The notes under the pieces are model-generated. The model saw only the letters and a list, made by a program, of their open reading frames with translations, was not told where the DNA came from and ran no database searches. This document shows positions 1-64,000 of a stretch of DNA of 64,000 bases, one piece after another. Both the position numbers and the translations under genes were made by a program. Location of the stretch: positions 558,001-622,000 of the forward strand of contig NZ_CP031423.1 in assembly GCF_003991875.1 (NCBI RefSeq), given 5' to 3'. The stretch's first letter is position 1; each line of letters begins with the position of its first letter. Source of the stretch: Microbacterium lemovicicum. Its GTDB lineage: Bacteria > Actinomycetota > Actinomycetes > Actinomycetales > Microbacteriaceae.

Positions 1-801
1 GACAACTCGGACAATTCCGACAACAGCGACAACTCGGACAACTCGGACAACAGCGACAACTCGGACAACTCCGACAACTCGGTGACGGACAACAGCGACA
101 ACTCCGTCAACGACTCGTACAACGACAACAGCCTCGGTGTCATCAGCGGCTCGTACAACAGCAGCATGGACGACCACTCGGTGGCCGTCGGTGTCCGCGA
201 CTACAACACCGGCATGGGCGACCTCGACCTCGGCGGTGCCGGCGGCGGCGGCGGAGACGTCTGGGTCAACAACCAGAACACGATCGTCGACCAGTCGGTG
301 AACGGCGCCGGCGACGGCGACTTCTCGGGCGGCGGCTCCGCGGTCGTGGCCTCCGGCGACGGCTCGATGGCGGCCGGCGAGGGCATCTCGATCACGCAGG
401 TGCGCGACTCCTCCACCACGATCTCGGCCGACGGCGGCGACGTGAACCTCAACAACGACACGCGCATCACCACCATCGACGGCTCGTACAACACCTCCAC
501 CGTCGAGACCACGTGGACCGACAACTCCGTCGACACCAGCATCGCCGACTCATACAACGACAACTCCGACAGCTACACCGCGGCCGACTCGTTCAACGAC
601 AGCTCGGACAGCTACACGTCGACCGACTCGTTCAACGACAACTCGGACAGCTACAGCGCCGCCGACTCGTTCAACGACCTGTCGGTCACGCACGACGAGA
701 GCAACTGGAACATCGACGCCGACGTGATCTGGGGCAGCGACGACTCCGTCATCGCCCAGGACGCGACGGTGGACGTCGACCCCGGCGACTGGGCAAGCTG
801 A
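1..801 (+). CDS. IniB-like Asp/Asn/Ser-rich repeat protein, 5' end outside window
   Basis: The reading frame is open from the first base to the TGA at 799-801, so the N-terminus lies outside the window and 266 residues are visible. The first 27 or so codons are nearly pure Asp-Asn-Ser triplets. Next comes a segment rich in D, N and S, then a core (TIVDQSVN, AVVASGD, ITQVRDSSTTI, GDVNLNND) and a tail of repeats around ADSFNDNSDSYT. The same core occurs in the protein at 5082-6104, which also has an IniB-type N-terminal domain; this makes the two paralogues. No catalytic motif or membrane segment is seen. In mycobacteria, iniB sits just before the dynamin-like genes iniA and iniC, the order also seen here. 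Its molecular function is unknown and a surface or cell-envelope role is an inference. Confidence 0.8.
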   Translation, partial: DNSDNSDNSDNSDNSDNSDNSDNSDNSVTDNSDNSVNDSYNDNSLGVISGSYNSSMDDHSVAVGVRDYNTGMGDLDLGGAGGGGGDVWVNNQNTIVDQSVNGAGDGDFSGGGSAVVASGDGSMAAGEGISITQVRDSSTTISADGGDVNLNNDTRITTIDGSYNTSTVETTWTDNSVDTSIADSYNDNSDSYTAADSFNDSSDSYTSTDSFNDNSDSYSAADSFNDLSVTHDESNWNIDADVIWGSDDSVIAQDATVDVDPGDWAS

Positions 802-899
802 GGATCCGTATCCCGACCGGCACCGAATAGCGATCAGGACCTGACGGCCCTGGGTGGGAGACCGCCCGGGGTCGTCGGGCGTCGAACGAGAGGTCGACC

Positions 900-2804
900 A
901 TGCCCCCCACCACCCGTACGACCGAGGATGCCGCAGCCGACGTGGTCGCGGCCCGTCCCGCCGCCGACCTGCTCGCGCTGGTGGAGCGCACGGCGGGCCT
1001 GTCCGACTCCGTCGGACGCTCGGACCTGGTCTCCCGGCTCTCCGAGACCCGGCAGCGGCTGATCGACCCCTACGTGCGGGTGATCATCGTCGGGCAGTTC
1101 AAACAGGGCAAGAGCAAACTCGTCAATGCGCTGGTGAACGCACCCGCGTGCCCCGTGGACGACGACATCGCCACCAGCGTGCCGACCTCCGTCTCATACG
1201 GCGAGGAACCCGAGGCGTTCGCCCTGATCCGCCGCGACGAGGGCACCGAGCCGTCGATCGAGCGGCGGCCGATCGCGCTGGACGACCTCGCCGAGTTCGT
1301 CTCCGAGAAGGGCCAGGGCGGTAAGGGCCTCGAGGTCGTGGGCGCAGAGGTGAAGATCCCGCGCGCCCTGCTGAAGGGCGGCCTCCGCCTCGTCGACTCC
1401 CCGGGCGTCGGGGGAGTCGAGTCGACCCGCTCCGTCAGCACGCTCGCGGCCCTGTCGACCGCGCACGCCGTGCTGCTCGTCTCCGACGCCTCGCAGGAGT
1501 ACACCGAGCCGGAGGTGCAGTTCCTGCGGCACGCGCTGCGCGTGTCGCCGAACGTGGCCGCGGTGCTGTCGAAGACCGACATCTATCCCGAGTGGCGCCA
1601 GATCGAGCAGATCGACCGGTCGCACCTCGGCGACGTGGGCCGCATCCCGATGTTCGCCGTCTCCAGTGACCTGCGGATGATGGCGGCCCAGGAGCAGGAC
1701 CGCGAGCTCAACGAGGAGTCCGGGTTCCCGGCCCTCGTCGCCCACCTTCGTCGCGACGTGCTCGGGCGGGCGGAGGCCGTGCACCAGCGCGCCGCCGTGC
1801 ACGACCTCGTCTCGGTCGTCGACCAGCTGGGCATGGCCGTGAAGACCGAACTGCGCGCGCTGCAGCATCCGGAGGACACCCCGGTGATGATCGCCCGTCT
1901 CGAGGACGCCAAGGCGCGCGCGGACGAGTTCCGCAGCCGCTCCTCGCGCTGGCAGGTCACGCTCTCCGACGGCATCGCCGATCTCATCTCCGACACCGAG
2001 CACGATCTGCGCGACCGCCTGCGCAAGGTGCAGCGCGAGGCCGAGCAGTCCATCGACGAAGGCGACCCGGGGCCGATCTGGGACCAGATCGCGGAATGGC
2101 TCGACCTGCGCGTGTCCGCCGCCGTCTCGGAGACCTTCGTCTGGACCAACGAGCGCTCGCGCTGGCTGTCCGAGCGGGTCGCCGACGAGTTCGTCAGCGG
2201 CGAGTCGGAGCTGCCCTTCATCGACGTGGGCGACACCGACGGCATCCTCGATCCCGTGGAGCACCTCCAGGGCATGGAGGAGGGCCGCCTCGGCGCGGCC
2301 GAGAAGATCTACATCGGCGTCCGCGGCTCCTACGGGGGCGTGCTCATGGCCGGTCTCGCAACGAGCCTGGTCGGACTCAGCCTGATCAACCCGCTGTCGC
2401 TGCTCGTCGGCGTGCTGGTCGGTCGCCGGGCCTATCGGGAGGACATGTCCTCACGTCTGTCGCGACGCCAGGCCGAGGCGAAGATGCTCGTCCGCCGGCA
2501 CATCGAGGACGTCGTGTTCCAGGTCGGCAAGCAGCTCAAGGACCGGCTCCGGCTGGTGCAGCGCGTCTCGCGCGACCACTTCGGCGCGATCGCCGACCAG
2601 CTGCACCGGTCGCTCTCGGAGTCGGTGCTGGCGGCCAAGCAGGGGGCGACGGTCTACGCGAGCGATCGCGACGGCCGGATCGCCCAGCTGCAGACGCAGC
2701 TGGGGCGCATCGAGGCGCTCCGCCGGCAGATACCCGCACCCCTCGAGGTGCAGGCCGTCCCCGGCGATGCCGACGCCCGCGCCGCGGCGGGGACGGCACG
2801 ATGA
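900..2804 (+). CDS. Dynamin-like GTPase, IniA-like
   Basis: This 634-residue protein is a bacterial dynamin-family GTPase. G1 is GQFKQGKS at residues 65-72, G3 is DSPGV near 166 and G4 is SKTD near 223. The middle is long and helical. A hydrophobic hairpin around residues 475-508, with the Gly-rich stretch GVLMAGLATSLVGLSL, is followed by a basic segment, which suits a membrane-inserting paddle. The ATG is preceded by GAGAGG about 8 bases upstream. The gene lies 98 bases after an IniB-like gene and 31 bases before a second GTPase, the arrangement of mycobacterial iniBAC. By family, such proteins bind and remodel membranes and act in envelope stress responses. Assignment to IniA rather than another bacterial dynamin rests on gene order plus motifs. 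Confidence 0.9.
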   Translation: MPPTTRTTEDAAADVVAARPAADLLALVERTAGLSDSVGRSDLVSRLSETRQRLIDPYVRVIIVGQFKQGKSKLVNALVNAPACPVDDDIATSVPTSVSYGEEPEAFALIRRDEGTEPSIERRPIALDDLAEFVSEKGQGGKGLEVVGAEVKIPRALLKGGLRLVDSPGVGGVESTRSVSTLAALSTAHAVLLVSDASQEYTEPEVQFLRHALRVSPNVAAVLSKTDIYPEWRQIEQIDRSHLGDVGRIPMFAVSSDLRMMAAQEQDRELNEESGFPALVAHLRRDVLGRAEAVHQRAAVHDLVSVVDQLGMAVKTELRALQHPEDTPVMIARLEDAKARADEFRSRSSRWQVTLSDGIADLISDTEHDLRDRLRKVQREAEQSIDEGDPGPIWDQIAEWLDLRVSAAVSETFVWTNERSRWLSERVADEFVSGESELPFIDVGDTDGILDPVEHLQGMEEGRLGAAEKIYIGVRGSYGGVLMAGLATSLVGLSLINPLSLLVGVLVGRRAYREDMSSRLSRRQAEAKMLVRRHIEDVVFQVGKQLKDRLRLVQRVSRDHFGAIADQLHRSLSESVLAAKQGATVYASDRDGRIAQLQTQLGRIEALRRQIPAPLEVQAVPGDADARAAAGTAR

Positions 2805-2835
2805 TCTGCGGTCGGCGCATGTGGGGGCTCCGCCG

Positions 2836-4431
2836 ATGAGCCGCGGGGCGTCGGGCGAGGTCGGCCTGCTGGTCGACCTCGCCCGCGACGTCTATGCCGA
2901 CGACGCGACGGCGACGGATGTGCTCCAGGCGGCGCGCGCCCGCCTGCGCGAGCCGCTGCGGCTCGCGGTCGCCGGGATGGTGAAGGCCGGCAAGTCCACG
3001 CTGCTCAACGCCCTGATCGGCGAGCAGATCGCCCCGACCGACGCGGGGGAGTGCACGCGCACCGTCACCTGGTACCGGTACGCCAAGACCGCACGCGTCA
3101 CCGCCCACCTCGTGGGCGGCGGCGAGGTGCGCCTGCCGGTGCGACGGTCGGCGGGCGCCCTGGTGCTCGACCTCGACGGACGCACGGCCGACGACGTGTC
3201 GCGCATCGATGTGGAGTGGCCCTCGGAGAACCTCCGCGGCACCGTCCTCATCGACACCCCGGGCATCGCGTCGCTCTCCGAGCGCGTCTCCGCGCGCTCG
3301 ACGCGGTTCCTGACGCCATCGGACGCTCCGTCCGAGGCCGACGCGATCTTGTACCTCCTGCGGCACATCCACGCGTCGGACGTGTCGTTCCTCGAGGCGT
3401 TCCACGACACCGCCGCCGGCGCCGCGCAGACCGTCAACGCGGTCGCCCTGCTCTCCCGGGCCGACGAGATCGGCGCGGGCCGCATCGACTCCCTGCTCTC
3501 GGCCGCGCGGATCGCGGGGCGGTACCGCGCCGACGGCGAGCTGCGCTCGATCGCGCTGGAGTGCATCCCGGTCGCGGGCCTCCTCGCCGAGGCTGCGCGC
3601 ACACTCCGGGAGAACGAGTTCGCCGCGCTGCGGGAGCTCGCCGACCTCGACCGCAGCACCCGCGACCGCATGCTCATCTCGGTCGACCGCTTCACGCGTC
3701 CCACGACCGACTGCTCGCTCTCGCCGGCGCAGCGCCGTGCCCTGCTCGCCCGGTTCGGGATCTTCGGCATCCGCCTCGCCACGGCCCTCATTCGCGGTGG
3801 AGCCCGGACGTCGTCGGAGCTATCCGAGAGACTGGTGCAGCAGAGCGGTCTGGTCGACGTGCAGCGCTTCGTCGCCGAGCAGTTCCGGGCGCGCGCCGGG
3901 GCGCTGAAGGCGCGGACCATCCTCGACACGCTCGAGCGTCTCATCCGCGATCGGCCCCGTCCGGGGACGGCCTCCGTGCACGCCGGCATCGAGCGCATCC
4001 GCTCGTCCAGCCATGATCTCCGGGAGCTCGATCTGCTCGCGCTGCTGCGCACCGGCGGTCCCACCGTCCTGCCGGAGGACGCCGTCGAGGCCGAGCGCAT
4101 CATCGGCGGTGCGGGCACGGCGTCGCTGTCTCGCCTCGGGCTCGGGGAGTCGGCGCGTCCGTCCGACGTCGATGACCGCGTCCGGTCGCTCCTCGGCCAC
4201 TGGCGCGCCCTGAGCGAGAGCCCCCTCAGCGACCGCCGGACGGTGGAGACCTGCCACGTCGTGATCCGCAGCCTGGAAGGCGTGGCGGCTCAGCGGGCCT
4301 TCGACGGGACGAGCCGGTCCGACGACGACGGACCGGCTGTCCCGGAGTCAGATGCCGGCGCCGGCGGACGGGGCGACGGGACCCCGGCGGATGTCGTGCT
4401 TGCGGGCGGTCCAGGCAAGAGCGGGCGGTAG
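2836..4431 (+). CDS. Dynamin-like GTPase, IniC-like
   Basis: This 531-residue protein is a second dynamin-type GTPase, partner of the preceding one. G1 is GMVKAGKS at residues 47-54, followed by TRTVTW as the likely switch I Thr. G3 is DTPG near 140. The G4 position reads SRADE rather than NKxD. No clear membrane hairpin is seen, unlike its neighbour, and mycobacterial IniC likewise differs from IniA. I chose the ATG at 2836; an upstream ATG at 2767 would overlap iniA by 38 bases and adds a basic leader that looks like read-through, and GTG 2821 is also possible. The 3' end overlaps the convergent membrane-protein gene by 84 bases. It is probably co-transcribed with the gene at 900. Confidence 0.88.
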   Translation: MSRGASGEVGLLVDLARDVYADDATATDVLQAARARLREPLRLAVAGMVKAGKSTLLNALIGEQIAPTDAGECTRTVTWYRYAKTARVTAHLVGGGEVRLPVRRSAGALVLDLDGRTADDVSRIDVEWPSENLRGTVLIDTPGIASLSERVSARSTRFLTPSDAPSEADAILYLLRHIHASDVSFLEAFHDTAAGAAQTVNAVALLSRADEIGAGRIDSLLSAARIAGRYRADGELRSIALECIPVAGLLAEAARTLRENEFAALRELADLDRSTRDRMLISVDRFTRPTTDCSLSPAQRRALLARFGIFGIRLATALIRGGARTSSELSERLVQQSGLVDVQRFVAEQFRARAGALKARTILDTLERLIRDRPRPGTASVHAGIERIRSSSHDLRELDLLALLRTGGPTVLPEDAVEAERIIGGAGTASLSRLGLGESARPSDVDDRVRSLLGHWRALSESPLSDRRTVETCHVVIRSLEGVAAQRAFDGTSRSDDDGPAVPESDAGAGGRGDGTPADVVLAGGPGKSGR

Positions 4432-5079
4432 GGCGCTCACCAGCAGGCCGAGGGTGGCCAGCGCGAGCTGGACGAGCAGGATCTGCTCGAGCGGCGCACC
4501 GCGCTCGCCGAACGCGACGATCTCCCGCGCCAGCAGGAAGACTCCGCCCGAGAACATGAGGGAGCCGAACTGCCACCACCGCACATTCGGGCGGCGGGCG
4601 GCGAACGACACCTGCAGCATGATCTGCAGCAGGATCACGACGACGGCCGGAGTGAAGACGGTCCAGAACAGGATGTCGGCCGCCGTGGTGTACGTCGCCT
4701 CCTGACGCGTGCCGTCCACGGCGCGCACCAGATCCGCGATGGCGGGCAGCTGCGCCTGCCGGATGACGAACATGTAGATGACGCCGGCGGCGCCGGCGGC
4801 GAGGCTCGCGATCCAGAGGATGCGGCTGACGGCGATCAGGAACGGCGGGCGCACCTTCACCAGGACCGGCGGCGCCTCCTTGTCTGCCAACGACGGACGC
4901 TGCGGCATCCCCGTCGCACCCGTCGCGTCCGCACCGGAAGACGCGCGAAGGTGCTCGAGTGAGGTGCCGGTGTCGGAGGTCACGTGCTCCTGGACCGGTG
5001 CGGCCGCAGCATCCGCCGCCGGGTTCTCGGGGGGCGGCGACTGCTCGCCGGCTCTCCTCGGCTTGAGGGGCGACCGCAC
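4348..5079 (-). CDS. Four-helix membrane protein of the Ini-like locus
   Basis: This 243-residue protein has a charged, Pro/Ala-rich cytoplasmic N-terminus of about 75 residues and then four hydrophobic segments, beginning ILWIASLAAGAAGVIYMFVI, FWTVFTPAVVVILLQIMLQV, WWQFGSLMFSGGVFLLA and ILLVQLALATLGLLVSAL. I do not recognise a named family. The GTG start is two bases after the stop of the IniB-like gene, so translation is probably coupled and the two products may act together at the membrane. The gene ends inside the convergent GTPase gene, with 84 bases of antisense overlap. A membrane partner for the IniB-like protein is an inference from this spacing alone. Confidence 0.75.
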   Translation of the reverse strand: MRSPLKPRRAGEQSPPPENPAADAAAAPVQEHVTSDTGTSLEHLRASSGADATGATGMPQRPSLADKEAPPVLVKVRPPFLIAVSRILWIASLAAGAAGVIYMFVIRQAQLPAIADLVRAVDGTRQEATYTTAADILFWTVFTPAVVVILLQIMLQVSFAARRPNVRWWQFGSLMFSGGVFLLAREIVAFGERGAPLEQILLVQLALATLGLLVSALPPALAWTARKHDIRRGPVAPSAGAGI

Positions 5080-5081
5080 GC

Positions 5082-6104
5082 TCAGTACTCCTCGCCCGCC
5101 GCGGCGGTGTCGGGGAGCATCGCGTCATCGGAGGCGTAGTCGTCGGACTCGGTGCTGACGTCGGCCTCGGCGTACTGCGCGGCGGCGTCGGCGTAGGGGT
5201 CCTCGGCGGGGGCCGCCTCGGCGAACTCCTCGGCCGGCGCGGCCTCCTCGGCGGGGGCCTCCTCGACGGGGGCGTCATCGAGCGGGGTCTCTTCGATGAT
5301 CATCGCGGCGTCCGCGTCGGCGGCGACCACGGTGGTGGATTCGTCGGTGAAAGATCCGTCGACGGCCACGGTCGTGGAGCCGTCGTTGAAGGAGTCGTCG
5401 GTGTCGACGGTGGTGGACTCGTCGTTGTTCGATCCGTCGGTGTCGACGGTGGTCGATCCGTCGTTGTACGAGCCGTCGGTGTCGACCGTGGTGGAGCCGT
5501 CGGTGGTCGTGTCGGTGTCGGTGTCCTCGTCGAACGAGTCGTCGATGATCGTCACGTCGGTGTCGTTGCCCATGTTGACGTCGTCTCCGGCGTTGATCGT
5601 CGTCGACTCGTCCTTCGTCTGGTCGATGTCGACCGACCCGCCCGCAGCGATCGTGTCGTCGCCCGAGGCGACGACCGCGTCGTTGTCGAAGTTCTGCGTC
5701 ACGTCGCCCTCGGCCCAGATGTTCTGGTTCACCGACTGGTCGACGATCGTGTCGCGGTCATCGACCGTCTGGAAGTGGTTCGTGATGTTCTTGATCTCGC
5801 GCACCACCGCATTGGACTCCTGGCTGGGCCCACGCCCGCCGCCTCCGCCGCCGTTCCCGCCGGAGCCGCCGCCGTCCACGTGGACCACCTTCGTCACACC
5901 GACCGGGACCTGCACGACGCTGGTGCGCTCGATGATGACGGGCGCGACGCTCTGCACGTCGTGGGCGGAGACGTTGTTGAGCCCGCACCGCGACAGCGCG
6001 GCCTGCGGGTCGTCCTCGAACTCCGCGGCCGCGACCGGATCCTTCAGCAGGCTCAGGATGAATTCGATCAGGGCGTCGGCGACTGTGGCGAGCGTCATGC
6101 TCAT
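5082..6104 (-). CDS. IniB N-terminal-domain protein with acidic Thr/Asp repeats
   Basis: This 340-residue protein begins with an IniB-type N-terminal domain at residues 1-60 (ADALIEFILSLLKDPVAAAEF, then ALSRCGL), a Gly-rich linker and a core shared with the protein at 1-801 (TIVDQSVN, AVVASGD, STTINAGDDVN). Repeats of the type DGSYNDGSTTVDT follow, then a C-terminal Ala/Glu-rich acidic tail. ATG 6104 is preceded by AGGAG six bases away; a longer frame to 6179 lacks this support. Expression is probably controlled by the LuxR-type regulator encoded just upstream, because two GGGG-N5-CCCCA dyads lie in the 130-base leader. No signal peptide is visible, so if the protein is exported the route is unknown. 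Confidence 0.88.
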   Translation of the reverse strand: MSMTLATVADALIEFILSLLKDPVAAAEFEDDPQAALSRCGLNNVSAHDVQSVAPVIIERTSVVQVPVGVTKVVHVDGGGSGGNGGGGGGRGPSQESNAVVREIKNITNHFQTVDDRDTIVDQSVNQNIWAEGDVTQNFDNDAVVASGDDTIAAGGSVDIDQTKDESTTINAGDDVNMGNDTDVTIIDDSFDEDTDTDTTTDGSTTVDTDGSYNDGSTTVDTDGSNNDESTTVDTDDSFNDGSTTVAVDGSFTDESTTVVAADADAAMIIEETPLDDAPVEEAPAEEAAPAEEFAEAAPAEDPYADAAAQYAEADVSTESDDYASDDAMLPDTAAAGEEY

Positions 6105-6164
6105 GCTCGGCTCCTCTTGGTAGGGCGTCTGTTCAACGTAGAACGTCGGCGTGGGGGGCGCGTC

Positions 6165-6212
6165 GGGGTATATCCCCAACGACGCCGGGATCTATAGGGG
6201 GGTCTCACCCCA
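6165..6212. promoter_or_regulatory. Paired GGGG-N5-CCCCA dyads upstream of the IniB-like gene
   Basis: GGGGTATATCCCCA lies at 6165-6178 and GGGGTCTCACCCCA at 6199-6212, 34 bases apart, between the LuxR gene and the IniB-like gene. The equal architecture and helical spacing suggest binding sites. LuxR/GerE-type helix-turn-helix proteins commonly use G-rich/C-rich dyads of this size. The adjacent LuxR-type ATPase is the obvious candidate; this link is inferred. Confidence 0.45.
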
Positions 6213-6234
6213 GGAGTGGGGGATGTGCCGGCGC

Positions 6235-8753
6235 TCACGCCGACGCCCGGTTCTGCGCTCCGCCGTCGTCGGCGGATTCGTCGAGGGCCACGCGGAGCTT
6301 GGCGATGAGGTCGGAGCGGTTCGTGGCGCCGAGCCGGCGGCGGATGCGGGCGATGTGGTGCTCCGCCGTGCGGGGGCTGATGAAGATCGCCGTGCCGATC
6401 TCCGCGTAGGTCTTCCCCTGGACGACGAGGGCGGCCACCTCCAGCTCCCGGGCGCTGAGCTCGCTGTGCGAGCGCGGCTTCGACGGGGATGCCGGAGCCT
6501 CCTCCATCGCGGTGGGGCGCACCTCCTCATGGGGGTGCAGCCTCCGGGCGACGGCCAGGAGCCGCGAGATCGTGCGACGCTCGTCGGTGAGTCCGGCGCC
6601 GTGGCCGGCCAGCCGGGCGCCGTCCCAGGCCAGTCCGACCGCGGACAGGCCGAGCGCGGCATCCTCCACCGCATCGGCGTCGACGGTGCCGGCCAGCACC
6701 GAGGTCCACACCCGGCCCGCCTGGGCCATGGTCGCGGCGAGCCGGTTGTGGGCGGCGGCCTCGACGAGGGCCCGTGCGTGCGGGCGCAGCTGCGCGGGGC
6801 TGTCGAGCAGGATCGCGCGCTGCACGCCGGCCCAGTGCAGGTGGGCCGACCACAGCGGCGGCGAGCCGAGCCGGGACATGCTCGCCAGCGCCTCGGTGAA
6901 GTGCGGCTGCACGCGGTCGATCTCGCCGACGCGCACCGCCGTGACGACGAACTCGCCGAGGGGCAGGATGCTGTACAGGTCGAACTGGGCGCGCAGCAGG
7001 CTCTCGCGCGCGCCCCGCCACGCCGTGGTCAGTGCGGCGGCGTCGTGGTAGCGGCGCGCGATGGCCACGGTCAGGGCGTCGAGCAGGAGACGCTCGCGCG
7101 GAGCGAGGCTGCGCGCGTCGGGGAGGATGCCGGCCAGCGTCGACTCCACGTCTCCGGCGCGCTCCTGCTGCAGCGCGACCCAGGCCTTCCACAGCAGCAG
7201 CCGGCGCTGTGCCCACGCGCCGCCGTGCCCGGCATTCACAGCCGACTCCAGCACCGAGTGGGCGACCTCGGGCTCGCCCAGGTTGAGGGCGGCCAGCGCC
7301 GCCAGCACGGCGGGCAGCTCGGGGGTCGGGCCGCTCGCACCGGACGCGGAGTACATCTCGGAGGCGCGCACGAGGTCGTGCAGTGCGGACTGCCCCGATC
7401 CGGTCAGCGACTGGGCGAGGCCGCGGCTGAGCAGGTCGGTCGCGACCGAGAGGGTGGAGGGGATGGTGCGCCCCGGCGCCGCCGTGGCGTGCCGCAGTCC
7501 GCGCTCCCGGTCGGCGACGGCGATCGCGGCCACGCTCGCGTGGGCGGAGGTGAGGGGGCTGCGCGGAACGGCGCTGCGGTACACCTGGTCGCTCATCGGC
7601 AGCAGGCCGCGCGCAGCCCAGATGGAAGCGGACAGGTCGATCGCGGCATCCCGGTCGGCATGCCCTTCGGGCACCTCCACGGAGTCCAGCGCGGAGCCGG
7701 CGGCGTCGATCGCCCCGAGCGCCCAGGCGGCGGATGCCACGCGGACGGCGACCACCGTCTCGTCGGCGCCGGACTCCTGGGCGCTGCGGTAGAGCTCCCG
7801 CGCGCGCCCCGGGTCGGTCGTCAGCATCTCGTCGCCGCGGTGCAGGAGCGCCGCGGCCAGCCGTGGGTCGCGGACGCCGGCGGGCAGGCGCAGCGACGCG
7901 TCGGCGGCGGCGTCATCGGTGAAGGCGCGGATGAGGCGCTCCACCGAGAGGGTGGACAGCACCGCGTCGCGCACCAGGGGCATGGGGCTGCCGTTGGACA
8001 GGAGGAACCCCTCGGCGTACGCGGCGAGGACGAGCGCCGGCTCGGCGTCGGGTGCGGGCTCGCCCTCGGACGCGAGGCAGACCGCCTCGACGAAGGCGCG
8101 CACGGCGGGTGTGCTCGAGCGCAGGCGATGGGCCACCACATCCTGCAGGGCGTCCGCGGTCTCCGGATGGCGCGGATCGTCGCACCGCTCGCCGTCGTGG
8201 ACGGCCAGCGCCTCGGCGACGAGCCAGGCCGCGCCGCCGGTGGTGGAGAGGATGTCGCGGAGGCACGCCGTGGTCAGGCTGGTGCCGCGCTCCTCGAGAT
8301 GCGCGGCCACGTCGGCGCGCGACACGTGACCGAGCACGAGTGCGGGCTGCGACTGCTCGAGGATGCGGGTGGCGGCCTCGGCCGGGGCGCCCGGGAGGAG
8401 CGGGCGGCAGGCCACCAGCAGCCCCGCGTCGACGTCGGCGGCGCGATCGGCCACCGCCGCCAGCAGGGCGGGGTCGAGGAGGTGCGCATCGTCCACCAGG
8501 AGCACGTCGCTCTGAGGAAGTCCCGGCACGTCGACGGCGGAGGTGAGGCGCACGACAGCCGTTCCGCCGGCCGCGATCCGCTGCCGCAGGCGGCGCAGCA
8601 GCCGCGACTTGCCCGACCCTGCCGGTCCGATGATCAGGGCGCGGTGCGGTGCGCCGCCGGTGGCGAGCACCTCCGCGTGGGTGCGGGCGAGGATCGGCAG
8701 GAGCGCGGGCGGTTCGGCAGAGGACAGATGGCCGGACATCCGGGGGGCGGCGT

Positions 8754-8757
<4 letters not shown>
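6235..8757 (-). CDS. Large LuxR-family ATP-binding transcriptional regulator (LAL/MalT-like)
   Basis: This 840-residue protein has an N-terminal AAA/STAND-type ATPase (Walker A GPAGSGKS at 44-51, Walker B DVLLVDDAH near 84-92). A long alpha-helical middle follows, of the kind that forms a sensor repeat domain in MalT-like regulators. A C-terminal GerE helix-turn-helix starts at ELSARELEVAALV and continues with YAEIGTAIFISPRTAEHHI. The ATG at 8757 overlaps the stop of the Hsp70 gene as ATGA, so the two are coupled. The longer frame running upstream to 9192 is antisense-like read-through and is not used. Position suggests that it controls the IniB-like and GTPase genes, with the Hsp70 as sensor or partner; this is inferred. 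The signal is unknown. Confidence 0.88.
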
Positions 8758-10361
<1,604 letters not shown>

Positions 10362-10505
10362 CTGCGATCAACCCCAGAAGATCAGGTGGGGGACTCCGGC
10401 CGATCATTCCCAGTCATCGTGCCGCCCCGCACAAGTCCTATTCGGGTCCAGTGAAATATCGGATTGGCCGCACCGCAAGGGGATGGACGGATCGATTCCC
10501 CCGGG

Positions 10506-10532
10506 CTGGCACTCGCGTTGCGGGAGTGCCAG
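10506..10532. promoter_or_regulatory. CIRCE element 1 (HrcA operator)
   Basis: CTGGCACTC-N9-GAGTGCCAG is a perfect 9-base dyad with the CIRCE spacing and core GCACTC/GAGTGC; it differs from consensus at the outer TTA. It overlaps the putative -35 (TTGCGG, 10518-10523) of the groES promoter. HrcA repression in the absence of heat stress is the known role of this element. Confidence 0.9.
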
Positions 10533-10546
10533 CGCTTCCCTAGACT
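10518..10546 (+). promoter_or_regulatory. groES promoter
   Basis: TTGCGG at 10518-10523 and TAGACT at 10541-10546 are separated by 17 bases, a plausible housekeeping promoter. It lies between and partly within the two CIRCE elements, so HrcA bound at either would block it. Confidence 0.6.
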
Positions 10547-10550
10547 GGTG

Positions 10551-10577
10551 TTAGCACTCGCCATGGGTGGGTGCTAA
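10551..10577. promoter_or_regulatory. CIRCE element 2 (HrcA operator)
   Basis: TTAGCACTC-N9-GGGTGCTAA matches the CIRCE consensus with a single change (A to G in the right arm). It sits immediately downstream of the -10, covering the expected transcription start of groES. Confidence 0.92.
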
Positions 10578-10619
10578 CAAGTCTTCCGTTCCGAAGCGTT
10601 GAGAAAGAAGAGGTAGACC

Positions 10620-10916
10620 GTGTCGGTTTCCATCAAGCCGCTCGAAGACCGCATCGTCATCCAGCAGGTCGAGGCTGAGCAGACCACCTCCAGTGGTCTC
10701 GTCATCCCCGACACCGCCAAGGAGAAGCCCCAGGAGGGCGAGGTCGTGGCCGTCGGCCCCGGCCGCATCGACGACAACGGCAACCGCGTCCCGATCGACG
10801 TCGCCGTGGGCGACCGCGTGATCTACAGCAAGTACGGCGGCACCGAGGTCAAGTTCGGCGCCGACGACTACCTCGTGCTGTCGGCACGCGACGTGCTGGC
10901 GGTCGTCGTCCGCTGA
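10620..10916 (+). CDS. groES: Co-chaperonin GroES (Hsp10)
   Basis: This 98-residue protein has full family length and begins [20 protein letters not shown]. It has the mobile-loop region ([20 protein letters not shown]) and the conserved [15 protein letters not shown]. It caps the GroEL ring in the cytoplasm and closes the folding chamber. The start is GTG, with GAAGAGG just upstream. No groEL follows: a terminator comes at 10934 and an unrelated permease gene next, so the chaperonin must be encoded elsewhere, as is common in actinobacteria. Regulation by HrcA is indicated by the two CIRCE boxes upstream. Confidence 0.97.
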
Positions 10917-10933
10917 GACGCCCCCGCATGACA

Positions 10934-10970
10934 GAAGGTCCGGACGCTTCGGCGTCCGGGCCTTCTTCGT
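10934..10970 (+). terminator. Rho-independent terminator after groES
   Basis: GAAGGTCCGGACGC, loop TTCG, GCGTCCGGGCCTTC, followed by TTCGT. The 14-base stem carries one G-T pair and lies 18 bases after the groES stop. Confidence 0.85.
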
Positions 10971-11092
10971 TCCACCCCCGCGCGTTCTTCGCTCCCGCCG
11001 TCCGGGGTCTCTCCAGCGGGCCCTCCACCCGGAGGCCACGCAGGTCGGTGTGGACCTGCCCGCGCCGCGGAGGCCGGTCCTAGGCTGGAACG

Positions 11093-12058
11093 ATGACGTC
11101 CCGCGCGCCCTCCGCCCCCGCTGCGGCGTCGCCCGCGGATCCGGCTCGCGAACGCACCCTCGGCGGCCTCTACGCCCTGGCGGCGTATCTCCTCTGGGGC
11201 TTCCTGCCGCTCTATTTCCTGCTCCTCGTGCCGACGGGTCCGTGGGAGCTGGTCGCCTGGCGCATCCTGTTCTCCCTGGTCTTCTGCGTCCTCCTCCTCG
11301 CGGTCACGCGCGGCTGGCAGCGGTTCGGAGTCATCCTCCGCAGTCCGCGCCTGCTGGGGTGGACGGCCCTGGCGGGCGCCTTCATCTATGTCAACTGGCA
11401 GGTCTTCATCCTCGGCACGCTGTCGGGGCACGTGATCGAGACGAGCCTGGGCTACTTCATCAATCCCGTCGTCACCGTGCTGTTCGGCGTGCTGTTCCTG
11501 CGCGAGCGTCTGAGGGTCACCCAGTGGGTCGCCATCGGGCTGGCCGTCGTGGCCATCGCCGTCATCGTCTTCGGCTACGGCCGGTTCCCGTGGATCGCGC
11601 TGTCGCTCGCGTTCTCGTTCGGGCTCTACGGGCTCGTGAAGAAGCGGATCGGCCCGTCCGTCGACGCCGTGAGCGGACTCACGCTCGAGACGGTGTGGCT
11701 GATCCCCGTCGCCGTGGTGCAGCTCCTCGTCGTCTCCTCCGTCACAGGTCTCACGATCGGCACCGCGGGGCCTGGACACACGGTTCTGCTGCTCCTCGTG
11801 GGCGTCGTCACGGCCGTGCCGCTGCTGCTCTTCGCGTCGGGCGCCCGTCGCGTGCCGCTCACCGTCATCGGGCTGCTGCAGTTCGCCGCGCCCATCCTGC
11901 AGTTCATCACCGGCGCCTGGCTGCTGGGCGAGACCATGACCCCCGAGCGCTGGTTCGGCTTCGGCCTGGTGTGGCTCGCGCTGATCGTGCTCTCCGCCGA
12001 CTCTGTGATTCACGCGCGCCGTCTGCGCGGAGTCTCCGATGTCGCCGCATTCACCTGA
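11093..12058 (+). CDS. rarD: RarD/EamA-family drug/metabolite permease
   Basis: This 321-residue integral membrane protein of about ten helices has the RarD opening (LGGLYALAAYLLWGFLPLYF) and conserved WRILFS, then NWQVFI and YFINP motifs in the first EamA repeat. The family exports small metabolites across the inner membrane; the substrate is unknown. The ATG follows TAGGCT by exactly six bases, suggesting a leaderless mRNA. It stands alone between the groES terminator and the livK promoter region. Confidence 0.88.
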   Translation: MTSRAPSAPAAASPADPARERTLGGLYALAAYLLWGFLPLYFLLLVPTGPWELVAWRILFSLVFCVLLLAVTRGWQRFGVILRSPRLLGWTALAGAFIYVNWQVFILGTLSGHVIETSLGYFINPVVTVLFGVLFLRERLRVTQWVAIGLAVVAIAVIVFGYGRFPWIALSLAFSFGLYGLVKKRIGPSVDAVSGLTLETVWLIPVAVVQLLVVSSVTGLTIGTAGPGHTVLLLLVGVVTAVPLLLFASGARRVPLTVIGLLQFAAPILQFITGAWLLGETMTPERWFGFGLVWLALIVLSADSVIHARRLRGVSDVAAFT

Positions 12059-12080
12059 TCGGACGCGAAATCACGGGCTT

Positions 12081-12115
12081 GGATAACGATTGGGTCGCGT
12101 AACACATCGTTAACC
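12081..12115. promoter_or_regulatory. Inverted repeat upstream of livK, candidate operator
   Basis: GGATAACGAT at 12081-12090 and ATCGTTAACC at 12106-12115 form a 10-base dyad (9 of 10 pairs) with a 15-base spacer, in the 152 bases before livK. It is AT-rich against a GC-rich background, as expected of an operator. The regulator is not encoded nearby. Confidence 0.5.
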
Positions 12116-12210
12116 AGTTGCAACACTCGCGAGACAGGCGGCGGGCTAGGTTTGGGGGCACTGGGCCGGCGCCCGAGCCGCGCCCGCGTTCATACACAGC
12201 AAGGAGCAAC

Positions 12211-13470
12211 ATGAACGTCTTCTCACGTACCCGCACCGGAAAGATCCTCGGCGTCATCGCCGTGGCCGGCGCGAGCGCTCTCGTCCTCGCCGGCTGCGCC
12301 GGCGGTGGAGGCGGCACAGCGTCGTCCGCCTCGTCGGGACCCGCCGAGGACCTCACCCTCAAGATCGGCACCGTCCTGCCCCAGACCGGCAGCCTCGCCT
12401 TCCTCGGCCCGCCCGAGGAGGCCGGCGTCGGACTCGCCGTCACCGAGGTGAACGAGGCCGCCAAGGGCATCACCATCGACGCGACCTTCGGCGACTCGGG
12501 TGACGCCGACAACAAGGCGTTCGAGACCACGGTCCCGAAGCTGCAGGCCGCGGGCGTGTCCGCGATGATCGGCGCCGCGGCATCCGGCGTCACCAAGCTG
12601 TTCCTCGACAGCAACGTCAGCGCCGGCATCATCACGTTCTCCCCCGCCAACACGTCGCCCGACTTCACCACGTGGGACGACAACGGCCTCTACTTCCGCA
12701 CCGCCCCCAGCGACCTGCTGCAGGGCGAGGTTCTCGCGAACCTCATCGCGGAGGACGGCCACAAGAACATCGGCATCATCTACCAGAACGACGCCTACGG
12801 CACCGGCCTCTTCGGCGTCGTCAAGGAGGTCTTCGAGGGCACCGGCGGAAAGGTCGTCGCCGACGCGTCCTACAACGACGGCGACTCCTCGTTCGACGCC
12901 CAGGTCGCGACCATCACGGCGGCCAAGCCCGACGCGGTCGTGCTGATCACGTTCGACCAGTTCGCGACCATCGCGCCGCTGCTGTCGAACGCCGGCATCG
13001 CCCCCGCCGACTACTACCTGGTCGACGGAAACCTCAAGAACTGGGGCACCGACGTCGCCGTTCCGCTCGAAGGTGCCAAGGGAACGCTCCCCGGCCCGAA
13101 GCTGTCGGACGACTTCCAGGAGCGCCTCAACGAGAACTGGACCGCCGCGGGCAACACCGAGCTGGCGGACTACTCCTACTCGGGTGAGTCCTACGACGCG
13201 GTCGTGCTGCTCGCGCTCGCATCGCTGGCCGCCAAGTCGACCACCGCGACGGACGTCGCCGCGAAGCTGCAGGAGGTCTCCGGCGGCACGGGCGACGGCG
13301 AGAAGTGCACCACCTTCGCCGACTGCGCCGACATCATCAACGGCGGCGGCGTCGCGGACTACGACGGCTACTCCGGACCGGTGACGTTCGACGAGAACGG
13401 CGACCCGACCGAGGCCACGATCGGCATCTACCAGTACGGCGCCGACAACAACTACGCGCGCATCAACTGA
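12211..13470 (+). CDS. livK: Branched-chain amino acid ABC transporter, substrate-binding lipoprotein
   Basis: This 419-residue protein of the periplasmic-binding-protein type 6 (Leu/Ile/Val) family has a lipoprotein signal peptide (IAVAGASALVLAGC, lipobox LAGC) and a Gly/Ser linker. The mature domain begins LKIGTVLPQTGSLAFLGPPEEAG, as in LivJ/LivK. It captures the substrate outside the membrane and delivers it to the LivHM channel encoded on the opposite strand at 15542-17844. ATG 12211 has AAGGAG five bases upstream; the frame extends to 12118 without support. A dyad at 12081-12115 probably controls it. Exact ligand (branched-chain or other amino acid, urea or amide) cannot be read from sequence. 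Confidence 0.92.
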   Translation: MNVFSRTRTGKILGVIAVAGASALVLAGCAGGGGGTASSASSGPAEDLTLKIGTVLPQTGSLAFLGPPEEAGVGLAVTEVNEAAKGITIDATFGDSGDADNKAFETTVPKLQAAGVSAMIGAAASGVTKLFLDSNVSAGIITFSPANTSPDFTTWDDNGLYFRTAPSDLLQGEVLANLIAEDGHKNIGIIYQNDAYGTGLFGVVKEVFEGTGGKVVADASYNDGDSSFDAQVATITAAKPDAVVLITFDQFATIAPLLSNAGIAPADYYLVDGNLKNWGTDVAVPLEGAKGTLPGPKLSDDFQERLNENWTAAGNTELADYSYSGESYDAVVLLALASLAAKSTTATDVAAKLQEVSGGTGDGEKCTTFADCADIINGGGVADYDGYSGPVTFDENGDPTEATIGIYQYGADNNYARIN

Positions 13471-13485
13471 TACGCCTGTGACGCG

Positions 13486-13514
13486 AGGGCCCCGGAGCGA
13501 TCCGGGGCCCTTTC
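13486..13514 (+). terminator. Terminator of livK
   Basis: AGGGCCCCGGA, loop GCGA, TCCGGGGCCCT, then TTTCG: an 11-base perfect stem, 15 bases after the livK stop. Confidence 0.85.
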
Positions 13515-13605
13515 GCGTGCCCGGTGCGCGCCCGCGTGCTGAGCCCGCGTGCGGAGTCCGCGCAGCGTGCTGAGTCCCCGCGGCCGGGCGCCCGCGTGCG
13601 GAACC

Positions 13606-13672
13606 GGAGGAGATGTGGGGATCCGGAGGACCGTGCCGCAGCATCCCTCCTCCCGCTCCGCACATCTCCTCC
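13606..13672. repeat. Inverted repeat between livK and livF
   Basis: GGAGGAGATGTG at 13606-13617 and CACATCTCCTCC at 13661-13672 are perfect complements across a 43-base loop that itself contains GGAGGA and CCTCCTCC. The bases just before (13520-13605) hold short direct repeats of CGTGCTGAG and CCCGCGTGCGGA. No gene is visible in this stretch. Confidence 0.7.
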
Positions 13673-13717
13673 CGATCGCACGGCACGATACGTGAGGTGA
13701 TGCGCCGGGCACACGGA

Positions 13718-13751
13718 AGAGGGACCGGATGCCGCGGCATCCGGTCCCTCT
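13718..13751 (-). terminator. Perfect palindrome ending the livFGMH operon
   Basis: A 34-base perfect palindrome (16-base arms AGAGGGACCGGATGCC and its complement) lies 11 bases beyond the livF stop. It can form a strong hairpin in transcripts from either strand, and its centre is the GGATGCC/GGCATCC dyad seen elsewhere in the window. Confidence 0.75.
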
Positions 13752-13762
13752 CGACGCTCGCG

Positions 13763-14548
13763 TCAGCTCTCGTCGGCGCCCAGGGTGCCGAGGTACAGGC
13801 CGATGACCTTGGGGTCGTTGAGCAGTTCGCGGCCGGTGCCCTCGTAGGCGTCGCGACCCTGATCCAGCACGTACCCGCGATCGCAGATCTGCAGGCAGCG
13901 GCGGGCGTTCTGCTCGACCATGATCGTCGTCACGCCGGCCTTGTTGATGTCGGAGACGCGGATGAAGGCGTCGTCCTGGCGGACGGGGGAGAGGCCGGCG
14001 GACGGCTCGTCGAGGAGCACGACGGACGGGTCCATCATCAGCGCCCGCGACATGGCCACCATCTGGCGCTCGCCGCCGGAGAGCGAGCCCGCGCGCTGCT
14101 TGAGACGCTTCCCCAGCTCCGCGAAGATGCCGGTGACGAACTCGAGGCGCTCCTTGTAGATCTTGGGGTTCTGGAAGAGCCCCATCTGCAGGTTCTCCTC
14201 GATCGACAGAGAGGGGAAGACGTTGTTCGTCTGCGGGACGAACGCCACCCCGCGCTGCACGAGCTTGTCGGCCTTGAGCCCGACGATGCTGTCGCCGTTG
14301 ACGGTGATCTCGCCGCCGCGCACCTTGACCAGGCCGAAGATCGCCTTGAGCAGCGTCGACTTGCCGGCGCCGTTCGGGCCGATGATGCCGATCAGCTCGC
14401 CCTTCCGGGCGATCAGGTTCGTGCTGTTGAGGATGTTGACGCCGGGCAGGTAGCCCGCCACCAGGTCCTTCACCTCGACGACGACCCGGTCGCTCTTGCC
14501 CTCGGCGAGCGCGCTGGCGCCCGAGACCGCGGTGGAATCGCCCCTCAT
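13763..14548 (-). CDS. livF: Branched-chain amino acid ABC transporter ATPase LivF
   Basis: This 261-residue cytoplasmic ATPase has Walker A GPNGAGKST, signature LSGGERQ, Walker B VVLLDEPSAGLSP and the family feature VPQTNNVFPSLSIEENL. It powers import with LivG and the LivHM channel. The ATG overlaps the livG stop (ATGA), with GGAGG seven bases upstream, so translation is coupled. It is the last gene of the operon, followed by a perfect palindromic terminator. About 25 residues precede the ABC core, longer than in the E. coli protein. Confidence 0.95.
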   Translation of the reverse strand: MRGDSTAVSGASALAEGKSDRVVVEVKDLVAGYLPGVNILNSTNLIARKGELIGIIGPNGAGKSTLLKAIFGLVKVRGGEITVNGDSIVGLKADKLVQRGVAFVPQTNNVFPSLSIEENLQMGLFQNPKIYKERLEFVTGIFAELGKRLKQRAGSLSGGERQMVAMSRALMMDPSVVLLDEPSAGLSPVRQDDAFIRVSDINKAGVTTIMVEQNARRCLQICDRGYVLDQGRDAYEGTGRELLNDPKVIGLYLGTLGADES

Positions 14549-15552
14549 CGCTTGCCCTCCTCGGCCTCCTCGACGGAGACCTCGCGTTCTTCCTTGATCT
14601 CTTCCAGCAGCTGCACCGCGGAGGTGTCGAGCTCGCCGGCCACACGGCCGGTGACCACGCCGAGGTCGACATCCTGGTGGCTGCCGAGGTACGCGTCGAT
14701 CACGGCCTGGTCGTTCATGACCGTGTCGGGCGGGCCTTCGGCCACCACCCGGCCCTCGGCCATGACGACGACCCAGTCGGCGATGTGGCGCACCATGTGC
14801 ATGTCGTGCTCGACGAACAGCACCGTCATGCCGAGGTCCTTGAGGTCGAGGATGTGGTCCAGCAGCGACTGCGTCAGCGCCGGGTTCACCCCGGCCATCG
14901 GCTCGTCGAGCATGACGAGGGCGGGGTCGCTCATGAGCGCGCGTGCCATCTCCAGCAGCTTGCGCTGACCGCCGGAGAGGGATGCCGCGAAGTCGGCCTC
15001 CTTGGCGTCGAGCTTGAAGCGCGTCAGAAGGTCACGCGCCTTGTCCTCGTTCACCTTCTCCTGCTTGCGCCAGATGGCGGGGAAGAAGCTCTGCCAGAAC
15101 TTCTCACCGCTCTGGTTCGGAGCGCCGAGCTTCATGTTCTCGAGCACCGTGAGGAGCGACAGCGCCTTGGTCAGCTGGAACGTGCGCACCTGACCCATCC
15201 GGGCCACCTTGAAGGCGGGGATGCCGGCGAGGCTCTTGCCGTCGTACGACCACGTTCCCGAGTTGGGCTTGTCGAAGCCGCACAGCAGGTTGAACAGCGT
15301 GGTTTTGCCGGCGCCGTTCGGACCGATGAGGGCCGTGATCGCATTGCGCGGGATCTCGAGGTGCTCGACGTCGACCGCGGTCAGGCCGCCGAAGCGACGC
15401 GTGACGTTGTCGACGACCATGATCGGGTCGTTCTTGGCGACGCCGGGGACGTTCTCGCCCTTGGCGAGTCCCGTGGTCTTCGGACGCGCCACGCTCCCCG
15501 TCGTGGGGGCCGCATCGGCCGCCACCCCGTCGATCGGCTCGTTACTTGACAA
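14545..15552 (-). CDS. livG: Branched-chain amino acid ABC transporter ATPase LivG
   Basis: This 335-residue ATPase has Walker A GPNGAGKTT, signature LSGGQRK and Walker B LVMLDEPMAGVNP. The LivG-specific segment VARTFQ-like appears as MGQVRTFQLTKALSLLTVLENM. It has an N-terminal extension of about 45 residues and a C-terminal acidic extension (EEIKEEREVSVEEAEEGKR) beyond the normal length. The start is TTG, overlapping the livM stop by 11 bases, with GAGGGAG upstream. It pairs with LivF as the energising heterodimer. Confidence 0.94.
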   Translation of the reverse strand: MSSNEPIDGVAADAAPTTGSVARPKTTGLAKGENVPGVAKNDPIMVVDNVTRRFGGLTAVDVEHLEIPRNAITALIGPNGAGKTTLFNLLCGFDKPNSGTWSYDGKSLAGIPAFKVARMGQVRTFQLTKALSLLTVLENMKLGAPNQSGEKFWQSFFPAIWRKQEKVNEDKARDLLTRFKLDAKEADFAASLSGGQRKLLEMARALMSDPALVMLDEPMAGVNPALTQSLLDHILDLKDLGMTVLFVEHDMHMVRHIADWVVVMAEGRVVAEGPPDTVMNDQAVIDAYLGSHQDVDLGVVTGRVAGELDTSAVQLLEEIKEEREVSVEEAEEGKR

Positions 15553-16519
15553 AGGTCATCTCCCTCTTGTCGCCGAGGATGCCCTGCGGTCGGAAGATCA
15601 CCAGGAGCATGAGTGCCACGCCGACCAGGATGAACCGCAGCGTGCCGGCCTGGATGTCTGACATGGGAAGGTAGCCCGCCGAGGCGAGCTCGGGCAGCAG
15701 GTTGCCCAGCAGCGCCATGACCATCCAGAAGATGATCGCACCCAGCGAGGGGCCGAAGATCGTCGCGGCTCCGCCCAGCAGCAGGATCGTCCAGATGAAG
15801 AAGGTGAGCGACGTGGTGTAGCTCGACGGGACGACGGCGGAGGGGAGGACGTAGACGATGCCGCCCATCGCGCCGATCACACCGCCCACGACCAGCGACT
15901 GCATCTTGTAGGCGAAGACGTTCTTGCCGAGCGAGCGCACGGCGTCCTCGTCTTCGCGTATGCCCTTGAGCACGCGCCCCCACGGGCTGCGCATCAGCGC
16001 CCACACGACGAAGATCGCCAGCGCGAGCATCAGGAGGCCGAACACGCGCATCCAGAGCTCCTGCTCGTTGTACGTGAAGGGGCCGAAGCCGTAGGTGCCC
16101 GAGGGGAACGGGTTCGCCGACCGGAACCCGTCGTGGTACCCGCCGAGCCCGTCGGCCGAGTTGGTGAACTCGTCGAAGACCTGCGTCGTGAAGAGCAGCC
16201 GCACGATCTCCGCAGCGGCGATGGTCACGATGGCGAGGTAGTCGGCTCGCAGACGAAGCGTCGGAATGCCGAGTGCCACGGCGAACACCGCAGCCAGCAG
16301 GAGGCCGATGATCATTCCGAGCCACCAGGGGAGGCCGAAGCTGAGGACCGAGATCGCGTAGCCGTAGCCGCCGAGGGCCATGAAGCCGGCCATGCCGAAG
16401 TTCAGCAGGCCCGTGAACCCGAAGTGCACGGCCAGACCCGTCGCCGCGAGCGCGTAGGCGATCGTGACGGGGCTCAGCAGAGCAGCGAGTGTGTTTCCGA
16501 GGATGGCGCCCCAATCCAT
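15542..16519 (-). CDS. livM: Branched-chain amino acid ABC transporter permease LivM
   Basis: This 325-residue integral membrane protein has the LivM signatures GLLNFGMAGFMALGGY near the N-terminus and IREDEDAVRSLGKNVFAYK (the EAA-like coupling segment). It has about eight to ten helices and ends IFRPQGILGDKR, typical of the family. ATG 16519 is five bases after the livH stop; the much longer frame upstream is livH read in another frame. It forms the channel with LivH. Confidence 0.94.
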   Translation of the reverse strand: MDWGAILGNTLAALLSPVTIAYALAATGLAVHFGFTGLLNFGMAGFMALGGYGYAISVLSFGLPWWLGMIIGLLLAAVFAVALGIPTLRLRADYLAIVTIAAAEIVRLLFTTQVFDEFTNSADGLGGYHDGFRSANPFPSGTYGFGPFTYNEQELWMRVFGLLMLALAIFVVWALMRSPWGRVLKGIREDEDAVRSLGKNVFAYKMQSLVVGGVIGAMGGIVYVLPSAVVPSSYTTSLTFFIWTILLLGGAATIFGPSLGAIIFWMVMALLGNLLPELASAGYLPMSDIQAGTLRFILVGVALMLLVIFRPQGILGDKREMTFVK

Positions 16520-16524
16520 GGCGG

Positions 16525-17844
16525 CTACCCCAATCTCTCTTTGCGACCGAGCAGGCCCTGCGGTCTGATCAGCAGGATGAGGATCAGCACGACCAGCGCG
16601 CCGGCGTACTTGAGGTCGGACGGGATGAACAGCGTGGAGGTCTCCACGACGATCCCGACGATGATCGAGCCGACGAGGGCGCCGAACGCCGTTCCCAGTC
16701 CGCCGAGCGTGATGGCGGCGAAGATCAGCAGCAGCATCTGCGTGCCCATGTCCCACCGCACGCCGGGGCGGAAGTACGCCCACAGGATGCCGGACAGGGC
16801 CGCGAGGACTCCCGCTAGCACCCACACGATGCGAATGACGCGGTCGACGTTGATGCCGGACGCCGCGGCGAGCTGGGGGTTGTCGCTGATGGCGCGCGTG
16901 GCCTTGCCGATGCGGGTGCCCAGCAGGAAGTAGGCGACGCCGAGGATGACGATGATGCTGACGCCCATGCTGATGAGGTCGATGTAGGACAGTGAGATCG
17001 GCCCGAACTGCAGCGGAGTGGGGCTCGCGCCCGGCAGCTGGAAGGTCGATCCGCCGATCAGGTACTGGTAGAAGTAGCGCAGCGCCAGGGACAGGCCGAT
17101 GCTGACGATCATCAGCTGCACCGTTCCGAGCCCTCTTCGCCGGAGTGGTCGCCAGAGACCCGCGTCGAGGGCGAGCCCCAGGATGCCTCCGCCCAGGACC
17201 GCCACGATGAGGCCGGCCCACAGCGGCAGCTGCCAGAAGGTGGTCGCCATCAGCGCGACGAGCGCGCCCCACGTCACCATCTCGCCGTGCGCGAAGTTCG
17301 ACAGGCCGGTCGTGCCGTAGATGAGGGCGGCGCCCATGGCCGCCAGCGCCAGCAGCAGACCGAAGTTGAGGCCGTTGATGATGCGGGAGAAGAGCTGATC
17401 GGCGAACGACTGCGTCTGCCTCTCTCCCTCGCCGAGGAAGAGGTTCACGATCTTGGACCCGGTGAGGCCGAACTCCACCTCCTGAGAGGCGGAGTCGCCG
17501 GCGACGATGACGCCGTCCGGCAGCGTCGACTCGTCGACGGTGAGCGTGAACGTCGCCTTCTCGGGCACGTACAGGCGCCACTTGCCCTCGGCGTCGGTGA
17601 CGGTCGAGGCGTCGAACCCGCCGCCGTCGACCGACAGCTTCACGTCGGGCACGGGCTTGTCGTCGAAGGTGATGACGCCCGCGAAGTAGAAGTCGGTCTT
17701 CTCCTGGTCGCCGCCGGGGGTGTCGGGGGCGGCGGCGTAGGCGGCCAGCGGCGAGCCCACGGCCATGAGCGCCACGGCAAAGGCGGCCACCAGGAGCACG
17801 AACCACCTCAACGGGCGTCGTGCGGTCGCGATCGTGGAACCCAC
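16525..17844 (-). CDS. livH: Branched-chain amino acid ABC transporter permease LivH with N-terminal extracytoplasmic domain
   Basis: This 439-residue protein is about 140 residues longer than a normal LivH. Residues 1-38 form a signal peptide-like segment (FVLLVAAFAVALMAVGSPLAAYAAA). Residues about 45-130 resemble a carboxypeptidase-regulatory or transthyretin-like beta-sandwich (GVITFDDKPVPDVKLSVDGGGF, then DAEGKWRLYVPEKATFTLTVDESTLPDGV). The permease starts near 145 (SRIINGLNFGLLLALAAMGAALIYGTTGLSNFAHGEMV) and ends IRPQGLLGRKERLG. The start is GTG with GGAGG four bases upstream. The added domain would sit outside the membrane and may dock the binding protein; that is an inference. It is first in the livHMGF operon. 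Confidence 0.92.
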   Translation of the reverse strand: MGSTIATARRPLRWFVLLVAAFAVALMAVGSPLAAYAAAPDTPGGDQEKTDFYFAGVITFDDKPVPDVKLSVDGGGFDASTVTDAEGKWRLYVPEKATFTLTVDESTLPDGVIVAGDSASQEVEFGLTGSKIVNLFLGEGERQTQSFADQLFSRIINGLNFGLLLALAAMGAALIYGTTGLSNFAHGEMVTWGALVALMATTFWQLPLWAGLIVAVLGGGILGLALDAGLWRPLRRRGLGTVQLMIVSIGLSLALRYFYQYLIGGSTFQLPGASPTPLQFGPISLSYIDLISMGVSIIVILGVAYFLLGTRIGKATRAISDNPQLAAASGINVDRVIRIVWVLAGVLAALSGILWAYFRPGVRWDMGTQMLLLIFAAITLGGLGTAFGALVGSIIVGIVVETSTLFIPSDLKYAGALVVLILILLIRPQGLLGRKERLG

Positions 17845-19662
<1,818 letters not shown>

Positions 19663-19698
19663 CCCCCGCCGCGCCCGCCCGCGGGTCGTCCTTCCTGT

Positions 19699-19762
19699 CC
19701 ACGAAACGTGGCAACACGCCGTGCCGCTCGCGCGCCGGACGGCGTGTTGCGACGTTTCGTGG
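19699..19762. repeat. Hairpin formed by the ACGTCGCAACACGCCG repeat family, copy pair 1
   Basis: A 24-base left arm (19699-19722, containing CACGAAACGTGGCAACACG) and its inverted copy (19739-19762) pair with a single mismatch across a 16-base loop. It lies between the convergent guaB and oxidoreductase genes. Related copies occur at 20953-21203 on the other side of the oxidoreductase gene. Confidence 0.85.
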
Positions 19763-19798
19763 TGAGGGGGACGGTGCACAGGCGAGATGCGTCCGCGG

Positions 19799-20908
19799 TC
19801 AGCGGAGGCGGAAGACGGGATCGGCCTGGGCCGAGGGGTCCTCGGCGAGGTCGGCCAGCACGGCGCCCACGCCGGGCGCGAACTTGAAGCCCTGCCCGGA
19901 GAACCCGGCGCCCACGACGATGCGCCCGACGCGGTCGAGCACGAACGCCTCGTCGGGGGTCGACGTGTAGGTGCAGCTGATGGGATCCGCCGTGCAGGGC
20001 TCGAGCCCCGGCATCCACTCGGCCACGTAGTCCGCCAGTGCGGCGGCGTGCACGTCGGTGCGGAACGGGCGCGCGTCGGGGTCGACCTCGTCGCCCACGA
20101 GGTGGAAGCCGACCTTCACGCCCTCACCGGGCGACGGCATGCCGTAGACGTTGCCGGGCCACGATCCGGGGGTGACGAAGTGGTTGAACGAGGGCCAGGC
20201 CGTGGACGGATGCCGCGGCGCGAAGTGCGCGGGACTCTCCTCCGTCACGCGCAGGGGCGGCAGGGCGATGCCCGGGAGCATCCGCGCCGTCCACGCGCCC
20301 ACGGTCACGACGGCGACCTCGGCCCGGACGATGCCGGTCGCCGTCCGGATGCGGACGCCGTCGGCATCCTGTGACACGTCCTCGACGGGCGTCTCCCAGC
20401 GCACCTCGCCGCCCGCCGCGGTGATGCGCTGCTCGAGCGTCCGCATCGCGACCGCCGCGCGCACCACGCCGGCGTCGGGGGAGTGCAGCACCGTCCCGTC
20501 GAAGCGCATGCCCGTCCAGCGCCGCGCCGCCTCGGCCGGATCGAGGAGTTCCGACGGGATGCCGCGGCTCGTCAGACCCGCATGAATGTCGGCCAGTCCG
20601 CCGCCCGTGCCGCCGAGGGCGGCGCCCGAGCCGTGCGAGACGAGGCCGTGCAGGCGCAGCAGCGGCTCGCCGTCGGGCTCGCCGAGGGCGTCCCAGCCCT
20701 CGCGCGCGCGGGCGAGCAGATCGAGGTAGTGCGGGTCGGCGTAGGCGTTGTTGACATTGCGCGTCGCGCCGTGGGACGCACCGCGCGTGTGCCCGCGCGC
20801 GAAGCGCTCCAGGACGAGCGGGCGCTCGCCGCGCCGGGTCAGCGCCCACGCCGTGGAGAGGCCCATGATGCCGCCGCCGACCACGACCACCCGCGTCTTC
20901 TCGTCCAC
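19799..20908 (-). CDS. FAD-dependent amino-acid oxidase, SolA/sarcosine oxidase-like
   Basis: This 369-residue protein of the DAO family has the dinucleotide-binding motif VVVVGGGIMGLSTAWAL at the N-terminus and the second FAD contact VLERF. The substrate-side segment is ASHGATRNVNNAYADPHY, where monomeric sarcosine oxidase and N-methyltryptophan oxidase have GSSHGxTR. The C-terminal motif is VVGAGFSGQGFKFAPGVG. The Cys that binds flavin covalently in MSOX lies in the GFSGxGFKxxP region in that family; here this region has no Cys, so flavin attachment is probably non-covalent. The start is GTG 20908 with AAGGA seven bases upstream. It oxidises an N-methyl or cyclic amino acid; the substrate is unknown. 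The gene is flanked on both sides by one repeat family. Confidence 0.82.
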   Translation of the reverse strand: MDEKTRVVVVGGGIMGLSTAWALTRRGERPLVLERFARGHTRGASHGATRNVNNAYADPHYLDLLARAREGWDALGEPDGEPLLRLHGLVSHGSGAALGGTGGGLADIHAGLTSRGIPSELLDPAEAARRWTGMRFDGTVLHSPDAGVVRAAVAMRTLEQRITAAGGEVRWETPVEDVSQDADGVRIRTATGIVRAEVAVVTVGAWTARMLPGIALPPLRVTEESPAHFAPRHPSTAWPSFNHFVTPGSWPGNVYGMPSPGEGVKVGFHLVGDEVDPDARPFRTDVHAAALADYVAEWMPGLEPCTADPISCTYTSTPDEAFVLDRVGRIVVGAGFSGQGFKFAPGVGAVLADLAEDPSAQADPVFRLR

Positions 20909-20952
20909 GCCCCGATCCTTCCAGTCCGCGGACGCGCCCGCGCTCCTCGCCC

Positions 20953-21203
20953 CCTCGCGAGACGTCGCAACACGCCGCTCGGCTCTCGCGGTGGGCGGCG
21001 TGTTGCGACCTTTCGCGGTCGTCGGCGCCGGAGCCGCGTCCGGGCGAGGACGGCCCGCCCACCCCTCGCGAGACGTCGCAACACGCCGCGCACCTGACCC
21101 CCTCGCGAGACGTCGCAACGCAGAGCGCACCTCACCCCCTCGCGAGGCGTCGCAAAACGCCGCGCACCTGCCGCGGCGGACGGCGTGTTGCGACGTTTCG
21201 CGG
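20953..21203. repeat. Array of inverted and direct ACGTCGCAACACGCCG repeats
   Basis: Six copies lie in 251 bases: direct copies at about 20954-20977, 21065-21089, 21102-21125 and 21139-21162, and inverted copies at 20996-21017 and 21178-21203. The copies at 21065, 21102 and 21139 are tandem with an exact 37-base period and a partly conserved GCGCACCTGACC tail. Outer pairs can form hairpins with the inverted copies. The 444-base gap 20909-21352 contains no gene. Confidence 0.85.
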
Positions 21204-21352
21204 TGGTCGGAGGGTGGTCGGGCGGTGATCGGCGGGGGGTGAGGGGGTGAGGCGACGGCGACCGCGGACGTCGTCATGCGACAGCGCGACCGCAGAAGCG
21301 AGCGGATGCCGCGTCCCCCCACCCTCTCGGACCGCCCGGGTAGGCTGGAGGG

Positions 21353-22477
21353 GTGAGCATGGACATCGAACTGGGACGCGCCAAGCGCGCTCGCCGCGCC
21401 TACACGTTCGACGACATCGCCGTGGTGCCCTCGCGGCGCACGCGCAACCCGGAGGACGTTTCGACCGCCTGGACGATCGACGCCTTCTCGTTCGACATCC
21501 CGGTCCTCGGTGCACCGATGGACTCCGTCGTGAGCCCGCGCACGGCCATCATGCTCGGACAGCTCGGCGGTCTCGGCGTGCTCGACCTCGAGGGACTCTG
21601 GACCCGCTACGACGACCCGGAGCCGCTGCTCGCGGAGATCGCGTCGCTCGACACGCGGGCGGCCACCGGCCGCATGCAGGAGCTGTACGCCCAGCCGATC
21701 CGGCCCGAGCTCGTCACCGCCCGGCTCGCGGAGGTGCGCGAGGCCGGCGTCACCGTCGCCGGCGCGCTCACCCCGCAGCGCACGCAGGAGCTGTACGAGA
21801 CCGTCGTGGCAGCCGGCGTCGACCTGTTCGTCATCCGCGGCACGACCGTGTCGGCCGAGCACGTCTCGTCGGTCGACCAGCCGCTGAACCTGAAGAAGTT
21901 CATCTACGACCTCGACGTGCCGGTGATCGTCGGCGGCGCCTCCACCTACACCGCCGCGCTCCACCTCATGCGCACGGGCGCGGCCGGCGTGCTCGTCGGC
22001 TTCGGCGGCGGAGCGGCGTCGACCACGCGAGCGGTGCTCGGACTCCACGCGCCGATGGCCACGGCCGTCGCGGACGTCGCCGGCGCGCGCCGCGACTACC
22101 TCGACGAGTCGGGCGGACGCTACGTCCACGTGATCGCGGACGGCGGCGTGGGCACCTCCGGCGACATCGTGAAGGCGCTCGCCATGGGCGCGGATGCGGT
22201 CATGCTCGGCGTCGCGCTCGCCCGCGCGACCGACGCCCCCGGCCGCGGCTACCACTGGGGCCCCGAGGCGCACCACGCCAAGCTGCCCCGCGGCCGTCGG
22301 GTGAAGGTCGACCAGATCACCGACCTCGAGTCCGTGCTCTACGGCCCCGCGCCCGTCGCCGACGGCACCGCCAACCTCATCGGTGCGCTCAAGAAGTCGA
22401 TGGCGACCACCGGCTACTCCGATCTCAAGGAATTCCAGCGCGTCGAGGTCGTCGTGGCGCCCTACAGCCTCGAATGA
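21353..22477 (+). CDS. guaB3: GuaB3-family IMP dehydrogenase-related protein
   Basis: This 374-residue protein is homologous to IMP dehydrogenase but has no CBS insert. It begins IELGRAKRARRAYTFDDIAVVPSRRTRNPEDV, the actinobacterial GuaB3 opening, and keeps the barrel and the phosphate site (VIADGGVGTSGDIVKALAMGADAVMLG). In place of the GPGSICTTR loop it reads GFGGGAASTTRAV, so the catalytic Cys is absent and oxidation of IMP by the usual mechanism is not expected. GTG 21353 follows TAGGCT by six bases (leaderless pattern); ATG 21359 with GGAGG upstream is the alternative. The stop overlaps the SURF1 start (ATGA). Confidence 0.93.
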   Translation: MSMDIELGRAKRARRAYTFDDIAVVPSRRTRNPEDVSTAWTIDAFSFDIPVLGAPMDSVVSPRTAIMLGQLGGLGVLDLEGLWTRYDDPEPLLAEIASLDTRAATGRMQELYAQPIRPELVTARLAEVREAGVTVAGALTPQRTQELYETVVAAGVDLFVIRGTTVSAEHVSSVDQPLNLKKFIYDLDVPVIVGGASTYTAALHLMRTGAAGVLVGFGGGAASTTRAVLGLHAPMATAVADVAGARRDYLDESGGRYVHVIADGGVGTSGDIVKALAMGADAVMLGVALARATDAPGRGYHWGPEAHHAKLPRGRRVKVDQITDLESVLYGPAPVADGTANLIGALKKSMATTGYSDLKEFQRVEVVVAPYSLE

Positions 22478-23382
22478 CCGCCCCCGCGGCCGGTGCGCCG
22501 CCCACGGATGTGCCCGACGTCTTCCCGCCCACGCTGCGGGAGGTGCTGCTGCGGCCGCGCTGGATCGCGATGCTGCTGCTCTGCCTCGTCGTCGCGGGCG
22601 TCTTCGCCTGGCTCGGGCAGTGGCAGCTCGGTCGCGCGCTCACGTCGAACCCGCTTCCGCCCGGGGCGACGGAGCAGGTGCTGCCCATCGCCGATGTCGT
22701 CGAGCCGGGCGCGTACCTCGACGGTCCGCTCGTGGGTCAGCGCGTCACCATCACCGGAACCTGGGTCGCCGACGACTTCGTGATCGTCTCCTCGCGCTTC
22801 AACGACGGCCAGGAGGGCTACTGGGTCACCGGACAGCTGCGGGTCGCCGACACCGCCGCGCCGACCTCCCTCGCCGTCGCCCTCGGCTGGGCGCCGACCG
22901 AGGAGGCCGCGCGCGCCGCCGTCGACCAGCTGAACGCCGAGGCGATCAGCGGATCGACAGCGCCCTTCGCCATGACCGGGCGCCTCATCTCCGACGAGGG
23001 GCCGGCCGTCCCCCGCCAGAATGTCGACCCGCAGACCATGACGCGCATGTCGCCGGCCGCGCTCCTCAGCCGGTGGCACGACATCGACGGACTTCAGGTC
23101 TACCGCCCCTACCTGGCGGCCGAGGTCGCGCCGCCGTCGCTGCAGGACATCGCCTCTCCCGCCCCCGACGAGGGCTCGTCGATCAACTGGCTGAACATCT
23201 TCTACGCGGTCGAGTGGGCCGTGTTCGCGGGCTTCGCCTTCTACCTCTGGTACCGCCTGGCGCGCGACGCCTGGGAGAAGGAGGTGGAGGAGCTGGAGGA
23301 TGCCGCGGCCGCGGCATCCGGTCCTCCTCCGCCGGTCGAAGCCACCCGCACTCCGGACGAGGGCGCCGAGGCCCGCGAGTAG
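22474..23382 (+). CDS. SURF1-family cytochrome oxidase assembly protein
   Basis: This 302-residue membrane protein has the SURF1 layout: a helix near residues 30-50 (WIAMLLLCLVVAGVFAWLGQWQLGR, with the family motif LGxWQLxR), a large extracytoplasmic domain (RVTITGTWVADDFVIVSSRF, GWAPT) and a C-terminal helix (IFYAVEWAVFAGFAFYLWYRL). The family helps insert haem into cytochrome c oxidase. The ATG overlaps the guaB3 stop. The acidic C-terminal tail contains a 22-base palindrome built on GGATGCC/GGCATCC. Confidence 0.92.
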   Translation: MTAPAAGAPPTDVPDVFPPTLREVLLRPRWIAMLLLCLVVAGVFAWLGQWQLGRALTSNPLPPGATEQVLPIADVVEPGAYLDGPLVGQRVTITGTWVADDFVIVSSRFNDGQEGYWVTGQLRVADTAAPTSLAVALGWAPTEEAARAAVDQLNAEAISGSTAPFAMTGRLISDEGPAVPRQNVDPQTMTRMSPAALLSRWHDIDGLQVYRPYLAAEVAPPSLQDIASPAPDEGSSINWLNIFYAVEWAVFAGFAFYLWYRLARDAWEKEVEELEDAAAAASGPPPPVEATRTPDEGAEARE

Positions 23383-23391
23383 ACTGGGGGC

Positions 23392-23871
23392 ATGCCCGCC
23401 GCCCCTCGACTCGCGTCGTTCCCGGCCATCCGCAGCGCCCTGAAGTTCTACCAGATCTGCTCGGTCATCACCGGCGTCGGACTGCTGCTGCTGTGCGCCG
23501 AGATGATCCTCAAGTACACCCCGCTGCGCGTGGAGCTCTTCCTCGGCGGCTCCGGCGGCTTCCTCTGGTTCGCACCCGTCATCGACGGTGCGGAGGGCCT
23601 CGTCTCCACCGGTGACGGCTTCAATCTGTCACTCGGCATCCTCGTGGCCCACGGCTGGTTCTACGTGGTCTACCTCTTCGCATGCTTCCGCGTGTGGAGC
23701 CTGATGCGCTGGCACTTCGTGCGGTTCCTGCTGCTCGCCACCGGCGGCGTCGTGCCGCTGGCATCCTTCTTCCTCGAGGTGCGCGTCGCCCGCGACGTGC
23801 GCCGGTATCTCGCCGAGCGAGAAGCCCGAGAAGCGTCCCCGACCCCCCTCGCCACGGAAGGCACCCGGTGA
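23392..23871 (+). CDS. DUF3817 membrane protein
   Basis: This 159-residue protein has three or four hydrophobic segments and the DUF3817 motifs [19 protein letters not shown] and [22 protein letters not shown]. Its function is unknown; in actinobacteria it often lies directly before guaA, as here. The ATG is six bases after TAGACT, suggesting a leaderless start inside the end of the SURF1 gene region. Its stop overlaps the guaA GTG start (GTGA), so guaA translation is probably coupled to it. Confidence 0.9.
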
Positions 23872-25466
23872 CCCAGAGTCCATCAGAAGCAGGGACCGAG
23901 ACCGATCAGCGACCCGTCCTGGTCGTCGACTTCGGTGCGCAGTACGCGCAGCTCATCGCCCGCCGCGTCCGCGAGGCCGGCGTCTACAGCGAGATCGTGC
24001 CGCACACCTTCACCGCGGCGGAGATCGCGGCGAAGAACCCCGTCGGCATCATCCTGTCGGGCGGGCCGTCGTCGGTGTACGAGCCGGGCGCCCCGTCGCT
24101 GGACGGGGGCGTGTTCGAGCTCGGCGTGCCCACGCTGGGCATCTGCTACGGCTTCCAGGTGATGGCCCAGGCCCTCGGCGGCGAGGTCGCGAACACGGGC
24201 CTGCGCGAGTACGGGGCGACGGATGCCGCGCTCGCCGGCGACGGCGGCGTGCTGCTCGGCGGGCAGCCGGCCGCGCAGAACGTGTGGATGAGCCACGGCG
24301 ACCAGGTCTCGCGCGCACCCGAGGGGTTCGACGTGCTGGCGTCCACGACGGCGACGCCGGTGGCGGCCTTCGGATCGGACGAGCGCCGCATGTACGGCGT
24401 GCAATGGCACCCCGAGGTCAAGCACACCGACCACGGGCAGCAGGTCATCGAGAACTTCCTGCACCGCGCCGCGGGCCTGCCCGCCGATTGGAACAGCGGC
24501 AACGTCATCGCCGAACAGGTCGACCGCATCCGCGCGCAGATCGGCACGGGCCGTGTGATCTCGGCGCTGTCCGGCGGCGTCGACTCCGCGGTCTCGACCG
24601 CCCTCGTGCACAAGGCCGTCGGCGACCAGCTCACGGCGATCTTCGTCGACCACGGTCTGCTCCGTAAGGGCGAGCGCGAACAGGTCGAGCAGGACTACGT
24701 GGCCTCCACCGGCGTCCGCCTCATCACCGTCGACGCGCGCGAGAAGTTCCTCTCCGCGCTCGAGGGCGTCAGCGACCCCGAGCAGAAGCGCAAGATCATC
24801 GGACGCGAGTTCATCCGCGCCTTCGAGGCCGCCGAGCGCGACCTGATGGCCGAGGCCGCCGCCGACGGCGAGCCCATCCGCTTCCTCGTGCAGGGCACGC
24901 TCTACCCGGACGTCGTCGAGTCCGGCGGCGGCACCGGCGCGGCGAACATCAAGAGCCACCACAACGTGGGAGGTCTGCCGGAAGACCTGCAGTTCTCGCT
25001 CGTGGAGCCCCTGCGCACGCTGTTCAAGGACGAGGTGCGCGCCATCGGCCGCGAACTCGGCCTCCCGGAGGCGATCGTCGGGCGCCAGCCCTTTCCGGGC
25101 CCCGGCCTCGGCATCCGGATCGTGGGTGAGGTCACCGCTGACCGTCTCGAGATTCTGCGCGATGCCGACGCCATCGCCCGCGAGGAGCTGACCAAGGCGG
25201 GTCTGGACGACGAGATCTGGCAGTGCCCGGTCGTCCTGCTGGCCGATGTGCGCTCGGTGGGCGTGCAGGGCGACGGTCGCACCTACGGTCACCCGATCGT
25301 GCTCCGCCCGGTGTCGAGCGAAGACGCGATGACGGCCGACTGGACGCGACTGCCCTACGACGTGCTGTCGAAGATCTCCAACCGCATCACGAACGAGGTG
25401 CGCGAGGTCAACCGTGTCGTGCTCGACGTGACCTCGAAGCCGCCGGGCACGATCGAGTGGGAGTAG
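23868..25466 (+). CDS. guaA: GMP synthase (glutamine-hydrolysing)
   Basis: This 532-residue protein of full length converts XMP to GMP using glutamine and ATP. The class I amidotransferase domain is at residues 1-200, with nucleophile Cys93 (GICYGFQ) and the WHPEV His-Glu. The ATP-pyrophosphatase loop is [15 protein letters not shown] near residue 230. The C-terminal dimerisation domain ends KPPGTIEWE, the family terminus. The GTG start overlaps the preceding stop. It completes the GMP branch begun by guaB at 18160. Confidence 0.98.
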
Positions 25467-25471
25467 GCGGG

Positions 25472-26869
25472 ATGGTGGAGGGCTTCCCCGACGCCGTCTA
25501 CGTGGTGCTGTCGAGTCGGCTGATCCCCGACCACGACGGCGGCTACACCTTCGCCACCCTCGCGCGCGCCCGGCAGATGGCTGCCGCCGGCGTCGACGAC
25601 GGCCGCGGCCCGCTGCTGCTGACGGTCGATCCGGGCACGCCCGACGACCACGAGCGTCACCGCCGCACCTTCGCGGCGCGCGACCTGATCACCGGCGTCG
25701 ACCGCATGCGCAATCTCTTCGACGAGGCGGCCGACCCCGCCGGCGGTGCGGCCGCGTGGCTGCGGGCGGCGGCCCACCCGGGTGGCGCGGATCCGGCATT
25801 GGAGTACCGGCGGATTCCGGATGCCGCGGGCCGTCCGGTGCTGTCGCTGCCGGTCATCGCGGGCAACCCCGACTGGCACGTGAGCACGGCGCCCGTGGTG
25901 CTGCATGACGCGACCGGTCGGCCGGTCGGTGCGATGGATGGGTTCGGCGCCCTCTACCGCGCGTGGCTCGACCATGTGCTCGCGGAGCTGCGCGTCGGCG
26001 ACCCGTCGCGCGAGGTCGTCGTGCTGTGCGAATCGCGGCAGCTCGGCGAGCTGCTCGCCGGCTGGGAGGACCCGGGCGCCCGCGTGCTGCACACCGTCCA
26101 CACGATCCACCTCGAGCCCCCCTTCACCCCCGAGGCGCCGGTCAACGCGCTGTGGTCGCGGTGGCTCGGCGTCGCCGACCGCTTCGACGCCGTGCTCTGG
26201 CCGACCTCCGCGCAGCGCGACGACGTCGCCGGGCGGTTCGGCGGATCGGGTGTGCACCTGGTGGTCCCGCAGGGAGTGGATGCCGCGGCATCCGTCGTGC
26301 CTCCGACGCACCGGGTGCCCGGTCGGGTCGTCATGCTGAACCGGCTGGCGCCGGGCAAGCGCATCGACCACGCCGTGCGGGCGTTCGCGCGCGTGCGCGA
26401 CCGGGTGCCGGAGGCGTCGCTCGAGGTGTTCGGGGAGGGCGCCGAGAGGGATCGGCTGCAGTCGCTCGTCGACGACCTCGCGCTCGGCGACGCGGTGCAC
26501 CTGCGCGGCACGACCCACCAGCCCGATCGGGAGCTGGGGGAGGCGATGGTGTTCCTGTCGACCTCGGCCTACGAGGGGCAGGGGCTGTCGATCGCCGAGG
26601 CGCTCGCTCACGGCTGCCCGGTCGTCACGTACGACGTGCGGTACGGCCCCCGCGAGGCGCTGAGCCGCGGCGGAGGCGTGCTCGTGCCCGACGGAGACGA
26701 AGACGCCCTCGCCGACGCGCTGGTGCGGGTGCTGACCGATCCGGGCGAGCACGCACGGCTCGCCGCGGAGGCCGTCGACTCGGCCCGCCGTCTCGACCCC
26801 GCGCTGGTGATGGGCGCGCTGGCCGAGGCCGTGCGGACGGCGCTGAGCGCGCCGCCGCGCCGCGGCTGA
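25472..26869 (+). CDS. Family 4 glycosyltransferase
   Basis: This 465-residue GT-B enzyme has, in its C-terminal half, the nucleotide-sugar site typical of GT4: VVMLNRLAPGKRIDHAVRAF, LEVFGEGAERDRLQSLV and FLSTSAYEGQGLSIAEALAHGCPVV with the E-x7-E pair. The N-terminal half (LSSRLIPDHDGGYTFATLARARQM) resembles poly(glycerol-phosphate) glucosyltransferases of the TagE/GtfA group, so teichoic-acid or protein glycosylation is possible but not proven. ATG 25472 is five bases after the guaA stop, with GGAG eight bases upstream inside the guaA end. Confidence 0.82.
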   Translation: MVEGFPDAVYVVLSSRLIPDHDGGYTFATLARARQMAAAGVDDGRGPLLLTVDPGTPDDHERHRRTFAARDLITGVDRMRNLFDEAADPAGGAAAWLRAAAHPGGADPALEYRRIPDAAGRPVLSLPVIAGNPDWHVSTAPVVLHDATGRPVGAMDGFGALYRAWLDHVLAELRVGDPSREVVVLCESRQLGELLAGWEDPGARVLHTVHTIHLEPPFTPEAPVNALWSRWLGVADRFDAVLWPTSAQRDDVAGRFGGSGVHLVVPQGVDAAASVVPPTHRVPGRVVMLNRLAPGKRIDHAVRAFARVRDRVPEASLEVFGEGAERDRLQSLVDDLALGDAVHLRGTTHQPDRELGEAMVFLSTSAYEGQGLSIAEALAHGCPVVTYDVRYGPREALSRGGGVLVPDGDEDALADALVRVLTDPGEHARLAAEAVDSARRLDPALVMGALAEAVRTALSAPPRRG

Positions 26870-26904
26870 CGCCGTCGCGACGCGGACGGGTCGCCGCGAA
26901 CGTC

Positions 26905-27624
26905 TCAGGCGCGGGCGGCGTCTGCCCGGACGGCGGCGACGATGTCGGCGGGGGAGCCGTGCCAGGGCGTGCCGTGGCCGGGCAGCACCCATGCGGCGGA
27001 CACCTCCGCGAGCCGGTCGAGGGAGGCGAGCGCCTCGGCGGGGTCGTCGGTGAACGGCGCGGGCTGCGCGCCGGCGCGGCCGGTCGTGACGTGGCGCGTC
27101 GTCAGCGCGTCGCCGACGAAGACGGCGTCGGCGGCCGGCACGTGGACGGCGATGCTGCCGGGCGAGTGGCCGGGGAGGGAGATGATCCGGGGTGCGCCCG
27201 GCAGGGGGAGCACGTCGCCGTCGGCGACCTCGGTGACGGCCGTCAGCGGAGGCACGCGCCACCCGCGTTTGCGCAGGGAGTAGCCGAAGAAGCCGGTCGT
27301 CGGCGCGAGCCGCATCTTCGGCATCTCCAGCTTCGGCTTCTCGCCGCCCATCGCCCGCGCGGCGTCGCCGGAGTGGACGAACACGGGCACGCCCACCTCG
27401 CAGCGCAGGCGCTCGGCGAAGCCCAGGTGGTCGCTGTCGCCGTGCGTGACGATGAGCCCCCGGATGTCGGCGAGCCCGCGCCCGATCGACGACAGCTCCG
27501 CGACCAGGTCGTTCCAGTGGCCGGGCAGGCCCGCGTCGACGACCGTGATGCCCTCGTCGGTCACGACGAGGTAGGCGGCCACGATGTCGTTGCCGATGCG
27601 ATGCAGGTGGGTGTCCAGCTTCAT
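26905..27624 (-). CDS. Metallo-beta-lactamase-fold hydrolase
   Basis: This 239-residue protein has the MBL-fold zinc motif THGDSDHLGF. The usual HxHxDH reads H-G-D-S-D-H, so the second His ligand is Asp. Later ligands look present (SLPGHSPGS, FVGDAL, VLPGHGTPW). Such proteins hydrolyse thioesters, lactones or similar; the substrate is unknown. The ATG is preceded by GGAGG. It is divergent from a TetR regulator across 74 bases holding two dyads, so it is probably the regulator's target. Confidence 0.85.
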   Translation of the reverse strand: MKLDTHLHRIGNDIVAAYLVVTDEGITVVDAGLPGHWNDLVAELSSIGRGLADIRGLIVTHGDSDHLGFAERLRCEVGVPVFVHSGDAARAMGGEKPKLEMPKMRLAPTTGFFGYSLRKRGWRVPPLTAVTEVADGDVLPLPGAPRIISLPGHSPGSIAVHVPAADAVFVGDALTTRHVTTGRAGAQPAPFTDDPAEALASLDRLAEVSAAWVLPGHGTPWHGSPADIVAAVRADAARA

Positions 27625-27643
27625 GATGTCCTCCGGGTTTGGT

Positions 27644-27687
27644 TATGGCTACGGTACGTAGCTATGATGGCTTATGTCAATAGCCAT
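27644..27687. promoter_or_regulatory. Two overlapping-type dyads in the MBL/tetR divergent promoter
   Basis: TATGGCTACG-N3-CGTAGCTATG (27644-27666, 8 of 10 pairs) and ATGGCT-N9-AGCCAT (27667-27687) are adjacent and share the ATGGCTA/TAGCCAT half-site. TATGAT at 27663-27668 with TTGGTT 18 bases upstream is a plausible tetR promoter inside the first dyad. They are probable TetR operators controlling both genes. Confidence 0.6.
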
Positions 27688-27698
27688 GAGGAGTTCCG

Positions 27699-28250
27699 AT
27701 GCCGACACCCGACAGAACATCCCGTGCCGAGATCGTCGCGGCCGCGGCATCCGTGCTCGAAGCGGGCGGTGTGCCGGCGGTGACGATGCAGGCCGTCGCC
27801 GAACGCGTGGGCGTCCGCGCGCCGTCGCTCTACAAGCGGGTCCGCGACCGGGACGGACTCCTCCTGCTCGTGGCGGAGGATGCGGCGGACGACCTCACCG
27901 CGCGCCTGGCCGCGTGCGAGCCCGACCTGCCGGCCTACGCCCGCGCGTTCCGGGAGTTCGCCCGGGCGCGACCGGAGGGGTTCCGGCTGATGTTCGCGTC
28001 ATCCGACGCCGCGGAGGCGACAGAGCGTGCGGCGCGACCGGTCGTCGACGCCTGCCGGGAGATCGTCGGCGCGGAGGCGGCCCTCGACGCGGCACGACTG
28101 TTCACCGCGTGGGCCGTCGGCTTCCTCACGATGGAGCTCCTCGGGGCGTTCCGCCTGGGGGGCGACGTCGACCGGGCGTTCGCCTACGGGATCGCACGTC
28201 TTCTGGACGGCCTGACCGAAGGCGCGTCCGACCGGACCGCCGAAGGCTGA
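27699..28250 (+). CDS. TetR/AcrR-family transcriptional regulator
   Basis: This 183-residue protein has the N-terminal TetR helix-turn-helix (SRAEIVAAAASVLEAGG, then VTMQAVAERVGVRAPSLYKRVRDRDGLL) and a C-terminal ligand/dimer domain. GAGGAG lies five bases before the ATG. It probably represses itself and the divergent MBL-fold gene through the dyads at 27644-27687. Its stop lies in an 8-base inverted repeat (TGAGCCGC at 28248, GCGGCTCA at 28292) that also covers the stop of the convergent polymerase gene. The inducer is unknown. Confidence 0.9.
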   Translation: MPTPDRTSRAEIVAAAASVLEAGGVPAVTMQAVAERVGVRAPSLYKRVRDRDGLLLLVAEDAADDLTARLAACEPDLPAYARAFREFARARPEGFRLMFASSDAAEATERAARPVVDACREIVGAEAALDAARLFTAWAVGFLTMELLGAFRLGGDVDRAFAYGIARLLDGLTEGASDRTAEG

Positions 28251-28296
28251 GCCGCCTCATCCGGACCGCGAGCGGGCATCGCGCGGGCCGAGCGGC

Positions 28297-29526
28297 TCAC
28301 GCCTCGGGCCAGGTGCGCCCCGCCCACGGGTTGTAGTCCGCGATCAGCTCCTCCTGCCCGGGGCGGTCCGCCTCGGGGACGTGCTGCAGGTTCACCCGCA
28401 CGCGGTACCAGAGCGAGCTCGAGCCGCGCATGCCGTCGACGAGCACATCGGCGGGATGCAGCATCCCGGCCGCCTCCGGATGCGTCGCCCGCCACTGCTC
28501 CAGCGCGTCGAGCGCCTCGGGCTTCGTCTTCGTGCGGGCGACCTCGATCAGCGGCATGGTCGACGCCCGGCGTCCGGAGCCGTCGCCCGCGCGCGGCGGC
28601 TTCTCGGCCGGACCGAGCTCACGCGCGAGAGCCAGCAGCCCGTCGAGCGTGCCGACGGCGTCGTCCATGCCGGCGTGCGGGTCGCCGATCTCGGCGTAGC
28701 GGGCCGGCACCGTGAGCGCGGTGAACTCCTCGGGACGGCGGTCGCGCACCTCGTCCCAGTGCAGCGGCGTCGACACCCGAGCGTCGGCGAGCGGCCGGAT
28801 CGAGTACGCGGATGCCACGGTGCGGTCCTTCGCGTTCTGATTGAAGTCGACGAACACGCTCTCGCCGCGCTCCTCCTTCCACCACCGTGCGGTGGCGAGC
28901 CCGGGCGCCCGGTTCTCGACCTCGCGGGCGAGGGTCTCCGCGGCGAGGCGCACATCGGCGAAGGTCCACTGCGGCGCGATGCGCACGAGGATGTGCAGGC
29001 CGCGCGAGCCGCTCGTCTTCGGCCAGCCCACGAGGCCCATGTCGTCGAGCACCTCGCGCGCGACCATCGCGACGTCGACGATCTGCGACCAGCCGACGCC
29101 CGGCATGGGGTCGAGGTCGACGCGGAGCTCATCGGGGTGATCGAGATCCTCCGCCCGCACGGGGTGCGGGTTGAGGTCGAGGCAGCCGAGGTTGACGACC
29201 CAGGCGAGGCCCGCGGCATCCCGGATCACCGTCTCCTCGGCTGACGTGCCCCGTGCGTACTGCAGCGTCGCTGTGTCGATGAAGCCGGGATGGTTCTCGG
29301 GCACGCGCTTCTGGAAGAACGCCTCCTGCGAGATGCCCTTCACGAAGCGCTTGAGCACCATCGGCCGTCCGCCTGCGCCGCGCAGCGCGCCGTCGGCGAC
29401 GGAGAGGAAGTACCGCACGACGTCGAGCTTGGTGATGCCGGGCTCGGGGAAGACGACCTTGTCGGGGCTGGACACGCGCACCTCGTGCCCGTCGATCTCC
29501 AGGAACTCTTCCTTGCGCGCAGCCAT
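28297..29526 (-). CDS. LigD-type polymerase domain protein
   Basis: This 409-residue stand-alone protein is related to the polymerase domain of LigD (archaeo-eukaryotic primase superfamily). Catalytic motifs are RVDLDPMPG (two metal-binding Asp), TSGSRGLHILV and VFVDFNQN. The N-terminal opening EIDGHEVRVSSPDKVVFPEPGITKLDVVRYF is typical. Family members add ribonucleotides or deoxynucleotides at broken ends in non-homologous end joining with Ku and a ligase, but no Ku or ligase gene is in the window. The C-terminal 100 residues (PLIEVARTKTKPEALDALEQWRATHPEAAG) are an extension. The ATG is six bases after TAGCCT, which suggests a leaderless mRNA. Confidence 0.9.
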   Translation of the reverse strand: MAARKEEFLEIDGHEVRVSSPDKVVFPEPGITKLDVVRYFLSVADGALRGAGGRPMVLKRFVKGISQEAFFQKRVPENHPGFIDTATLQYARGTSAEETVIRDAAGLAWVVNLGCLDLNPHPVRAEDLDHPDELRVDLDPMPGVGWSQIVDVAMVAREVLDDMGLVGWPKTSGSRGLHILVRIAPQWTFADVRLAAETLAREVENRAPGLATARWWKEERGESVFVDFNQNAKDRTVASAYSIRPLADARVSTPLHWDEVRDRRPEEFTALTVPARYAEIGDPHAGMDDAVGTLDGLLALARELGPAEKPPRAGDGSGRRASTMPLIEVARTKTKPEALDALEQWRATHPEAAGMLHPADVLVDGMRGSSSLWYRVRVNLQHVPEADRPGQEELIADYNPWAGRTWPEA

Positions 29527-29595
29527 GTGCCGAGGCTATCCACGACCCGCGACACGGGGCGAGACCTTGACGTCGCCCGCGCGGCCGGGAACGCG

Positions 29596-29627
29596 GAACG
29601 GCCGCCCGGTGAACCGGACGGCCGTTC
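29596..29627 (-). terminator. Terminator of the Bax-inhibitor-1 gene
   Basis: GAACGGCCG and CCGGT arms pair with ACCGG and CGGCCGTTC around a GA loop (one unpaired base each side), 18 bases beyond the minus-strand stop at 29646. Confidence 0.75.
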
Positions 29628-29645
29628 TCGGAAGGGATGCTGCGG

Positions 29646-30554
29646 CTAGTTGTTGCCGCGGGCGATCGCGAGGATGCGCAGGATCTCGACGTACAGCCAC
29701 ACGACGGTGACCATGATGCCGAAGCCGCCCATCCAGCCGTAGACGCGGGGGGCGCCGTTGCGCACGCCCTGCTGCACCTGGTCGAAGTCGAGCACCAGGG
29801 AGTACGCCGCCATGATGACGACGAAGACGCCGATGATGACGCCCCACGGGATGCCGAACGGGCCGGGCATGCTGCGCAGGCCGAAGGCGCCGCCGGCGAT
29901 CGGCGCGCCGAAGACCATGAGGCCGAGGTTGATCAGCGAGAAGACCAGGTAGCCGATCATCGCGATCATGAAGATCTTGGTGGCCTTCTTCGACGCCCGG
30001 ATGCGGCCGCTGGCGAACAGGGCGAGCGTGACGCCGACCACGACGAGCGTCGCGAGGGTCGCCTGCACGACGATGCCCGGGTAGAGGAACTCGAAGAACG
30101 CGGAGATGCCTCCGACGAACAGGCCCTCGAACGCGGCGTAGGCGAAGATCAGCGCGGGGCGGACCTTCTTGCGCGACGTGAAGATGATGACCATCGACAG
30201 GACGAAGCCGACGAGCGCGCCGATCACCCAGGGGAGGGGGTTGATGCGCGTGTCAGCCGCAGGAGCGAGACCGCCCAGGCTCCACACCCAGCCGACGGCG
30301 GCGGTGACGAGCAGGACGGCGAACAGGCTGACGGTCTTCATGACGGTGTCTTCGACCGTCATGCGGTCGGTCTGCACCGCGCCGGCGGCGGGGGCGGCGT
30401 ACATGCCCTCCATCTGCGCCTGTGCGGCCATGTTCACGCCGGCGTGCTGCCCGGCTGCGGACGCTGCCGGCGGCGGGGTCAACGTCGGGTAGGCCTGCCC
30501 GGACCTCTTGTCCTGGAAGGCGGGATTGTTGAACGCGGGGTTGTTGAGGGCCAC
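29646..30554 (-). CDS. Bax inhibitor-1/YccA-family membrane protein
   Basis: This 302-residue protein has an N-terminal cytoplasmic Asn/Pro-rich segment (ALNNPAFNNPAFQDK) and then seven hydrophobic helices. Conserved family stretches are FAYAAFEGLFVGGISAFFE and MAAYSLVLDFDQVQQGVRNGAPRVYGW. The family acts in membrane ion or stress homeostasis; the bacterial function is poorly defined. The GTG at 30554 was chosen because the protein then starts (M)ALNNPAF as in relatives, with GGAG ten bases upstream; GTG 30563 is possible. A strong terminator follows. Confidence 0.9.
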   Translation of the reverse strand: MALNNPAFNNPAFQDKRSGQAYPTLTPPPAASAAGQHAGVNMAAQAQMEGMYAAPAAGAVQTDRMTVEDTVMKTVSLFAVLLVTAAVGWVWSLGGLAPAADTRINPLPWVIGALVGFVLSMVIIFTSRKKVRPALIFAYAAFEGLFVGGISAFFEFLYPGIVVQATLATLVVVGVTLALFASGRIRASKKATKIFMIAMIGYLVFSLINLGLMVFGAPIAGGAFGLRSMPGPFGIPWGVIIGVFVVIMAAYSLVLDFDQVQQGVRNGAPRVYGWMGGFGIMVTVVWLYVEILRILAIARGNN

Positions 30555-30710
30555 TGCTCTCACACTCCAAAGTCGGTCTGTCTCAGCCCGGTGCTGTCCC
30601 TCAAAGATAGCCGACCTGCATACGGGCACACCTGATCACGGCTGGGATTCGGCCCAGAGCGTACCCATCGTGGTATGCGGATGCCGCGACCCGGCCCGTA
30701 GCCTGGTCTC

Positions 30711-31718
30711 GTGCCGCGGATCCCTCCCCTCGTGATCGGACACCGGGGGGCGCCGGGGTACCGGCCCGAGCACTCGCGCGCGTCGTACGAGCTGGCCCTC
30801 GCCCTGGGCGTCGACGCCGTCGAGCCCGACGTCGTCCCGACGCGCGACGGCGTGCTCGTCGTGCGGCACGAGAACGAGATCTCCGGCACCACCGACGTGG
30901 CCGACCGGCCGGAGTTCCGCGATCGCCGCGCCACGAAGACCGTGGACGGCGAGATGCTCACCGGCTGGTTCACGGAGGACTTCACGTGGGCCGAGCTGTC
31001 GACCCTCCGCTGTCGAGAGCGGCTGCCCGGCCTCCGGCCGGAGAGCACGGCTTTCGACGACACCGAGCCGGTGCTGCGGCTGCGCGACGTGCTCGACCTC
31101 GTGCGCGACGCCCGCGGCGCCCGGGAGGTCGGTGTCGTGCTCGAGATGAAACACGCGACGTACTTCTCCGGCATCGGGTTCGACGTCGCCGCCCTGGTGG
31201 AGCACGAGCTGCGTGCGGCGGGCTGGGCGGACGGCGCGCATCCGCTCGTGGTCGAGTCGTTCGAGCTCTCGGTGCTGCGGCGGGTGCGGGAGCGCGGCAT
31301 CCGTGCCACGTGGATCTACCTGCTCGAGGAGACCGGGGCACCGGCTGATCTCGTGGCCGCGCACGGGGCGGCGTCGGCGCCGCCGTACGCGCAGACCCTC
31401 TCCCCGACGGGACTCGACGGTCTCGTCGGGATCGTCGACGGCATCAGCGTCGACCGGCGGATGATCCTCGATCCGGACGCCCACGACCGTCCCCGCGGGC
31501 CGGCGGCCTTCGTCGCCGAGGCGCACGCGCGCGGCCTCCTCGTCTACACGTGGACCTGCCGCGCCGAGAACGCCTTCCTGCTGACGCCGTTCCGCACGAG
31601 CGCCGACCCGGCGGAGATCGGGCGCTACGCCGAGGAGTGGGCGGTGATCCGGGATGCCGCGGTCGACGGTGTCTTCGTCGACCACGCCGACCTCGGTGTC
31701 GCTTTTTTCCGCGGATGA
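30711..31718 (+). CDS. Glycerophosphodiester phosphodiesterase family protein
   Basis: This 335-residue TIM-barrel phosphodiesterase has the family HRGAPGYRPEHSRASYELAL (catalytic HRG) followed by GVDAVEPDVVPTRDGVLVVRHENEI, which supplies the metal-binding Glu-x-Asp and second His. The C-terminal motif is VDGVFVDHADL. It hydrolyses glycerophosphodiesters to glycerol 3-phosphate and an alcohol. No signal peptide is seen, so it is probably cytoplasmic. The GTG is six bases after TAGCCT (leaderless pattern). Confidence 0.93.
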   Translation: MPRIPPLVIGHRGAPGYRPEHSRASYELALALGVDAVEPDVVPTRDGVLVVRHENEISGTTDVADRPEFRDRRATKTVDGEMLTGWFTEDFTWAELSTLRCRERLPGLRPESTAFDDTEPVLRLRDVLDLVRDARGAREVGVVLEMKHATYFSGIGFDVAALVEHELRAAGWADGAHPLVVESFELSVLRRVRERGIRATWIYLLEETGAPADLVAAHGAASAPPYAQTLSPTGLDGLVGIVDGISVDRRMILDPDAHDRPRGPAAFVAEAHARGLLVYTWTCRAENAFLLTPFRTSADPAEIGRYAEEWAVIRDAAVDGVFVDHADLGVAFFRG

Positions 31719-31786
31719 GCGCCGAAACCCGACGCGATCGGGCCCTCCGTGCGTCTCCGCCGCGGGCGCCGCAATAGAGTCGGCCT

Positions 31787-32605
31787 ATGTCGCAGAACCG
31801 GGATGAGCCGGCGCAGGCCGGTCTCGGCCGGCGCGGGTTCATCGCGGCATCCACTCTGCTGGCCCTCGGGCTGACGAGCTTCGACCTCGCCCGGCTCGCC
31901 CCGCCGGCCAGCGCCGCGGCCCCGTTCTGGGGGTATCCGCTGCGCGCGTACGGCACCGTGAGCACGATCTTCAACCCCGGTCAGACGATCACGAAGGACG
32001 AGCGGGCCCACGACGGCATCGACTTCACCAACTCCGTGCCCGGATCCCGCAACGGCGACCCGATCTTCTCCGTCGCCGACGGCATGGTGCTCGCATCCCA
32101 GTCCGGCGGCGCCTACGGCAACCTCGTGATCATCCAGCATCAGGACGGCTGGCGCAGTCGGTACGCGCACACCACCGACGGCAGCCTGATCGAGAAGGGG
32201 ATGCCGGTGAACCGCGGTCGCAAGATCGCCACCATCGGCGCGACGGGCAACGCCACCGGCCCGCACCTGCACTTCGAGGTCCTCAACGACGGGGTGCTCC
32301 AGGACCCCTGGCCTTTGATCCGACGGGCGCCGCTGCCCGGTCTCGGAAACACGTACTCTCGCGATCTGACGGAGGCTGACATGTCCGTGCAACTGTGGCT
32401 CTACACCCCCACGAACTCGCTCATGCTCGTGGACCACATGAACATGACGATCCGCAACCTCGGCAACGTGCCGTCGGTCGAGCGGGACTTCTTCTCGTCG
32501 GGCGCCTTCTCCTATCGTCCGATCGGCGAGCCGGCGTGGACGAACACGTTCAAGAACTTCACCTACGTGAAGGTGCCGAACGTGGTCAACCAGCCCGCGA
32601 CCTAG
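31787..32605 (+). CDS. M23-family peptidase with Tat signal
   Basis: This 272-residue protein has a twin-arginine signal (GRRGFIAASTLLALGL, cleaved near ASAAA). The LytM-type fold has zinc ligands in HDGIDF, plus SRYAHTT and GPHLHFEVLNDG. By family it cleaves peptidoglycan cross-bridges or activates other hydrolases at the wall. The C-terminal 80 residues (MSVQLWLYTPTNSLMLVDHMNMTIRNLG) form an added domain that I do not recognise. The ATG is six bases after TAGAGT. The phosphopantetheinyl transferase gene follows five bases later. Confidence 0.92.
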   Translation: MSQNRDEPAQAGLGRRGFIAASTLLALGLTSFDLARLAPPASAAAPFWGYPLRAYGTVSTIFNPGQTITKDERAHDGIDFTNSVPGSRNGDPIFSVADGMVLASQSGGAYGNLVIIQHQDGWRSRYAHTTDGSLIEKGMPVNRGRKIATIGATGNATGPHLHFEVLNDGVLQDPWPLIRRAPLPGLGNTYSRDLTEADMSVQLWLYTPTNSLMLVDHMNMTIRNLGNVPSVERDFFSSGAFSYRPIGEPAWTNTFKNFTYVKVPNVVNQPAT

Positions 32606-32610
32606 CGGCG

Positions 32611-33255
32611 GTGACCGTCGACAGCGCGTGTGTCGGCCCCGTCGCCCTGGCGTGGGCGGTCGCGCCGCCGGACGATGACGCGGCGATCCGCGCGGCCGCG
32701 GCGCACCTGCCGGCCTCGCAGGCGCGGCGCGCCAGGTCGCTCACCGGTGCCCGGGCTGCGGCTTTCCTCACGGGACGGCGTCTGCTCGCCCTGCTCGCTG
32801 CGGACCTCGTGCCCGGCGTCGCCCTCGAGATCGACGCGCGGTGCGCGACCTGCGGCGAGGACCATGGGCGTCCCCTCGCGGTCGGTGCGCCGCTGGCGCT
32901 GAGCGTCGCCTACGCCGGGCCGCTCGTCGTCGCCGCAGCAGCGCTGCAGGAGGACGTTCGGGCCGTGGGCGTCGACGTCGAGCGGGAGGGCGGAGTCGCG
33001 GACCTCGGCGACCTCGTGCCGGCGGGTGCGGGAGGTCTGGCCGGGTGGACGCGCATCGAGGCGGTCGTCAAGGCCGATGGCCGCGGCATCCGTCTCGACC
33101 CGGGAGAGGTGCGCATCGACCTCACCGCCGCGGGGCCGCTGCTGGGTCAGGCGGCCGCCCGGCTGCCGGGCCGCGACGACGTCGTCGAGGTGGCCACGGT
33201 CACCGGCCCCGCCGGGCATCTGCTCAGCGTCGCGGTCATCGCCGCGCGCGTCTGA
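32611..33255 (+). CDS. Sfp-type 4'-phosphopantetheinyl transferase-like protein
   Basis: This 214-residue protein has the Sfp-family magnesium motif VGVDVE near residue 120 and WTRIEAVVKADGRGI near 150, corresponding to the (W/F)xxKEAxxK motif. The preceding A-rich half matches the family in length. It would transfer phosphopantetheine from CoA to a carrier-protein Ser. The nearest substrate is the T domain of the NRPS at 34572-38525. The GTG start has no good ribosome-binding site, so it is probably expressed by coupling to the M23 gene five bases upstream. The active-site spacing is standard but overall similarity looks weak. Confidence 0.72.
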   Translation: MTVDSACVGPVALAWAVAPPDDDAAIRAAAAHLPASQARRARSLTGARAAAFLTGRRLLALLAADLVPGVALEIDARCATCGEDHGRPLAVGAPLALSVAYAGPLVVAAAALQEDVRAVGVDVEREGGVADLGDLVPAGAGGLAGWTRIEAVVKADGRGIRLDPGEVRIDLTAAGPLLGQAAARLPGRDDVVEVATVTGPAGHLLSVAVIAARV

Positions 33256-33279
33256 GCGAGCGGATGCCGCAGCCCCGCG

Positions 33280-34575
33280 TCACGCGGCAGGCAGGGCGGG
33301 CAGCGCCGTCTCGTCGAGCCACGGGCGCAGAAGATCGCGTGCGGCCGCGCCCGCCCGCTCCGCGACCAGGCCGGTGAAGTCTGCCGTCCTGACCGTGCGG
33401 CCGCGCCCGGCATCGGTCCAGGCGCGCAGGAGGGCGAAGAACGCATCGTCGCCGATGGTCAGGCGCAGCGCGTGCAGGGTGAGCGCGCCGCGCTTGTAGA
33501 CGCGGTCGTCGAACATCAGCTCGGGCCCGGGGTCGGCGAGCAGGAGGTCCTGCGGCAGCCGGCGCAGGCGGGCGTGGTGGGCCGTGGCCTCGGCGTGGGC
33601 GGATGGACCGCCGGAGCGCTCCGACCAGAGCCACTCGGCATAGCAGGCGAAGCCCTCGTTCAGCCAGATGTCGCGCCACAGCGCCAGGCCCACGCTGTTG
33701 CCGAACCACTGGTGGGCCAGCTCGTGGGCGATGAGGCGCTCGAGACCGCCGAAGCCGTCGATGTGGTTCGAGCCGAAGATGCCCATGCCCTGCGCCTCGA
33801 GGGGGATCTCGAGATCGTCGGCGGTCACGACCACCGCGTACGCCGGCGAGGGGTAGGGGCCGAAGACCTCCTGATACAGGGCCATCATGCGACCGAGGTC
33901 GGAGAAGTCTGCGTGCACCCGCGACGCCGCGGGGCGGGGGTAGTGCAGCTCGCCGCGCACGCCGTCGAGGTCGAGCGTCTCGGTGACGTAATGCCCCATC
34001 TGCACGGTCACCAGGTACGTCGGCGTCGGGGTCACCCACTCGAACACCCACGCGCGCCGGCCCCGCACGGTGGCCACCTCGACCAGGGGACCGGCGGCGA
34101 CGTCGTAGCCGGGGTCGGTCGTGAACGACAGCCGGTAGGTCGCCTTGTCGGACGGCACGTCGTTGCAGGGGAACCAGGTCGGGGCGCCCGTGGGCTGCGA
34201 GGCGACGATCAGGCCGTCCTCGAGCTCCTCCCACCCGAGGGTGCCCCAGCGCGTGCGGCGCGGCCGGGGTGCGCCGCCGTAGGCGATCTCGAGGTCGAAC
34301 CCCTCACCCGCCCGGAGCGGCCGCGAGGGCTTGACCTTCACCTTGCGGTCGCTCTGCGTGAATCCGGCGCGCGGGTCGCCCCCGAGGCGGACCTTCGTCG
34401 CCCGCAGCCCGACGAGGTCGAAGGACAGGGCGGCGGTGTCGCTCACCACCGTGCCGGAGATGCGGGCGGTTCCCGACAGCCGGTTCGTCGCGATCTTGTA
34501 GTCGAGCTGCAGGTCGTAATGCGACACCGACACCGCGGCATCCCCGCTCTGCGGCGTGTACGCGTCGACGGTCAT
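33280..34575 (-). CDS. M1-family zinc aminopeptidase
   Basis: This 431-residue protein has the gluzincin motif LIAHELAHQWFGNSVGLALWRDIWLNEGFACYAEWL, with all three zinc ligands (HExxH and the distal Glu of NEGFA). The GAMEN position reads EAQGMGIFG, which is atypical. It lacks the long C-terminal helical domain of PepN and has no signal peptide. Its ATG overlaps the stop of the Pls-type synthetase gene (ATGA), so the two are coupled. In epsilon-poly-lysine producers an aminopeptidase degrades the polymer and protects the host. By position this one may do the same for the local product; that is inferred. Confidence 0.88.
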   Translation of the reverse strand: MTVDAYTPQSGDAAVSVSHYDLQLDYKIATNRLSGTARISGTVVSDTAALSFDLVGLRATKVRLGGDPRAGFTQSDRKVKVKPSRPLRAGEGFDLEIAYGGAPRPRRTRWGTLGWEELEDGLIVASQPTGAPTWFPCNDVPSDKATYRLSFTTDPGYDVAAGPLVEVATVRGRRAWVFEWVTPTPTYLVTVQMGHYVTETLDLDGVRGELHYPRPAASRVHADFSDLGRMMALYQEVFGPYPSPAYAVVVTADDLEIPLEAQGMGIFGSNHIDGFGGLERLIAHELAHQWFGNSVGLALWRDIWLNEGFACYAEWLWSERSGGPSAHAEATAHHARLRRLPQDLLLADPGPELMFDDRVYKRGALTLHALRLTIGDDAFFALLRAWTDAGRGRTVRTADFTGLVAERAGAAARDLLRPWLDETALPALPAA

Positions 34576-37500
34576 GCGTCGGCGGCCTGATAGGCGCGGA
34601 CCTTCACCACCCGCCAGGGACCGATCGGGTTGCCGCTCCAGCGGCTTCCCACCGGCACGTCCTCGCCGCGCATGACGAGCGACGCCGGGCCCACCGTCGC
34701 GTCGGCGCCGATGGTCGCAGCGGGCAGGACCACGCTGTGGGGGCCGAGGGTCGCACCCGGTCCGAGGGTCACGGTGTCGATGCTCATCACTCGATCATGG
34801 AACAGATGCGTCTGCACCACGCACCCGCGGTTCACCGTGGCGCCGTCGCCCAGGGTGACGAGGTCGGGTTCGGGGAGCCAGTAGCTGTCGGTCCAGACGC
34901 CTCGGCCGATCTTCGCGCCGAGCGAGCGCAGCCACATCGCCAGCGCCGGCGTGCCTGCGGCGGAGTTCGCGAACCAGGGCGCGGCGAGCATCTCGGTGAA
35001 GGTGTCGGCAACCTCGGTGCGCCACACGAACGACGACCAGAGCGGATGCTCGCCGGGGCGGATCACGCCCACGAACGTCCACTTCGCGAGGGTGGTGATC
35101 GCCGCGGCGACGGCTCCCGCCAGGAGCAGCACGGACCCCGACAGCACCGCCGCGACGAGCGGACCCCACTGCTCGCTGAGCCAGCCGAGCGTGAGGAGCA
35201 CGGCGAGCCCGAGGGCGCAGGTCACCACGACGGGGATCAGCCGGCACAGCTCCCACAGGGTGCGGGCGACCCGGAGGCGGCGGGCGGGCCGGTAGGTGCG
35301 GTCGAGGTCGGCGTCGTTCACGACGCGGCGGAGGCGCACGGCCGGCGAGCCGAGCCACGACGACCCGGGCTTCGACTTCTCCGGAGCCACCGACAGCACG
35401 GCGACCAGGCCGTCGCGCGGCACGCGGTGCCCGGGGCCGGCCATGCCGGAGTTGCCGAGGAACGCGCGCTTGCCGATGCGCGCCGGTCCGATGCGCATGC
35501 GTCCGTGGCGGAGCGCGTAGGTGGCCACCATGGTGTCGTCCGCGAGGAAGGCGCCGTCGTCCACGGTGGTCATGGAGGGGATGAGGAGCACCGTGGATGC
35601 TTCGACATCGCGTCCGACGGTGGCGCCCAGCATCCGGAGCCAGACGGGGGTGAAGAGACTCGAGTAGATCGGGAAGAGGGTGGTTCGGGCGGCGTCGAGG
35701 ATGCGCTCGGTCGTCCAGGCCTGCCAGGCGATGCGGCCGCGCACGGGGTGGTCGCCCTCGACGAGCCCGATGGCGAGGAGCCGCACGGCCAGCACTACGA
35801 CGCCGGCGAAGACCACGCCCGCCACGAGCACCGCCGGCACGAGCCAGGCCAGGAGCGCCGGGATCGCGTCGGCGATCGAGTCCGCACCGCGCATGCCCGC
35901 GGCCAGCACCAGCCCGCCGGCGGAGAAGGCCGCGAGGGGGAGGAGCGCGAGCGCGGTGGAGGACGCCGCGTACGCCCACAGCCAGCGGCGGCGGACGGGC
36001 GGGCGCGGGAGGTCGTCCGGAGTCGCCGACCCCACGCGGACGGCGGGGGAGCCGGCCCACTGCTGGCCGGCGCGCACGCGACCGAACACCGCGGAGCCGG
36101 GGGCGATCTCGGCGCCGCGGCCGATCTTGGTGCCGGGCGCGAGCGTGCTGCGCGAGCCGATGGTGGCGCCTGCGCCGATGCGGATGCCCCCGATGCGGAC
36201 CGTGTCGCCGTCGATCCAGGAGCCGGTGAGGTCGACCTCGGGCTCGATGGCGGCGCCCGATCCGACCTCGAGCATGCCGGTCACGGGCGGGAGGGTGTGC
36301 AGGTCGACGTCGCGGCCGATCTTCGCGCCGAGCGCCCGCGCGTAGTACGTGACCCAGGGGGCGCCGGCCATGCCGACGGGGTCGATCTGCCCGGCGACCT
36401 GCTCCGCGAGCCAGAGGCGGAGGTGCACGCCGCCGCCGCGCCGGTAGTCGCCGGGGCGCACGCCGGCCAGCAGGAGCCGGGCGGCGCCGGCCGACAGCGC
36501 CATGCGGCCCAGCGGCGTCGCGAACACGAGGAGCCCCGCGACGATGACCCACAGCGGTGCGTCCGGGAGGAAGGCGAAGCCGGGCACCAGCTGGAGGATC
36601 CAGCTCGCCGTCAGCAGCCAGAGCAGCCAGCGGATGCCGCTCAGCACGAACAGCGGCACACCGGCCACGGTCTGCACCCACTGCATGATGCGCGGAGTGG
36701 GGGAGGCGCTGGTGAAGACGGCGGGCTCGCCGTCGTCCTCCGCGGACTCCGCCTCGACGGCCTCGGCCATCTTCGCCAGCCGCGGCAGGTCGTAGACGTC
36801 GGCCATCGTGAACTCGGGCGCACGGGTGCGGATGCGCGATACGAGCTGCGCCGCGGCGAGGGACCCGCCGCCGAGCTGGAAGAAGTCGGCGTCCAGGCCG
36901 CCTGGCCGGATGCCGAGCACCGCGCCCCACTGCTCGGCCAGCCACGCGGCGGTGCCGGAGAGCTGACCGTCCTCGCCGTCCCCGTCGGTGAGAGGCCAGG
37001 GAAGAGCCGCCTTGTCGACCTTGCCCGAGGTGCGCACGGGCAGGTCGTCCACCGTCGCCAGAAGGGGGATGAGGGGTGCGGGAAGAGTCTCCGCCAGCTC
37101 GGCGCGCGCCCGGCCGCGGTCGAAGCCCGCATCGGGGACGACGTAGCCGACGAGCAGCGCGACCCCGGCCGCGGAGCGCTGCACGACGACGGTGGCGGCC
37201 GAGACGTCGCTGAGCGACTGCAGGGCCGCCTCGACCTCGCCCAGCTCGATGCGCCGACCGCCGATCTTGACCTGGTCGTCGGCGCGGCCCTGGAAGACCA
37301 GACCGGCCGCCTCTGCGCGAACGAGATCGCCGGAGCGGTAGGCGCGGTCCCAGCCGAGAGTCGGGAAGGGGGCGTACTTCTCGGCGTCCTTCGCGGGATC
37401 GAGGTAACGGGCAAGGCCCACCCCGCCGATGATGAGCTCTCCGACCGCGCCCTCGGCCACCGGCATCCCGTCGCCGTCGACGACCGCCAGCGCCCAGCCG

Positions 37501-38525
37501 TCCAGCGGCAGGCCGATGCGCACCGGCGCCGTGCCGTCCATCAGCGCCGCGCAGGCCACGACCGTCGCCTCGGTGGGGCCGTACGTGTTCCAGACCTCGC
37601 GGTCGTCGCCGATGAGCCGCGCCGACAGCTCGGGCGGCAGCGCCTCGCCGCCGAAGATCAGCAGGCGGATGTTCTCGATCGCGTCCTGCGGCCAGAGGGC
37701 CGCGAGGGTCGGCACGGTCGAGACGACGCTGATGCTGTGGCCGACCAGCCAGGGGCCGAGGTCTTCACCGGAGCGGACGAGCGCGCGGGGCGCGGGCACG
37801 AGGCACGCCCCGGATCGCCACGCCAGCCACATCTCCTCGCACGAGGCGTCGAACGCCACCGAGAGTCCGGCCAGCACGCGGTCTCCCGGGCCGAGCGGCG
37901 CGCCGCGCAGGAAGAGGCGCGCCTCCGCGTCGACGAACGCCGCCGCCGAGCGGTGCGAGACGGCGACGCCCTTGGGCACCCCGGTCGAACCCGAGGTGAA
38001 GATGATCCACGCGTCGTCCTCGACCGTGGGCGGCGGCACGATGAGCGTCGCGCTCGACGAGGGGTGGGGCGCATCGCCGGCGAAGAGCGCGCCGGCGTCG
38101 CCGGCGGACGGCGCCGACTCCGCGGAGGGCGTGAAGACGCCGCGGGCGCCGATGACCCCGCGGACGTGCGCCTCGCCGAAGACGAGGTCGGCGCGCTCCT
38201 GCGGATCGTCGGCGTCCACCGGCACGTAGGCGGCGCCGGCCGCGAGGATGCCGAGGATCGCCACGTAGAGCGCTCGGTCGCCCGACGGCATGCGCACGCC
38301 GACCCGGTCGCCGCGCACGACCCCGTGCTCGTGCAGGCGCGCGGCCGTGCGCCACACCTGCGCCAGCAGCTCCGCGTAGCTGAGCGCGCCGTCGGCGTCC
38401 TCGAGCGCGGACGCCTCGGGATGCCGTGCCGCGGTGTCGCGGAGGATGTCGATCAGCGTGCGCGGTGGGGGCGCGACGGACGTGCGGTCGAACGCCTCGG
38501 TGGTCGGCGGGCTCGCCATGTCCAC
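34572..38525 (-). CDS. Pls/PosA-family membrane nonribosomal peptide synthetase
   Basis: This 1317-residue protein has the Pls architecture. An adenylation domain covers about 25-510, with FTSGSTGVPKG near 175, AFDASCEEMWLAW, NTYGPTEATV and YRSGDL. A carrier domain at about 530-600 has FFQLGGGSLAAAQLV with Ser555. Six or so membrane helices follow from about 620. Interleaved with them are three tandem left-handed-helix/C-like units, for example IRIGAGATIGSRSTLAPGTKI near 785 and VTLGPGATLGPHSVVLP near 1270. Such enzymes polymerise a single basic amino acid (lysine, diaminobutyrate, ornithine) by isopeptide or peptide bonds. No thioesterase is present, as expected. The start is GTG with GAGAGG seven bases upstream. 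The amino acid cannot be assigned with confidence. Confidence 0.92.
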   Translation of the reverse strand: MDMASPPTTEAFDRTSVAPPPRTLIDILRDTAARHPEASALEDADGALSYAELLAQVWRTAARLHEHGVVRGDRVGVRMPSGDRALYVAILGILAAGAAYVPVDADDPQERADLVFGEAHVRGVIGARGVFTPSAESAPSAGDAGALFAGDAPHPSSSATLIVPPPTVEDDAWIIFTSGSTGVPKGVAVSHRSAAAFVDAEARLFLRGAPLGPGDRVLAGLSVAFDASCEEMWLAWRSGACLVPAPRALVRSGEDLGPWLVGHSISVVSTVPTLAALWPQDAIENIRLLIFGGEALPPELSARLIGDDREVWNTYGPTEATVVACAALMDGTAPVRIGLPLDGWALAVVDGDGMPVAEGAVGELIIGGVGLARYLDPAKDAEKYAPFPTLGWDRAYRSGDLVRAEAAGLVFQGRADDQVKIGGRRIELGEVEAALQSLSDVSAATVVVQRSAAGVALLVGYVVPDAGFDRGRARAELAETLPAPLIPLLATVDDLPVRTSGKVDKAALPWPLTDGDGEDGQLSGTAAWLAEQWGAVLGIRPGGLDADFFQLGGGSLAAAQLVSRIRTRAPEFTMADVYDLPRLAKMAEAVEAESAEDDGEPAVFTSASPTPRIMQWVQTVAGVPLFVLSGIRWLLWLLTASWILQLVPGFAFLPDAPLWVIVAGLLVFATPLGRMALSAGAARLLLAGVRPGDYRRGGGVHLRLWLAEQVAGQIDPVGMAGAPWVTYYARALGAKIGRDVDLHTLPPVTGMLEVGSGAAIEPEVDLTGSWIDGDTVRIGGIRIGAGATIGSRSTLAPGTKIGRGAEIAPGSAVFGRVRAGQQWAGSPAVRVGSATPDDLPRPPVRRRWLWAYAASSTALALLPLAAFSAGGLVLAAGMRGADSIADAIPALLAWLVPAVLVAGVVFAGVVVLAVRLLAIGLVEGDHPVRGRIAWQAWTTERILDAARTTLFPIYSSLFTPVWLRMLGATVGRDVEASTVLLIPSMTTVDDGAFLADDTMVATYALRHGRMRIGPARIGKRAFLGNSGMAGPGHRVPRDGLVAVLSVAPEKSKPGSSWLGSPAVRLRRVVNDADLDRTYRPARRLRVARTLWELCRLIPVVVTCALGLAVLLTLGWLSEQWGPLVAAVLSGSVLLLAGAVAAAITTLAKWTFVGVIRPGEHPLWSSFVWRTEVADTFTEMLAAPWFANSAAGTPALAMWLRSLGAKIGRGVWTDSYWLPEPDLVTLGDGATVNRGCVVQTHLFHDRVMSIDTVTLGPGATLGPHSVVLPAATIGADATVGPASLVMRGEDVPVGSRWSGNPIGPWRVVKVRAYQAADA

Positions 38526-38637
38526 TCACACACCTCTCGGGATCGCGCCTCCGGTGCGTGGCGCGCGGCACAGGATACAGGGGCGATCGGAACGGCACGG
38601 GAACGGGAGGCTCGTCGCGCGACGGCATGATGGACGA

Positions 38638-39783
38638 GTGAAACTCGCGGTCATCGGCGCAGCCCTGCTCGCAGCGGGCGTGGTCGCCGCCGTGACCGGC
38701 GTGCTTCCGGCGGAAGACGTCGCGGCGATCGGGGAGCGCGTGTGGCCGATCCTGCTGTTCGTCGTCGCCATCACGATCGTCGCGGAGCTGGCGGCGATCG
38801 CCGGGCTGTTCGACGTCGTCGCGGCGTTCCTCGCTCGCCTGTCCGGCGGTCGCACGTGGACGCTGTGGCTGCTCGTGGTCGCCCTCGCCGTCGTCTGCAC
38901 CTCGTTCCTGTCGCTGGACACCACGGCGGTCCTGCTCACTCCGGTGGTCGTGGGTGTGGCGAAGGCCAACCGCCTGCCACCGCTGCCGTTCGCCCTCGCC
39001 ACGGTCTGGCTGGCCAACACGGCGTCGCTCGCGCTCCCCGTGTCCAACCTGACCAACCTGCTCGCGGTGCACCGGCTGGACGCGGGCACGGGGGAGTTCC
39101 TCGCGCTCCTCGGCCCCTCGGCGCTCATCGCCGTCGTCGTGACGGTCGCGATCCTGGCGCTCGTGAATCGACGCGACCTGCGCGGGAGGTTCGACCCGGC
39201 CCCTGCGCCGGCCGTCGGCGACCGGCCGCTGCTGATCGTGTCGGCGATCGTCGTGACCGCGCTGCTGCCGCTGCTGGTGTCGGGGCTGGACCCGTGGATT
39301 CCCGCGCTGGCCGCCGCCGCCGTGATGGTCATCGTCTACGTCGTCCGCGCGCCGCGCGCCCTGCGGCCCGGCCTCGTGCCGTGGCAGCTCGTCGTCTTCG
39401 CCTCCGGGCTGTTCCTCGCCGTGGGCGCGCTGCAGTCGCTGGGAGCCGACGCGGTGATCGCCGCGGTCGCCGGCCACGGCGACGACCTTCCCGCCCTCGT
39501 GCGGCTGGCCGGGACGGGCCTGGTCGGCGCCAATGCGATCGACAACCTTCCGGCCTACCTCGCGCTGGAGAACACCGCAGACACGCCGGCACGGCTGGGC
39601 GCCCTGCTGGTGGGCGTCAACGCGGGCCCGCTGATCACGCCCTGGGCGTCGCTGGCGACCCTGCTCTGGCACCAGCGCCTGGAGGCCGCCGGCGTGCGGA
39701 TCGGCTGGGGTCGCTACGCCCTCCTCGGATTGTGCGCGGCACCCGTCATCGTCTTCCTGGCGGTGCTGCCGCTGGCGCTGTGA
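38638..39783 (+). CDS. ArsB/SLC13-type ion transporter-like permease
   Basis: This 381-residue, very hydrophobic protein has about ten helices of the ion-transporter superfamily. Paired re-entrant motifs are SLDTTAVLLTPVVVGVAK with VWLANTASLALPVSNLTNLLAV in the first half, and GANAIDNLPAYLALE with VNAGPLITPWASLATLLWHQRL in the second. Arsenite, sodium/proton or dicarboxylate transport are all possible; no arsenic-resistance genes are nearby. It is divergent from the Pls gene across 112 bases and could export something related to it, but that is speculation. The GTG is six bases after CATGAT (leaderless pattern). Confidence 0.82.
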   Translation: MKLAVIGAALLAAGVVAAVTGVLPAEDVAAIGERVWPILLFVVAITIVAELAAIAGLFDVVAAFLARLSGGRTWTLWLLVVALAVVCTSFLSLDTTAVLLTPVVVGVAKANRLPPLPFALATVWLANTASLALPVSNLTNLLAVHRLDAGTGEFLALLGPSALIAVVVTVAILALVNRRDLRGRFDPAPAPAVGDRPLLIVSAIVVTALLPLLVSGLDPWIPALAAAAVMVIVYVVRAPRALRPGLVPWQLVVFASGLFLAVGALQSLGADAVIAAVAGHGDDLPALVRLAGTGLVGANAIDNLPAYLALENTADTPARLGALLVGVNAGPLITPWASLATLLWHQRLEAAGVRIGWGRYALLGLCAAPVIVFLAVLPLAL

Positions 39784-39813
39784 GGCGGTGCCGGCGCACA
39801 GGACGCACGAGAA

Positions 39814-39841
39814 AAGGCCAGGCTTCGCGCCTGGCCTTCTT
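39814..39841. terminator. Bidirectional terminator
   Basis: AAGGCCAGGC, loop TTCGC, GCCTGGCCTT then CTTCG, preceded by GAGAAA on the other side, so it can serve both the permease gene and the convergent DUF7882 gene. Confidence 0.85.
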
Positions 39842-39875
39842 CGTCGGCGCCGAGCGCCGTGCGGATGTCGCCGCG

Positions 39876-40220
39876 TCAGGCGGCGGTGACGAGTCGGTCG
39901 GGTACAGCCGTCTCGGCCGCGTACCAGCTGTCGAGCTCGATCTGCAGTCCGCTGCCCGAGCTGGCACGGATCGCGAAGTCCTGCAGCACGGCGGAGTCGA
40001 GCTTGCCGGCTTCGACAGAGGTGAAGACGAACCGGAGGGGGATCGATTCCTGCAGCCAGAGCGCGGAGCGGCCGGCCGGATCGGTGATGGTGTGGCGCCA
40101 GCCGAGCGTGAAGCTCTCCTTGCGGCGCAGTTTGGTGGTGATGACCACCTTGAGATGACTGAGCAGAGCGTCGGGGAACTCGATCGGCTCCGCACGGTCG
40201 CCGTAGTACAGCATGCCCAT
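39876..40220 (-). CDS. DUF7882-type small protein
   Basis: This 114-residue protein opens MGMLYYGDRAEPIEFPDALLSHLKVVITTKLRRKESFTLGW. It resembles small cytoplasmic proteins common in Microbacteriaceae, in which the AHLxVVIxxKLRRxE region is conserved; the function is unknown. ATG 40220 has AAGGAG five bases upstream; ATG 40223 is too close. It is divergent from a marR gene across a region holding a strong dyad (40305-40333) and is probably its target. Confidence 0.75.
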   Translation of the reverse strand: MGMLYYGDRAEPIEFPDALLSHLKVVITTKLRRKESFTLGWRHTITDPAGRSALWLQESIPLRFVFTSVEAGKLDSAVLQDFAIRASSGSGLQIELDSWYAAETAVPDRLVTAA

Positions 40221-40304
40221 CATGACTCCTTCGGTGTGTCGATCGGCGCATCCGCGGTGGCGGAGCCGACTTTCTCGACTGTACCCGAAAACTCACTCAT
40301 TTAG

Positions 40305-40333
40305 TTAAACCAGTGAATAGCTCACTCGGTTAA
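40305..40333. promoter_or_regulatory. MarR-type operator candidate
   Basis: TTAAACCAGTGA-N5-TCACTCGGTTAA is a 12-base dyad (10 of 12 pairs), AT-rich against the background. It lies between the divergent DUF7882 and marR genes and ends nine bases before the marR -10 (TAGGAT at 40342-40347). A partial copy of the half-site (TCACTCATTTAGTTAA) lies just to the left. Confidence 0.65.
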
Positions 40334-40353
40334 TCATCAGGTAGGATGAAATC

Positions 40354-40812
40354 ATGACGACCAGCAGCAGCACCGACGCGGGCGGCGAGACGCCGACCCT
40401 GCGCGCTGCCCTTCTGGCCTACGGCAACGCCCGCGCACGCAGCGTCGGCGCCGCCCGACGCACCCTCGACATCGGCGAAGGCGACGCCCGCGCGATGCTG
40501 CACATCGCCGATCATCCGGGCATCAGGCCCTCTCAGCTCCGGGAGTTCCTCGACATCACCGCCGCGGGCGTCACCGCGCTGATCGATCGCCTCGAGCGCC
40601 GTGATGTCCTCCGCCGCGATGCCGATGCGGATGACAGGCGGGTCACGCGCATCACCCTCACCGTCGACATGACGGCGACACCGTGGGTGGCCTTGACGCG
40701 CTTCGACACCCGATTCGACGAGGCCACCGCACTGATGGATCAGGCGGCGGTCGGCCGGTTCGCCGCCTCTCTCGACGAGCTCACCCGCGCGACGGCCGGC
40801 GCGCCGTCCTGA
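40354..40812 (+). CDS. MarR-family transcriptional regulator
   Basis: This 152-residue winged-helix protein has ARAMLHIADHPGIRPSQLREFLDITAAGVTALIDRLERRDVLRRDADADDRRVTRITLT, the MarR helix-turn-helix plus wing with its DxRxxR-like turn. It binds DNA as a dimer and typically responds to small phenolic or oxidative signals. The ATG is six bases after TAGGAT, so it is probably leaderless. It probably controls itself and the divergent DUF7882 gene through the adjacent dyad. Confidence 0.92.
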   Translation: MTTSSSTDAGGETPTLRAALLAYGNARARSVGAARRTLDIGEGDARAMLHIADHPGIRPSQLREFLDITAAGVTALIDRLERRDVLRRDADADDRRVTRITLTVDMTATPWVALTRFDTRFDEATALMDQAAVGRFAASLDELTRATAGAPS

Positions 40813-40840
40813 CACGACGGGCGCTCCCGAGCGGTCGACC

Positions 40841-41215
40841 TCAGCTCGCGTCGGCTCCGGCGAAAGCCGCTGACTTCGCTTCGAGGAACGCGCACAGTTC
40901 GGCCACCACCGACAGCTCCGAGGCGAGGCTCGCGACAGCGGCCGCGTCGAGCACGGCGGTGTCCTCCCGGGCCTCGAGCGTGACGCGCCACGTCGTCGAG
41001 GGCGCGGCGTCGGGCTCGATGTAGATCACCGTCGGGGCATAGGTGAGGCGCACCCCCACCAGACCGGTGTCGGCTCCCTCGTCGCCGTCCTGCTGCATCA
41101 CCGTCACCGTCGCGGATGTCGGATGCCCGAGCGCGCGGAACTCCTCGAGCCACCCGGCGATGGTGCGCTGGCTGCGGAAGGGCATGAACGAGGTCTCCTC
41201 GGCGTAAACGGACAT
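40841..41215 (-). CDS. Conserved-looking protein of unknown function
   Basis: This 124-residue protein has no recognised motif (MSVYAEETSFMPFRSQRTI, then TYAPTVIYIEPDAAPSTTWRVTLEAREDTAVL). It is acidic and soluble, with an alternating beta pattern in the middle. I chose ATG 41215 because TACGGT lies seven bases upstream, fitting the leaderless pattern. ATG 41185 with AGGAG nine bases upstream is the alternative and would give a leadered protein of 114 residues. An inverted repeat at 41241-41272 is just upstream. Confidence 0.6.
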   Translation of the reverse strand: MSVYAEETSFMPFRSQRTIAGWLEEFRALGHPTSATVTVMQQDGDEGADTGLVGVRLTYAPTVIYIEPDAAPSTTWRVTLEAREDTAVLDAAAVASLASELSVVAELCAFLEAKSAAFAGADAS

Positions 41216-41240
41216 CAACAAAACCGTACCTGGGGGCTCT

Positions 41241-41272
41241 GACATCCATCCACACCCCTGAGGATGGATGTC
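41241..41272. promoter_or_regulatory. Inverted repeat, candidate operator
   Basis: GACATCCATC at 41241-41250 and GATGGATGTC at 41263-41272 are perfect 10-base complements with a 12-base spacer. It lies in the 157 bases between divergent genes, about 25 bases before the minus-strand start, near where a -35 would fall. Confidence 0.5.
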
Positions 41273-41372
41273 GCTACACCGTCGCTCACCGGTCTGCAAC
41301 GGTCACCGGTGAGCGGGCGGTCGGTCCTAGCCTTCGGGTTGGATAACGCCCCGCAGAAGGACAGGAGTCGTC

Positions 41373-41630
41373 ATGAGCGAGAACAGCGACACGTCGTCGC
41401 ACGACCGAGCGAACAACGAGCCGATCGAGGAGCCCGTCGACCCGAGCGCGGAGGCCGCGCCCGCCGATCCGGAGACCGGCGCCGCGGAGCCGTCCACGGA
41501 GCCGAGCACCGAGAAGGACCCCGGTGAGGAGCCGAAGGCCGCCCGCCCCCACGATCCGTCCCCGGATCACGAGGCCGTCGGCATCGGCGTCGTCGGCGGA
41601 CCGCAGGTGGATCCGGACGCCGGAGCCTGA
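41373..41630 (+). CDS. Small acidic disordered protein
   Basis: This 85-residue protein is rich in Glu, Pro, Ala, Ser and Asp (EEPVDPSAEAAPADPETGAAEPSTEPSTEK) and ends in VGIGVVGGPQVDPDAGA. It has no fold signature and is probably disordered. AGGAG lies seven bases before the ATG, and a strong terminator follows 17 bases after the stop, which supports a real monocistronic gene. Its function is unknown. Confidence 0.65.
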   Translation: MSENSDTSSHDRANNEPIEEPVDPSAEAAPADPETGAAEPSTEPSTEKDPGEEPKAARPHDPSPDHEAVGIGVVGGPQVDPDAGA

Positions 41631-41647
41631 CCGCGGAGACCGCAATG

Positions 41648-41680
41648 CGGACGGATGCCTCGGCCCGAGGCATCCGTCCG
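41648..41680. terminator. Perfect 16-base-stem terminator
   Basis: CGGACGGATGCCTCGG and its complement CCGAGGCATCCGTCCG are separated by one base; the core is again GGATGCC/GGCATCC. It lies between convergent genes. Confidence 0.8.
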
Positions 41681-41741
41681 CCTCTCGTCTCGTCGCCGAG
41701 ACCACGTGCGAGACCGCCGCGCAGCGGATCGCACGCGAGCA

Positions 41742-42437
41742 TTACGGGGTGACGCGTTCCAGCAGCCCATCGAGGGCGTCGCGGAGCTCGGTCAGGGAGT
41801 CGTAGACGGCGATCGCACCGGCATCGGTGAGCTCGGCGGCGGAGAATCCCCCGGTGCGCACGGCGACGGTCGGCACCTCGGCCTTGGTCGCCGCCACGAT
41901 GTCCCAGGTCGAGTCGCCGATCATGACGCCCGACGTGCCGCCCACGCGGTCGAGTGCGGTCTGCACGAGATCGGGCTCGGGCTTGCTGTTCTCGACGTCG
42001 TCGGAACTCGTCCAGGCATCCACCACGTCGGCGCCGTCCACGAGGTCGAGGAAGCGCTCCACGTGCTCCGCCTTGCCGGAGCTCGCCAGCACCACCTGGA
42101 ACCCGCGCTGCTTCACCGCCACGAGCAGGTCGTGGGCCGACGCGAACGGCTTCACCTCGTCGATGACCTCGTCGAACTCCTCGGTCCAGGCCTCGCGCAG
42201 CGCCTCGCCGTGCTCCGCCTCGACGTCGTCGCTCGTGACGCTCGCGATCAGCTGATCGCCGCCCATGCCGATGGCGCGGTGGATGCGCCACACCGGCACC
42301 GTGATGTCGTGCCGGCGGAAGGCGCGGAACCACGACAGGGCGTGCTGGTAGTTCGTGTCGACCAGCGTGCCGTCCACGTCGAACAGGACCGTGTCGACGG
42401 CCAGCGGCGTGCGCAGGGCGTCGTCGCCGCGCGTCAT
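41742..42437 (-). CDS. HAD-family phosphatase (Gph/PGMB-like)
   Basis: This 231-residue protein has HAD motif I DVDGTLVDTNYQHA, motif II VVLASSG, motif III Lys in ENSKPEPD and motif IV GDSTWD. A type I cap lies between the first two. The overall length and order match phosphoglycolate phosphatase and beta-phosphoglucomutase relatives; the substrate is not predictable. The ATG overlaps the stop of the upstream membrane-protein gene (ATGA). Confidence 0.9.
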   Translation of the reverse strand: MTRGDDALRTPLAVDTVLFDVDGTLVDTNYQHALSWFRAFRRHDITVPVWRIHRAIGMGGDQLIASVTSDDVEAEHGEALREAWTEEFDEVIDEVKPFASAHDLLVAVKQRGFQVVLASSGKAEHVERFLDLVDGADVVDAWTSSDDVENSKPEPDLVQTALDRVGGTSGVMIGDSTWDIVAATKAEVPTVAVRTGGFSAAELTDAGAIAVYDSLTELRDALDGLLERVTP

Positions 42438-42979
42438 CGATGCAGGAGGCTCTGGAGGAAGCCGGCGACGGGGCGCTGCTGCTCGCCCTGCTGCGCGCCG
42501 AGGATCAGGAGCGCACCGGTCGCGAGGGGGATGAGCCACTGCACGACGCGCTGCTGACGCTGTGCCGAGGCCAGCTTCCGGGATGCCGCGGCACCTGGCT
42601 CGGTCACGCCCGCACCGCCCTCTTCGGCCCGAGCGGCCATCTTCGCGCCGAGGATCGCCGAGTACCCGGTCGCGATCAGGGCGAAGGCGGTGATGCCGAG
42701 CTTCAGCTCGGTGTTGGCGCGCGCCTCCGGCTGCTTCACGAGGCGGGTCTTGTTGCCCAGGATGAGCCCCACGCCCCCGATGCCGTGGGCGATGATCGCG
42801 GTGAGCTGCACAGGAGCCCACCGGCCCCACCCGATCGAGGACAGACGGAGGCGCTCCGACGGCTCGGCGGCCTTCGCGGTGCCGCCGTTGAGTCCGACCG
42901 CGCCCATCAGGGCACCCCCGAACCACGCGGCCAGGCCGACGTCGTGGAGCGAGCGGACAAGGGTGTTGCGCTGGGACAT
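42434..42979 (-). CDS. Membrane protein of unknown function
   Basis: This 181-residue protein has about four hydrophobic segments (HDVGLAAWFGGALMGAVGL, LTAIIAHGIGGVGLILG, LGITAFALIATGYSAILG, WLIPLATGALLILGAQQ). A short hydrophilic section lies between the third and fourth. The spacing of small residues and the HDVGLAAWFGG opening look conserved, but I cannot name a family. It is translationally coupled to the HAD phosphatase gene downstream and divergent from a GNAT gene. Confidence 0.75.
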   Translation of the reverse strand: MSQRNTLVRSLHDVGLAAWFGGALMGAVGLNGGTAKAAEPSERLRLSSIGWGRWAPVQLTAIIAHGIGGVGLILGNKTRLVKQPEARANTELKLGITAFALIATGYSAILGAKMAARAEEGGAGVTEPGAAASRKLASAQRQQRVVQWLIPLATGALLILGAQQGEQQRPVAGFLQSLLHR

Positions 42980-43086
42980 CTAGGATTCCAATCCGGGTGG
43001 TGAGCGGCTCACCTTCGTCGATCCCAACCCGATCGGCACGGGGGTTGCCCACCCGGAGCCGACGTGCAAGCAGAGGGAGCGCAGCA

Positions 43087-43578
43087 GTGCCGATCCGGAT
43101 CGTGGAGGTCGCCTACGACGATGAGCGCGCCCAGGAGCTGCGCCGGCAGCTGAACGACGACCTCGACCAGCGGTATGCGCCGCTGCACGCCCCGGCGGAG
43201 TCCGACGAGGTGCGCGCGGCGCGGGCCGAGGCGCTGCGCACCCGCCCGGAGGAGATCGTCCAGACCTGGCTCGCGCTCGACGAGGGCGGCGCGGCTGCGG
43301 GGCACGTGATCCTGCGCCGGCTCGGCGAGGAATGGGAGCTCAAGCGCCTCGTCGTCACACCGGCCGCGCGGCGCCGCGGCGTCGGGCGCGCCCTCACCGC
43401 CGCCGTCGTCGACCGCGCCCGGACGGACGGCGCGCACCGCGTCATCCTGCAGACCGGTGCCGCACAGCCCGAGTCGCTGGCCCTCTACACGGGCGCCGGA
43501 TTCCGGCCCATCCCGGTCTACGAGCCCTACGCCGCCACCATGGCCGGCTCGCTCTGCTTCGCGCTCGACCTCGACTGA
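43087..43578 (+). CDS. GNAT-family N-acetyltransferase
   Basis: This 163-residue protein has the GNAT core: LKRLVVTPAARRRGVGRALTAAVVDRAR, with the acetyl-CoA pyrophosphate loop RRRGVGRA, followed by VILQTGAAQPESLALYTGAGFRPI. The acceptor is unknown. GTG 43087 is chosen for GGGAG seven bases upstream; the frame extends to 42997 without support. Confidence 0.9.
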   Translation: MPIRIVEVAYDDERAQELRRQLNDDLDQRYAPLHAPAESDEVRAARAEALRTRPEEIVQTWLALDEGGAAAGHVILRRLGEEWELKRLVVTPAARRRGVGRALTAAVVDRARTDGAHRVILQTGAAQPESLALYTGAGFRPIPVYEPYAATMAGSLCFALDLD

Positions 43579-43660
43579 TCCCCGTGTCGGCACGTCGCGT
43601 CGGCCGTGAGATCGGCGGGCAGCCGATCCCGAGGTCCGACCCCCGGGGCACACTGTCACC

Positions 43661-44884
43661 GTGCCCTCGCTTCCCGTGCCGCCCCCGCCGTCCATCGGCA
43701 CCTCCGACGACACGGCCGCCTGGGTCGCGGAGCACCTCGGCGACCTCACTCGCGAAGGCCCTGAGGGGGTGCGGGCCGGCGGCTTCACCGGGGGCCAGGC
43801 GGCGGCGGATGCTGCGCTCGCCGCCCTCGACATCACCGGCTATGCGCGGTCGCGCAGCACCGTGCTCCCCGCATCGCGCAGGGGCGCGTCGCGGATGTCG
43901 CCCTACATCCGGCACGGCCTGCTGAGTCTCCGCGAGGTGTGGGACGCGGTGTCGGACGCCCACGACCAGGACAGGAAGCGCTACCGCGACGAGCTGCTGT
44001 GGCAGGAGTACGCGCGACACCTCTACGCCCGGGTCGGCCCGGCGCTGGGCAGGCCGCTGCGCGCGGAGCAGCCTCGCTCCGGCCGATGGGACGGTGACCC
44101 GTGGCCGGCCGAGATGGCCTGCATGGACTTCACGGTCGGCATGCTCCACGACGAGGGCTGGCTCGTGAACCAGACCCGGATGTGGCTGGCGTCGCAGTGG
44201 ACGGTGCGCGCCGGCGCCGACTGGCGTGAGGGGGAGGACGAGTTCTTCGCCCACCTCCTCGACGGGTCGCGGGCGGCCAACCGCCTCGGCTGGCAGTGGA
44301 CCGTCGGCACGGGCAGCGGCAAGCCCTACGGCTTCAGCCGCTGGCAGGTGCAGAAGCGTGCGCCGCAGCTGTGCCGCTCGTGCCCCCTCGCCGACCGCTG
44401 TCCGATCGAGAACTGGCCCGACGCCGGTGCCGGGCCGTCGGTCACCGGACCGGATCTGGGTCGTGGCGTGACGCCGTCGGGCCCCGCGGAGGTGCAGGGG
44501 TCGGGGGCGTCGACGGTCTGGCTGACGGCCGAGTCGCTCGGACACGGCGACCCCGCGCTCGCCGCCGATCCTGCCCGGCCCGCGGTCTTCGTGTTCGACG
44601 AGCCGCTGCTGCGCCGCCTGCGGCTGTCGGGAAAGCGCCTGGTCTTCCTGGCCGAGACGCTCGGAGAGCTCGCCGCGACGCGTCCGCTCGAGGTCCGACG
44701 GGGACGGGTCGCCGACGAGCTGGCCGGCCGGGACCTCGCCACCACCTACGCGCCGGTGCCGGGGTGGGCCACCCGGGCGGCCGCGCTGACGCCGGTAGAG
44801 GTGCATCCCTGGCCGTGGCTGACCCGACCCGGCGGTGGCCCGGTGCAGTCGTTCTCGGCCTGGCGCCGCGCCCTGAGGGTCTGA
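43661..44884 (+). CDS. Photolyase/cryptochrome-like flavoprotein with permuted domain order
   Basis: This 407-residue protein has the FAD-binding alpha domain of photolyases at the N-terminus. Signatures are ARSRSTVLPASRRGASRMSPYIRHGLLSLREVW, ELLWQEYARHLYAR, DGSRAANRLGWQWTVGTGSGKPYGFSRW and WLVNQTRMWLASQWTV. Then comes a Cys cluster (CRSCPLADRC) in a position where iron-sulfur photolyases have Cys ligands. A C-terminal segment (STVWLTAESLGHGDPALAADPARPAVFVFDEP) resembles the N-terminal Rossmann-type antenna domain of ordinary photolyases. Domain order is thus reversed. Light-dependent DNA repair or signalling is expected from the family; the GTG start fits the leaderless spacing. Confidence 0.8.
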   Translation: MPSLPVPPPPSIGTSDDTAAWVAEHLGDLTREGPEGVRAGGFTGGQAAADAALAALDITGYARSRSTVLPASRRGASRMSPYIRHGLLSLREVWDAVSDAHDQDRKRYRDELLWQEYARHLYARVGPALGRPLRAEQPRSGRWDGDPWPAEMACMDFTVGMLHDEGWLVNQTRMWLASQWTVRAGADWREGEDEFFAHLLDGSRAANRLGWQWTVGTGSGKPYGFSRWQVQKRAPQLCRSCPLADRCPIENWPDAGAGPSVTGPDLGRGVTPSGPAEVQGSGASTVWLTAESLGHGDPALAADPARPAVFVFDEPLLRRLRLSGKRLVFLAETLGELAATRPLEVRRGRVADELAGRDLATTYAPVPGWATRAAALTPVEVHPWPWLTRPGGGPVQSFSAWRRALRV

Positions 44885-45029
44885 ACCGGCTCCTCGACGG
44901 GGTGGGCGGCAGCAGCCGCATAACGGGGCGCGGGCCGCGCGTCAACCGGCGTGCGATGCACGCCGGGCATGACCCAAGCTCTCACGGTGCGGTCCGCCAC
45001 AGGGGTGGAGTGCGCCCGAAGGAGTCTCC

Positions 45030-46397
45030 ATGCCCACCGATGCCGCCCCGACGTCCGAGGGGCCGAACGACACCCGGCTGCGCCGCGCCATCACCGGTCC
45101 GCTTTTGTTCGCCTTCATCCTCGGCGACGTGCTCGGCGCGGGTATCTACGCCCTGATGGGCGTGCTGAGCGACAGGGTGGGCGGGATGCTCTGGGCACCG
45201 CTCCTGCTGGCGCTCGTGCTCGCGCTCCTCACCGCAGGGTCGTACGCCGAGCTCGTAACGAAGTACCCGCGCGCCGGTGGCGCGTCCGTCTTCGCGGAGC
45301 GCGCCTTCCGCAACCGTCTCGTGTCGTTCCTCGTCGGATTCTGCATGCTCGCGGCCGGAGTGGTCAGCGCCGCCGGACTCTCGCTCGCCTTCGCGGGGGA
45401 GTACCTCCGCACCTTCATCGACCTGCCGACGATCCCCGTCGCGATGGTCTTCCTCGTGATCGTGGCGCTGCTGAACGCCCGCGGCGTGCGCGAATCGCTC
45501 GGCGCGAACCTCGTCATGACCGTGATCGAGGTGAGCGGCCTGGTGATCGTGGTCGTCGTGGTCGGGCTGCTGCTGGCGGGCGGCGGCGACGTGTCGCGTG
45601 TCACGCAGCTGCCGGAGGGCACGGGCGCGGCGACCGCGGTGCTGGCCGGTGCCATCATCGCCTACTACTCCTTCGTGGGCTTCGAGACCTCCGCGAACAT
45701 GATCGAGGAGGTCAAGCAGCCCTCCAAGACCTATCCGGTCGCACTGTTCGGCGCGCTTCTGGCGGCAGGCGTCGTGTACGTGCTGGTCGGACTGGCGAGC
45801 TCGATCGCCCTGCCGGCGAGCGAGCTGTCGGAATCGAGCGGACCGCTGCTCGCCGTCGTCGAGGCGAGCGGTGTGGCCATCCCGTCATGGCTGTTCAGCC
45901 TGATCGCCCTCGTCGCCGTCGCCAACGGGGCGCTCCTGACGATGATCATGACGAGCCGCCTGACCTACGGGATGTCCGAGCAGAGGCTCCTCCCGCGCAC
46001 GCTGTCGCGGGTGCTCCCGCAGCGCAAGACGCCGTGGGTCGCGATCCTCGCCACCACGCTCGTCGCGATGCTGCTCACCCTCGTCGGCGACCTCGCCACC
46101 CTGGCCGAGACCGTGGTGCTCCTGCTCCTGTTCGTCTTCCTGAGCGCCAACGTCTCGGTGCTGGTCCTCCGCCGCGACCGTGTGCAGCACGCGCACTTCA
46201 GGGTCTGGACGTTCGTGCCGGTGCTGGGCGTCGCATCCTGCATCCTGCTGATGACCCAGCAGCGCCCCGAGGTCTGGCTTTTCGGGGCGATCCTCTTGGC
46301 CGTCGGTGCGGTGCTCTACGTGATCTCGCGCTGGACGCGGTCGCGCGAGGGCGCGAGGGACGCTGACCTGGCCGAGGAGACCGCGCCGCGGGCCTGA
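45030..46397 (+). CDS. APC-family amino acid permease
   Basis: This 455-residue membrane protein has about twelve helices. The first reads GPLLFAFILGDVLGAGIYALMG, containing the unwound GxG-type substrate site. Also present are AYAELVTKYPRAGGASVF-like and IIAYYSFVGFETSANMIEEVKQPSKTYP segments typical of the family. It imports amino acids or related amines by proton symport or exchange. AAGGAG lies five bases before the ATG. A hairpin at 46423-46449 lies after the stop. Confidence 0.9.
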   Translation: MPTDAAPTSEGPNDTRLRRAITGPLLFAFILGDVLGAGIYALMGVLSDRVGGMLWAPLLLALVLALLTAGSYAELVTKYPRAGGASVFAERAFRNRLVSFLVGFCMLAAGVVSAAGLSLAFAGEYLRTFIDLPTIPVAMVFLVIVALLNARGVRESLGANLVMTVIEVSGLVIVVVVVGLLLAGGGDVSRVTQLPEGTGAATAVLAGAIIAYYSFVGFETSANMIEEVKQPSKTYPVALFGALLAAGVVYVLVGLASSIALPASELSESSGPLLAVVEASGVAIPSWLFSLIALVAVANGALLTMIMTSRLTYGMSEQRLLPRTLSRVLPQRKTPWVAILATTLVAMLLTLVGDLATLAETVVLLLLFVFLSANVSVLVLRRDRVQHAHFRVWTFVPVLGVASCILLMTQQRPEVWLFGAILLAVGAVLYVISRWTRSREGARDADLAEETAPRA

Positions 46398-46422
46398 GGC
46401 AGCACGGACGGACAAAGAGGAA

Positions 46423-46449
46423 GGCCGTGGGTCAGATGGACCCACGGCC
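46423..46449 (-). terminator. Terminator of the minus-strand tRNA-like RNA
   Basis: GGCCGTGGGTC, loop of five, GACCCACGGCC: an 11-base perfect stem. Read on the minus strand it is followed by TTCCTCTTTGTCC and begins two bases after the encoded CCA of the tRNA-like gene. On the plus strand the trailing bases are G-rich, so it is best suited to the minus-strand transcript, although it may also stop the permease transcript. Confidence 0.75.
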
Positions 46450-46451
46450 GG

Positions 46452-46505
46452 TGGTGGAGGACTCAGGAATCGCACCTGACGGGGCGCCTCATGTGCGCAT
46501 CCCCC
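46452..46505 (-). ncRNA. 54-nt tRNA-Ala-like mini-RNA (acceptor stem plus T-arm, no D-arm or normal anticodon arm)
   Basis: Read on the minus strand, GGGGGAT (46505-46499) pairs with GTCCTCC (46462-46456) to give a 7-base acceptor stem with a G3-U70 wobble. A73 and an encoded CCA (46455-46452) follow. The T-arm is TCAGG-TGCGATT-CCTGA (46479-46463), a perfect 5-base stem with a 7-base loop that differs from the standard TTCGATT by one base (T55 to G). The 19 bases between form one short hairpin (GCGC-ACATGAG-GCGC) plus CCCG, so the D-arm and a usable anticodon arm are absent. G3-U70 and A73 are the known identity determinants for alanyl-tRNA synthetase, and the adjacent divergent gene encodes a truncated one. 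A promoter (46516-46544) and terminator (46423-46449) bracket it. Aminoacylation is inferred. Confidence 0.75.
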
Positions 46506-46515
46506 GAGATCACTC

Positions 46516-46544
46516 ACTATAGCCAGGCCCGGAATGGTAGACAA
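46516..46544 (-). promoter_or_regulatory. Promoter of the tRNA-like RNA
   Basis: On the minus strand TTGTCT (46544-46539) and TATAGT (46521-46516) are separated by exactly 17 bases, a near-consensus housekeeping promoter. Transcription should start a few bases before the mature G1 at 46505, leaving a short leader. Confidence 0.75.
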
Positions 46545-46601
46545 GTCGCGGGAGGAGGCACGTCGAGACCCACCCGCCGGGGGTCTGCGTGTCCTACACA
46601 C

Positions 46602-47999
46602 ATGAACGCTGACGAGATCCGCCGCGCCTACCTCGACTTCATGACCGAACGCGGTCACGTGATCATCCCGCGCTCGCCCCTCGTTCCGAAGGACGACCCC
46701 ACGACGCTCTTCACGGGGAGCGGCATGCAGCCGCTCCTTCCGTACCTGCTGGGGGCGCAGCATCCGGCCGGCACGAGGCTCGCCGACAGCCAGACCTGCC
46801 TCCGCGTGCAGGACATCGAGGAGGTCGGCGACAACCGGCACACCACCTTCTTCGAGATGCTCGGCAACTGGAGCCTGGGCGACTACTTCAAGCAGGAGCA
46901 GATCCCGCAGGTGTGGACGTTCCTGACGGCCAAGGTCGGCCTCGATCCCGACCGCATCTACGTGTCGTGCTTCAGCGGCGACCCGAAGAACGACATCCCG
47001 AAGGACGAGGAGTCGGCGCAGCTGTGGACGGGCTTGTTCCAGGAGGCGGGCGTCTCCTCCGACCAGGTCGACGTGGGGACCGAGGAGCACGCCGCCGCCG
47101 TCGGCACCGGCGGTGCGCGCATCGCCTTCTACGGCAAGAAGAACTGGTGGTGCCGCGGGGGGAAGGCGGAGGACATGCCCGTCGGCGAGCCCGGCGGCCC
47201 CGACACGGAGATCTTCTACCTGTTCCCGACCGTCGAGCACGATCCGACGTTCGGCGAGCACTGCCACCAGAACTGCGACTGCGGACGCTTCATCGAGCTG
47301 GGCAACTCGGTGTTCATGGAGTACCGCCGCACCGAGACGGGCTTCGAGCCCCTGCCGAAGAAGAACGTCGACTACGGCGGCGGACTGGCGCGTATCGCGG
47401 CCGCGGCGATCGACAGCCCCGATGTGTTCCGCATCGGGCTGCTGTGGCCGATCATCGAGCGCCTGCAGGAGCTGTCCGGTCGCAGCTATGAGGACGAGAC
47501 CGTGAGCATGCGCGTCATCGCGGATCACCTGCGCGGCGCGACCTTCCTCGCGGTCGACGGGGTGATGCCGGGCAACAAGGCGCAGGGGTACGTCATGCGC
47601 CGCCTGCTGCGCCGGGCCATCCGCTTCGCCTTCGACCTCGGACTCGAGGAGAACTTCTTCCCGCAGATCATCCCCACCATCGCGGAGATCTACGAGGCGC
47701 ACTATCCCGAGGTGGGGGAGCACGCCGAGTACGTCGAGAAGGTGCTGGTGAAGGAGGAGCAGGCCTTCCGCCGCACGCTCCGGAAGGGGCTGAAGCAGCT
47801 GCGCGCGTATCGCGGCACCACGGTGACCGGCGCCGAGCTCTTCGTGCTCTACGACACCTACGGCTTCCCCGTCGAGCTCTCCACCGAGGAGGCGGGCCGT
47901 CAGGGGATCGTGGTCAGCGAGACGTGGCGCGACGAGTTCGACGAGCACATGACCGCCCAGCGCGAGCGCTCGCAGCGCTCCACCACCCTGCACGTCTGA
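46602..47999 (+). CDS. Alanyl-tRNA synthetase paralogue lacking editing and C-terminal domains
   Basis: This 465-residue protein covers only the aminoacylation and tRNA-recognition modules of AlaRS (a full-length enzyme is about 875). It has MNADEIRRAYLDFMTERGH, DDPTTLFTGSGMQPL, HTTFFEMLGNWSLGDYF, VDYGGGLARIAA and RVIADHLRGATFLAVDGVMPGNKAQGYVMRRLLRRAIR, and then LYDTYGFP. The Asn after MPG and the Asp of LYDTYGFP correspond to the residues that read G3-U70 in the E. coli enzyme. A Cys/His-rich insert, EHCHQNCDCGRF, is unlike the E. coli protein and may bind zinc. Editing and C-Ala domains are missing. ATG 46602 has no close ribosome-binding site; GGAGGAGG is 44 bases upstream with a hairpin (46566-46586) between. 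It is divergent from the mini-RNA and probably charges it. Confidence 0.88.
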   Translation: MNADEIRRAYLDFMTERGHVIIPRSPLVPKDDPTTLFTGSGMQPLLPYLLGAQHPAGTRLADSQTCLRVQDIEEVGDNRHTTFFEMLGNWSLGDYFKQEQIPQVWTFLTAKVGLDPDRIYVSCFSGDPKNDIPKDEESAQLWTGLFQEAGVSSDQVDVGTEEHAAAVGTGGARIAFYGKKNWWCRGGKAEDMPVGEPGGPDTEIFYLFPTVEHDPTFGEHCHQNCDCGRFIELGNSVFMEYRRTETGFEPLPKKNVDYGGGLARIAAAAIDSPDVFRIGLLWPIIERLQELSGRSYEDETVSMRVIADHLRGATFLAVDGVMPGNKAQGYVMRRLLRRAIRFAFDLGLEENFFPQIIPTIAEIYEAHYPEVGEHAEYVEKVLVKEEQAFRRTLRKGLKQLRAYRGTTVTGAELFVLYDTYGFPVELSTEEAGRQGIVVSETWRDEFDEHMTAQRERSQRSTTLHV

Positions 48000-48101
48000 C
48001 AGCCTTCCGGAGGTCGCGCGGGCTGATTGGACACCTGTCGCACACGCCGCCGGTGTGCAAGCCCCGCATCTTCACAGCCGAAGTGGGGTAGAACGTCCTG
48101 T

Positions 48102-48131
48102 GGAGGAAAAAAGTTCGACCTCCTATGGAGG
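48102..48131 (+). promoter_or_regulatory. oleA leader: hairpin competing with the ribosome-binding site
   Basis: GGAGG at 48102-48106 can pair with CCTCC at 48119-48123, which lies four bases before a second GGAGG at 48127-48131. The second GGAGG is five bases before TTG 48137 and is the likely ribosome-binding site. The first GGAGG could keep CCTCC from masking the second. The regulatory effect is a suggestion only. Confidence 0.35.
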
Positions 48132-48136
48132 ATCGC

Positions 48137-49159
48137 TTGCCCGGTAATGCTGTTTCCCGTTTCCAGAACGTCGCGCTGTTGTCGGTGGCGAGCGTTCTGC
48201 CCAGTCGGGTGACCACCTCGGATGACATCGAGGGTCGCCTCGGCCCCTCCTTGGCACGCCTCAAATTGCGCAGCGGCCTCCTCAAACGCGTCGCCGGCGT
48301 GCTCGAGCGACGCAACTGGGGTCCGGGAGAGTCGGCCGACAAGGCCACCATCGCGGCAGGGAAGCGCGCGCTGGACGAGGCCGGCGTCGACGCGTCGCAG
48401 GTGGGCCTGCTCATCAACACGTCCGTGACGCGCATGCATCTCGAGCCGTCGGTCGCCGTCGCGCTGCATCACGGGCTCGGGCTGCCCAGCTCCGCGGTGA
48501 ACTTCGACGTCGCGAACGCGTGCCTCGGCTTCATCAACGGGATGTCGCTCGCGGCCACGATGATCGAGTCCGGCCAGATCGACTACGCCATGGTCGTGGC
48601 CGGCGAGGACGCGGACGACATCCAGGTCAACACCATCGAGAGACTCCTCCGCTCCGAGTCCGACCGCGACGGGTTCATGAGCGAGTTCGCCTCGCTCACC
48701 CTGGGCTCGGGGTCCGCCGCAGCCGTGCTCGGCCGGGCCGACGCGCACCCCGAGGGTCACCGCATCCTCGGCGGCGTCACCCGCGCGGCCACGAACTTCC
48801 ACACCCTCTGCGTCGGCAGCGTCGACGGCATGTTCACCGACGCGAAGGCGCTGCTCAAGGGCGGGCTCGACCTCGTGGTCTCGGCGTGGAAGGAGGCGTC
48901 GGCGGAGTGGGACTGGAAGTCGATGAACCGCTACATCACGCACCAGGTCTCGTCGATCCACACCGACGCCATCGTCAAGGCCGTGCACCTCGACCGATCG
49001 AAGGTGCCGACGACCTACCCCCGCTACGGCAATGTCGGTCCGGCCTCCGTGCCGATCACGCTCGCGCAGGAGCAGGACAGCCTGCGTCAGGGCGACCGGG
49101 TGCTGCTCATGGGCGTCGGGTCGGGCCTGAACACCGCCATGATGGAGCTCGCTTGGTGA
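48137..49159 (+). CDS. oleA: OleA, acyl-CoA head-to-head condensing thiolase
   Basis: This 340-residue thiolase-superfamily enzyme (KASIII-like) has catalytic Cys129 in NFDVANACLGFINGM, His in RYITHQVSS and Asn in YPRYGNVGPASVPITLA. OleA joins two fatty acyl-CoA molecules head to head to give a 2-alkyl-3-ketoacid. The neighbours encode the remaining Ole enzymes in order, which separates it from FabH. I prefer TTG 48137 (GGAGG five bases upstream, protein MPGNAVSRFQN); ATG 48125 would place that GGAGG inside the gene. Its stop overlaps the next start (GTGA). Confidence 0.9.
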   Translation: MPGNAVSRFQNVALLSVASVLPSRVTTSDDIEGRLGPSLARLKLRSGLLKRVAGVLERRNWGPGESADKATIAAGKRALDEAGVDASQVGLLINTSVTRMHLEPSVAVALHHGLGLPSSAVNFDVANACLGFINGMSLAATMIESGQIDYAMVVAGEDADDIQVNTIERLLRSESDRDGFMSEFASLTLGSGSAAAVLGRADAHPEGHRILGGVTRAATNFHTLCVGSVDGMFTDAKALLKGGLDLVVSAWKEASAEWDWKSMNRYITHQVSSIHTDAIVKAVHLDRSKVPTTYPRYGNVGPASVPITLAQEQDSLRQGDRVLLMGVGSGLNTAMMELAW

Positions 49160-51834
49160 ACGACGCGACGCGGACGATCGCGGCCCTGCCCGGCATCGAC
49201 GTCCGCGTCAGTCGGACGAGGCTGGTGCCGGAGCGCGACTCCGGAGCGGTGCACGAGTGGCACTACCTCGACACCGGCGCCGAGCTCGAGCGCCGGGGCG
49301 TGCCCGTCGCGGGCACGATCCTCGCCGTCCACGGCAATCCGACCTGGTCGTACCTCTGGCGCGGCATCGTCTCCGCCTCGCTGCGGGCCGCCGAGGCGGG
49401 GCGACCCGCCTGGCGGGTCATCGCCGTCGACCAGCTCGAGATGGGGTTCTCCGCGCGCACCGGCGTCGCCCGCCCGCTCGCGCGCCGAGTCGCCGACCTG
49501 GGCGACCTCACCGCCGATCTGGGGCTCACCGGGCCCGTCGTGACCCTCGCCCACGACTGGGGCGGACCGATCTCCCTCGGCTGGGCCGTGGATCACCCCG
49601 AGCTGCTCGCGGGGGTCATCGCGCTGAACACCGCCGTGCACCACCCTGACGGCGTGCCCATCCCCGCTCCCCTCCGCCTCGCCGGCGCCCGCGGGGTGCT
49701 CGCCAACGGCACCGTCCGCACGACGGCGTTCCTCGACACGACCCTCGCCCTGGGACACCCGGCGCTCGCGCCGGAGGTCAAGGACGCCTTCCGTGCGCCC
49801 TACCGCACGGCGGCACGCCGCACCGGGATCGGGGCGTTCGTCGCCGACATCCCCGTCGATGCGACGCACGGAAGTCACGCCGAGCTCCGGCGCATCTCCT
49901 CGGGCGTCGCCGCCCTCGACGTGCCGGCGCTGTTCCTGTGGGGACCCGCGGACCCGATCTTCGGCGACCGGTACCTCGACGACCTGATCGATCGGATGCC
50001 GCGCGCCGACGTGCACCGATTCGAGGGCTCAGGGCACCTGATCGCCGAGGACCGGCCCTACGCGGACGCCGTCCTCGCCTGGCTCGACGACAACGCGGCC
50101 CGGCTGACGGGGGCGGCACGCGGATCGTCCGCGGGGGAGGCGGCGGAGCAGACCCCGGTCGCCGACGCCGTCGCCGCCGCACGCGACGCGGCGACGTTCG
50201 CACCGCTGTGGGCGGCGCTCGACGCCCGTCGCGACGACGACGGCGTCGCGGTCATCGACATGTCCGCGCGGGCCGGGCGCCCCGCGCGCGTGAGCTGGCG
50301 CCGGCTGGACGACCGCGTACGGAACCTGGCCGCGGGCCTCCGCCGCATCGGCGTGCAGAAGGGCCAGCGCGTCTCGGTGCTCGTCCCGCCCGGACCCACG
50401 CTCACGGCCGTCATCTACGCCTGCCTGCGCATCGGCGCGATCGTCGTCGTGGCCGACGCGGGACTCGGCGTGCGCGGGCTGTCGCGCGCGGTGCGCGGGT
50501 CGTGGCCCGACGTCGTCATCGGGGAGCTGCCCGGGCTGACGGCCGCCCGCGTGCTGGGCTGGCCCGGCATCCGCATCTCCGTCCCGCGCCTCCCGAAGAT
50601 CTCCGCGGCGGCCCTGGGCGTATCCCACGACCTCGCCGGCGTCGCCGCCCTCGGCGCGACCGCGCCGCTGCCGGCGGAGCCCGCGCCCGACGACTCCGCC
50701 GCGATCCTCTTCACCTCCGGCTCCACCGGGCCGGCGAAGGGCGTGGCGTACACGCACCGGCAGCTGTCGGCGCTCCGCGACATCCTCTCCGCGCACTTCG
50801 GCGTGACGGCCGACACCGGCCTCGTGACGGGCTTCGCGCCGTTCGCCCTCCTCGGCCCCGCACTCGGCACCCGCTCGGCCACGCCCGACATGGACGTCTC
50901 CGCGCCCCGCACCCTCACCGCCGCCGCGGTGGCGGCCGCCGTGCGGGCCTCCGATGCGCGCATGGTCTTCCTCTCGCCGGCGGCGATCCTCAACGTCGTC
51001 GCCACCGCGGACGCCCTCACGGCCGACGACCGCGCCGCCCTGGCGACGGTGCAGACGTTCCTCTCGACCGGCGCGCCCGTCGGCGAGCCGCTGCTGGCCG
51101 CCGCGGCCGCGCTCATGCCCGGGGCCGAGCCGCACACGCCGTACGGCATGACGGAGGGCCTCCTCGTCACCGACCTCACGCTCGCCGACATCCGGGGAGT
51201 GTCGGATGCCGCGGACCGCGGTGTCTGCGTCGGACGCGCGATCGAGGGCAACATCGTGCTGATCGACCCGCTCGACGACGACGGCCGCCCCGGCGGTTCG
51301 CCCGGCTCGGCGGCGGGGGTGCTCGGCGAGGTCGTCATCTCCGCCCCGCACCTCAAGACGTCCTACGACCGGCTGTGGCTGACGGACCGCACCGCGGGTG
51401 CCCAGGTGCCCGCGGAGGGCCGCTGGCACCGCACGGGCGACGTCGGCCATCTGGACGCCGACCGGCGGCTGTGGATCGAGGGCCGCCTGCCCCACGTGCT
51501 GACGATGACGGACGGCCCCGTCGCACCGGTCGGGCCCGAACAGCAGATCGAGACCGTGCCGGCCGTGCGCCGCGCCGCGGTCGTCGGCATCGGGCCGCAC
51601 CGGCTGCGTCAGGCGGTGGCCGTCGTGGAGACGACCCCGCCCGCCGGGCGCCCTGCGCTGGCCGGACCCGAGGTCACCGCGGCCGTGCGCAGCGCGACCG
51701 ACCTCCCGCTGGCCGCGGTGCTCGTGGTGCCGGAGCTGCCGACCGACATCCGCCACAACTCCAAGATCGACCGCACGCGACTGTCGGCGTGGGCCGAGGG
51801 CGTGCTCTCGGGCGGACGGACGGCGCGGCCGTGA
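49156..51834 (+). CDS. oleBC: Fused OleB beta-lactone decarboxylase and OleC beta-lactone synthetase
   Basis: This 892-residue protein joins two enzymes. Residues about 1-310 are an alpha/beta-hydrolase of the haloalkane-dehalogenase type (AVHGNPTWSYLWRG, nucleophile Asp in LAHDWGGPISLGW, His in GSGHLIAED), which is OleB. Residues about 350-890 are an AMP-forming synthetase (ILFTSGSTGPAKGVAYTHRQ, PYGMTEG, TGDVGHLD, terminal Lys in IRHNSKIDRTRL), which is OleC. OleC closes the beta-hydroxy acid to a beta-lactone and OleB decarboxylates it to a cis-olefin. The fusion is known from actinobacteria. It starts at GTG 49156, overlapping oleA, and its last base is shared with the oleD ATG. Confidence 0.93.
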   Translation: MNDATRTIAALPGIDVRVSRTRLVPERDSGAVHEWHYLDTGAELERRGVPVAGTILAVHGNPTWSYLWRGIVSASLRAAEAGRPAWRVIAVDQLEMGFSARTGVARPLARRVADLGDLTADLGLTGPVVTLAHDWGGPISLGWAVDHPELLAGVIALNTAVHHPDGVPIPAPLRLAGARGVLANGTVRTTAFLDTTLALGHPALAPEVKDAFRAPYRTAARRTGIGAFVADIPVDATHGSHAELRRISSGVAALDVPALFLWGPADPIFGDRYLDDLIDRMPRADVHRFEGSGHLIAEDRPYADAVLAWLDDNAARLTGAARGSSAGEAAEQTPVADAVAAARDAATFAPLWAALDARRDDDGVAVIDMSARAGRPARVSWRRLDDRVRNLAAGLRRIGVQKGQRVSVLVPPGPTLTAVIYACLRIGAIVVVADAGLGVRGLSRAVRGSWPDVVIGELPGLTAARVLGWPGIRISVPRLPKISAAALGVSHDLAGVAALGATAPLPAEPAPDDSAAILFTSGSTGPAKGVAYTHRQLSALRDILSAHFGVTADTGLVTGFAPFALLGPALGTRSATPDMDVSAPRTLTAAAVAAAVRASDARMVFLSPAAILNVVATADALTADDRAALATVQTFLSTGAPVGEPLLAAAAALMPGAEPHTPYGMTEGLLVTDLTLADIRGVSDAADRGVCVGRAIEGNIVLIDPLDDDGRPGGSPGSAAGVLGEVVISAPHLKTSYDRLWLTDRTAGAQVPAEGRWHRTGDVGHLDADRRLWIEGRLPHVLTMTDGPVAPVGPEQQIETVPAVRRAAVVGIGPHRLRQAVAVVETTPPAGRPALAGPEVTAAVRSATDLPLAAVLVVPELPTDIRHNSKIDRTRLSAWAEGVLSGGRTARP

Positions 51835-52805
51835 TGGTCACCGTCACCGGCGCCTCCGGCTACCTGGGGCGCGCCGTCGCGGCGGAGCTGATCGCCGCCG
51901 GTCACGAGGTGCGCACGCTGCAGCGCCGCCCGAGCACCGTCGCCGGCGCCACGGACGTGCTCGGCTCGATCGACGACCCCGCCGTCGTGGCGCGGGCCCT
52001 GGACGGCGCCGAGGGCGTCGTCCACCTCGCGGCGAAGGTATCCCTCGCCGGCGACCCGGCCGAGTTCCGCACCGTCAACGTCGAGGGCACGAGACGGCTC
52101 CTCGATGAGGCCGGCCGAGCCGGGGCATCCCGTTTCGTGCAGGTCTCCTCGCCGTCGGTCGCCCACGCGGGCGCCTCGCTCGCCGGCGTCGGGGCGGATC
52201 CGGCGTCTCCGGCCGACGCCCGCGGCGAGTACGCCCGCACGAAGGCCGAAGCGGAGCTCCTCGCCCTCGCCCGCGACTCGGCCGCCCTGCACGTCGTCGC
52301 CGTCCGCCCCCATCTCGTGTGGGGACCGGGCGACACCCAGCTCGTCGGCCGCATCGTCGACCGCGCGCGTCGCGGGCGTCTGCCCCTCCTCGACGGCGGT
52401 CGCGCCCTCATCGACTCCACCTACATCGACAACGCCGCGACCGGCATCGCGGCGGCGCTGCATCAGGCCCCGGCCGTGCACGGGCGGGCGTTCGTCATCA
52501 CGAACGGCGAGCCGCGACCCGTCGGCGAACTGCTGGCCGGAATCTGCCTCGCCTCGGGCGTGCGCCCGCCGTCGTGGAGCGTCCCCGCGGGGGTGGCGCG
52601 GGCGGCCGGCTCGCTGATCGAGCGCGCGTGGGCGCTGCGCCCGGGCGCAGACGAGCCGCCGATGACGCGGTTCCTGGCAGAGCAGCTCTCCACCGCGCAC
52701 TGGTTCGACCAGCGCGAGACGCGCGCGGCGCTGCAGTGGGCTCCGGCCGTGTCGATCGACGAGGGTCTGCGACGCCTCGCGAGCCACGCCGCGGCGGGCC
52801 GCTAG
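51834..52805 (+). CDS. oleD: OleD, NAD(P)H-dependent 2-alkyl-3-ketoacid reductase
   Basis: This 323-residue extended SDR has the N-terminal nucleotide-binding motif VTGASGYLGRAVAAEL, a catalytic Ser in VQVSSPSVAH and YARTK as the YxxxK pair. RPHLVWGPGD and ALIDSTYIDNAATGIAAAL are family segments of 3-beta-HSD-like reductases. It reduces the OleA product to the 2-alkyl-3-hydroxyacid, the step between OleA and OleC. The ATG overlaps the oleBC stop by one base (TGATG), and GTG 51831 is also possible. It closes the ole operon. Confidence 0.92.
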   Translation: MVTVTGASGYLGRAVAAELIAAGHEVRTLQRRPSTVAGATDVLGSIDDPAVVARALDGAEGVVHLAAKVSLAGDPAEFRTVNVEGTRRLLDEAGRAGASRFVQVSSPSVAHAGASLAGVGADPASPADARGEYARTKAEAELLALARDSAALHVVAVRPHLVWGPGDTQLVGRIVDRARRGRLPLLDGGRALIDSTYIDNAATGIAAALHQAPAVHGRAFVITNGEPRPVGELLAGICLASGVRPPSWSVPAGVARAAGSLIERAWALRPGADEPPMTRFLAEQLSTAHWFDQRETRAALQWAPAVSIDEGLRRLASHAAAGR

Positions 52806-52853
52806 CGCGCTCACGCGGCTGGGGGTGCGCCCCGCTCCGGTGCGCCGTGCATG

Positions 52854-52885
52854 GCGGACTTCGATCCTCCGGGAGTCCGCATTTC
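52854..52885 (+). terminator. Possible terminator after the ole operon
   Basis: GCGGACT at 52854-52860 and AGTCCGC at 52874-52880 pair across a 13-base loop and are followed by ATTTCCC, about 50 bases after the oleD stop. The stem is modest. Confidence 0.45.
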
Positions 52886-52897
52886 CCTTGCGCTCCC

Positions 52898-52916
52898 TCA
52901 TACGTCATTCATATGA
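52898..52916. promoter_or_regulatory. TCATA-N9-TATGA dyad before the secreted beta-helix gene
   Basis: The 18-base core ATACGTCATTCATATGAT (52900-52917) matches ATAGGTCACATGTATGAT at 59690 in 13 of 18 positions, including the ATA-GTCA and TATGAT blocks. Both contain TCATA and TATGA arms separated by nine bases. It is a candidate site for the GntR regulator at 63387. Confidence 0.6.
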
Positions 52917-53013
52917 TGTTTGCAGGTGCCCCCCGCACCACCCGTCCACAAGGTCGTGATCGGATCGCGGCTCCTGCGTACGGGCATTCCTCTCCGGACA
53001 AGGAGTCCACCCC

Positions 53014-56000
53014 GTGAAGATCAGCCATCTCCGCGGCGGAGCGTTGGCGGTGATCGGTGCCCTGGCGGTATCCGTCGCCGTCGCCACCCCCGCCGCAGCT
53101 GCTGCGCCGAAGACCCTCCACACCTCGCCGGACGGGTCGGGCGACGCCTGCACCGTCGGTCAGCCCTGCTCGCTGCCCACCGCCAAAGACCGCGTGAAGG
53201 ACCTCGTCGCGGGAGGGGGCGTCGACGTCGTCGTCGAACTCGCCGACGGCACCTACCGCGTCGACGAGCCGCTCGAGTTCCGTCCCGAGGATGCCGGCGG
53301 TGCCGACGGGTCGGTCCGCTGGACCGCGGCGCGCGGTGCCTCGCCGATCGTCTCCGGTGCCCAGCAGGTGTCGGGCTGGACCGTCTCGGATGCCGACGCC
53401 GGCATCTGGGTGGCGGACACGCCGCAGGGCGTCGACACCCGTCAGCTCTACGTGAACGGCGTGTACGCGCAGCGCGCGCAGCGCCAGGTCGCCGGAGCCG
53501 ATCTGGCGCTGGATGAGACCGGCATCACGCTGAAGAACCCCGACCTCGCGTTCATGAACGACCTGCCGCAGCCGGACCGGGTGGAGTTCGAGGCGAAGGG
53601 CGACTTCACCTACCGGTATTCGCCGGTGGCGTCGATCGCGGACAACAAGGCGACCATGGACCAGCCCGCGTGGGAGAACAACACGTGGGGATGGGACACG
53701 CCGCAGTTCGCGCTGCTCGGCGGATCGACCTATTGGTTCTCCAATGCCCTCGCCTTCCTCGACGAGATGAACGAGTGGTACATCGACCCGGACGCCGGGA
53801 AGCTGTACTACAAGCCCGGTGCCGGGGTCGACCCGAACACGCTCGACGTCGAGCTGCCGCGGGTCGAGGTGCTCATGAGCATCGGCGGCACGTACGACGA
53901 GCCGCTGCAGAACCTCGCCTTCGAGGACATCACCTTCACAGGCACCTCCTGGCTCGGACCCTCCACCGACGGCTACGCCACCCAGCAGAACGGGTCCTAC
54001 ATCAAGGACCACTACGACTACCGGCCGGCTGATGCCTTCACCAGCTGCTCCCGCGGCTGCGAGCTCTTCGAGCGCGCGCGCACCAGCTGGTACCAGGAGC
54101 CGGCGGCCGTGCAGGTCTCCGCGGCCTCCGGGGTGCAATTCGAGCGCAACCTCTTCATCACGCTCGGCTCCTCCGCTCTCGGCATCGGCAACGACACCAA
54201 CGCCGCGCTGAGCGGCGTCGGCCTGGGCGCGAGCGACATCCAGGTCATCGGCAACCGCTTCACCGAGGTCGGCGGCCACGGCGTCTTCGTCGGCGGCAAC
54301 CGTCCCGAGGCGCATCACCCCGACGACGAGCGGATGATCAACCACGACATCACGGTCGAGCACAACACGGTGACGCGGGCGGCGGTCGAGTACAAGGACA
54401 ACTCCGGCATCCTCAGCACGTACGTCACCAACGCGCGCATCCAGAACAACGAGGTCTCCAACGTCGCCTACGACGGCATCGACACCGGCTACGGCTGGGG
54501 CATGAACGACGCCGGCGGCAACGACGAGTACACCAAGCGCGGGTACTACAACTGGAACACCCGCTACGAGACGCCGACCACGCTGAAGGACAACGTCGTC
54601 GCGGGCAACCTCGTGCACAACACCAAGTCGCAGTTCGCGGACGGCGGCTCGATCTACAACCTCTCGGCGAGCCCGGGATCTGTGACCGAGCGCAACTACC
54701 TGTACAACGTCTCCGGTGTCGGTCTGTACCTCGACGAGGGCACGCGATCGACGATCTACCGGCAGAACGTGCTGCAGGGCACCAGCCCGTGGGTCTTCAC
54801 CAACGCGTACAACGCCACGAACACGAGCGACAACCTCCTCACGCAGAACTGGTACAACTCCGGCGGCGCGCAGACTCCGAACCTCGAGTCCAACCGCAAC
54901 CGTCTCGTGGACAACGTGCAGGTCTCCGGGCTGAACTGGCCGGACGCCGCGCGTCAGGTGATCTGCGAGGCCGGCGTCCCCGCCGATCTGCGGACCACGC
55001 TCAACGGGAACCTGTTCAGCGAGAACGCCGCCTGCGGCAGCACCGGAGATCCCGTCAAGAAGCCCTACTCGACGACCGCCACCTCGGCCTCGAGCTCGTA
55101 CTTCGCTCAGGCCGACGGGTCCTTCGCGATCCGCGCCCAGGGCGCGGACGTGTGGGGCGGCGGCGGACAGCGGGATGACGCCTACGGGTCCATCTTCCAG
55201 AAGGACGCCGTCAACGGAGCCTCGAGCGTCTCGGCGCGCGTCGACACGATCGGCGACGCGAACGCCTGGGCGAAGTCGGGCGTCATGATCCGCAACGACA
55301 TCGACCAGCCCGGTGCGTCTGCCGGCTACGCGCTCGTGGCCGTCACCCCCCGCAACGGCGTCGCGTTCCACTGGGACGCCGACGGCGACGGCTACGTCGA
55401 GAGCTCCGCCGCGGCGAACGTGAACACGTTCCGCCCGGTGTGGGTCAAGCTCGACCGGGCAGGGGATCAGGTCAGCGCCTGGTACTCCTACGACGGTGCG
55501 AACTACGCGCAGGTCGGCTCCACCGTCGCGCTGAAGAACGCCGCGTCGGTGCAGGATGCCGGCATCTTCTCGTCGTCGCACGACACCGGCCGGTCGGCCG
55601 TCAATGTGTTCAGCGACCTCGCGATCGAGCGCGACACGGTGAAGCCGACGGCGACGCTGGCCGCGCCGACGACGGCCGGACCGTTCACCGCGCTCGACCT
55701 CCAGGTCGACGCGGCCGATGACCGCGGCCTGTCCAAGATCGTGGCGAACGTCTACAAGGGCGGCACGCTCGTCAAGAGCACGCAGTCCGCGGTGGCGGGG
55801 GGCGCGACGAGCGCGACCCACACGGCGTCGGTCTCGCTGCCCGACGGCGAGTACCAGCTCAAGTACAACGCGCACGACCTGGCCGGCAATGTCTCGAAGA
55901 CCGGGACGTTCGCGTTCACGATCGACGCGACCGCGCCGACCGCGACGGTGAAGGACGGCGCGCAGTTCACCGTGGCGACCGGGGCGACCTACGACAAGGT

Positions 56001-56196
56001 GAGCTTCAAGCTCTACGACGCCGGTCGCGTCGACAAGGTCGAGCTGAACGGGGTGGTGAAGGACCTGTCGAACAACGCGTGGTCCGACGTCAACTTCGTG
56101 ACGCCCGGCGTGTTCGGCGCGGTGAAGGGTCTCAACACCCTGGTGGTGTTCGATGTCGCGGGCAACACCGCGACGACGACCTTCACGCTCAACTGA
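53014..56196 (+). CDS. Secreted right-handed beta-helix protein, probable polysaccharide-active enzyme
   Basis: This 1060-residue protein has a Sec signal peptide (GGALAVIGALAVSVAVATPAAAAA). A beta-helix domain at about 100-690 has repeated short N/D-rich coils (IQVIGNRFTEVGGHGVFVGG, DITVEHNTVTRAAVEYKDNSGI, RIQNNEVSNVAYDGIDTGYG). A beta-sandwich module at about 690-870 reads YGSIFQKDAVNGASSVSARVDTIGDANAWAKSG. One or two Ig-like repeats lie at the C-terminus (DRGLSKIVANVYKGGTLV, DGEYQLKYNAHDLAGN). Polysaccharide lyases and several glycoside hydrolase families share the helix; catalytic residues cannot be assigned by eye. The start is GTG with AAGGAG eight bases upstream. Context with kduD, kdgK and eda suggests a uronic-acid-containing substrate. 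Confidence 0.85.
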   Translation: MKISHLRGGALAVIGALAVSVAVATPAAAAAPKTLHTSPDGSGDACTVGQPCSLPTAKDRVKDLVAGGGVDVVVELADGTYRVDEPLEFRPEDAGGADGSVRWTAARGASPIVSGAQQVSGWTVSDADAGIWVADTPQGVDTRQLYVNGVYAQRAQRQVAGADLALDETGITLKNPDLAFMNDLPQPDRVEFEAKGDFTYRYSPVASIADNKATMDQPAWENNTWGWDTPQFALLGGSTYWFSNALAFLDEMNEWYIDPDAGKLYYKPGAGVDPNTLDVELPRVEVLMSIGGTYDEPLQNLAFEDITFTGTSWLGPSTDGYATQQNGSYIKDHYDYRPADAFTSCSRGCELFERARTSWYQEPAAVQVSAASGVQFERNLFITLGSSALGIGNDTNAALSGVGLGASDIQVIGNRFTEVGGHGVFVGGNRPEAHHPDDERMINHDITVEHNTVTRAAVEYKDNSGILSTYVTNARIQNNEVSNVAYDGIDTGYGWGMNDAGGNDEYTKRGYYNWNTRYETPTTLKDNVVAGNLVHNTKSQFADGGSIYNLSASPGSVTERNYLYNVSGVGLYLDEGTRSTIYRQNVLQGTSPWVFTNAYNATNTSDNLLTQNWYNSGGAQTPNLESNRNRLVDNVQVSGLNWPDAARQVICEAGVPADLRTTLNGNLFSENAACGSTGDPVKKPYSTTATSASSSYFAQADGSFAIRAQGADVWGGGGQRDDAYGSIFQKDAVNGASSVSARVDTIGDANAWAKSGVMIRNDIDQPGASAGYALVAVTPRNGVAFHWDADGDGYVESSAAANVNTFRPVWVKLDRAGDQVSAWYSYDGANYAQVGSTVALKNAASVQDAGIFSSSHDTGRSAVNVFSDLAIERDTVKPTATLAAPTTAGPFTALDLQVDAADDRGLSKIVANVYKGGTLVKSTQSAVAGGATSATHTASVSLPDGEYQLKYNAHDLAGNVSKTGTFAFTIDATAPTATVKDGAQFTVATGATYDKVSFKLYDAGRVDKVELNGVVKDLSNNAWSDVNFVTPGVFGAVKGLNTLVVFDVAGNTATTTFTLN

Positions 56197-56199
56197 CGA

Positions 56200-56244
56200 C
56201 ACGACGATGCCCCCTCGTTCGGTGAACGAGGGGGCATCGTCGTG
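56200..56244. terminator. Strong bidirectional terminator
   Basis: Arms of 21 bases (56200-56220 and 56224-56244, beginning CACGACGATGCCCCCTCG) are perfectly complementary around the loop GGT. It lies between the convergent beta-helix and kdgK genes. Confidence 0.9.
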
Positions 56245-56277
56245 CGTGGACGAACCGGGCAGGTCAGCCCTGGACCG

Positions 56278-57219
56278 TCAGCGCTGGACGGGGTCCGACG
56301 CGGAGGCGGCGAGCAGGTCCAGCTGACGACGGTGGGGGAGGCTCTCCCAGTCGCCGCGGCCCAGACAGGCGAACGCGCCCGCAGCCACCGCCGTGTCGAG
56401 GCGCTGCTCGGCGGGGGAACCTGCGAGCAGCTCGGCCAGGTACCCCGCGACGAAGGCGTCACCGGCTCCGACCGTGTCGACCGGCACGATCGGCAGCGCG
56501 CTTCGTCGCAGCATCCGACCGCCGTCGAGCACCAGCGCACCGCGCTCGCCCAGCTTCAGGGCGACGACGGAGGGGCCGAGAGCGGCGATCCGGGTCACCA
56601 GCTCCTCCTCGTCGCCCGCGCCGACGAGGAGTTCGGCCTCGTCCGCTCCGGCGAAGACGAGATCCGCGGATGCCGCGAGCCTCCGGTAGAGCGCACGCGG
56701 GTCACGTCCGCGCCACAGCGACGGACGGTGGTTGACGTCGAAGGAGACCGCGATGCCGGCCGCGCGGGCGACCTCGACAGCTTCGTCCACGGCGGCGGCG
56801 GCGCTCTCGGAGAGCGCAGGGGTGATGCCGGTCACGTGCAGCACCGACGAGCTGCGCAGCAGCGCGGGGTCGATGTCGTCGGGTGCGAGCCGACTGCCCG
56901 CACTGCCCGCCCGCCAGTACTGGACCGAGATGCGACCGGGTGCGGACTCGGCCTTCATCATCGCCCCGGTGCCTGCCGCGTCATCGATCCGCACCACGGC
57001 GTGAACGCCCTCGGCGCGCAGTTCGCGGGCGATCCGCCGACCGGCGACGTCGTCGCCCACGCGCCCGACCCAGGTGGCGGCGCCGCCGAGTCGGGCGACG
57101 CCGATCGCGACATTGCTCTCCGCACCGCCGAACGACAGCCGGTAGGCGTCGCCCTCGCCCGATTCGACGGGCCGGAACAGCGCCATCGTCTCGCCGAGGG
57201 TGACGAGCCCGCCGGTCAC
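56278..57219 (-). CDS. kdgK: 2-keto-3-deoxygluconate kinase, PfkB family
   Basis: This 313-residue kinase has the N-terminal GETMALFRPV and GGAESNVAIGVARLG typical of KDG kinases, and VSFDVNHRPSLWRG. The PfkB signature DTVGAGDAFVAGYLAEL contains the catalytic Asp. It phosphorylates 2-keto-3-deoxygluconate to KDPG, the substrate of the aldolase encoded directly upstream. Start and upstream stop overlap by four bases. It is the last gene of the operon. Confidence 0.9.
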   Translation of the reverse strand: MTGGLVTLGETMALFRPVESGEGDAYRLSFGGAESNVAIGVARLGGAATWVGRVGDDVAGRRIARELRAEGVHAVVRIDDAAGTGAMMKAESAPGRISVQYWRAGSAGSRLAPDDIDPALLRSSSVLHVTGITPALSESAAAAVDEAVEVARAAGIAVSFDVNHRPSLWRGRDPRALYRRLAASADLVFAGADEAELLVGAGDEEELVTRIAALGPSVVALKLGERGALVLDGGRMLRRSALPIVPVDTVGAGDAFVAGYLAELLAGSPAEQRLDTAVAAGAFACLGRGDWESLPHRRQLDLLAASASDPVQR

Positions 57220-57842
57220 GCGGCCGCTCGCGCCTGCAGGGCCGCACGGCCGCGCTCGGTCACCCCGGACAGGTCGCCCGCGTCCAGCTGACGCCGTGGT
57301 GCCAGCCAGCTGCCGCTGACGGCGGGCACGGCGGAGTGCGCGAGGTAGGCGGCGGCGTTGTCCGGGCCGACCCCGCCGCTCGGCACGAAGCCCATATCCG
57401 GGAAGACCGCCGCCAACGCCTCGATCATCGCGAGGCCGCCGAGTCGATCCGCGGGGAAGAGCTTCACCGCGTCGAGACCGTCGCGGCGCGCGCGCTGCAC
57501 CTCGCTCGCGGTGGCCACACCGGGCAGCACCGCCAGACCGAGCGCGCGTGCGCGGTCGACGACGGCCGGGTCGTACCCGGGGCTGACGATGAACGTCGCC
57601 CCCGCGTCGGCGGCGCGATTCACCTGCTCCTCGTCCAGCACCGTGCCGGCGCCGACGACGAACCCGCGTGGCGCGCCCGCGCTCATCGCCGCGAGCAGCT
57701 CCAGCGCGTGCGGCGTGCGCAGCGTGATCTCCGCGCAGGCGATGCCGCCGGCATCCAGCGCCTGCGCGAGGTCGGCGCCGATGTCGGAGCGATCGGCCAC
57801 CACCACGGGGATGATCGGATGCGGGCGCAGCCAGTCCGTCAT
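57216..57842 (-). CDS. eda: KDPG aldolase
   Basis: This 208-residue class I aldolase has the catalytic Glu region ACAEITLRTPHALE, GFVVGAGTVLDEEQV, FIVSPGYDPAVV and the Schiff-base Lys in DAVKLFPADRLGG, then FVPSGGVGPDNAAAYL. It splits KDPG to pyruvate and glyceraldehyde 3-phosphate. It begins at ATG 57842, overlapping the SDR stop (ATGA). Together with KdgK it forms the lower part of a uronate or Entner-Doudoroff-type route. Confidence 0.92.
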   Translation of the reverse strand: MTDWLRPHPIIPVVVADRSDIGADLAQALDAGGIACAEITLRTPHALELLAAMSAGAPRGFVVGAGTVLDEEQVNRAADAGATFIVSPGYDPAVVDRARALGLAVLPGVATASEVQRARRDGLDAVKLFPADRLGGLAMIEALAAVFPDMGFVPSGGVGPDNAAAYLAHSAVPAVSGSWLAPRRQLDAGDLSGVTERGRAALQARAAA

Positions 57843-58600
57843 CGCCCGAGCCACCCGCCGTCGACGGGGAGGATGACGCCGTCGACGTAGTCCGAGGCGC
57901 GGGAGGCCAGGAAGACGGTGGCGCCCCCGATGTCGGAGGCCTCGCCCCAGCGACCGGCGGGGATCCGCTCGAGGATGCTGCGCGAGCGGTCGGCGTCCGC
58001 GCGCAGGGGAGCGGTGTTGTCGGTGGCGATGTAGCCCGGCGCGATGGCGTTCACATTCACGCCCCGGGGCGCCCACTCGTTCGCCAGGGCCTTCGTCAAC
58101 CCTGCGATCCCCGACTTCGCCGCGGCATACCCGGGCACGTTGATCCCGCCCTGGAAGCTCAGCAGCGAGGCGGTGAAGATCACCTTGCCCGAACCGCGCT
58201 CGAGCATGCCCTGCGCGACGGCCTGGGTGAGGAGGAACGGGCTGCTGAGGTCGACCTCGACCACGCGGTCCCAGAGGTCGGCGGGATGCTCGGCGGCAGG
58301 GGCCCGCTCGATCGTGCCGGCGTTGTTGACCAGGATGTCGACCCTTCGGCCGCGCAGCTCGTCGGCGAGCGCGAGGACCGCGGCGCGATGCGAGAAGTCG
58401 CACGCGAAGGACGAGAACGTCCGGCCGTGCGCGGCGACGGCGAGGGCGACCGCGCTGTCGGCATCGGCCTCGCGGGTGCTGACGGCGATGATGTCGGCCC
58501 CGGCGCCGGCGAGGGCGTCCGCCATCGCCAGCCCGATGCCGCGGCTAGCGCCCGTGACGAGCGCGGTGCGCCCGGCGAGGTCGAACAGCGAGGCGGTCAT
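57839..58600 (-). CDS. kduD: KduD-like SDR, 2-deoxygluconate/DKII reductase
   Basis: This 253-residue classical SDR has the cofactor motif VTGASRGIGLAMADAL, NNAG and the active-site Ser with YAAAK (GYAAAKSGIAGLTKALANEW). The KduD-type loop is APGYIATDNTAPLRADADRSRSILERIPAGRWG. KduD interconverts 2,5-diketo-3-deoxygluconate and KDG. That product feeds KdgK and Eda in the same operon. KduI, the isomerase that normally precedes it, is not in the window. Confidence 0.88.
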   Translation of the reverse strand: MTASLFDLAGRTALVTGASRGIGLAMADALAGAGADIIAVSTREADADSAVALAVAAHGRTFSSFACDFSHRAAVLALADELRGRRVDILVNNAGTIERAPAAEHPADLWDRVVEVDLSSPFLLTQAVAQGMLERGSGKVIFTASLLSFQGGINVPGYAAAKSGIAGLTKALANEWAPRGVNVNAIAPGYIATDNTAPLRADADRSRSILERIPAGRWGEASDIGGATVFLASRASDYVDGVILPVDGGWLGR

Positions 58601-59622
58601 CGGTCGCCGCCGACCGCGACGAGGAGCTTCAGCGCCTGTCCGGCTTCGAGCGTCGCGAACGCGTCACCCGTCCGCTCCAGCGGGACGACGTCGGTGATCA
58701 GCGCATCGGTCGGGATGGCCCGGCCGCCGGCGAGGAGGTCGACGGCGGTCTCGAAGTCCTGCCGCTGGTAGACCCGCGCACCCAGGAGGCGCAGCTCGCG
58801 CCAGAAGACCCGCTGGAGGTCGATCTCCCGCGGCTGCGAGTGGATGGCCACCACGACGATCGTGCCGCGGACCTTGGCGAGCGCGGTCATCCCGCGCACC
58901 GCGGCCGCGGCTCCCGAGACCTCGAAGACGACGTCGGCGCCTGCCCCCTGCGTCCACTCCTCGACGGCCGCCGTCTGATCGACGGCGGTCGGGTCGAGCG
59001 TGCGGAAGCCGAGCTCGTCGATGGAGGCCCGACGCCCGGCATCCGGCTCGATCACGACGACCTCCGCGCCGACGTGGCGGGCCACGCTGGCGATGAGGAC
59101 GCCGATCGGACCTCCGCCGATCACCACGGCCTTGTCGCCGGCAGCGAGCTCGGAGCGCCGCACGTCGTGCACGGCGACGGCGACGGGCTCGACGAGGGCT
59201 CCCTCGCGCAGCGGGAGGTCCTGCGGCAGCCGCACCAGCGTGCCGGCGGGCACGTTCCAGAGCTCCTGGAGCGCGCCGGGGGAGTCGATCCCGATGAAGT
59301 CGAGGTTCTGGCAGATGTGCTCGTTGCCGGCGAGGCACGCGGGGCAGGTGCCGTCCCACGCGAGCGGCATGACCGTCACGCGGTCGCCTTCGGCCCAGCC
59401 CTCGACGCCGGTGCCGAGCGCCGTGACGACGCCGCTCATCTCGTGTCCGAAGACAAGGGGATGCTGGACGCGGGCGTCCATGTCGCCGTGGAAGATGTGG
59501 AGGTCCGTGCCGCAGAGGCCGGCGTACGCGACGCGCACCTGCACCTGTCCGGGCGGGGGAGCCTGCGGCTCGAGATCCACGGGGTTGACGTTTCGAGCCG
59601 AGACGTAGTGAAGTGCGCGCAC
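58597..59622 (-). CDS. Zinc-dependent alcohol/polyol dehydrogenase (MDR family)
   Basis: This 341-residue enzyme has catalytic zinc ligands in GLCGTDLHIF and FGHEMSG, structural zinc Cys in CPACLAGNEHIC and the NAD site VVIGGGPIGVLIASVARHVGAEVVV. It resembles sorbitol, threonine and uronate dehydrogenases of the MDR family. It begins at GTG 59622 with GGAG five bases upstream and is the first gene of the operon, overlapping kduD by four bases. It probably oxidises or reduces a sugar acid feeding KduD; the substrate is unknown. Confidence 0.88.
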   Translation of the reverse strand: MRALHYVSARNVNPVDLEPQAPPPGQVQVRVAYAGLCGTDLHIFHGDMDARVQHPLVFGHEMSGVVTALGTGVEGWAEGDRVTVMPLAWDGTCPACLAGNEHICQNLDFIGIDSPGALQELWNVPAGTLVRLPQDLPLREGALVEPVAVAVHDVRRSELAAGDKAVVIGGGPIGVLIASVARHVGAEVVVIEPDAGRRASIDELGFRTLDPTAVDQTAAVEEWTQGAGADVVFEVSGAAAAVRGMTALAKVRGTIVVVAIHSQPREIDLQRVFWRELRLLGARVYQRQDFETAVDLLAGGRAIPTDALITDVVPLERTGDAFATLEAGQALKLLVAVGGDR

Positions 59623-59687
59623 GACTGCTCCTCTCCGATGAGTGCGGATGAGGTCGCCATCCGCTCCTCCACTGTACGGGTCTTTCT

Positions 59688-59706
59688 TCATAGGTCACAT
59701 GTATGA
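59688..59706. promoter_or_regulatory. TCATA-N9-TATGA dyad in the divergent promoter region
   Basis: ATAGGTCACATGTATGAT (59690-59707) matches the dyad at 52900. It lies in the 151 bases between the dehydrogenase operon and the ABC importer operon, so one site could control both directions. It is AT-rich against its surroundings. Confidence 0.6.
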
Positions 59707-59773
59707 TCTAATGAATTCGCGAGCCGCAGCAGCGGCGAGTCGTCAACGACGTCGACCTCTTGAAGGACTTGAA

Positions 59774-61144
59774 ATGGCCACACAGCATCGCCGCTTCTCC
59801 CGCGCCACCCGATTCGGGGCCCTCGCCATCGCCGGGCTCGCCGCCGTCGCCCTGAGCGGCTGCGGGGCAGACGCCACCGGAGGAGGGGACTCCTCGTTCG
59901 GGTTCACCCAGGCCGAGCAGGAGGCCGACAGCCCCATCACCGTGTGGGTGGATGCCACCCGCGAGCCGATCATCGACGCGTTCGAGGCCGCTCATCCCGA
60001 CGTGCAGCTGAATGTCGAGACCTACGACGGCAACGCCAGCGGCTCGGCGAGCCTGCAGACGCGCATCGCCCTGTTCGATCAGGCAGGCGAGGGCTGGCCC
60101 GATGTCGTCTTCTCCACCCAGAACAACGACGCCTCGTGGGCGTCGAAGGAGACCAACGGCGTGCAGGCGTTCGCCGCGCCCGTCAACAAGGGGTGGTTCG
60201 ACCAGGAGTTCCTCGACGGCTTCACACCGGGCTCGCTCGACCCGCTGACCATCGACGGCACGGTCTACGGACTGCGCAACGACCTCGCGCAGGTCGTGTT
60301 CTGGTACGACCAGACGCTCTTCGATCAGCTCGGCTACACGGTCCCCACGACGTGGGAGGAGTACGAGGCGCTCAGCGACAAGGTCGCGGCGGAGAACCCC
60401 GGCTACATCCTCGGCTCCGTCGGCGACGGCTTCCTCGGCTCGTACGTCTATTACTGGGGCGCGCAGGCGCCGATCTTCCAGCTCGACGGCAACGAGTTCT
60501 CCTCCGACTTCGAGGCGGAGAACTCGCAGAAGATGACCGATCTCCTCGACCACATGGTCGAGAACGGCACAATGTCGACCAACTCGGTGTTCGGCTCGGA
60601 CTTCATCCAGGAGGCCCAGGGCAAGGTCCTCGGGATGCCCGGACCGGTGTGGTTCACCGGAGCCATCTTCCAGAACCCCGACAGCCTCAACGTGCCGGCC
60701 GGACAGCTCGGCGCGTCCACCCCGCTGCACTGGGAGGGCGAGGACATCGGCACAGGCAACGTCGGCGGCGGCACCTGGCTCGCCTCCAGCCACTCCAAGA
60801 ACCTCGACGCGGTGAAGACCTTCATGGAGTTCGCCACGAGCTCCGACGAGTACCAGGTCGACCTCGCCCCCGGGTATCCCGCCTACGCTTCGGCGGGCGA
60901 GAAGTGGATCGCGCAGCAGGCCTCCGGCGGATACTTCGTCGGCGACTTCGAGAAGAACGTCATCGACGCCGCCGGTCAGGTCTGGGGCGGATGGGGCTTC
61001 CCGAGCTTCAGCGCCGAGACGGCGTACTCCAAGGTGGTCCTGCCGGCGCTCGCCGCGGGTTCGACGATCGGCGATGTCGCGTCGGACTGGCAGCAGGAGA
61101 TCCTCAACGAGGCGCAGGTGCAGGGCTACACCGTCGCCCGCTGA
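59774..61144 (+). CDS. Sugar ABC transporter substrate-binding lipoprotein
   Basis: This 456-residue family 1 solute-binding protein has a lipoprotein signal (FGALAIAGLAAVALSGC, lipobox LSGC). The mature part opens ITVWVDATREPIIDAFEAAHPDVQLNVETYDG, and mid-protein segments read NDLAQVVFWYDQTLFDQLGYTVPTTWEEY, as in oligosaccharide binders. AAGGA lies six bases before ATG 59774. It delivers sugar or uronate oligomers to the two permeases downstream. No ATPase gene is in the operon, so a shared MsmK-type ATPase encoded elsewhere is probably used. Confidence 0.92.
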   Translation: MATQHRRFSRATRFGALAIAGLAAVALSGCGADATGGGDSSFGFTQAEQEADSPITVWVDATREPIIDAFEAAHPDVQLNVETYDGNASGSASLQTRIALFDQAGEGWPDVVFSTQNNDASWASKETNGVQAFAAPVNKGWFDQEFLDGFTPGSLDPLTIDGTVYGLRNDLAQVVFWYDQTLFDQLGYTVPTTWEEYEALSDKVAAENPGYILGSVGDGFLGSYVYYWGAQAPIFQLDGNEFSSDFEAENSQKMTDLLDHMVENGTMSTNSVFGSDFIQEAQGKVLGMPGPVWFTGAIFQNPDSLNVPAGQLGASTPLHWEGEDIGTGNVGGGTWLASSHSKNLDAVKTFMEFATSSDEYQVDLAPGYPAYASAGEKWIAQQASGGYFVGDFEKNVIDAAGQVWGGWGFPSFSAETAYSKVVLPALAAGSTIGDVASDWQQEILNEAQVQGYTVAR

Positions 61145-61187
61145 TCATGCCCACTCCGAGAAAGGCCCGCACATCGTCACCTCAACG

Positions 61188-62114
61188 ATGACGCCCCTTT
61201 CCGCCGGCGCGGAGACGCGCCGGCGGAAAGGCGATGCACGGCGTCGCAATCCGAACCGCTCCCAGTCGGCGATGGCCTATGCCTTCTCCTCCGGGTACGG
61301 CATCCTGCTCCTGGTGTTCGGGCTCGGGCCGGCCCTCTACGCCGTCTTCCTCGCCTTCACCCAGGCGGGGCAGTTCGTCGGGGTGGAGAACTTCGTCCGC
61401 GTCTTCGCCGACTACCGGTTCTGGCCCGCGGTCCAGCACGTCGCCACCTACCTCGTCATCTGGCTCGTGTTCCAGATCGCCTTCGTGGTGCTGCTCGCGC
61501 TGATCGTGCACAACTTCGCCGCGCGATGGGTGTCGACGTCGGCCCGCTTCATCTACTACATCCCGGGGGCGCTGGCCGGGGCATCCAGCGTGCTGCTCTG
61601 GCTGTTCCTGCTGGACCCGTCGGTCAGCCCGGTGTCCGGGCTCCTGCGCGCGATGGGGTTCGACTCCTTCGTCGCCACCGTGTCGGTGGACAACCTGCCC
61701 GTCATCTTCACCGTGATCTCGTTCTGGACCGGGGCGGGGCAGTGGATCGTGATCATGTACGGCGCGCTGAACAACATCAGTCCCGAGATCATGGAGGCCT
61801 CGAGGATGGATGGTGCGGGGCCCGTCAAGACCGCCTGGTACATCCAGCTGCCGCTCCTGCGGAAGTGGATCTCGTACATGGTCGTCATGTCGGTCGCGGC
61901 GGGCAGCCAGCTGTTCGTCGAGCCCCGGGTGCTCTCGCAGGCCAGCAAGGGCGTCGTTCCGCCCGACTACTCCCTCAATCAACTGGCGTACCTCTACGCC
62001 TTCCGGCAGAACGACTTCAACGGCTCCGCGGCGATCTCCCTGATCCTGCTGGTCGTCGCGCTCGCTCTGGCCGCCTTCTTCGTCTTCCGAGGAGGACTCT
62101 TTGAGCGCGACTGA
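61188..62114 (+). CDS. Sugar ABC transporter permease, MalF type
   Basis: This 308-residue protein has six helices; the first is SSGYGILLLVFGLGPALYAVFLAF. The coupling loop is SPEIMEASRMDGAGPVKTAWYIQLPLLRK, the EAA motif. It pairs with the next permease as a channel. ATG 61188 has no strong ribosome-binding site; GAGAAAGG is about 20 bases upstream. Confidence 0.92.
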   Translation: MTPLSAGAETRRRKGDARRRNPNRSQSAMAYAFSSGYGILLLVFGLGPALYAVFLAFTQAGQFVGVENFVRVFADYRFWPAVQHVATYLVIWLVFQIAFVVLLALIVHNFAARWVSTSARFIYYIPGALAGASSVLLWLFLLDPSVSPVSGLLRAMGFDSFVATVSVDNLPVIFTVISFWTGAGQWIVIMYGALNNISPEIMEASRMDGAGPVKTAWYIQLPLLRKWISYMVVMSVAAGSQLFVEPRVLSQASKGVVPPDYSLNQLAYLYAFRQNDFNGSAAISLILLVVALALAAFFVFRGGLFERD

Positions 62115-63048
62115 CACGGCCGTCCCGCAGGTGCGGGTCACCGACGACGAGACACCGGTGCGCCGGCGCCGGCGCTCGCTGGCCCCGGGCGAGTGGCTCG
62201 GGCGCGCCCTGGCGGTCGTGATCGCCCTCTTCTTCGTGGTGTTCTTCGCTCTGCCGCTGGTGTGGCTGATCCTCGCGCCGACCAAGACGCCTCGCGAGCT
62301 GCTGCTGAACGGCCCATTCGACTTCGGGGCCTTCGCGACGCTGGCCGAGAACTGGAACGCACTGACGGCGTTCCAGAACGGCATCGTCTGGACCTGGCTC
62401 GGCAATGCCGCGTTCTACACCGGCGCCGCGCTCGTGCTGACGCTGCTGGTCAGCATCCCCGCCGGCTACGCACTCGCGATGATCGATTTCAAGCTGCGAC
62501 GGGCCCTGCTGGCCGTGACGCTCATCGTGATGCTCATCCCGAGCACCGCACTCGTGCTGCCGACATTCCTCGAGCTCAGCGCCGTGAAGCTCATCGGCAA
62601 CCCGCTGGCGGTGATCCTGCCCTTCTCGTTCTTCCCGTTCGGGGTGTACCTGACGTACATCTACTTCTCGACGAGCATCTCGAAGGACCTGCTCGACGCG
62701 GCGCGCATCGACGGCGCGGGGGAATGGCGGGTGTTCTGGCGCGTCGCCATGCCGCTGGCGACCCCGGTGATCGCCCTGGTGGGCTTCTTCAACGTCGTCG
62801 GCAACTGGAACAACTACTTCCTCCCGTTCGTGATGGTTCCGGGACGACGCGCTCCCATCCAGGTCGGGTTGGCCGAGCTGCTGTCGAACGTGCCGCTGTT
62901 CAACCCGACATCCGCCGGGTCGGTGACGATCGAGCTGCCCGTGCTCGCACTGGCCACCCTGGTCTCGGTCGCACCGGTGCTGCTGATCTTCCTGTTCTCG
63001 CAGCGCTTCCTCGTGACGGGGATGACCGCGGGCGGGACGAAGGGCTGA
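62101..63048 (+). CDS. Sugar ABC transporter permease, MalG type
   Basis: This 315-residue protein has six helices, starting ALAVVIALFFVVFFALPLVWLIL. The EAA loop is SKDLLDAARIDGAGEWRVFWRVAMPLATP. The start is TTG 62101 with GAGGAGG about seven bases upstream; it overlaps the first permease gene by 14 bases. The charged N-terminus (RVTDDETPVRRRRRSLAPGE) faces the cytoplasm. Confidence 0.92.
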   Translation: MSATDTAVPQVRVTDDETPVRRRRRSLAPGEWLGRALAVVIALFFVVFFALPLVWLILAPTKTPRELLLNGPFDFGAFATLAENWNALTAFQNGIVWTWLGNAAFYTGAALVLTLLVSIPAGYALAMIDFKLRRALLAVTLIVMLIPSTALVLPTFLELSAVKLIGNPLAVILPFSFFPFGVYLTYIYFSTSISKDLLDAARIDGAGEWRVFWRVAMPLATPVIALVGFFNVVGNWNNYFLPFVMVPGRRAPIQVGLAELLSNVPLFNPTSAGSVTIELPVLALATLVSVAPVLLIFLFSQRFLVTGMTAGGTKG

Positions 63049-63050
63049 CG

Positions 63051-63374
63051 ATGCTGCGCGTGGCGATGGTGTGCCGCATGGTGCCCGAGAAGCGCGAGGA
63101 GTACCTCGCCCTTCATCGGGCGGTCTGGCCGGGCGTGGAGCAGACCCTCCGCGAGGGGAACATCCGCAACTTCAGCATCTTCGTGCGGGGCGACGTTCTC
63201 TTCGGCTACTACGAGTACGTGGGCGATGACCTCGCCGCCGACGACGCCAGGATGGCGGCCGATCCCGTCACGCAGCAGTGGTGGGAGCGCACGCGACCCT
63301 GCCAGCTGCCGTTCGACGCGGACGGCACGGAGCCGAACTGGCAGACCATGGCCGAGGCCTGGCACCTGGACTGA
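63051..63374 (+). CDS. rhaM: L-rhamnose mutarotase family protein
   Basis: This 107-residue protein of the RhaM/COG3254 ferredoxin-like family has RVAMVCRMVPEKREEYLALHRAVWPGVEQTL with the conserved His, then FSIFVRGDVLFGYYEYVGDD and WWERTRPCQLPF. The family interconverts alpha and beta anomers of L-rhamnose and related sugars before metabolism. It is two bases after the permease stop, so it belongs to the importer operon. It implies a deoxy-sugar or similar component in the imported substrate. Confidence 0.88.
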   Translation: MLRVAMVCRMVPEKREEYLALHRAVWPGVEQTLREGNIRNFSIFVRGDVLFGYYEYVGDDLAADDARMAADPVTQQWWERTRPCQLPFDADGTEPNWQTMAEAWHLD

Positions 63375-63386
63375 GGGGTGCCGACC

Positions 63387-64000
63387 TCAGCGCTCGCGGG
63401 CGGTGGGGAAGCGGCGGCGCTGCCACGCATCCAGGATGTGCGCGCGCATGGCGGCCTCCGCCTCGGCGGGGTCTCCGGCGGCGATGGCGTCGTGCACCCG
63501 GCGGTGCTCCTCGAGCGTGACGTGGAAGGCGTCGGTGGACTGGTTGCCGACGAAGCGGGCCGACTGACGGGCCCGGGAGAACAGGATCTTGGTGATGCTG
63601 CTCGCGAGCTCGTTGCCCGACAGTGTCATGACGAGGAAGTGGAACTCCAGGTCGGCGTCGGGGAACACCTCCGGGTCTTCGACCGACTCCTCCATGCGCA
63701 GGAGGGACTCCGTCACCATCGCCAGCTGCTCCTCCGTCCGGCGGGACGCCGTCGCCGACGACATCGAGCCCTCGAGTGAGGCGCGGATGACGGCGATGTC
63801 GTCGAGGACGCCGAGGGAGGAGTCGTTCTCCAGCAGCACGGCGAGCACCACGGGGTCGAGGATGTTCCACATCGTCTTCGGCTGGACGATGGTGCCACGG
63901 CCGGGGGCGACGCTGATGAGGCCCTTCTCCTCGATCCGCTTCACGGATTCGCGGATGACGGTGCGGCTCACGGCGAAGTGCTGGGCGAGCTTCTCCTCGG
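63387..64000 (-). CDS. GntR-family regulator with FCD domain, 5' end outside window
   Basis: The frame runs off the right edge, and 204 residues are visible. The wHTH reads EEKLAQHFAVSRTVIRESVKRIEEKGLI, then a wing SVAPGRGTIVQP. The C-terminal FCD domain has putative metal ligands in DLEFHFLVM, EEHRRVHDAIAAGD and MRAHILDAW. Such regulators bind sugar acids. It is convergent with rhaM, 12 bases apart, and is the likely regulator of the island through the TCATA-N9-TATGA sites. Confidence 0.9.
   Translation of the reverse strand, partial: EEKLAQHFAVSRTVIRESVKRIEEKGLISVAPGRGTIVQPKTMWNILDPVVLAVLLENDSSLGVLDDIAVIRASLEGSMSSATASRRTEEQLAMVTESLLRMEESVEDPEVFPDADLEFHFLVMTLSGNELASSITKILFSRARQSARFVGNQSTDAFHVTLEEHRRVHDAIAAGDPAEAEAAMRAHILDAWQRRRFPTARER

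Follow-up and report, generated by a model that had tools for sequence, protein, structure and literature searches.

A tRNA-Ala-like mini-RNA without an anticodon arm and its linkage to a short alanyl-tRNA synthetase and an MprF-type aminoacyltransferase in actinobacteria

Some actinobacteria carry a conserved 54-56-nt RNA that resembles tRNA-Ala and has no anticodon arm. Its fold is maintained between genomes, its alanine identity elements are invariant, and it lies repeatedly beside genes for a short alanyl-tRNA synthetase (AlaRS), an MprF-type lipid aminoacyltransferase and an esterase. The copy described here, which has its own promoter and terminator, comes from Microbacterium lemovicicum, in a stretch of 64,000 nucleotides referred to below as the window. 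We consider it likely that AlaRS charges this mini-RNA and that its alanine is then passed by MprF to membrane lipid, beyond the reach of the ribosome.

The mini-RNA and its neighbour in the window

The 54-nt tRNA-Ala-like mini-RNA reads GGGGGATGCGCACATGAGGCGCCCCGTCAGGTGCGATTCCTGAGTCCTCCACCA (minus strand, 46505..46452). It folds into an acceptor stem of 7 pairs that includes G3-U70 and has U-G as pair 7, a hairpin of 4 pairs and a T-stem of 5 pairs, and it ends with A73 and an encoded CCA. The promoter TTGTCT-N17-TATAGT lies upstream on the same strand, at 46544..46516, and the stem of a terminator begins two bases past the end of the RNA. The features are the following, where R1 is a covariance model built from 7 copies of the mini-RNA, the window copy being one of the 7.

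46423..46449, minus strand: intrinsic terminator, 11-pair stem, directly 3' of the mini-RNA; 0.1 expected from shuffles
46452..46505, minus strand: 54-nt mini-RNA with acceptor stem, D-arm-like hairpin, linker, T-arm, A73 and CCA, without anticodon arm; R1 E = 2.5e-14
46452..46462, minus strand: acceptor 3' strand GTCCTCC (U70 at 46458), discriminator A and CCA; U70 in 30/30 distinct sequences
46463..46479, minus strand: T-arm TCAGG-TGCGATT-CCTGA; double-sided changes in 4/5 stem pairs among relatives
46484..46498, minus strand: D-arm-like hairpin GCGC-ACATGAG-GCGC; double-sided changes in 3/4 stem pairs among relatives
46499..46505, minus strand: acceptor stem 5' strand GGGGGAT (G3 at 46503); pairs 1-6 the same in 30/30 distinct sequences
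46516..46521, minus strand: -10 hexamer TATAGT of the mini-RNA promoter, from a promoter search with shuffles
46539..46544, minus strand: -35 hexamer TTGTCT of the same promoter; 9/12 consensus matches, spacer 17, 0.0 expected from shuffles
46602..47999, plus strand: short alanyl-tRNA synthetase (PF01411), 465 aa, limited to the catalytic and tRNA-recognition part, in divergent orientation to the mini-RNA

The first-pass annotation, made from the window sequence, had reported the near-consensus promoter, a 7-base acceptor stem with G3-U70, A73, encoded CCA and a T-stem, a terminator two bases later, and a divergent AlaRS of 465 residues lacking the editing and C-terminal domains. All of these are present, with 0.0 promoters and 0.1 terminators expected from shuffles. 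It had named a canonical tRNA spanning the region as evidence that would speak against it, and neither ARAGORN nor Rfam gives one: ARAGORN places no tRNA or tmRNA at the site, Rfam places none at gathering scores over the window or at E up to 10 over 161 bases, and the copy is absent from the 45 RF00005 matches of its genome. The mini-RNA has neither a tmRNA model match nor a tag reading frame.

The short AlaRS starts at the ATG at 46602 and aligns with positions 1-431 of the 552 of PF01411. It ends at residue 465, without the editing and C-Ala domains, and scores below the NCBIfam alaS cut-offs; a second, longer AlaRS in the same genome has an open frame of 908 aa. The protein retains the class II catalytic and tRNA-recognition domains together with the G3:U70 residues, N325 and D418, which align with E. 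coli N303 and D400. Across the set of short AlaRS, N is found in 17/21 and D in 19/21, and the four without N (two of them also without D) all come from genomes with the gene cassette described below, which weighs against the role proposed for it. The short AlaRS is of the Saccharibacteria type, which was probably acquired at least twice. Among plasmids, 144 records match it, the best 40 of the 144 all having less than 60% identity (top 41.6%); among phages 31 records match, the best 20 of the 31 likewise below 60% (top 41.0%).

Conservation of the RNA family

The covariance model yields 43 copies of 54-56 nt in 36 actinobacterial genomes. Our samples comprised 297, 381 and 262 genomes; R1 finds the mini-RNA in 16 of the 297 from the window's order and in 16 of the 381 from the family of genome G510, where AlaRS and MprF were counted only in the RNA-bearing members. 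In the 43-copy alignment, which was fitted to the structure of the model, pairing holds in 99.8% of 480 cells and both sides change in 7 pairs; there are 42 double-change cells, a number reached by 0/500 shuffles. A MAFFT alignment of the first 7 copies agrees, with 99.0% of cells paired and 5 pairs changing on both sides. The compensatory changes fall in the small hairpin and the T-stem, and six acceptor pairs, among them G3-U70, are constant in 30 distinct sequences. The first-pass annotation had asked of a covariance search compensatory changes, in the acceptor and T stems, with invariant G3-U70. Compensation and the invariant pair are both found, the changes lying in the T-stem and the hairpin.

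The elements that define an alanine acceptor, G3-U70 and A73, are found in 30/30 distinct sequences and 43/43 copies; CCA is encoded in 28/43 and not in the other 15. The acceptor stem of 7 pairs and the T-arm of 5 pairs with a 7-base loop are those of a canonical tRNA, apart from an 8-base T-loop in L148 and a T-stem mismatch in L087 (1/43 each). At pair 51-63 of the T-stem, 30/30 distinct sequences have A-U or U-A, and three tRNA-Ala of the genome have G-C. Between the hairpin and the T-stem there are only 4-5 bases in 43/43 copies, and the anticodon arm is therefore absent.

The hairpin looks like a retained D-arm, judging from its sequence. Its stem GCGC/GCGC equals the D-stem of tRNA-Ala CGC and GGC of the same genome, and its loop ends in GG in 38/43 copies, all with the T-loop TTC, or in AG in the remaining 5/43, all with the T-loop TGC. 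In a canonical tRNA, G18-G19 of the D-arm contacts U55-C56 of the T-loop. At the level of sequence, column 19 is G with C at column 36 in 30/30 distinct sequences, and columns 18/35 are G-U in 25 and the non-standard A with G in 5 of 30. The first-pass annotation had proposed that one small hairpin replaces both the D-arm and the anticodon arm, and that G at T55 follows from the loss of the D-loop partner. The loss of the anticodon arm stands and that of the D-arm probably does not; since loop end and T-loop type go together, G at T55 would fit a D-loop/T-loop contact that was altered, not abolished.

The folding energy of the mini-RNA is not special: z is -0.6 for the window copy and ranges from -0.2 to -2.3 across the 7 copies folded, in 3 of which the proposed fold is not the one of minimum energy. 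These z-scores are uninformative, and the case for the mini-RNA rests on the comparison between genomes. In a scan of the window that required an encoded CCA, the only match with score 14 was the mini-RNA, and the runner-up scored 13. A stricter rule on structure, which asked for a 7-pair stem containing G3-U70, A73, a 5-pair T-stem and the T-loop TnCnA, gave 9 matches in 201,663 bases of 10 copy-bearing loci, all of them known copies; it missed one, L087, because of the T-stem mismatch. The same rule gave 0 matches in the 11 loci that have no copy (129,542 bases). In overlapping samples of 299 and 394 genomes, the pattern used to search them gave 0 matches when reversed. It is confirmed that the mini-RNA is not a chance structure.

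A -10 box lies near the RNA in 8/41 distinct upstream regions against 10% in shuffles, a weak test. The leaders of many mini-RNAs look longer. A looser pattern run on viral contigs gave 19 matches, which we rejected as background, with covariance scores of at most 29.2 bits against at least 53 for the 43 accepted copies. The plasmid collection contains no match to a 56-nt copy.

Linked genes, their exceptions and alternative readings

In 19 genomes, which show six gene orders, a span of about 12 kb contains the mini-RNA together with the short AlaRS, the MprF-type aminoacyltransferase and the esterase. The three genes are found in the stretch around an RNA copy in 15/16 RNA-bearing genomes of the G510 family; the 16th (G801) is counted with them, its contig coordinates being those shown by the cassette-bearing Williamsia soli (G681, L156). 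Both Pseudonocardia genomes and G608, from the genus of the window, also carry them by the RNA. The MprF neighbour in Williamsia matches PF09924 (LPG_synthase_C) with E = 1.4e-74 and falls below the NCBIfam cut-offs for full-length MprF and LysX, and the esterase neighbour matches PF00756 with E = 6.8e-15. AlaRS and MprF are encoded at separate places in the 19 linked genomes, not fused as in LysX.

A tree that has no support values and includes few RNA-free genomes places the linked MprFs in a single group, to which G000, G274, G194, G674 and G684, all RNA-bearing, contribute one MprF each. The best solved relatives of the linked MprF include Lys- and Ala-PG synthases. Neither MprF nor esterase was found in the window itself; the linked-group MprF of its genome is at G000:C1:33833-35818, and the window is at 558001-622000.

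The first-pass annotation saw only the adjoining synthetase and named no consumer of the alanyl-RNA. The linked MprF and esterase suggest one, by which the non-ribosomal use that it had supposed is supported and specified; its expectation that the RNA would be conserved beside homologous AlaRS genes is borne out in the 19 genomes. Its view of a natural RNA-enzyme pair holds as linkage to a truncated AlaRS and fails as obligate pairing. The short AlaRS is absent from all 12 RNA-bearing genomes of family f2 (checked directly in G584, and in the other 11 by a cut at E 1e-110 in a sample of equal n, taken to be the one in which R1 had been run), where the RNA adjoins a GlnR-type regulator with no AlaRS, MprF or esterase nearby. 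One MprF from each of 11 f2 genomes was placed, leaving out the second copies of three, and all fall outside the linked group. Conversely, a short AlaRS with no detectable RNA is present in Rhodococcus (G679, G680), Brachybacterium (G685), Brevibacterium (G686), G142, G1064 and G1159: at E up to 1, R1 finds no copy in these 7 loci, nor in a further 12 in which the AlaRS belongs to Saccharibacteria or their kin. Matches in L020 (E 1.2) and L255 (E 3.5) were rejected, neither having the proper fold or score. The mini-RNA and the short AlaRS are not an obligate pair.

MprF shows similar independence. PF09924 is present in 35/36 RNA-bearing genomes, which says little by itself because the domain is common (7/14 control genomes). 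By score, 12/262 genomes have an MprF of the linked type; of these, 3 are RNA-positive, 8 RNA-negative and one (G1122) unlisted, so MprF does not depend on the RNA.

These exceptions bear on a reading in which the mini-RNA is charged with alanine but a different enzyme transfers it, to peptidoglycan, a peptide or a small molecule, the linkage with MprF being secondary. It would account for the f2 copies and the second copies in several genomes that have no AlaRS, MprF or esterase nearby, for G1119, which has the RNA and no PF09924 match, and for G685 and G686, which have the short AlaRS and no PF09924 at all. However, the transferase that recurs beside the RNA is MprF, together with the esterase, across the 19 genomes and six gene orders, and among the 12 neighbourhoods compared first no genes other than AlaRS, MprF and esterase recur in more than two (the neighbours of second copies were only grouped). 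We regard this reading as unlikely.

A regulator, that is, an AlaRS-binding decoy or sensor which tunes the alanine supply or the expression of neighbours, with charging as a side effect, would agree with the 12 genomes that have the RNA without the short AlaRS and with the RNA often being a stand-alone unit. Gene order and strand relative to the neighbours vary, which argues against control in cis, and the 15/43 copies without encoded CCA keep A73, as in tRNA genes that rely on CCA addition; such a role seems to us quite improbable. We give almost no credence to a relic (a tRNA-Ala gene that lost an internal segment, a fragment of tmRNA, or a structure arisen by chance). In its favour, tRNA-Ala of the same genome are similar in the top of the acceptor stem and in the hairpin stem, and the folding z-scores are weak. 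Against it stand the compensation seen in two stems, the persistence of the acceptor stem in several families, the recurring linkage to AlaRS, MprF and esterase, the absence of background matches to the structural rule, and the lack of a tRNA or tmRNA match by Rfam or ARAGORN.

Proposed role and relation to known systems

In the lipid-alanylation reading that we prefer, the mini-RNA would be a dedicated tRNA-Ala without an anticodon arm, transcribed as its own unit and given its CCA where this is not encoded. G3-U70 and A73 would mark it for alanylation, carried out by the short editing-free AlaRS where there is one and otherwise by the ordinary AlaRS. Alanyl-mini-RNA would be the donor for the MprF-type aminoacyltransferase, whose product may be alanyl-phosphatidylglycerol or alanyl-diacylglycerol in the membrane, and the linked esterase probably takes the alanine off again, by analogy with aminoacyl-PG hydrolases elsewhere. 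Without an anticodon arm the charged RNA could not decode, so lipid alanine would be kept apart from translation and an editing domain would not be needed.

The tRNA-like domain of tmRNA is likewise an alanine acceptor with G3-U70, a T-arm and no anticodon arm. tmRNA has several hundred bases, a tag reading frame and pseudoknots, whereas the mini-RNA spans 54 nt, is flanked by a promoter and a terminator, and gives no match to tmRNA. Systems with AlaDAGS or Ala-PG synthase use aminoacyl-tRNA of ordinary size, and the non-proteinogenic tRNA-Gly of Staphylococcus aureus are full-length tRNAs; unlike the latter, the mini-RNA lacks the anticodon arm itself. These tRNA-Gly are described as also reserved for non-ribosomal use, with EF-Tu elements lost at T-stem pairs 49-65 and 51-63 (PMC9976931).

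AlaDAGS of Corynebacterium glutamicum is described as an MprF-type transfer of alanine to lipid, and a periplasmic aminoacyl-PG hydrolase of P. aeruginosa appears in a title cited in the same paper (PMC10580965); in Agrobacterium the hydrolase gene acvB is reported in an operon with the synthase gene lpiA (PMC13197417). Such synthases and hydrolases resemble the putative MprF/esterase pair. LysX, a fusion of MprF with a lysyl-tRNA synthetase paralogue, is likewise presented as a paralogous class II synthetase for lipid aminoacylation in actinobacteria (PMC2922099, PMC10580965, PMC9437257); here, in contrast, a separate truncated AlaRS accompanies a special RNA, of which the LysX accounts in these papers make no mention in the parts available. 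MprF1 is reported to accept minihelix-Ala (PMC4052509), and the mini-AlaRS of Tupanvirus, also natural and without editing and C-Ala domains, to charge acceptor-stem RNA (PMC10036535). In a table of duplicated synthetases the only AlaRS paralogues are amino acid:carrier protein ligases (PMC9437257), which load carrier proteins and not RNA, whereas the short AlaRS keeps its tRNA-recognition part. Searches of open PMC papers, judged by titles and the starts of abstracts, brought up no stand-alone anticodon-less bacterial tRNA and no MprF-linked RNA. The anticodon-less RNA is what appears to be new; lipid aminoacylation with a dedicated synthetase is already known.

With somewhat less confidence, we favour the broader view that this is a natural class of tRNA that has lost its anticodon arm and carries alanine only outside translation. 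The RNA would be the most constant part, to which actinobacteria would have added, at least two times, a Saccharibacteria-derived editing-free AlaRS, together with MprF and esterase, as a rearrangeable lipid-alanylating module.

Research on how tRNA arose and on the acceptor-stem code has long made use of synthetic minihelices (PMC4033280), and living cells appear to keep a near-minihelix with a matching minimal synthetase. The mini-RNA and the short AlaRS could serve as a ready-made orthogonal charging system. How MprF diverts aminoacyl-tRNAs from translation has been called an open question (PMC9976931); an RNA unable to decode would answer it directly for one bacterial group. Our results point to a private alanine supply line to the cell membrane in some actinobacteria.

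A tRNA-Ala-like RNA without an anticodon arm

Two divergent features of the window form the basis of this analysis:

46505..46452, minus strand: mini-RNA of 54 bases, flanked by a sigma-70-type promoter and an intrinsic terminator
46602-47999, plus strand: short alanyl-tRNA synthetase (AlaRS) of 465 residues, divergent from the mini-RNA and stopping where its relatives would enter the editing domain (tails compared)

The ends of the mini-RNA pair over seven positions as an acceptor stem that includes G3-U70, with A and CCA after it; between the two strands lie a hairpin of four pairs, a linker of four bases and a T-arm of five pairs. Rfam and tRNA/tmRNA searches returned no tRNA, no tmRNA and no other family over this RNA. 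The genome has 45 RF00005 matches, and the 20 stretches fetched from these include normal tRNA-Ala with UGC, CGC and GGC anticodons; the mini-RNA is therefore dispensable for decoding.

The RNA had been described as a natural minihelix that lost the D-loop partner of position 55. The acceptor stem, the T-arm and the missing anticodon arm of that description stand, but the hairpin is probably a D-arm; in the window its stem, GCGC/GCGC, is identical to the D-stem of tRNA-Ala CGC and GGC of the same genome. Of the 43 copies, 38 have a hairpin loop ending in GG and carry TTC in the T-loop, and the other five have a loop ending in AG and carry TGC; the would-be pair 19-56 is G-C in all 30 distinct mini-RNAs. 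Only members of the window's family were seen to carry the coupled change to AG and TGC, which may therefore have arisen once. From these sequences we infer that the elbow contact between D-loop and T-loop is retained in an altered form, and that the molecule would be a tRNA minus its anticodon arm, not a bare minihelix.

Covariation agrees with this fold. Aligned with MAFFT, the seven copies known first (six of them distinct) show pairing in 99.0% of cells and two-sided changes at five pairs. In the 43-copy alignment, which is fitted to the covariance model, 99.8% of 480 cells pair, both partners vary at three of the four pairs in the hairpin and at four of the five in the T-stem, no shuffle reached the observed double-change count (such counts are inflated by kinship among the sequences), and sliding the partners destroys most pairing. 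The T-stem sequence is nearly all different between two sequence groups, yet paired in each. The compensatory changes proposed as a check appeared in the T-stem, with G3-U70 invariant, and not in the acceptor stem, where six pairs including G3-U70 are identical in 30/30 distinct sequences. A73 occurs in all 43 copies; 28 of them encode the CCA end and 15 do not. The minimum-energy fold differs from the proposed one in three of seven copies, so energies alone could not reveal the structure.

An exact pattern derived from the first relatives matched 2 of 299 family genomes and 3 of 394 class genomes (overlapping samples), and the reversed pattern matched none in either. The covariance model, built on seven copies, found the mini-RNA in 8 of 12 chosen genomes and, with stricter filters, in 16 of 381 genomes from the family of G510 (a cassette carrier, see below) and 16 of 297 from the window's order. 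In total there are 43 copies in 36 genomes, with 30 distinct sequences among the copies; G801 and G681, which share contigs and coordinates, were counted as one genome. A structural rule applied to 331 kb gave no match beyond known copies. Two copies are present in 7 of the 16 RNA-bearing genomes of the G510 family (two-copy cases: L192, 3.6 kb apart; L180/L181; L187/L188; L151/L156; L195/L197); in several, one copy lies within the cassette and the other has no partners nearby, and G929 and G847 each have one copy without an encoded CCA. In Williamsia soli and same-genus genomes a short leader precedes the mini-RNA (L151 upstream of 7471, L156 upstream of 8584, L185, L188); by eye, it has an apparent small hairpin of its own, differs in sequence between genomes and ends in GA or AA, as though RNase P had removed it.

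Origin and occurrence of the short AlaRS

A second, longer AlaRS is encoded separately in the window genome. The closest full-length relatives of the short one are AlaRS of Saccharibacteria and kin, with about 60-66% identity to this type versus 42% to its own genome's AlaRS. The 21 short AlaRS examined (463-494 residues) occupy two separate places within the Saccharibacteria-type group; a single clade was rejected (AU p = 0.0015, on a quick tree known before the test). RNA-bearing genomes occur at both: one place has G274 and Subtercola, and the other has the window's genome together with the cassette genomes. This pattern suggests that short AlaRS were recruited and truncated repeatedly. Saccharibacteria live on actinobacteria, a possible route of transfer.

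The two residues that recognize G3-U70 (N303 and D400 in E. coli) are present in the window's enzyme as N325 and D418; among the 21, N is found in 17 and D in 19. Those that deviate come from cassette-bearing genomes (G510, G847, G919 and G929), where recognition may be different.

Seven genomes carry a short AlaRS but no detectable mini-RNA: Rhodococcus (two), Brachybacterium (one), Brevibacterium (one), G142, G1064 and G1159 (loci without it: L003, L004, L020, L021, L255, L256). The AlaRS gene in L020 (Brachybacterium) and L021 (Brevibacterium) is accompanied by genes for ribonucleotide reductase and FMN reductase, and L020 has transposase genes beside it as well. Short AlaRS was absent from 12 RNA-bearing genomes, all of one family, f2: from G584 in a separate search and from the others at a cut-off of E 1e-110; the 297 genomes of the latter search were taken to be those of the order-wide mini-RNA search. 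All four RNA-bearing genomes outside f2 in that sample have a short AlaRS and, being one family, are not four independent events. The proposed pairing of RNA and truncated enzyme is supported by repeated neighbors and limited by the 12 f2 genomes without the enzyme and the seven without a detectable RNA.

Downstream of the window's AlaRS, 48125-52805 holds a beta-ketoacyl-ACP synthase III gene (PRK09258, by search). With it are a long frame suggestive of a hydrolase joined to an AMP-ligase and another resembling NAD-epimerases; the group looks like an ole olefin-synthesis cluster. By eye, a 1317-residue frame at 34572-38525 (minus) seems to have an adenylation and a carrier domain, then membrane segments and hexapeptide repeats, a layout like poly-amino-acid synthetases.

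Gene neighborhoods of the mini-RNA

Genes recurring in more than two of the first 12 loci encode AlaRS, an MprF-type protein (lipid aminoacyltransferase type, PF09924) and an esterase (PF00756). In 15 of the 16 RNA-bearing G510-family genomes, all three lie in the fetched region around a mini-RNA copy, the AlaRS being the short one (counting G799, whose AlaRS runs off the fetched stretch; the sixteenth, G801, was taken as Williamsia soli L156, where all three genes occur). They also occur together in both Pseudonocardia genomes and in G608 of the window's genus, 19 genomes in total. This cassette has six gene orders:

RNA-esterase-MprF facing AlaRS
esterase-MprF-RNA facing AlaRS
AlaRS-RNA-esterase, MprF divergent
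AlaRS and RNA divergent from MprF-esterase (G847)
G929 and G608, each different again

That the same genes recur in rearranged form favors a function in common. The esterase comes immediately after AlaRS in G674, which is also of the window's genus; in G274 it adjoins the mini-RNA, with the short AlaRS at another place; in G194, as in the window, AlaRS is the only one of the three genes next to the mini-RNA. In f2 the mini-RNA adjoins a GlnR-type regulator gene in 12/12 loci (L088, L199, L201, L202, L204-L209, L211, L212; by similarity, Pfam on one). On its opposite side, 10 of the 12 have a gene for a protein of roughly 320 residues, and in 10 the fetched stretch includes all or the end of a polyphosphate kinase gene.

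No MprF or esterase of the cassette kinds was found within the window. Its genome has two PF09924 genes: C1:33833-35818 groups with RNA-linked MprFs, and another near 870 kb, which has an esterase after it, falls outside them, in a tree without support values and with few RNA-free genomes. Both Pseudonocardia genomes (L012/L154, L015/L155) have a second MprF elsewhere that groups with the RNA-linked ones. PF09924, a common domain and hence a weak discriminator, occurs in 35 of 36 RNA-bearing genomes; it was not found in RNA-bearing G1119, nor in the Brachybacterium and Brevibacterium genomes carrying short AlaRS. Judged by score, 12 of 262 genomes have linked-type MprF: G000 (the window's), G608 and G194 were mini-RNA-positive in the order-wide search, eight were negative and one was not listed there; G300 is a thirteenth, partial match. 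Such mismatched occurrences indicate that RNA, AlaRS and MprF are separable parts, often together.

Proposed role and relation to known systems

We propose that AlaRS would recognize the acceptor stem of the mini-RNA via G3-U70 and charge it with alanine, that the alanine would pass to lipid, and that the charged RNA would be kept out of translation. The proposal draws on the recognition residues, on published minihelix and MprF work, and on pair 51-63, for which all 30 distinct mini-RNAs have A-U or U-A and the three tRNA-Ala of the window genome, by eye, G-C. In published work, a viral mini-AlaRS without the N and D residues is still G3:U70-specific and charges acceptor-stem RNA (PMC10036535), an MprF accepts minihelix-Ala (PMC4052509), paralogous synthetases serving MprF-like enzymes have precedent (PMC2922099), a Lys-PG hydrolase shares an operon with its synthase (PMC13197417), and pair 51-63 is among those changed in EF-Tu-escaping Staphylococcus tRNA-Gly (PMC9976931).

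No Rfam family covers the mini-RNA, and the portions of the open PMC literature consulted indicated nothing resembling it; as far as we have seen, a free-standing bacterial tRNA lacking the anticodon arm is new. The surrounding pathway would be a variant of systems such as LysX and Ala-PG synthase.
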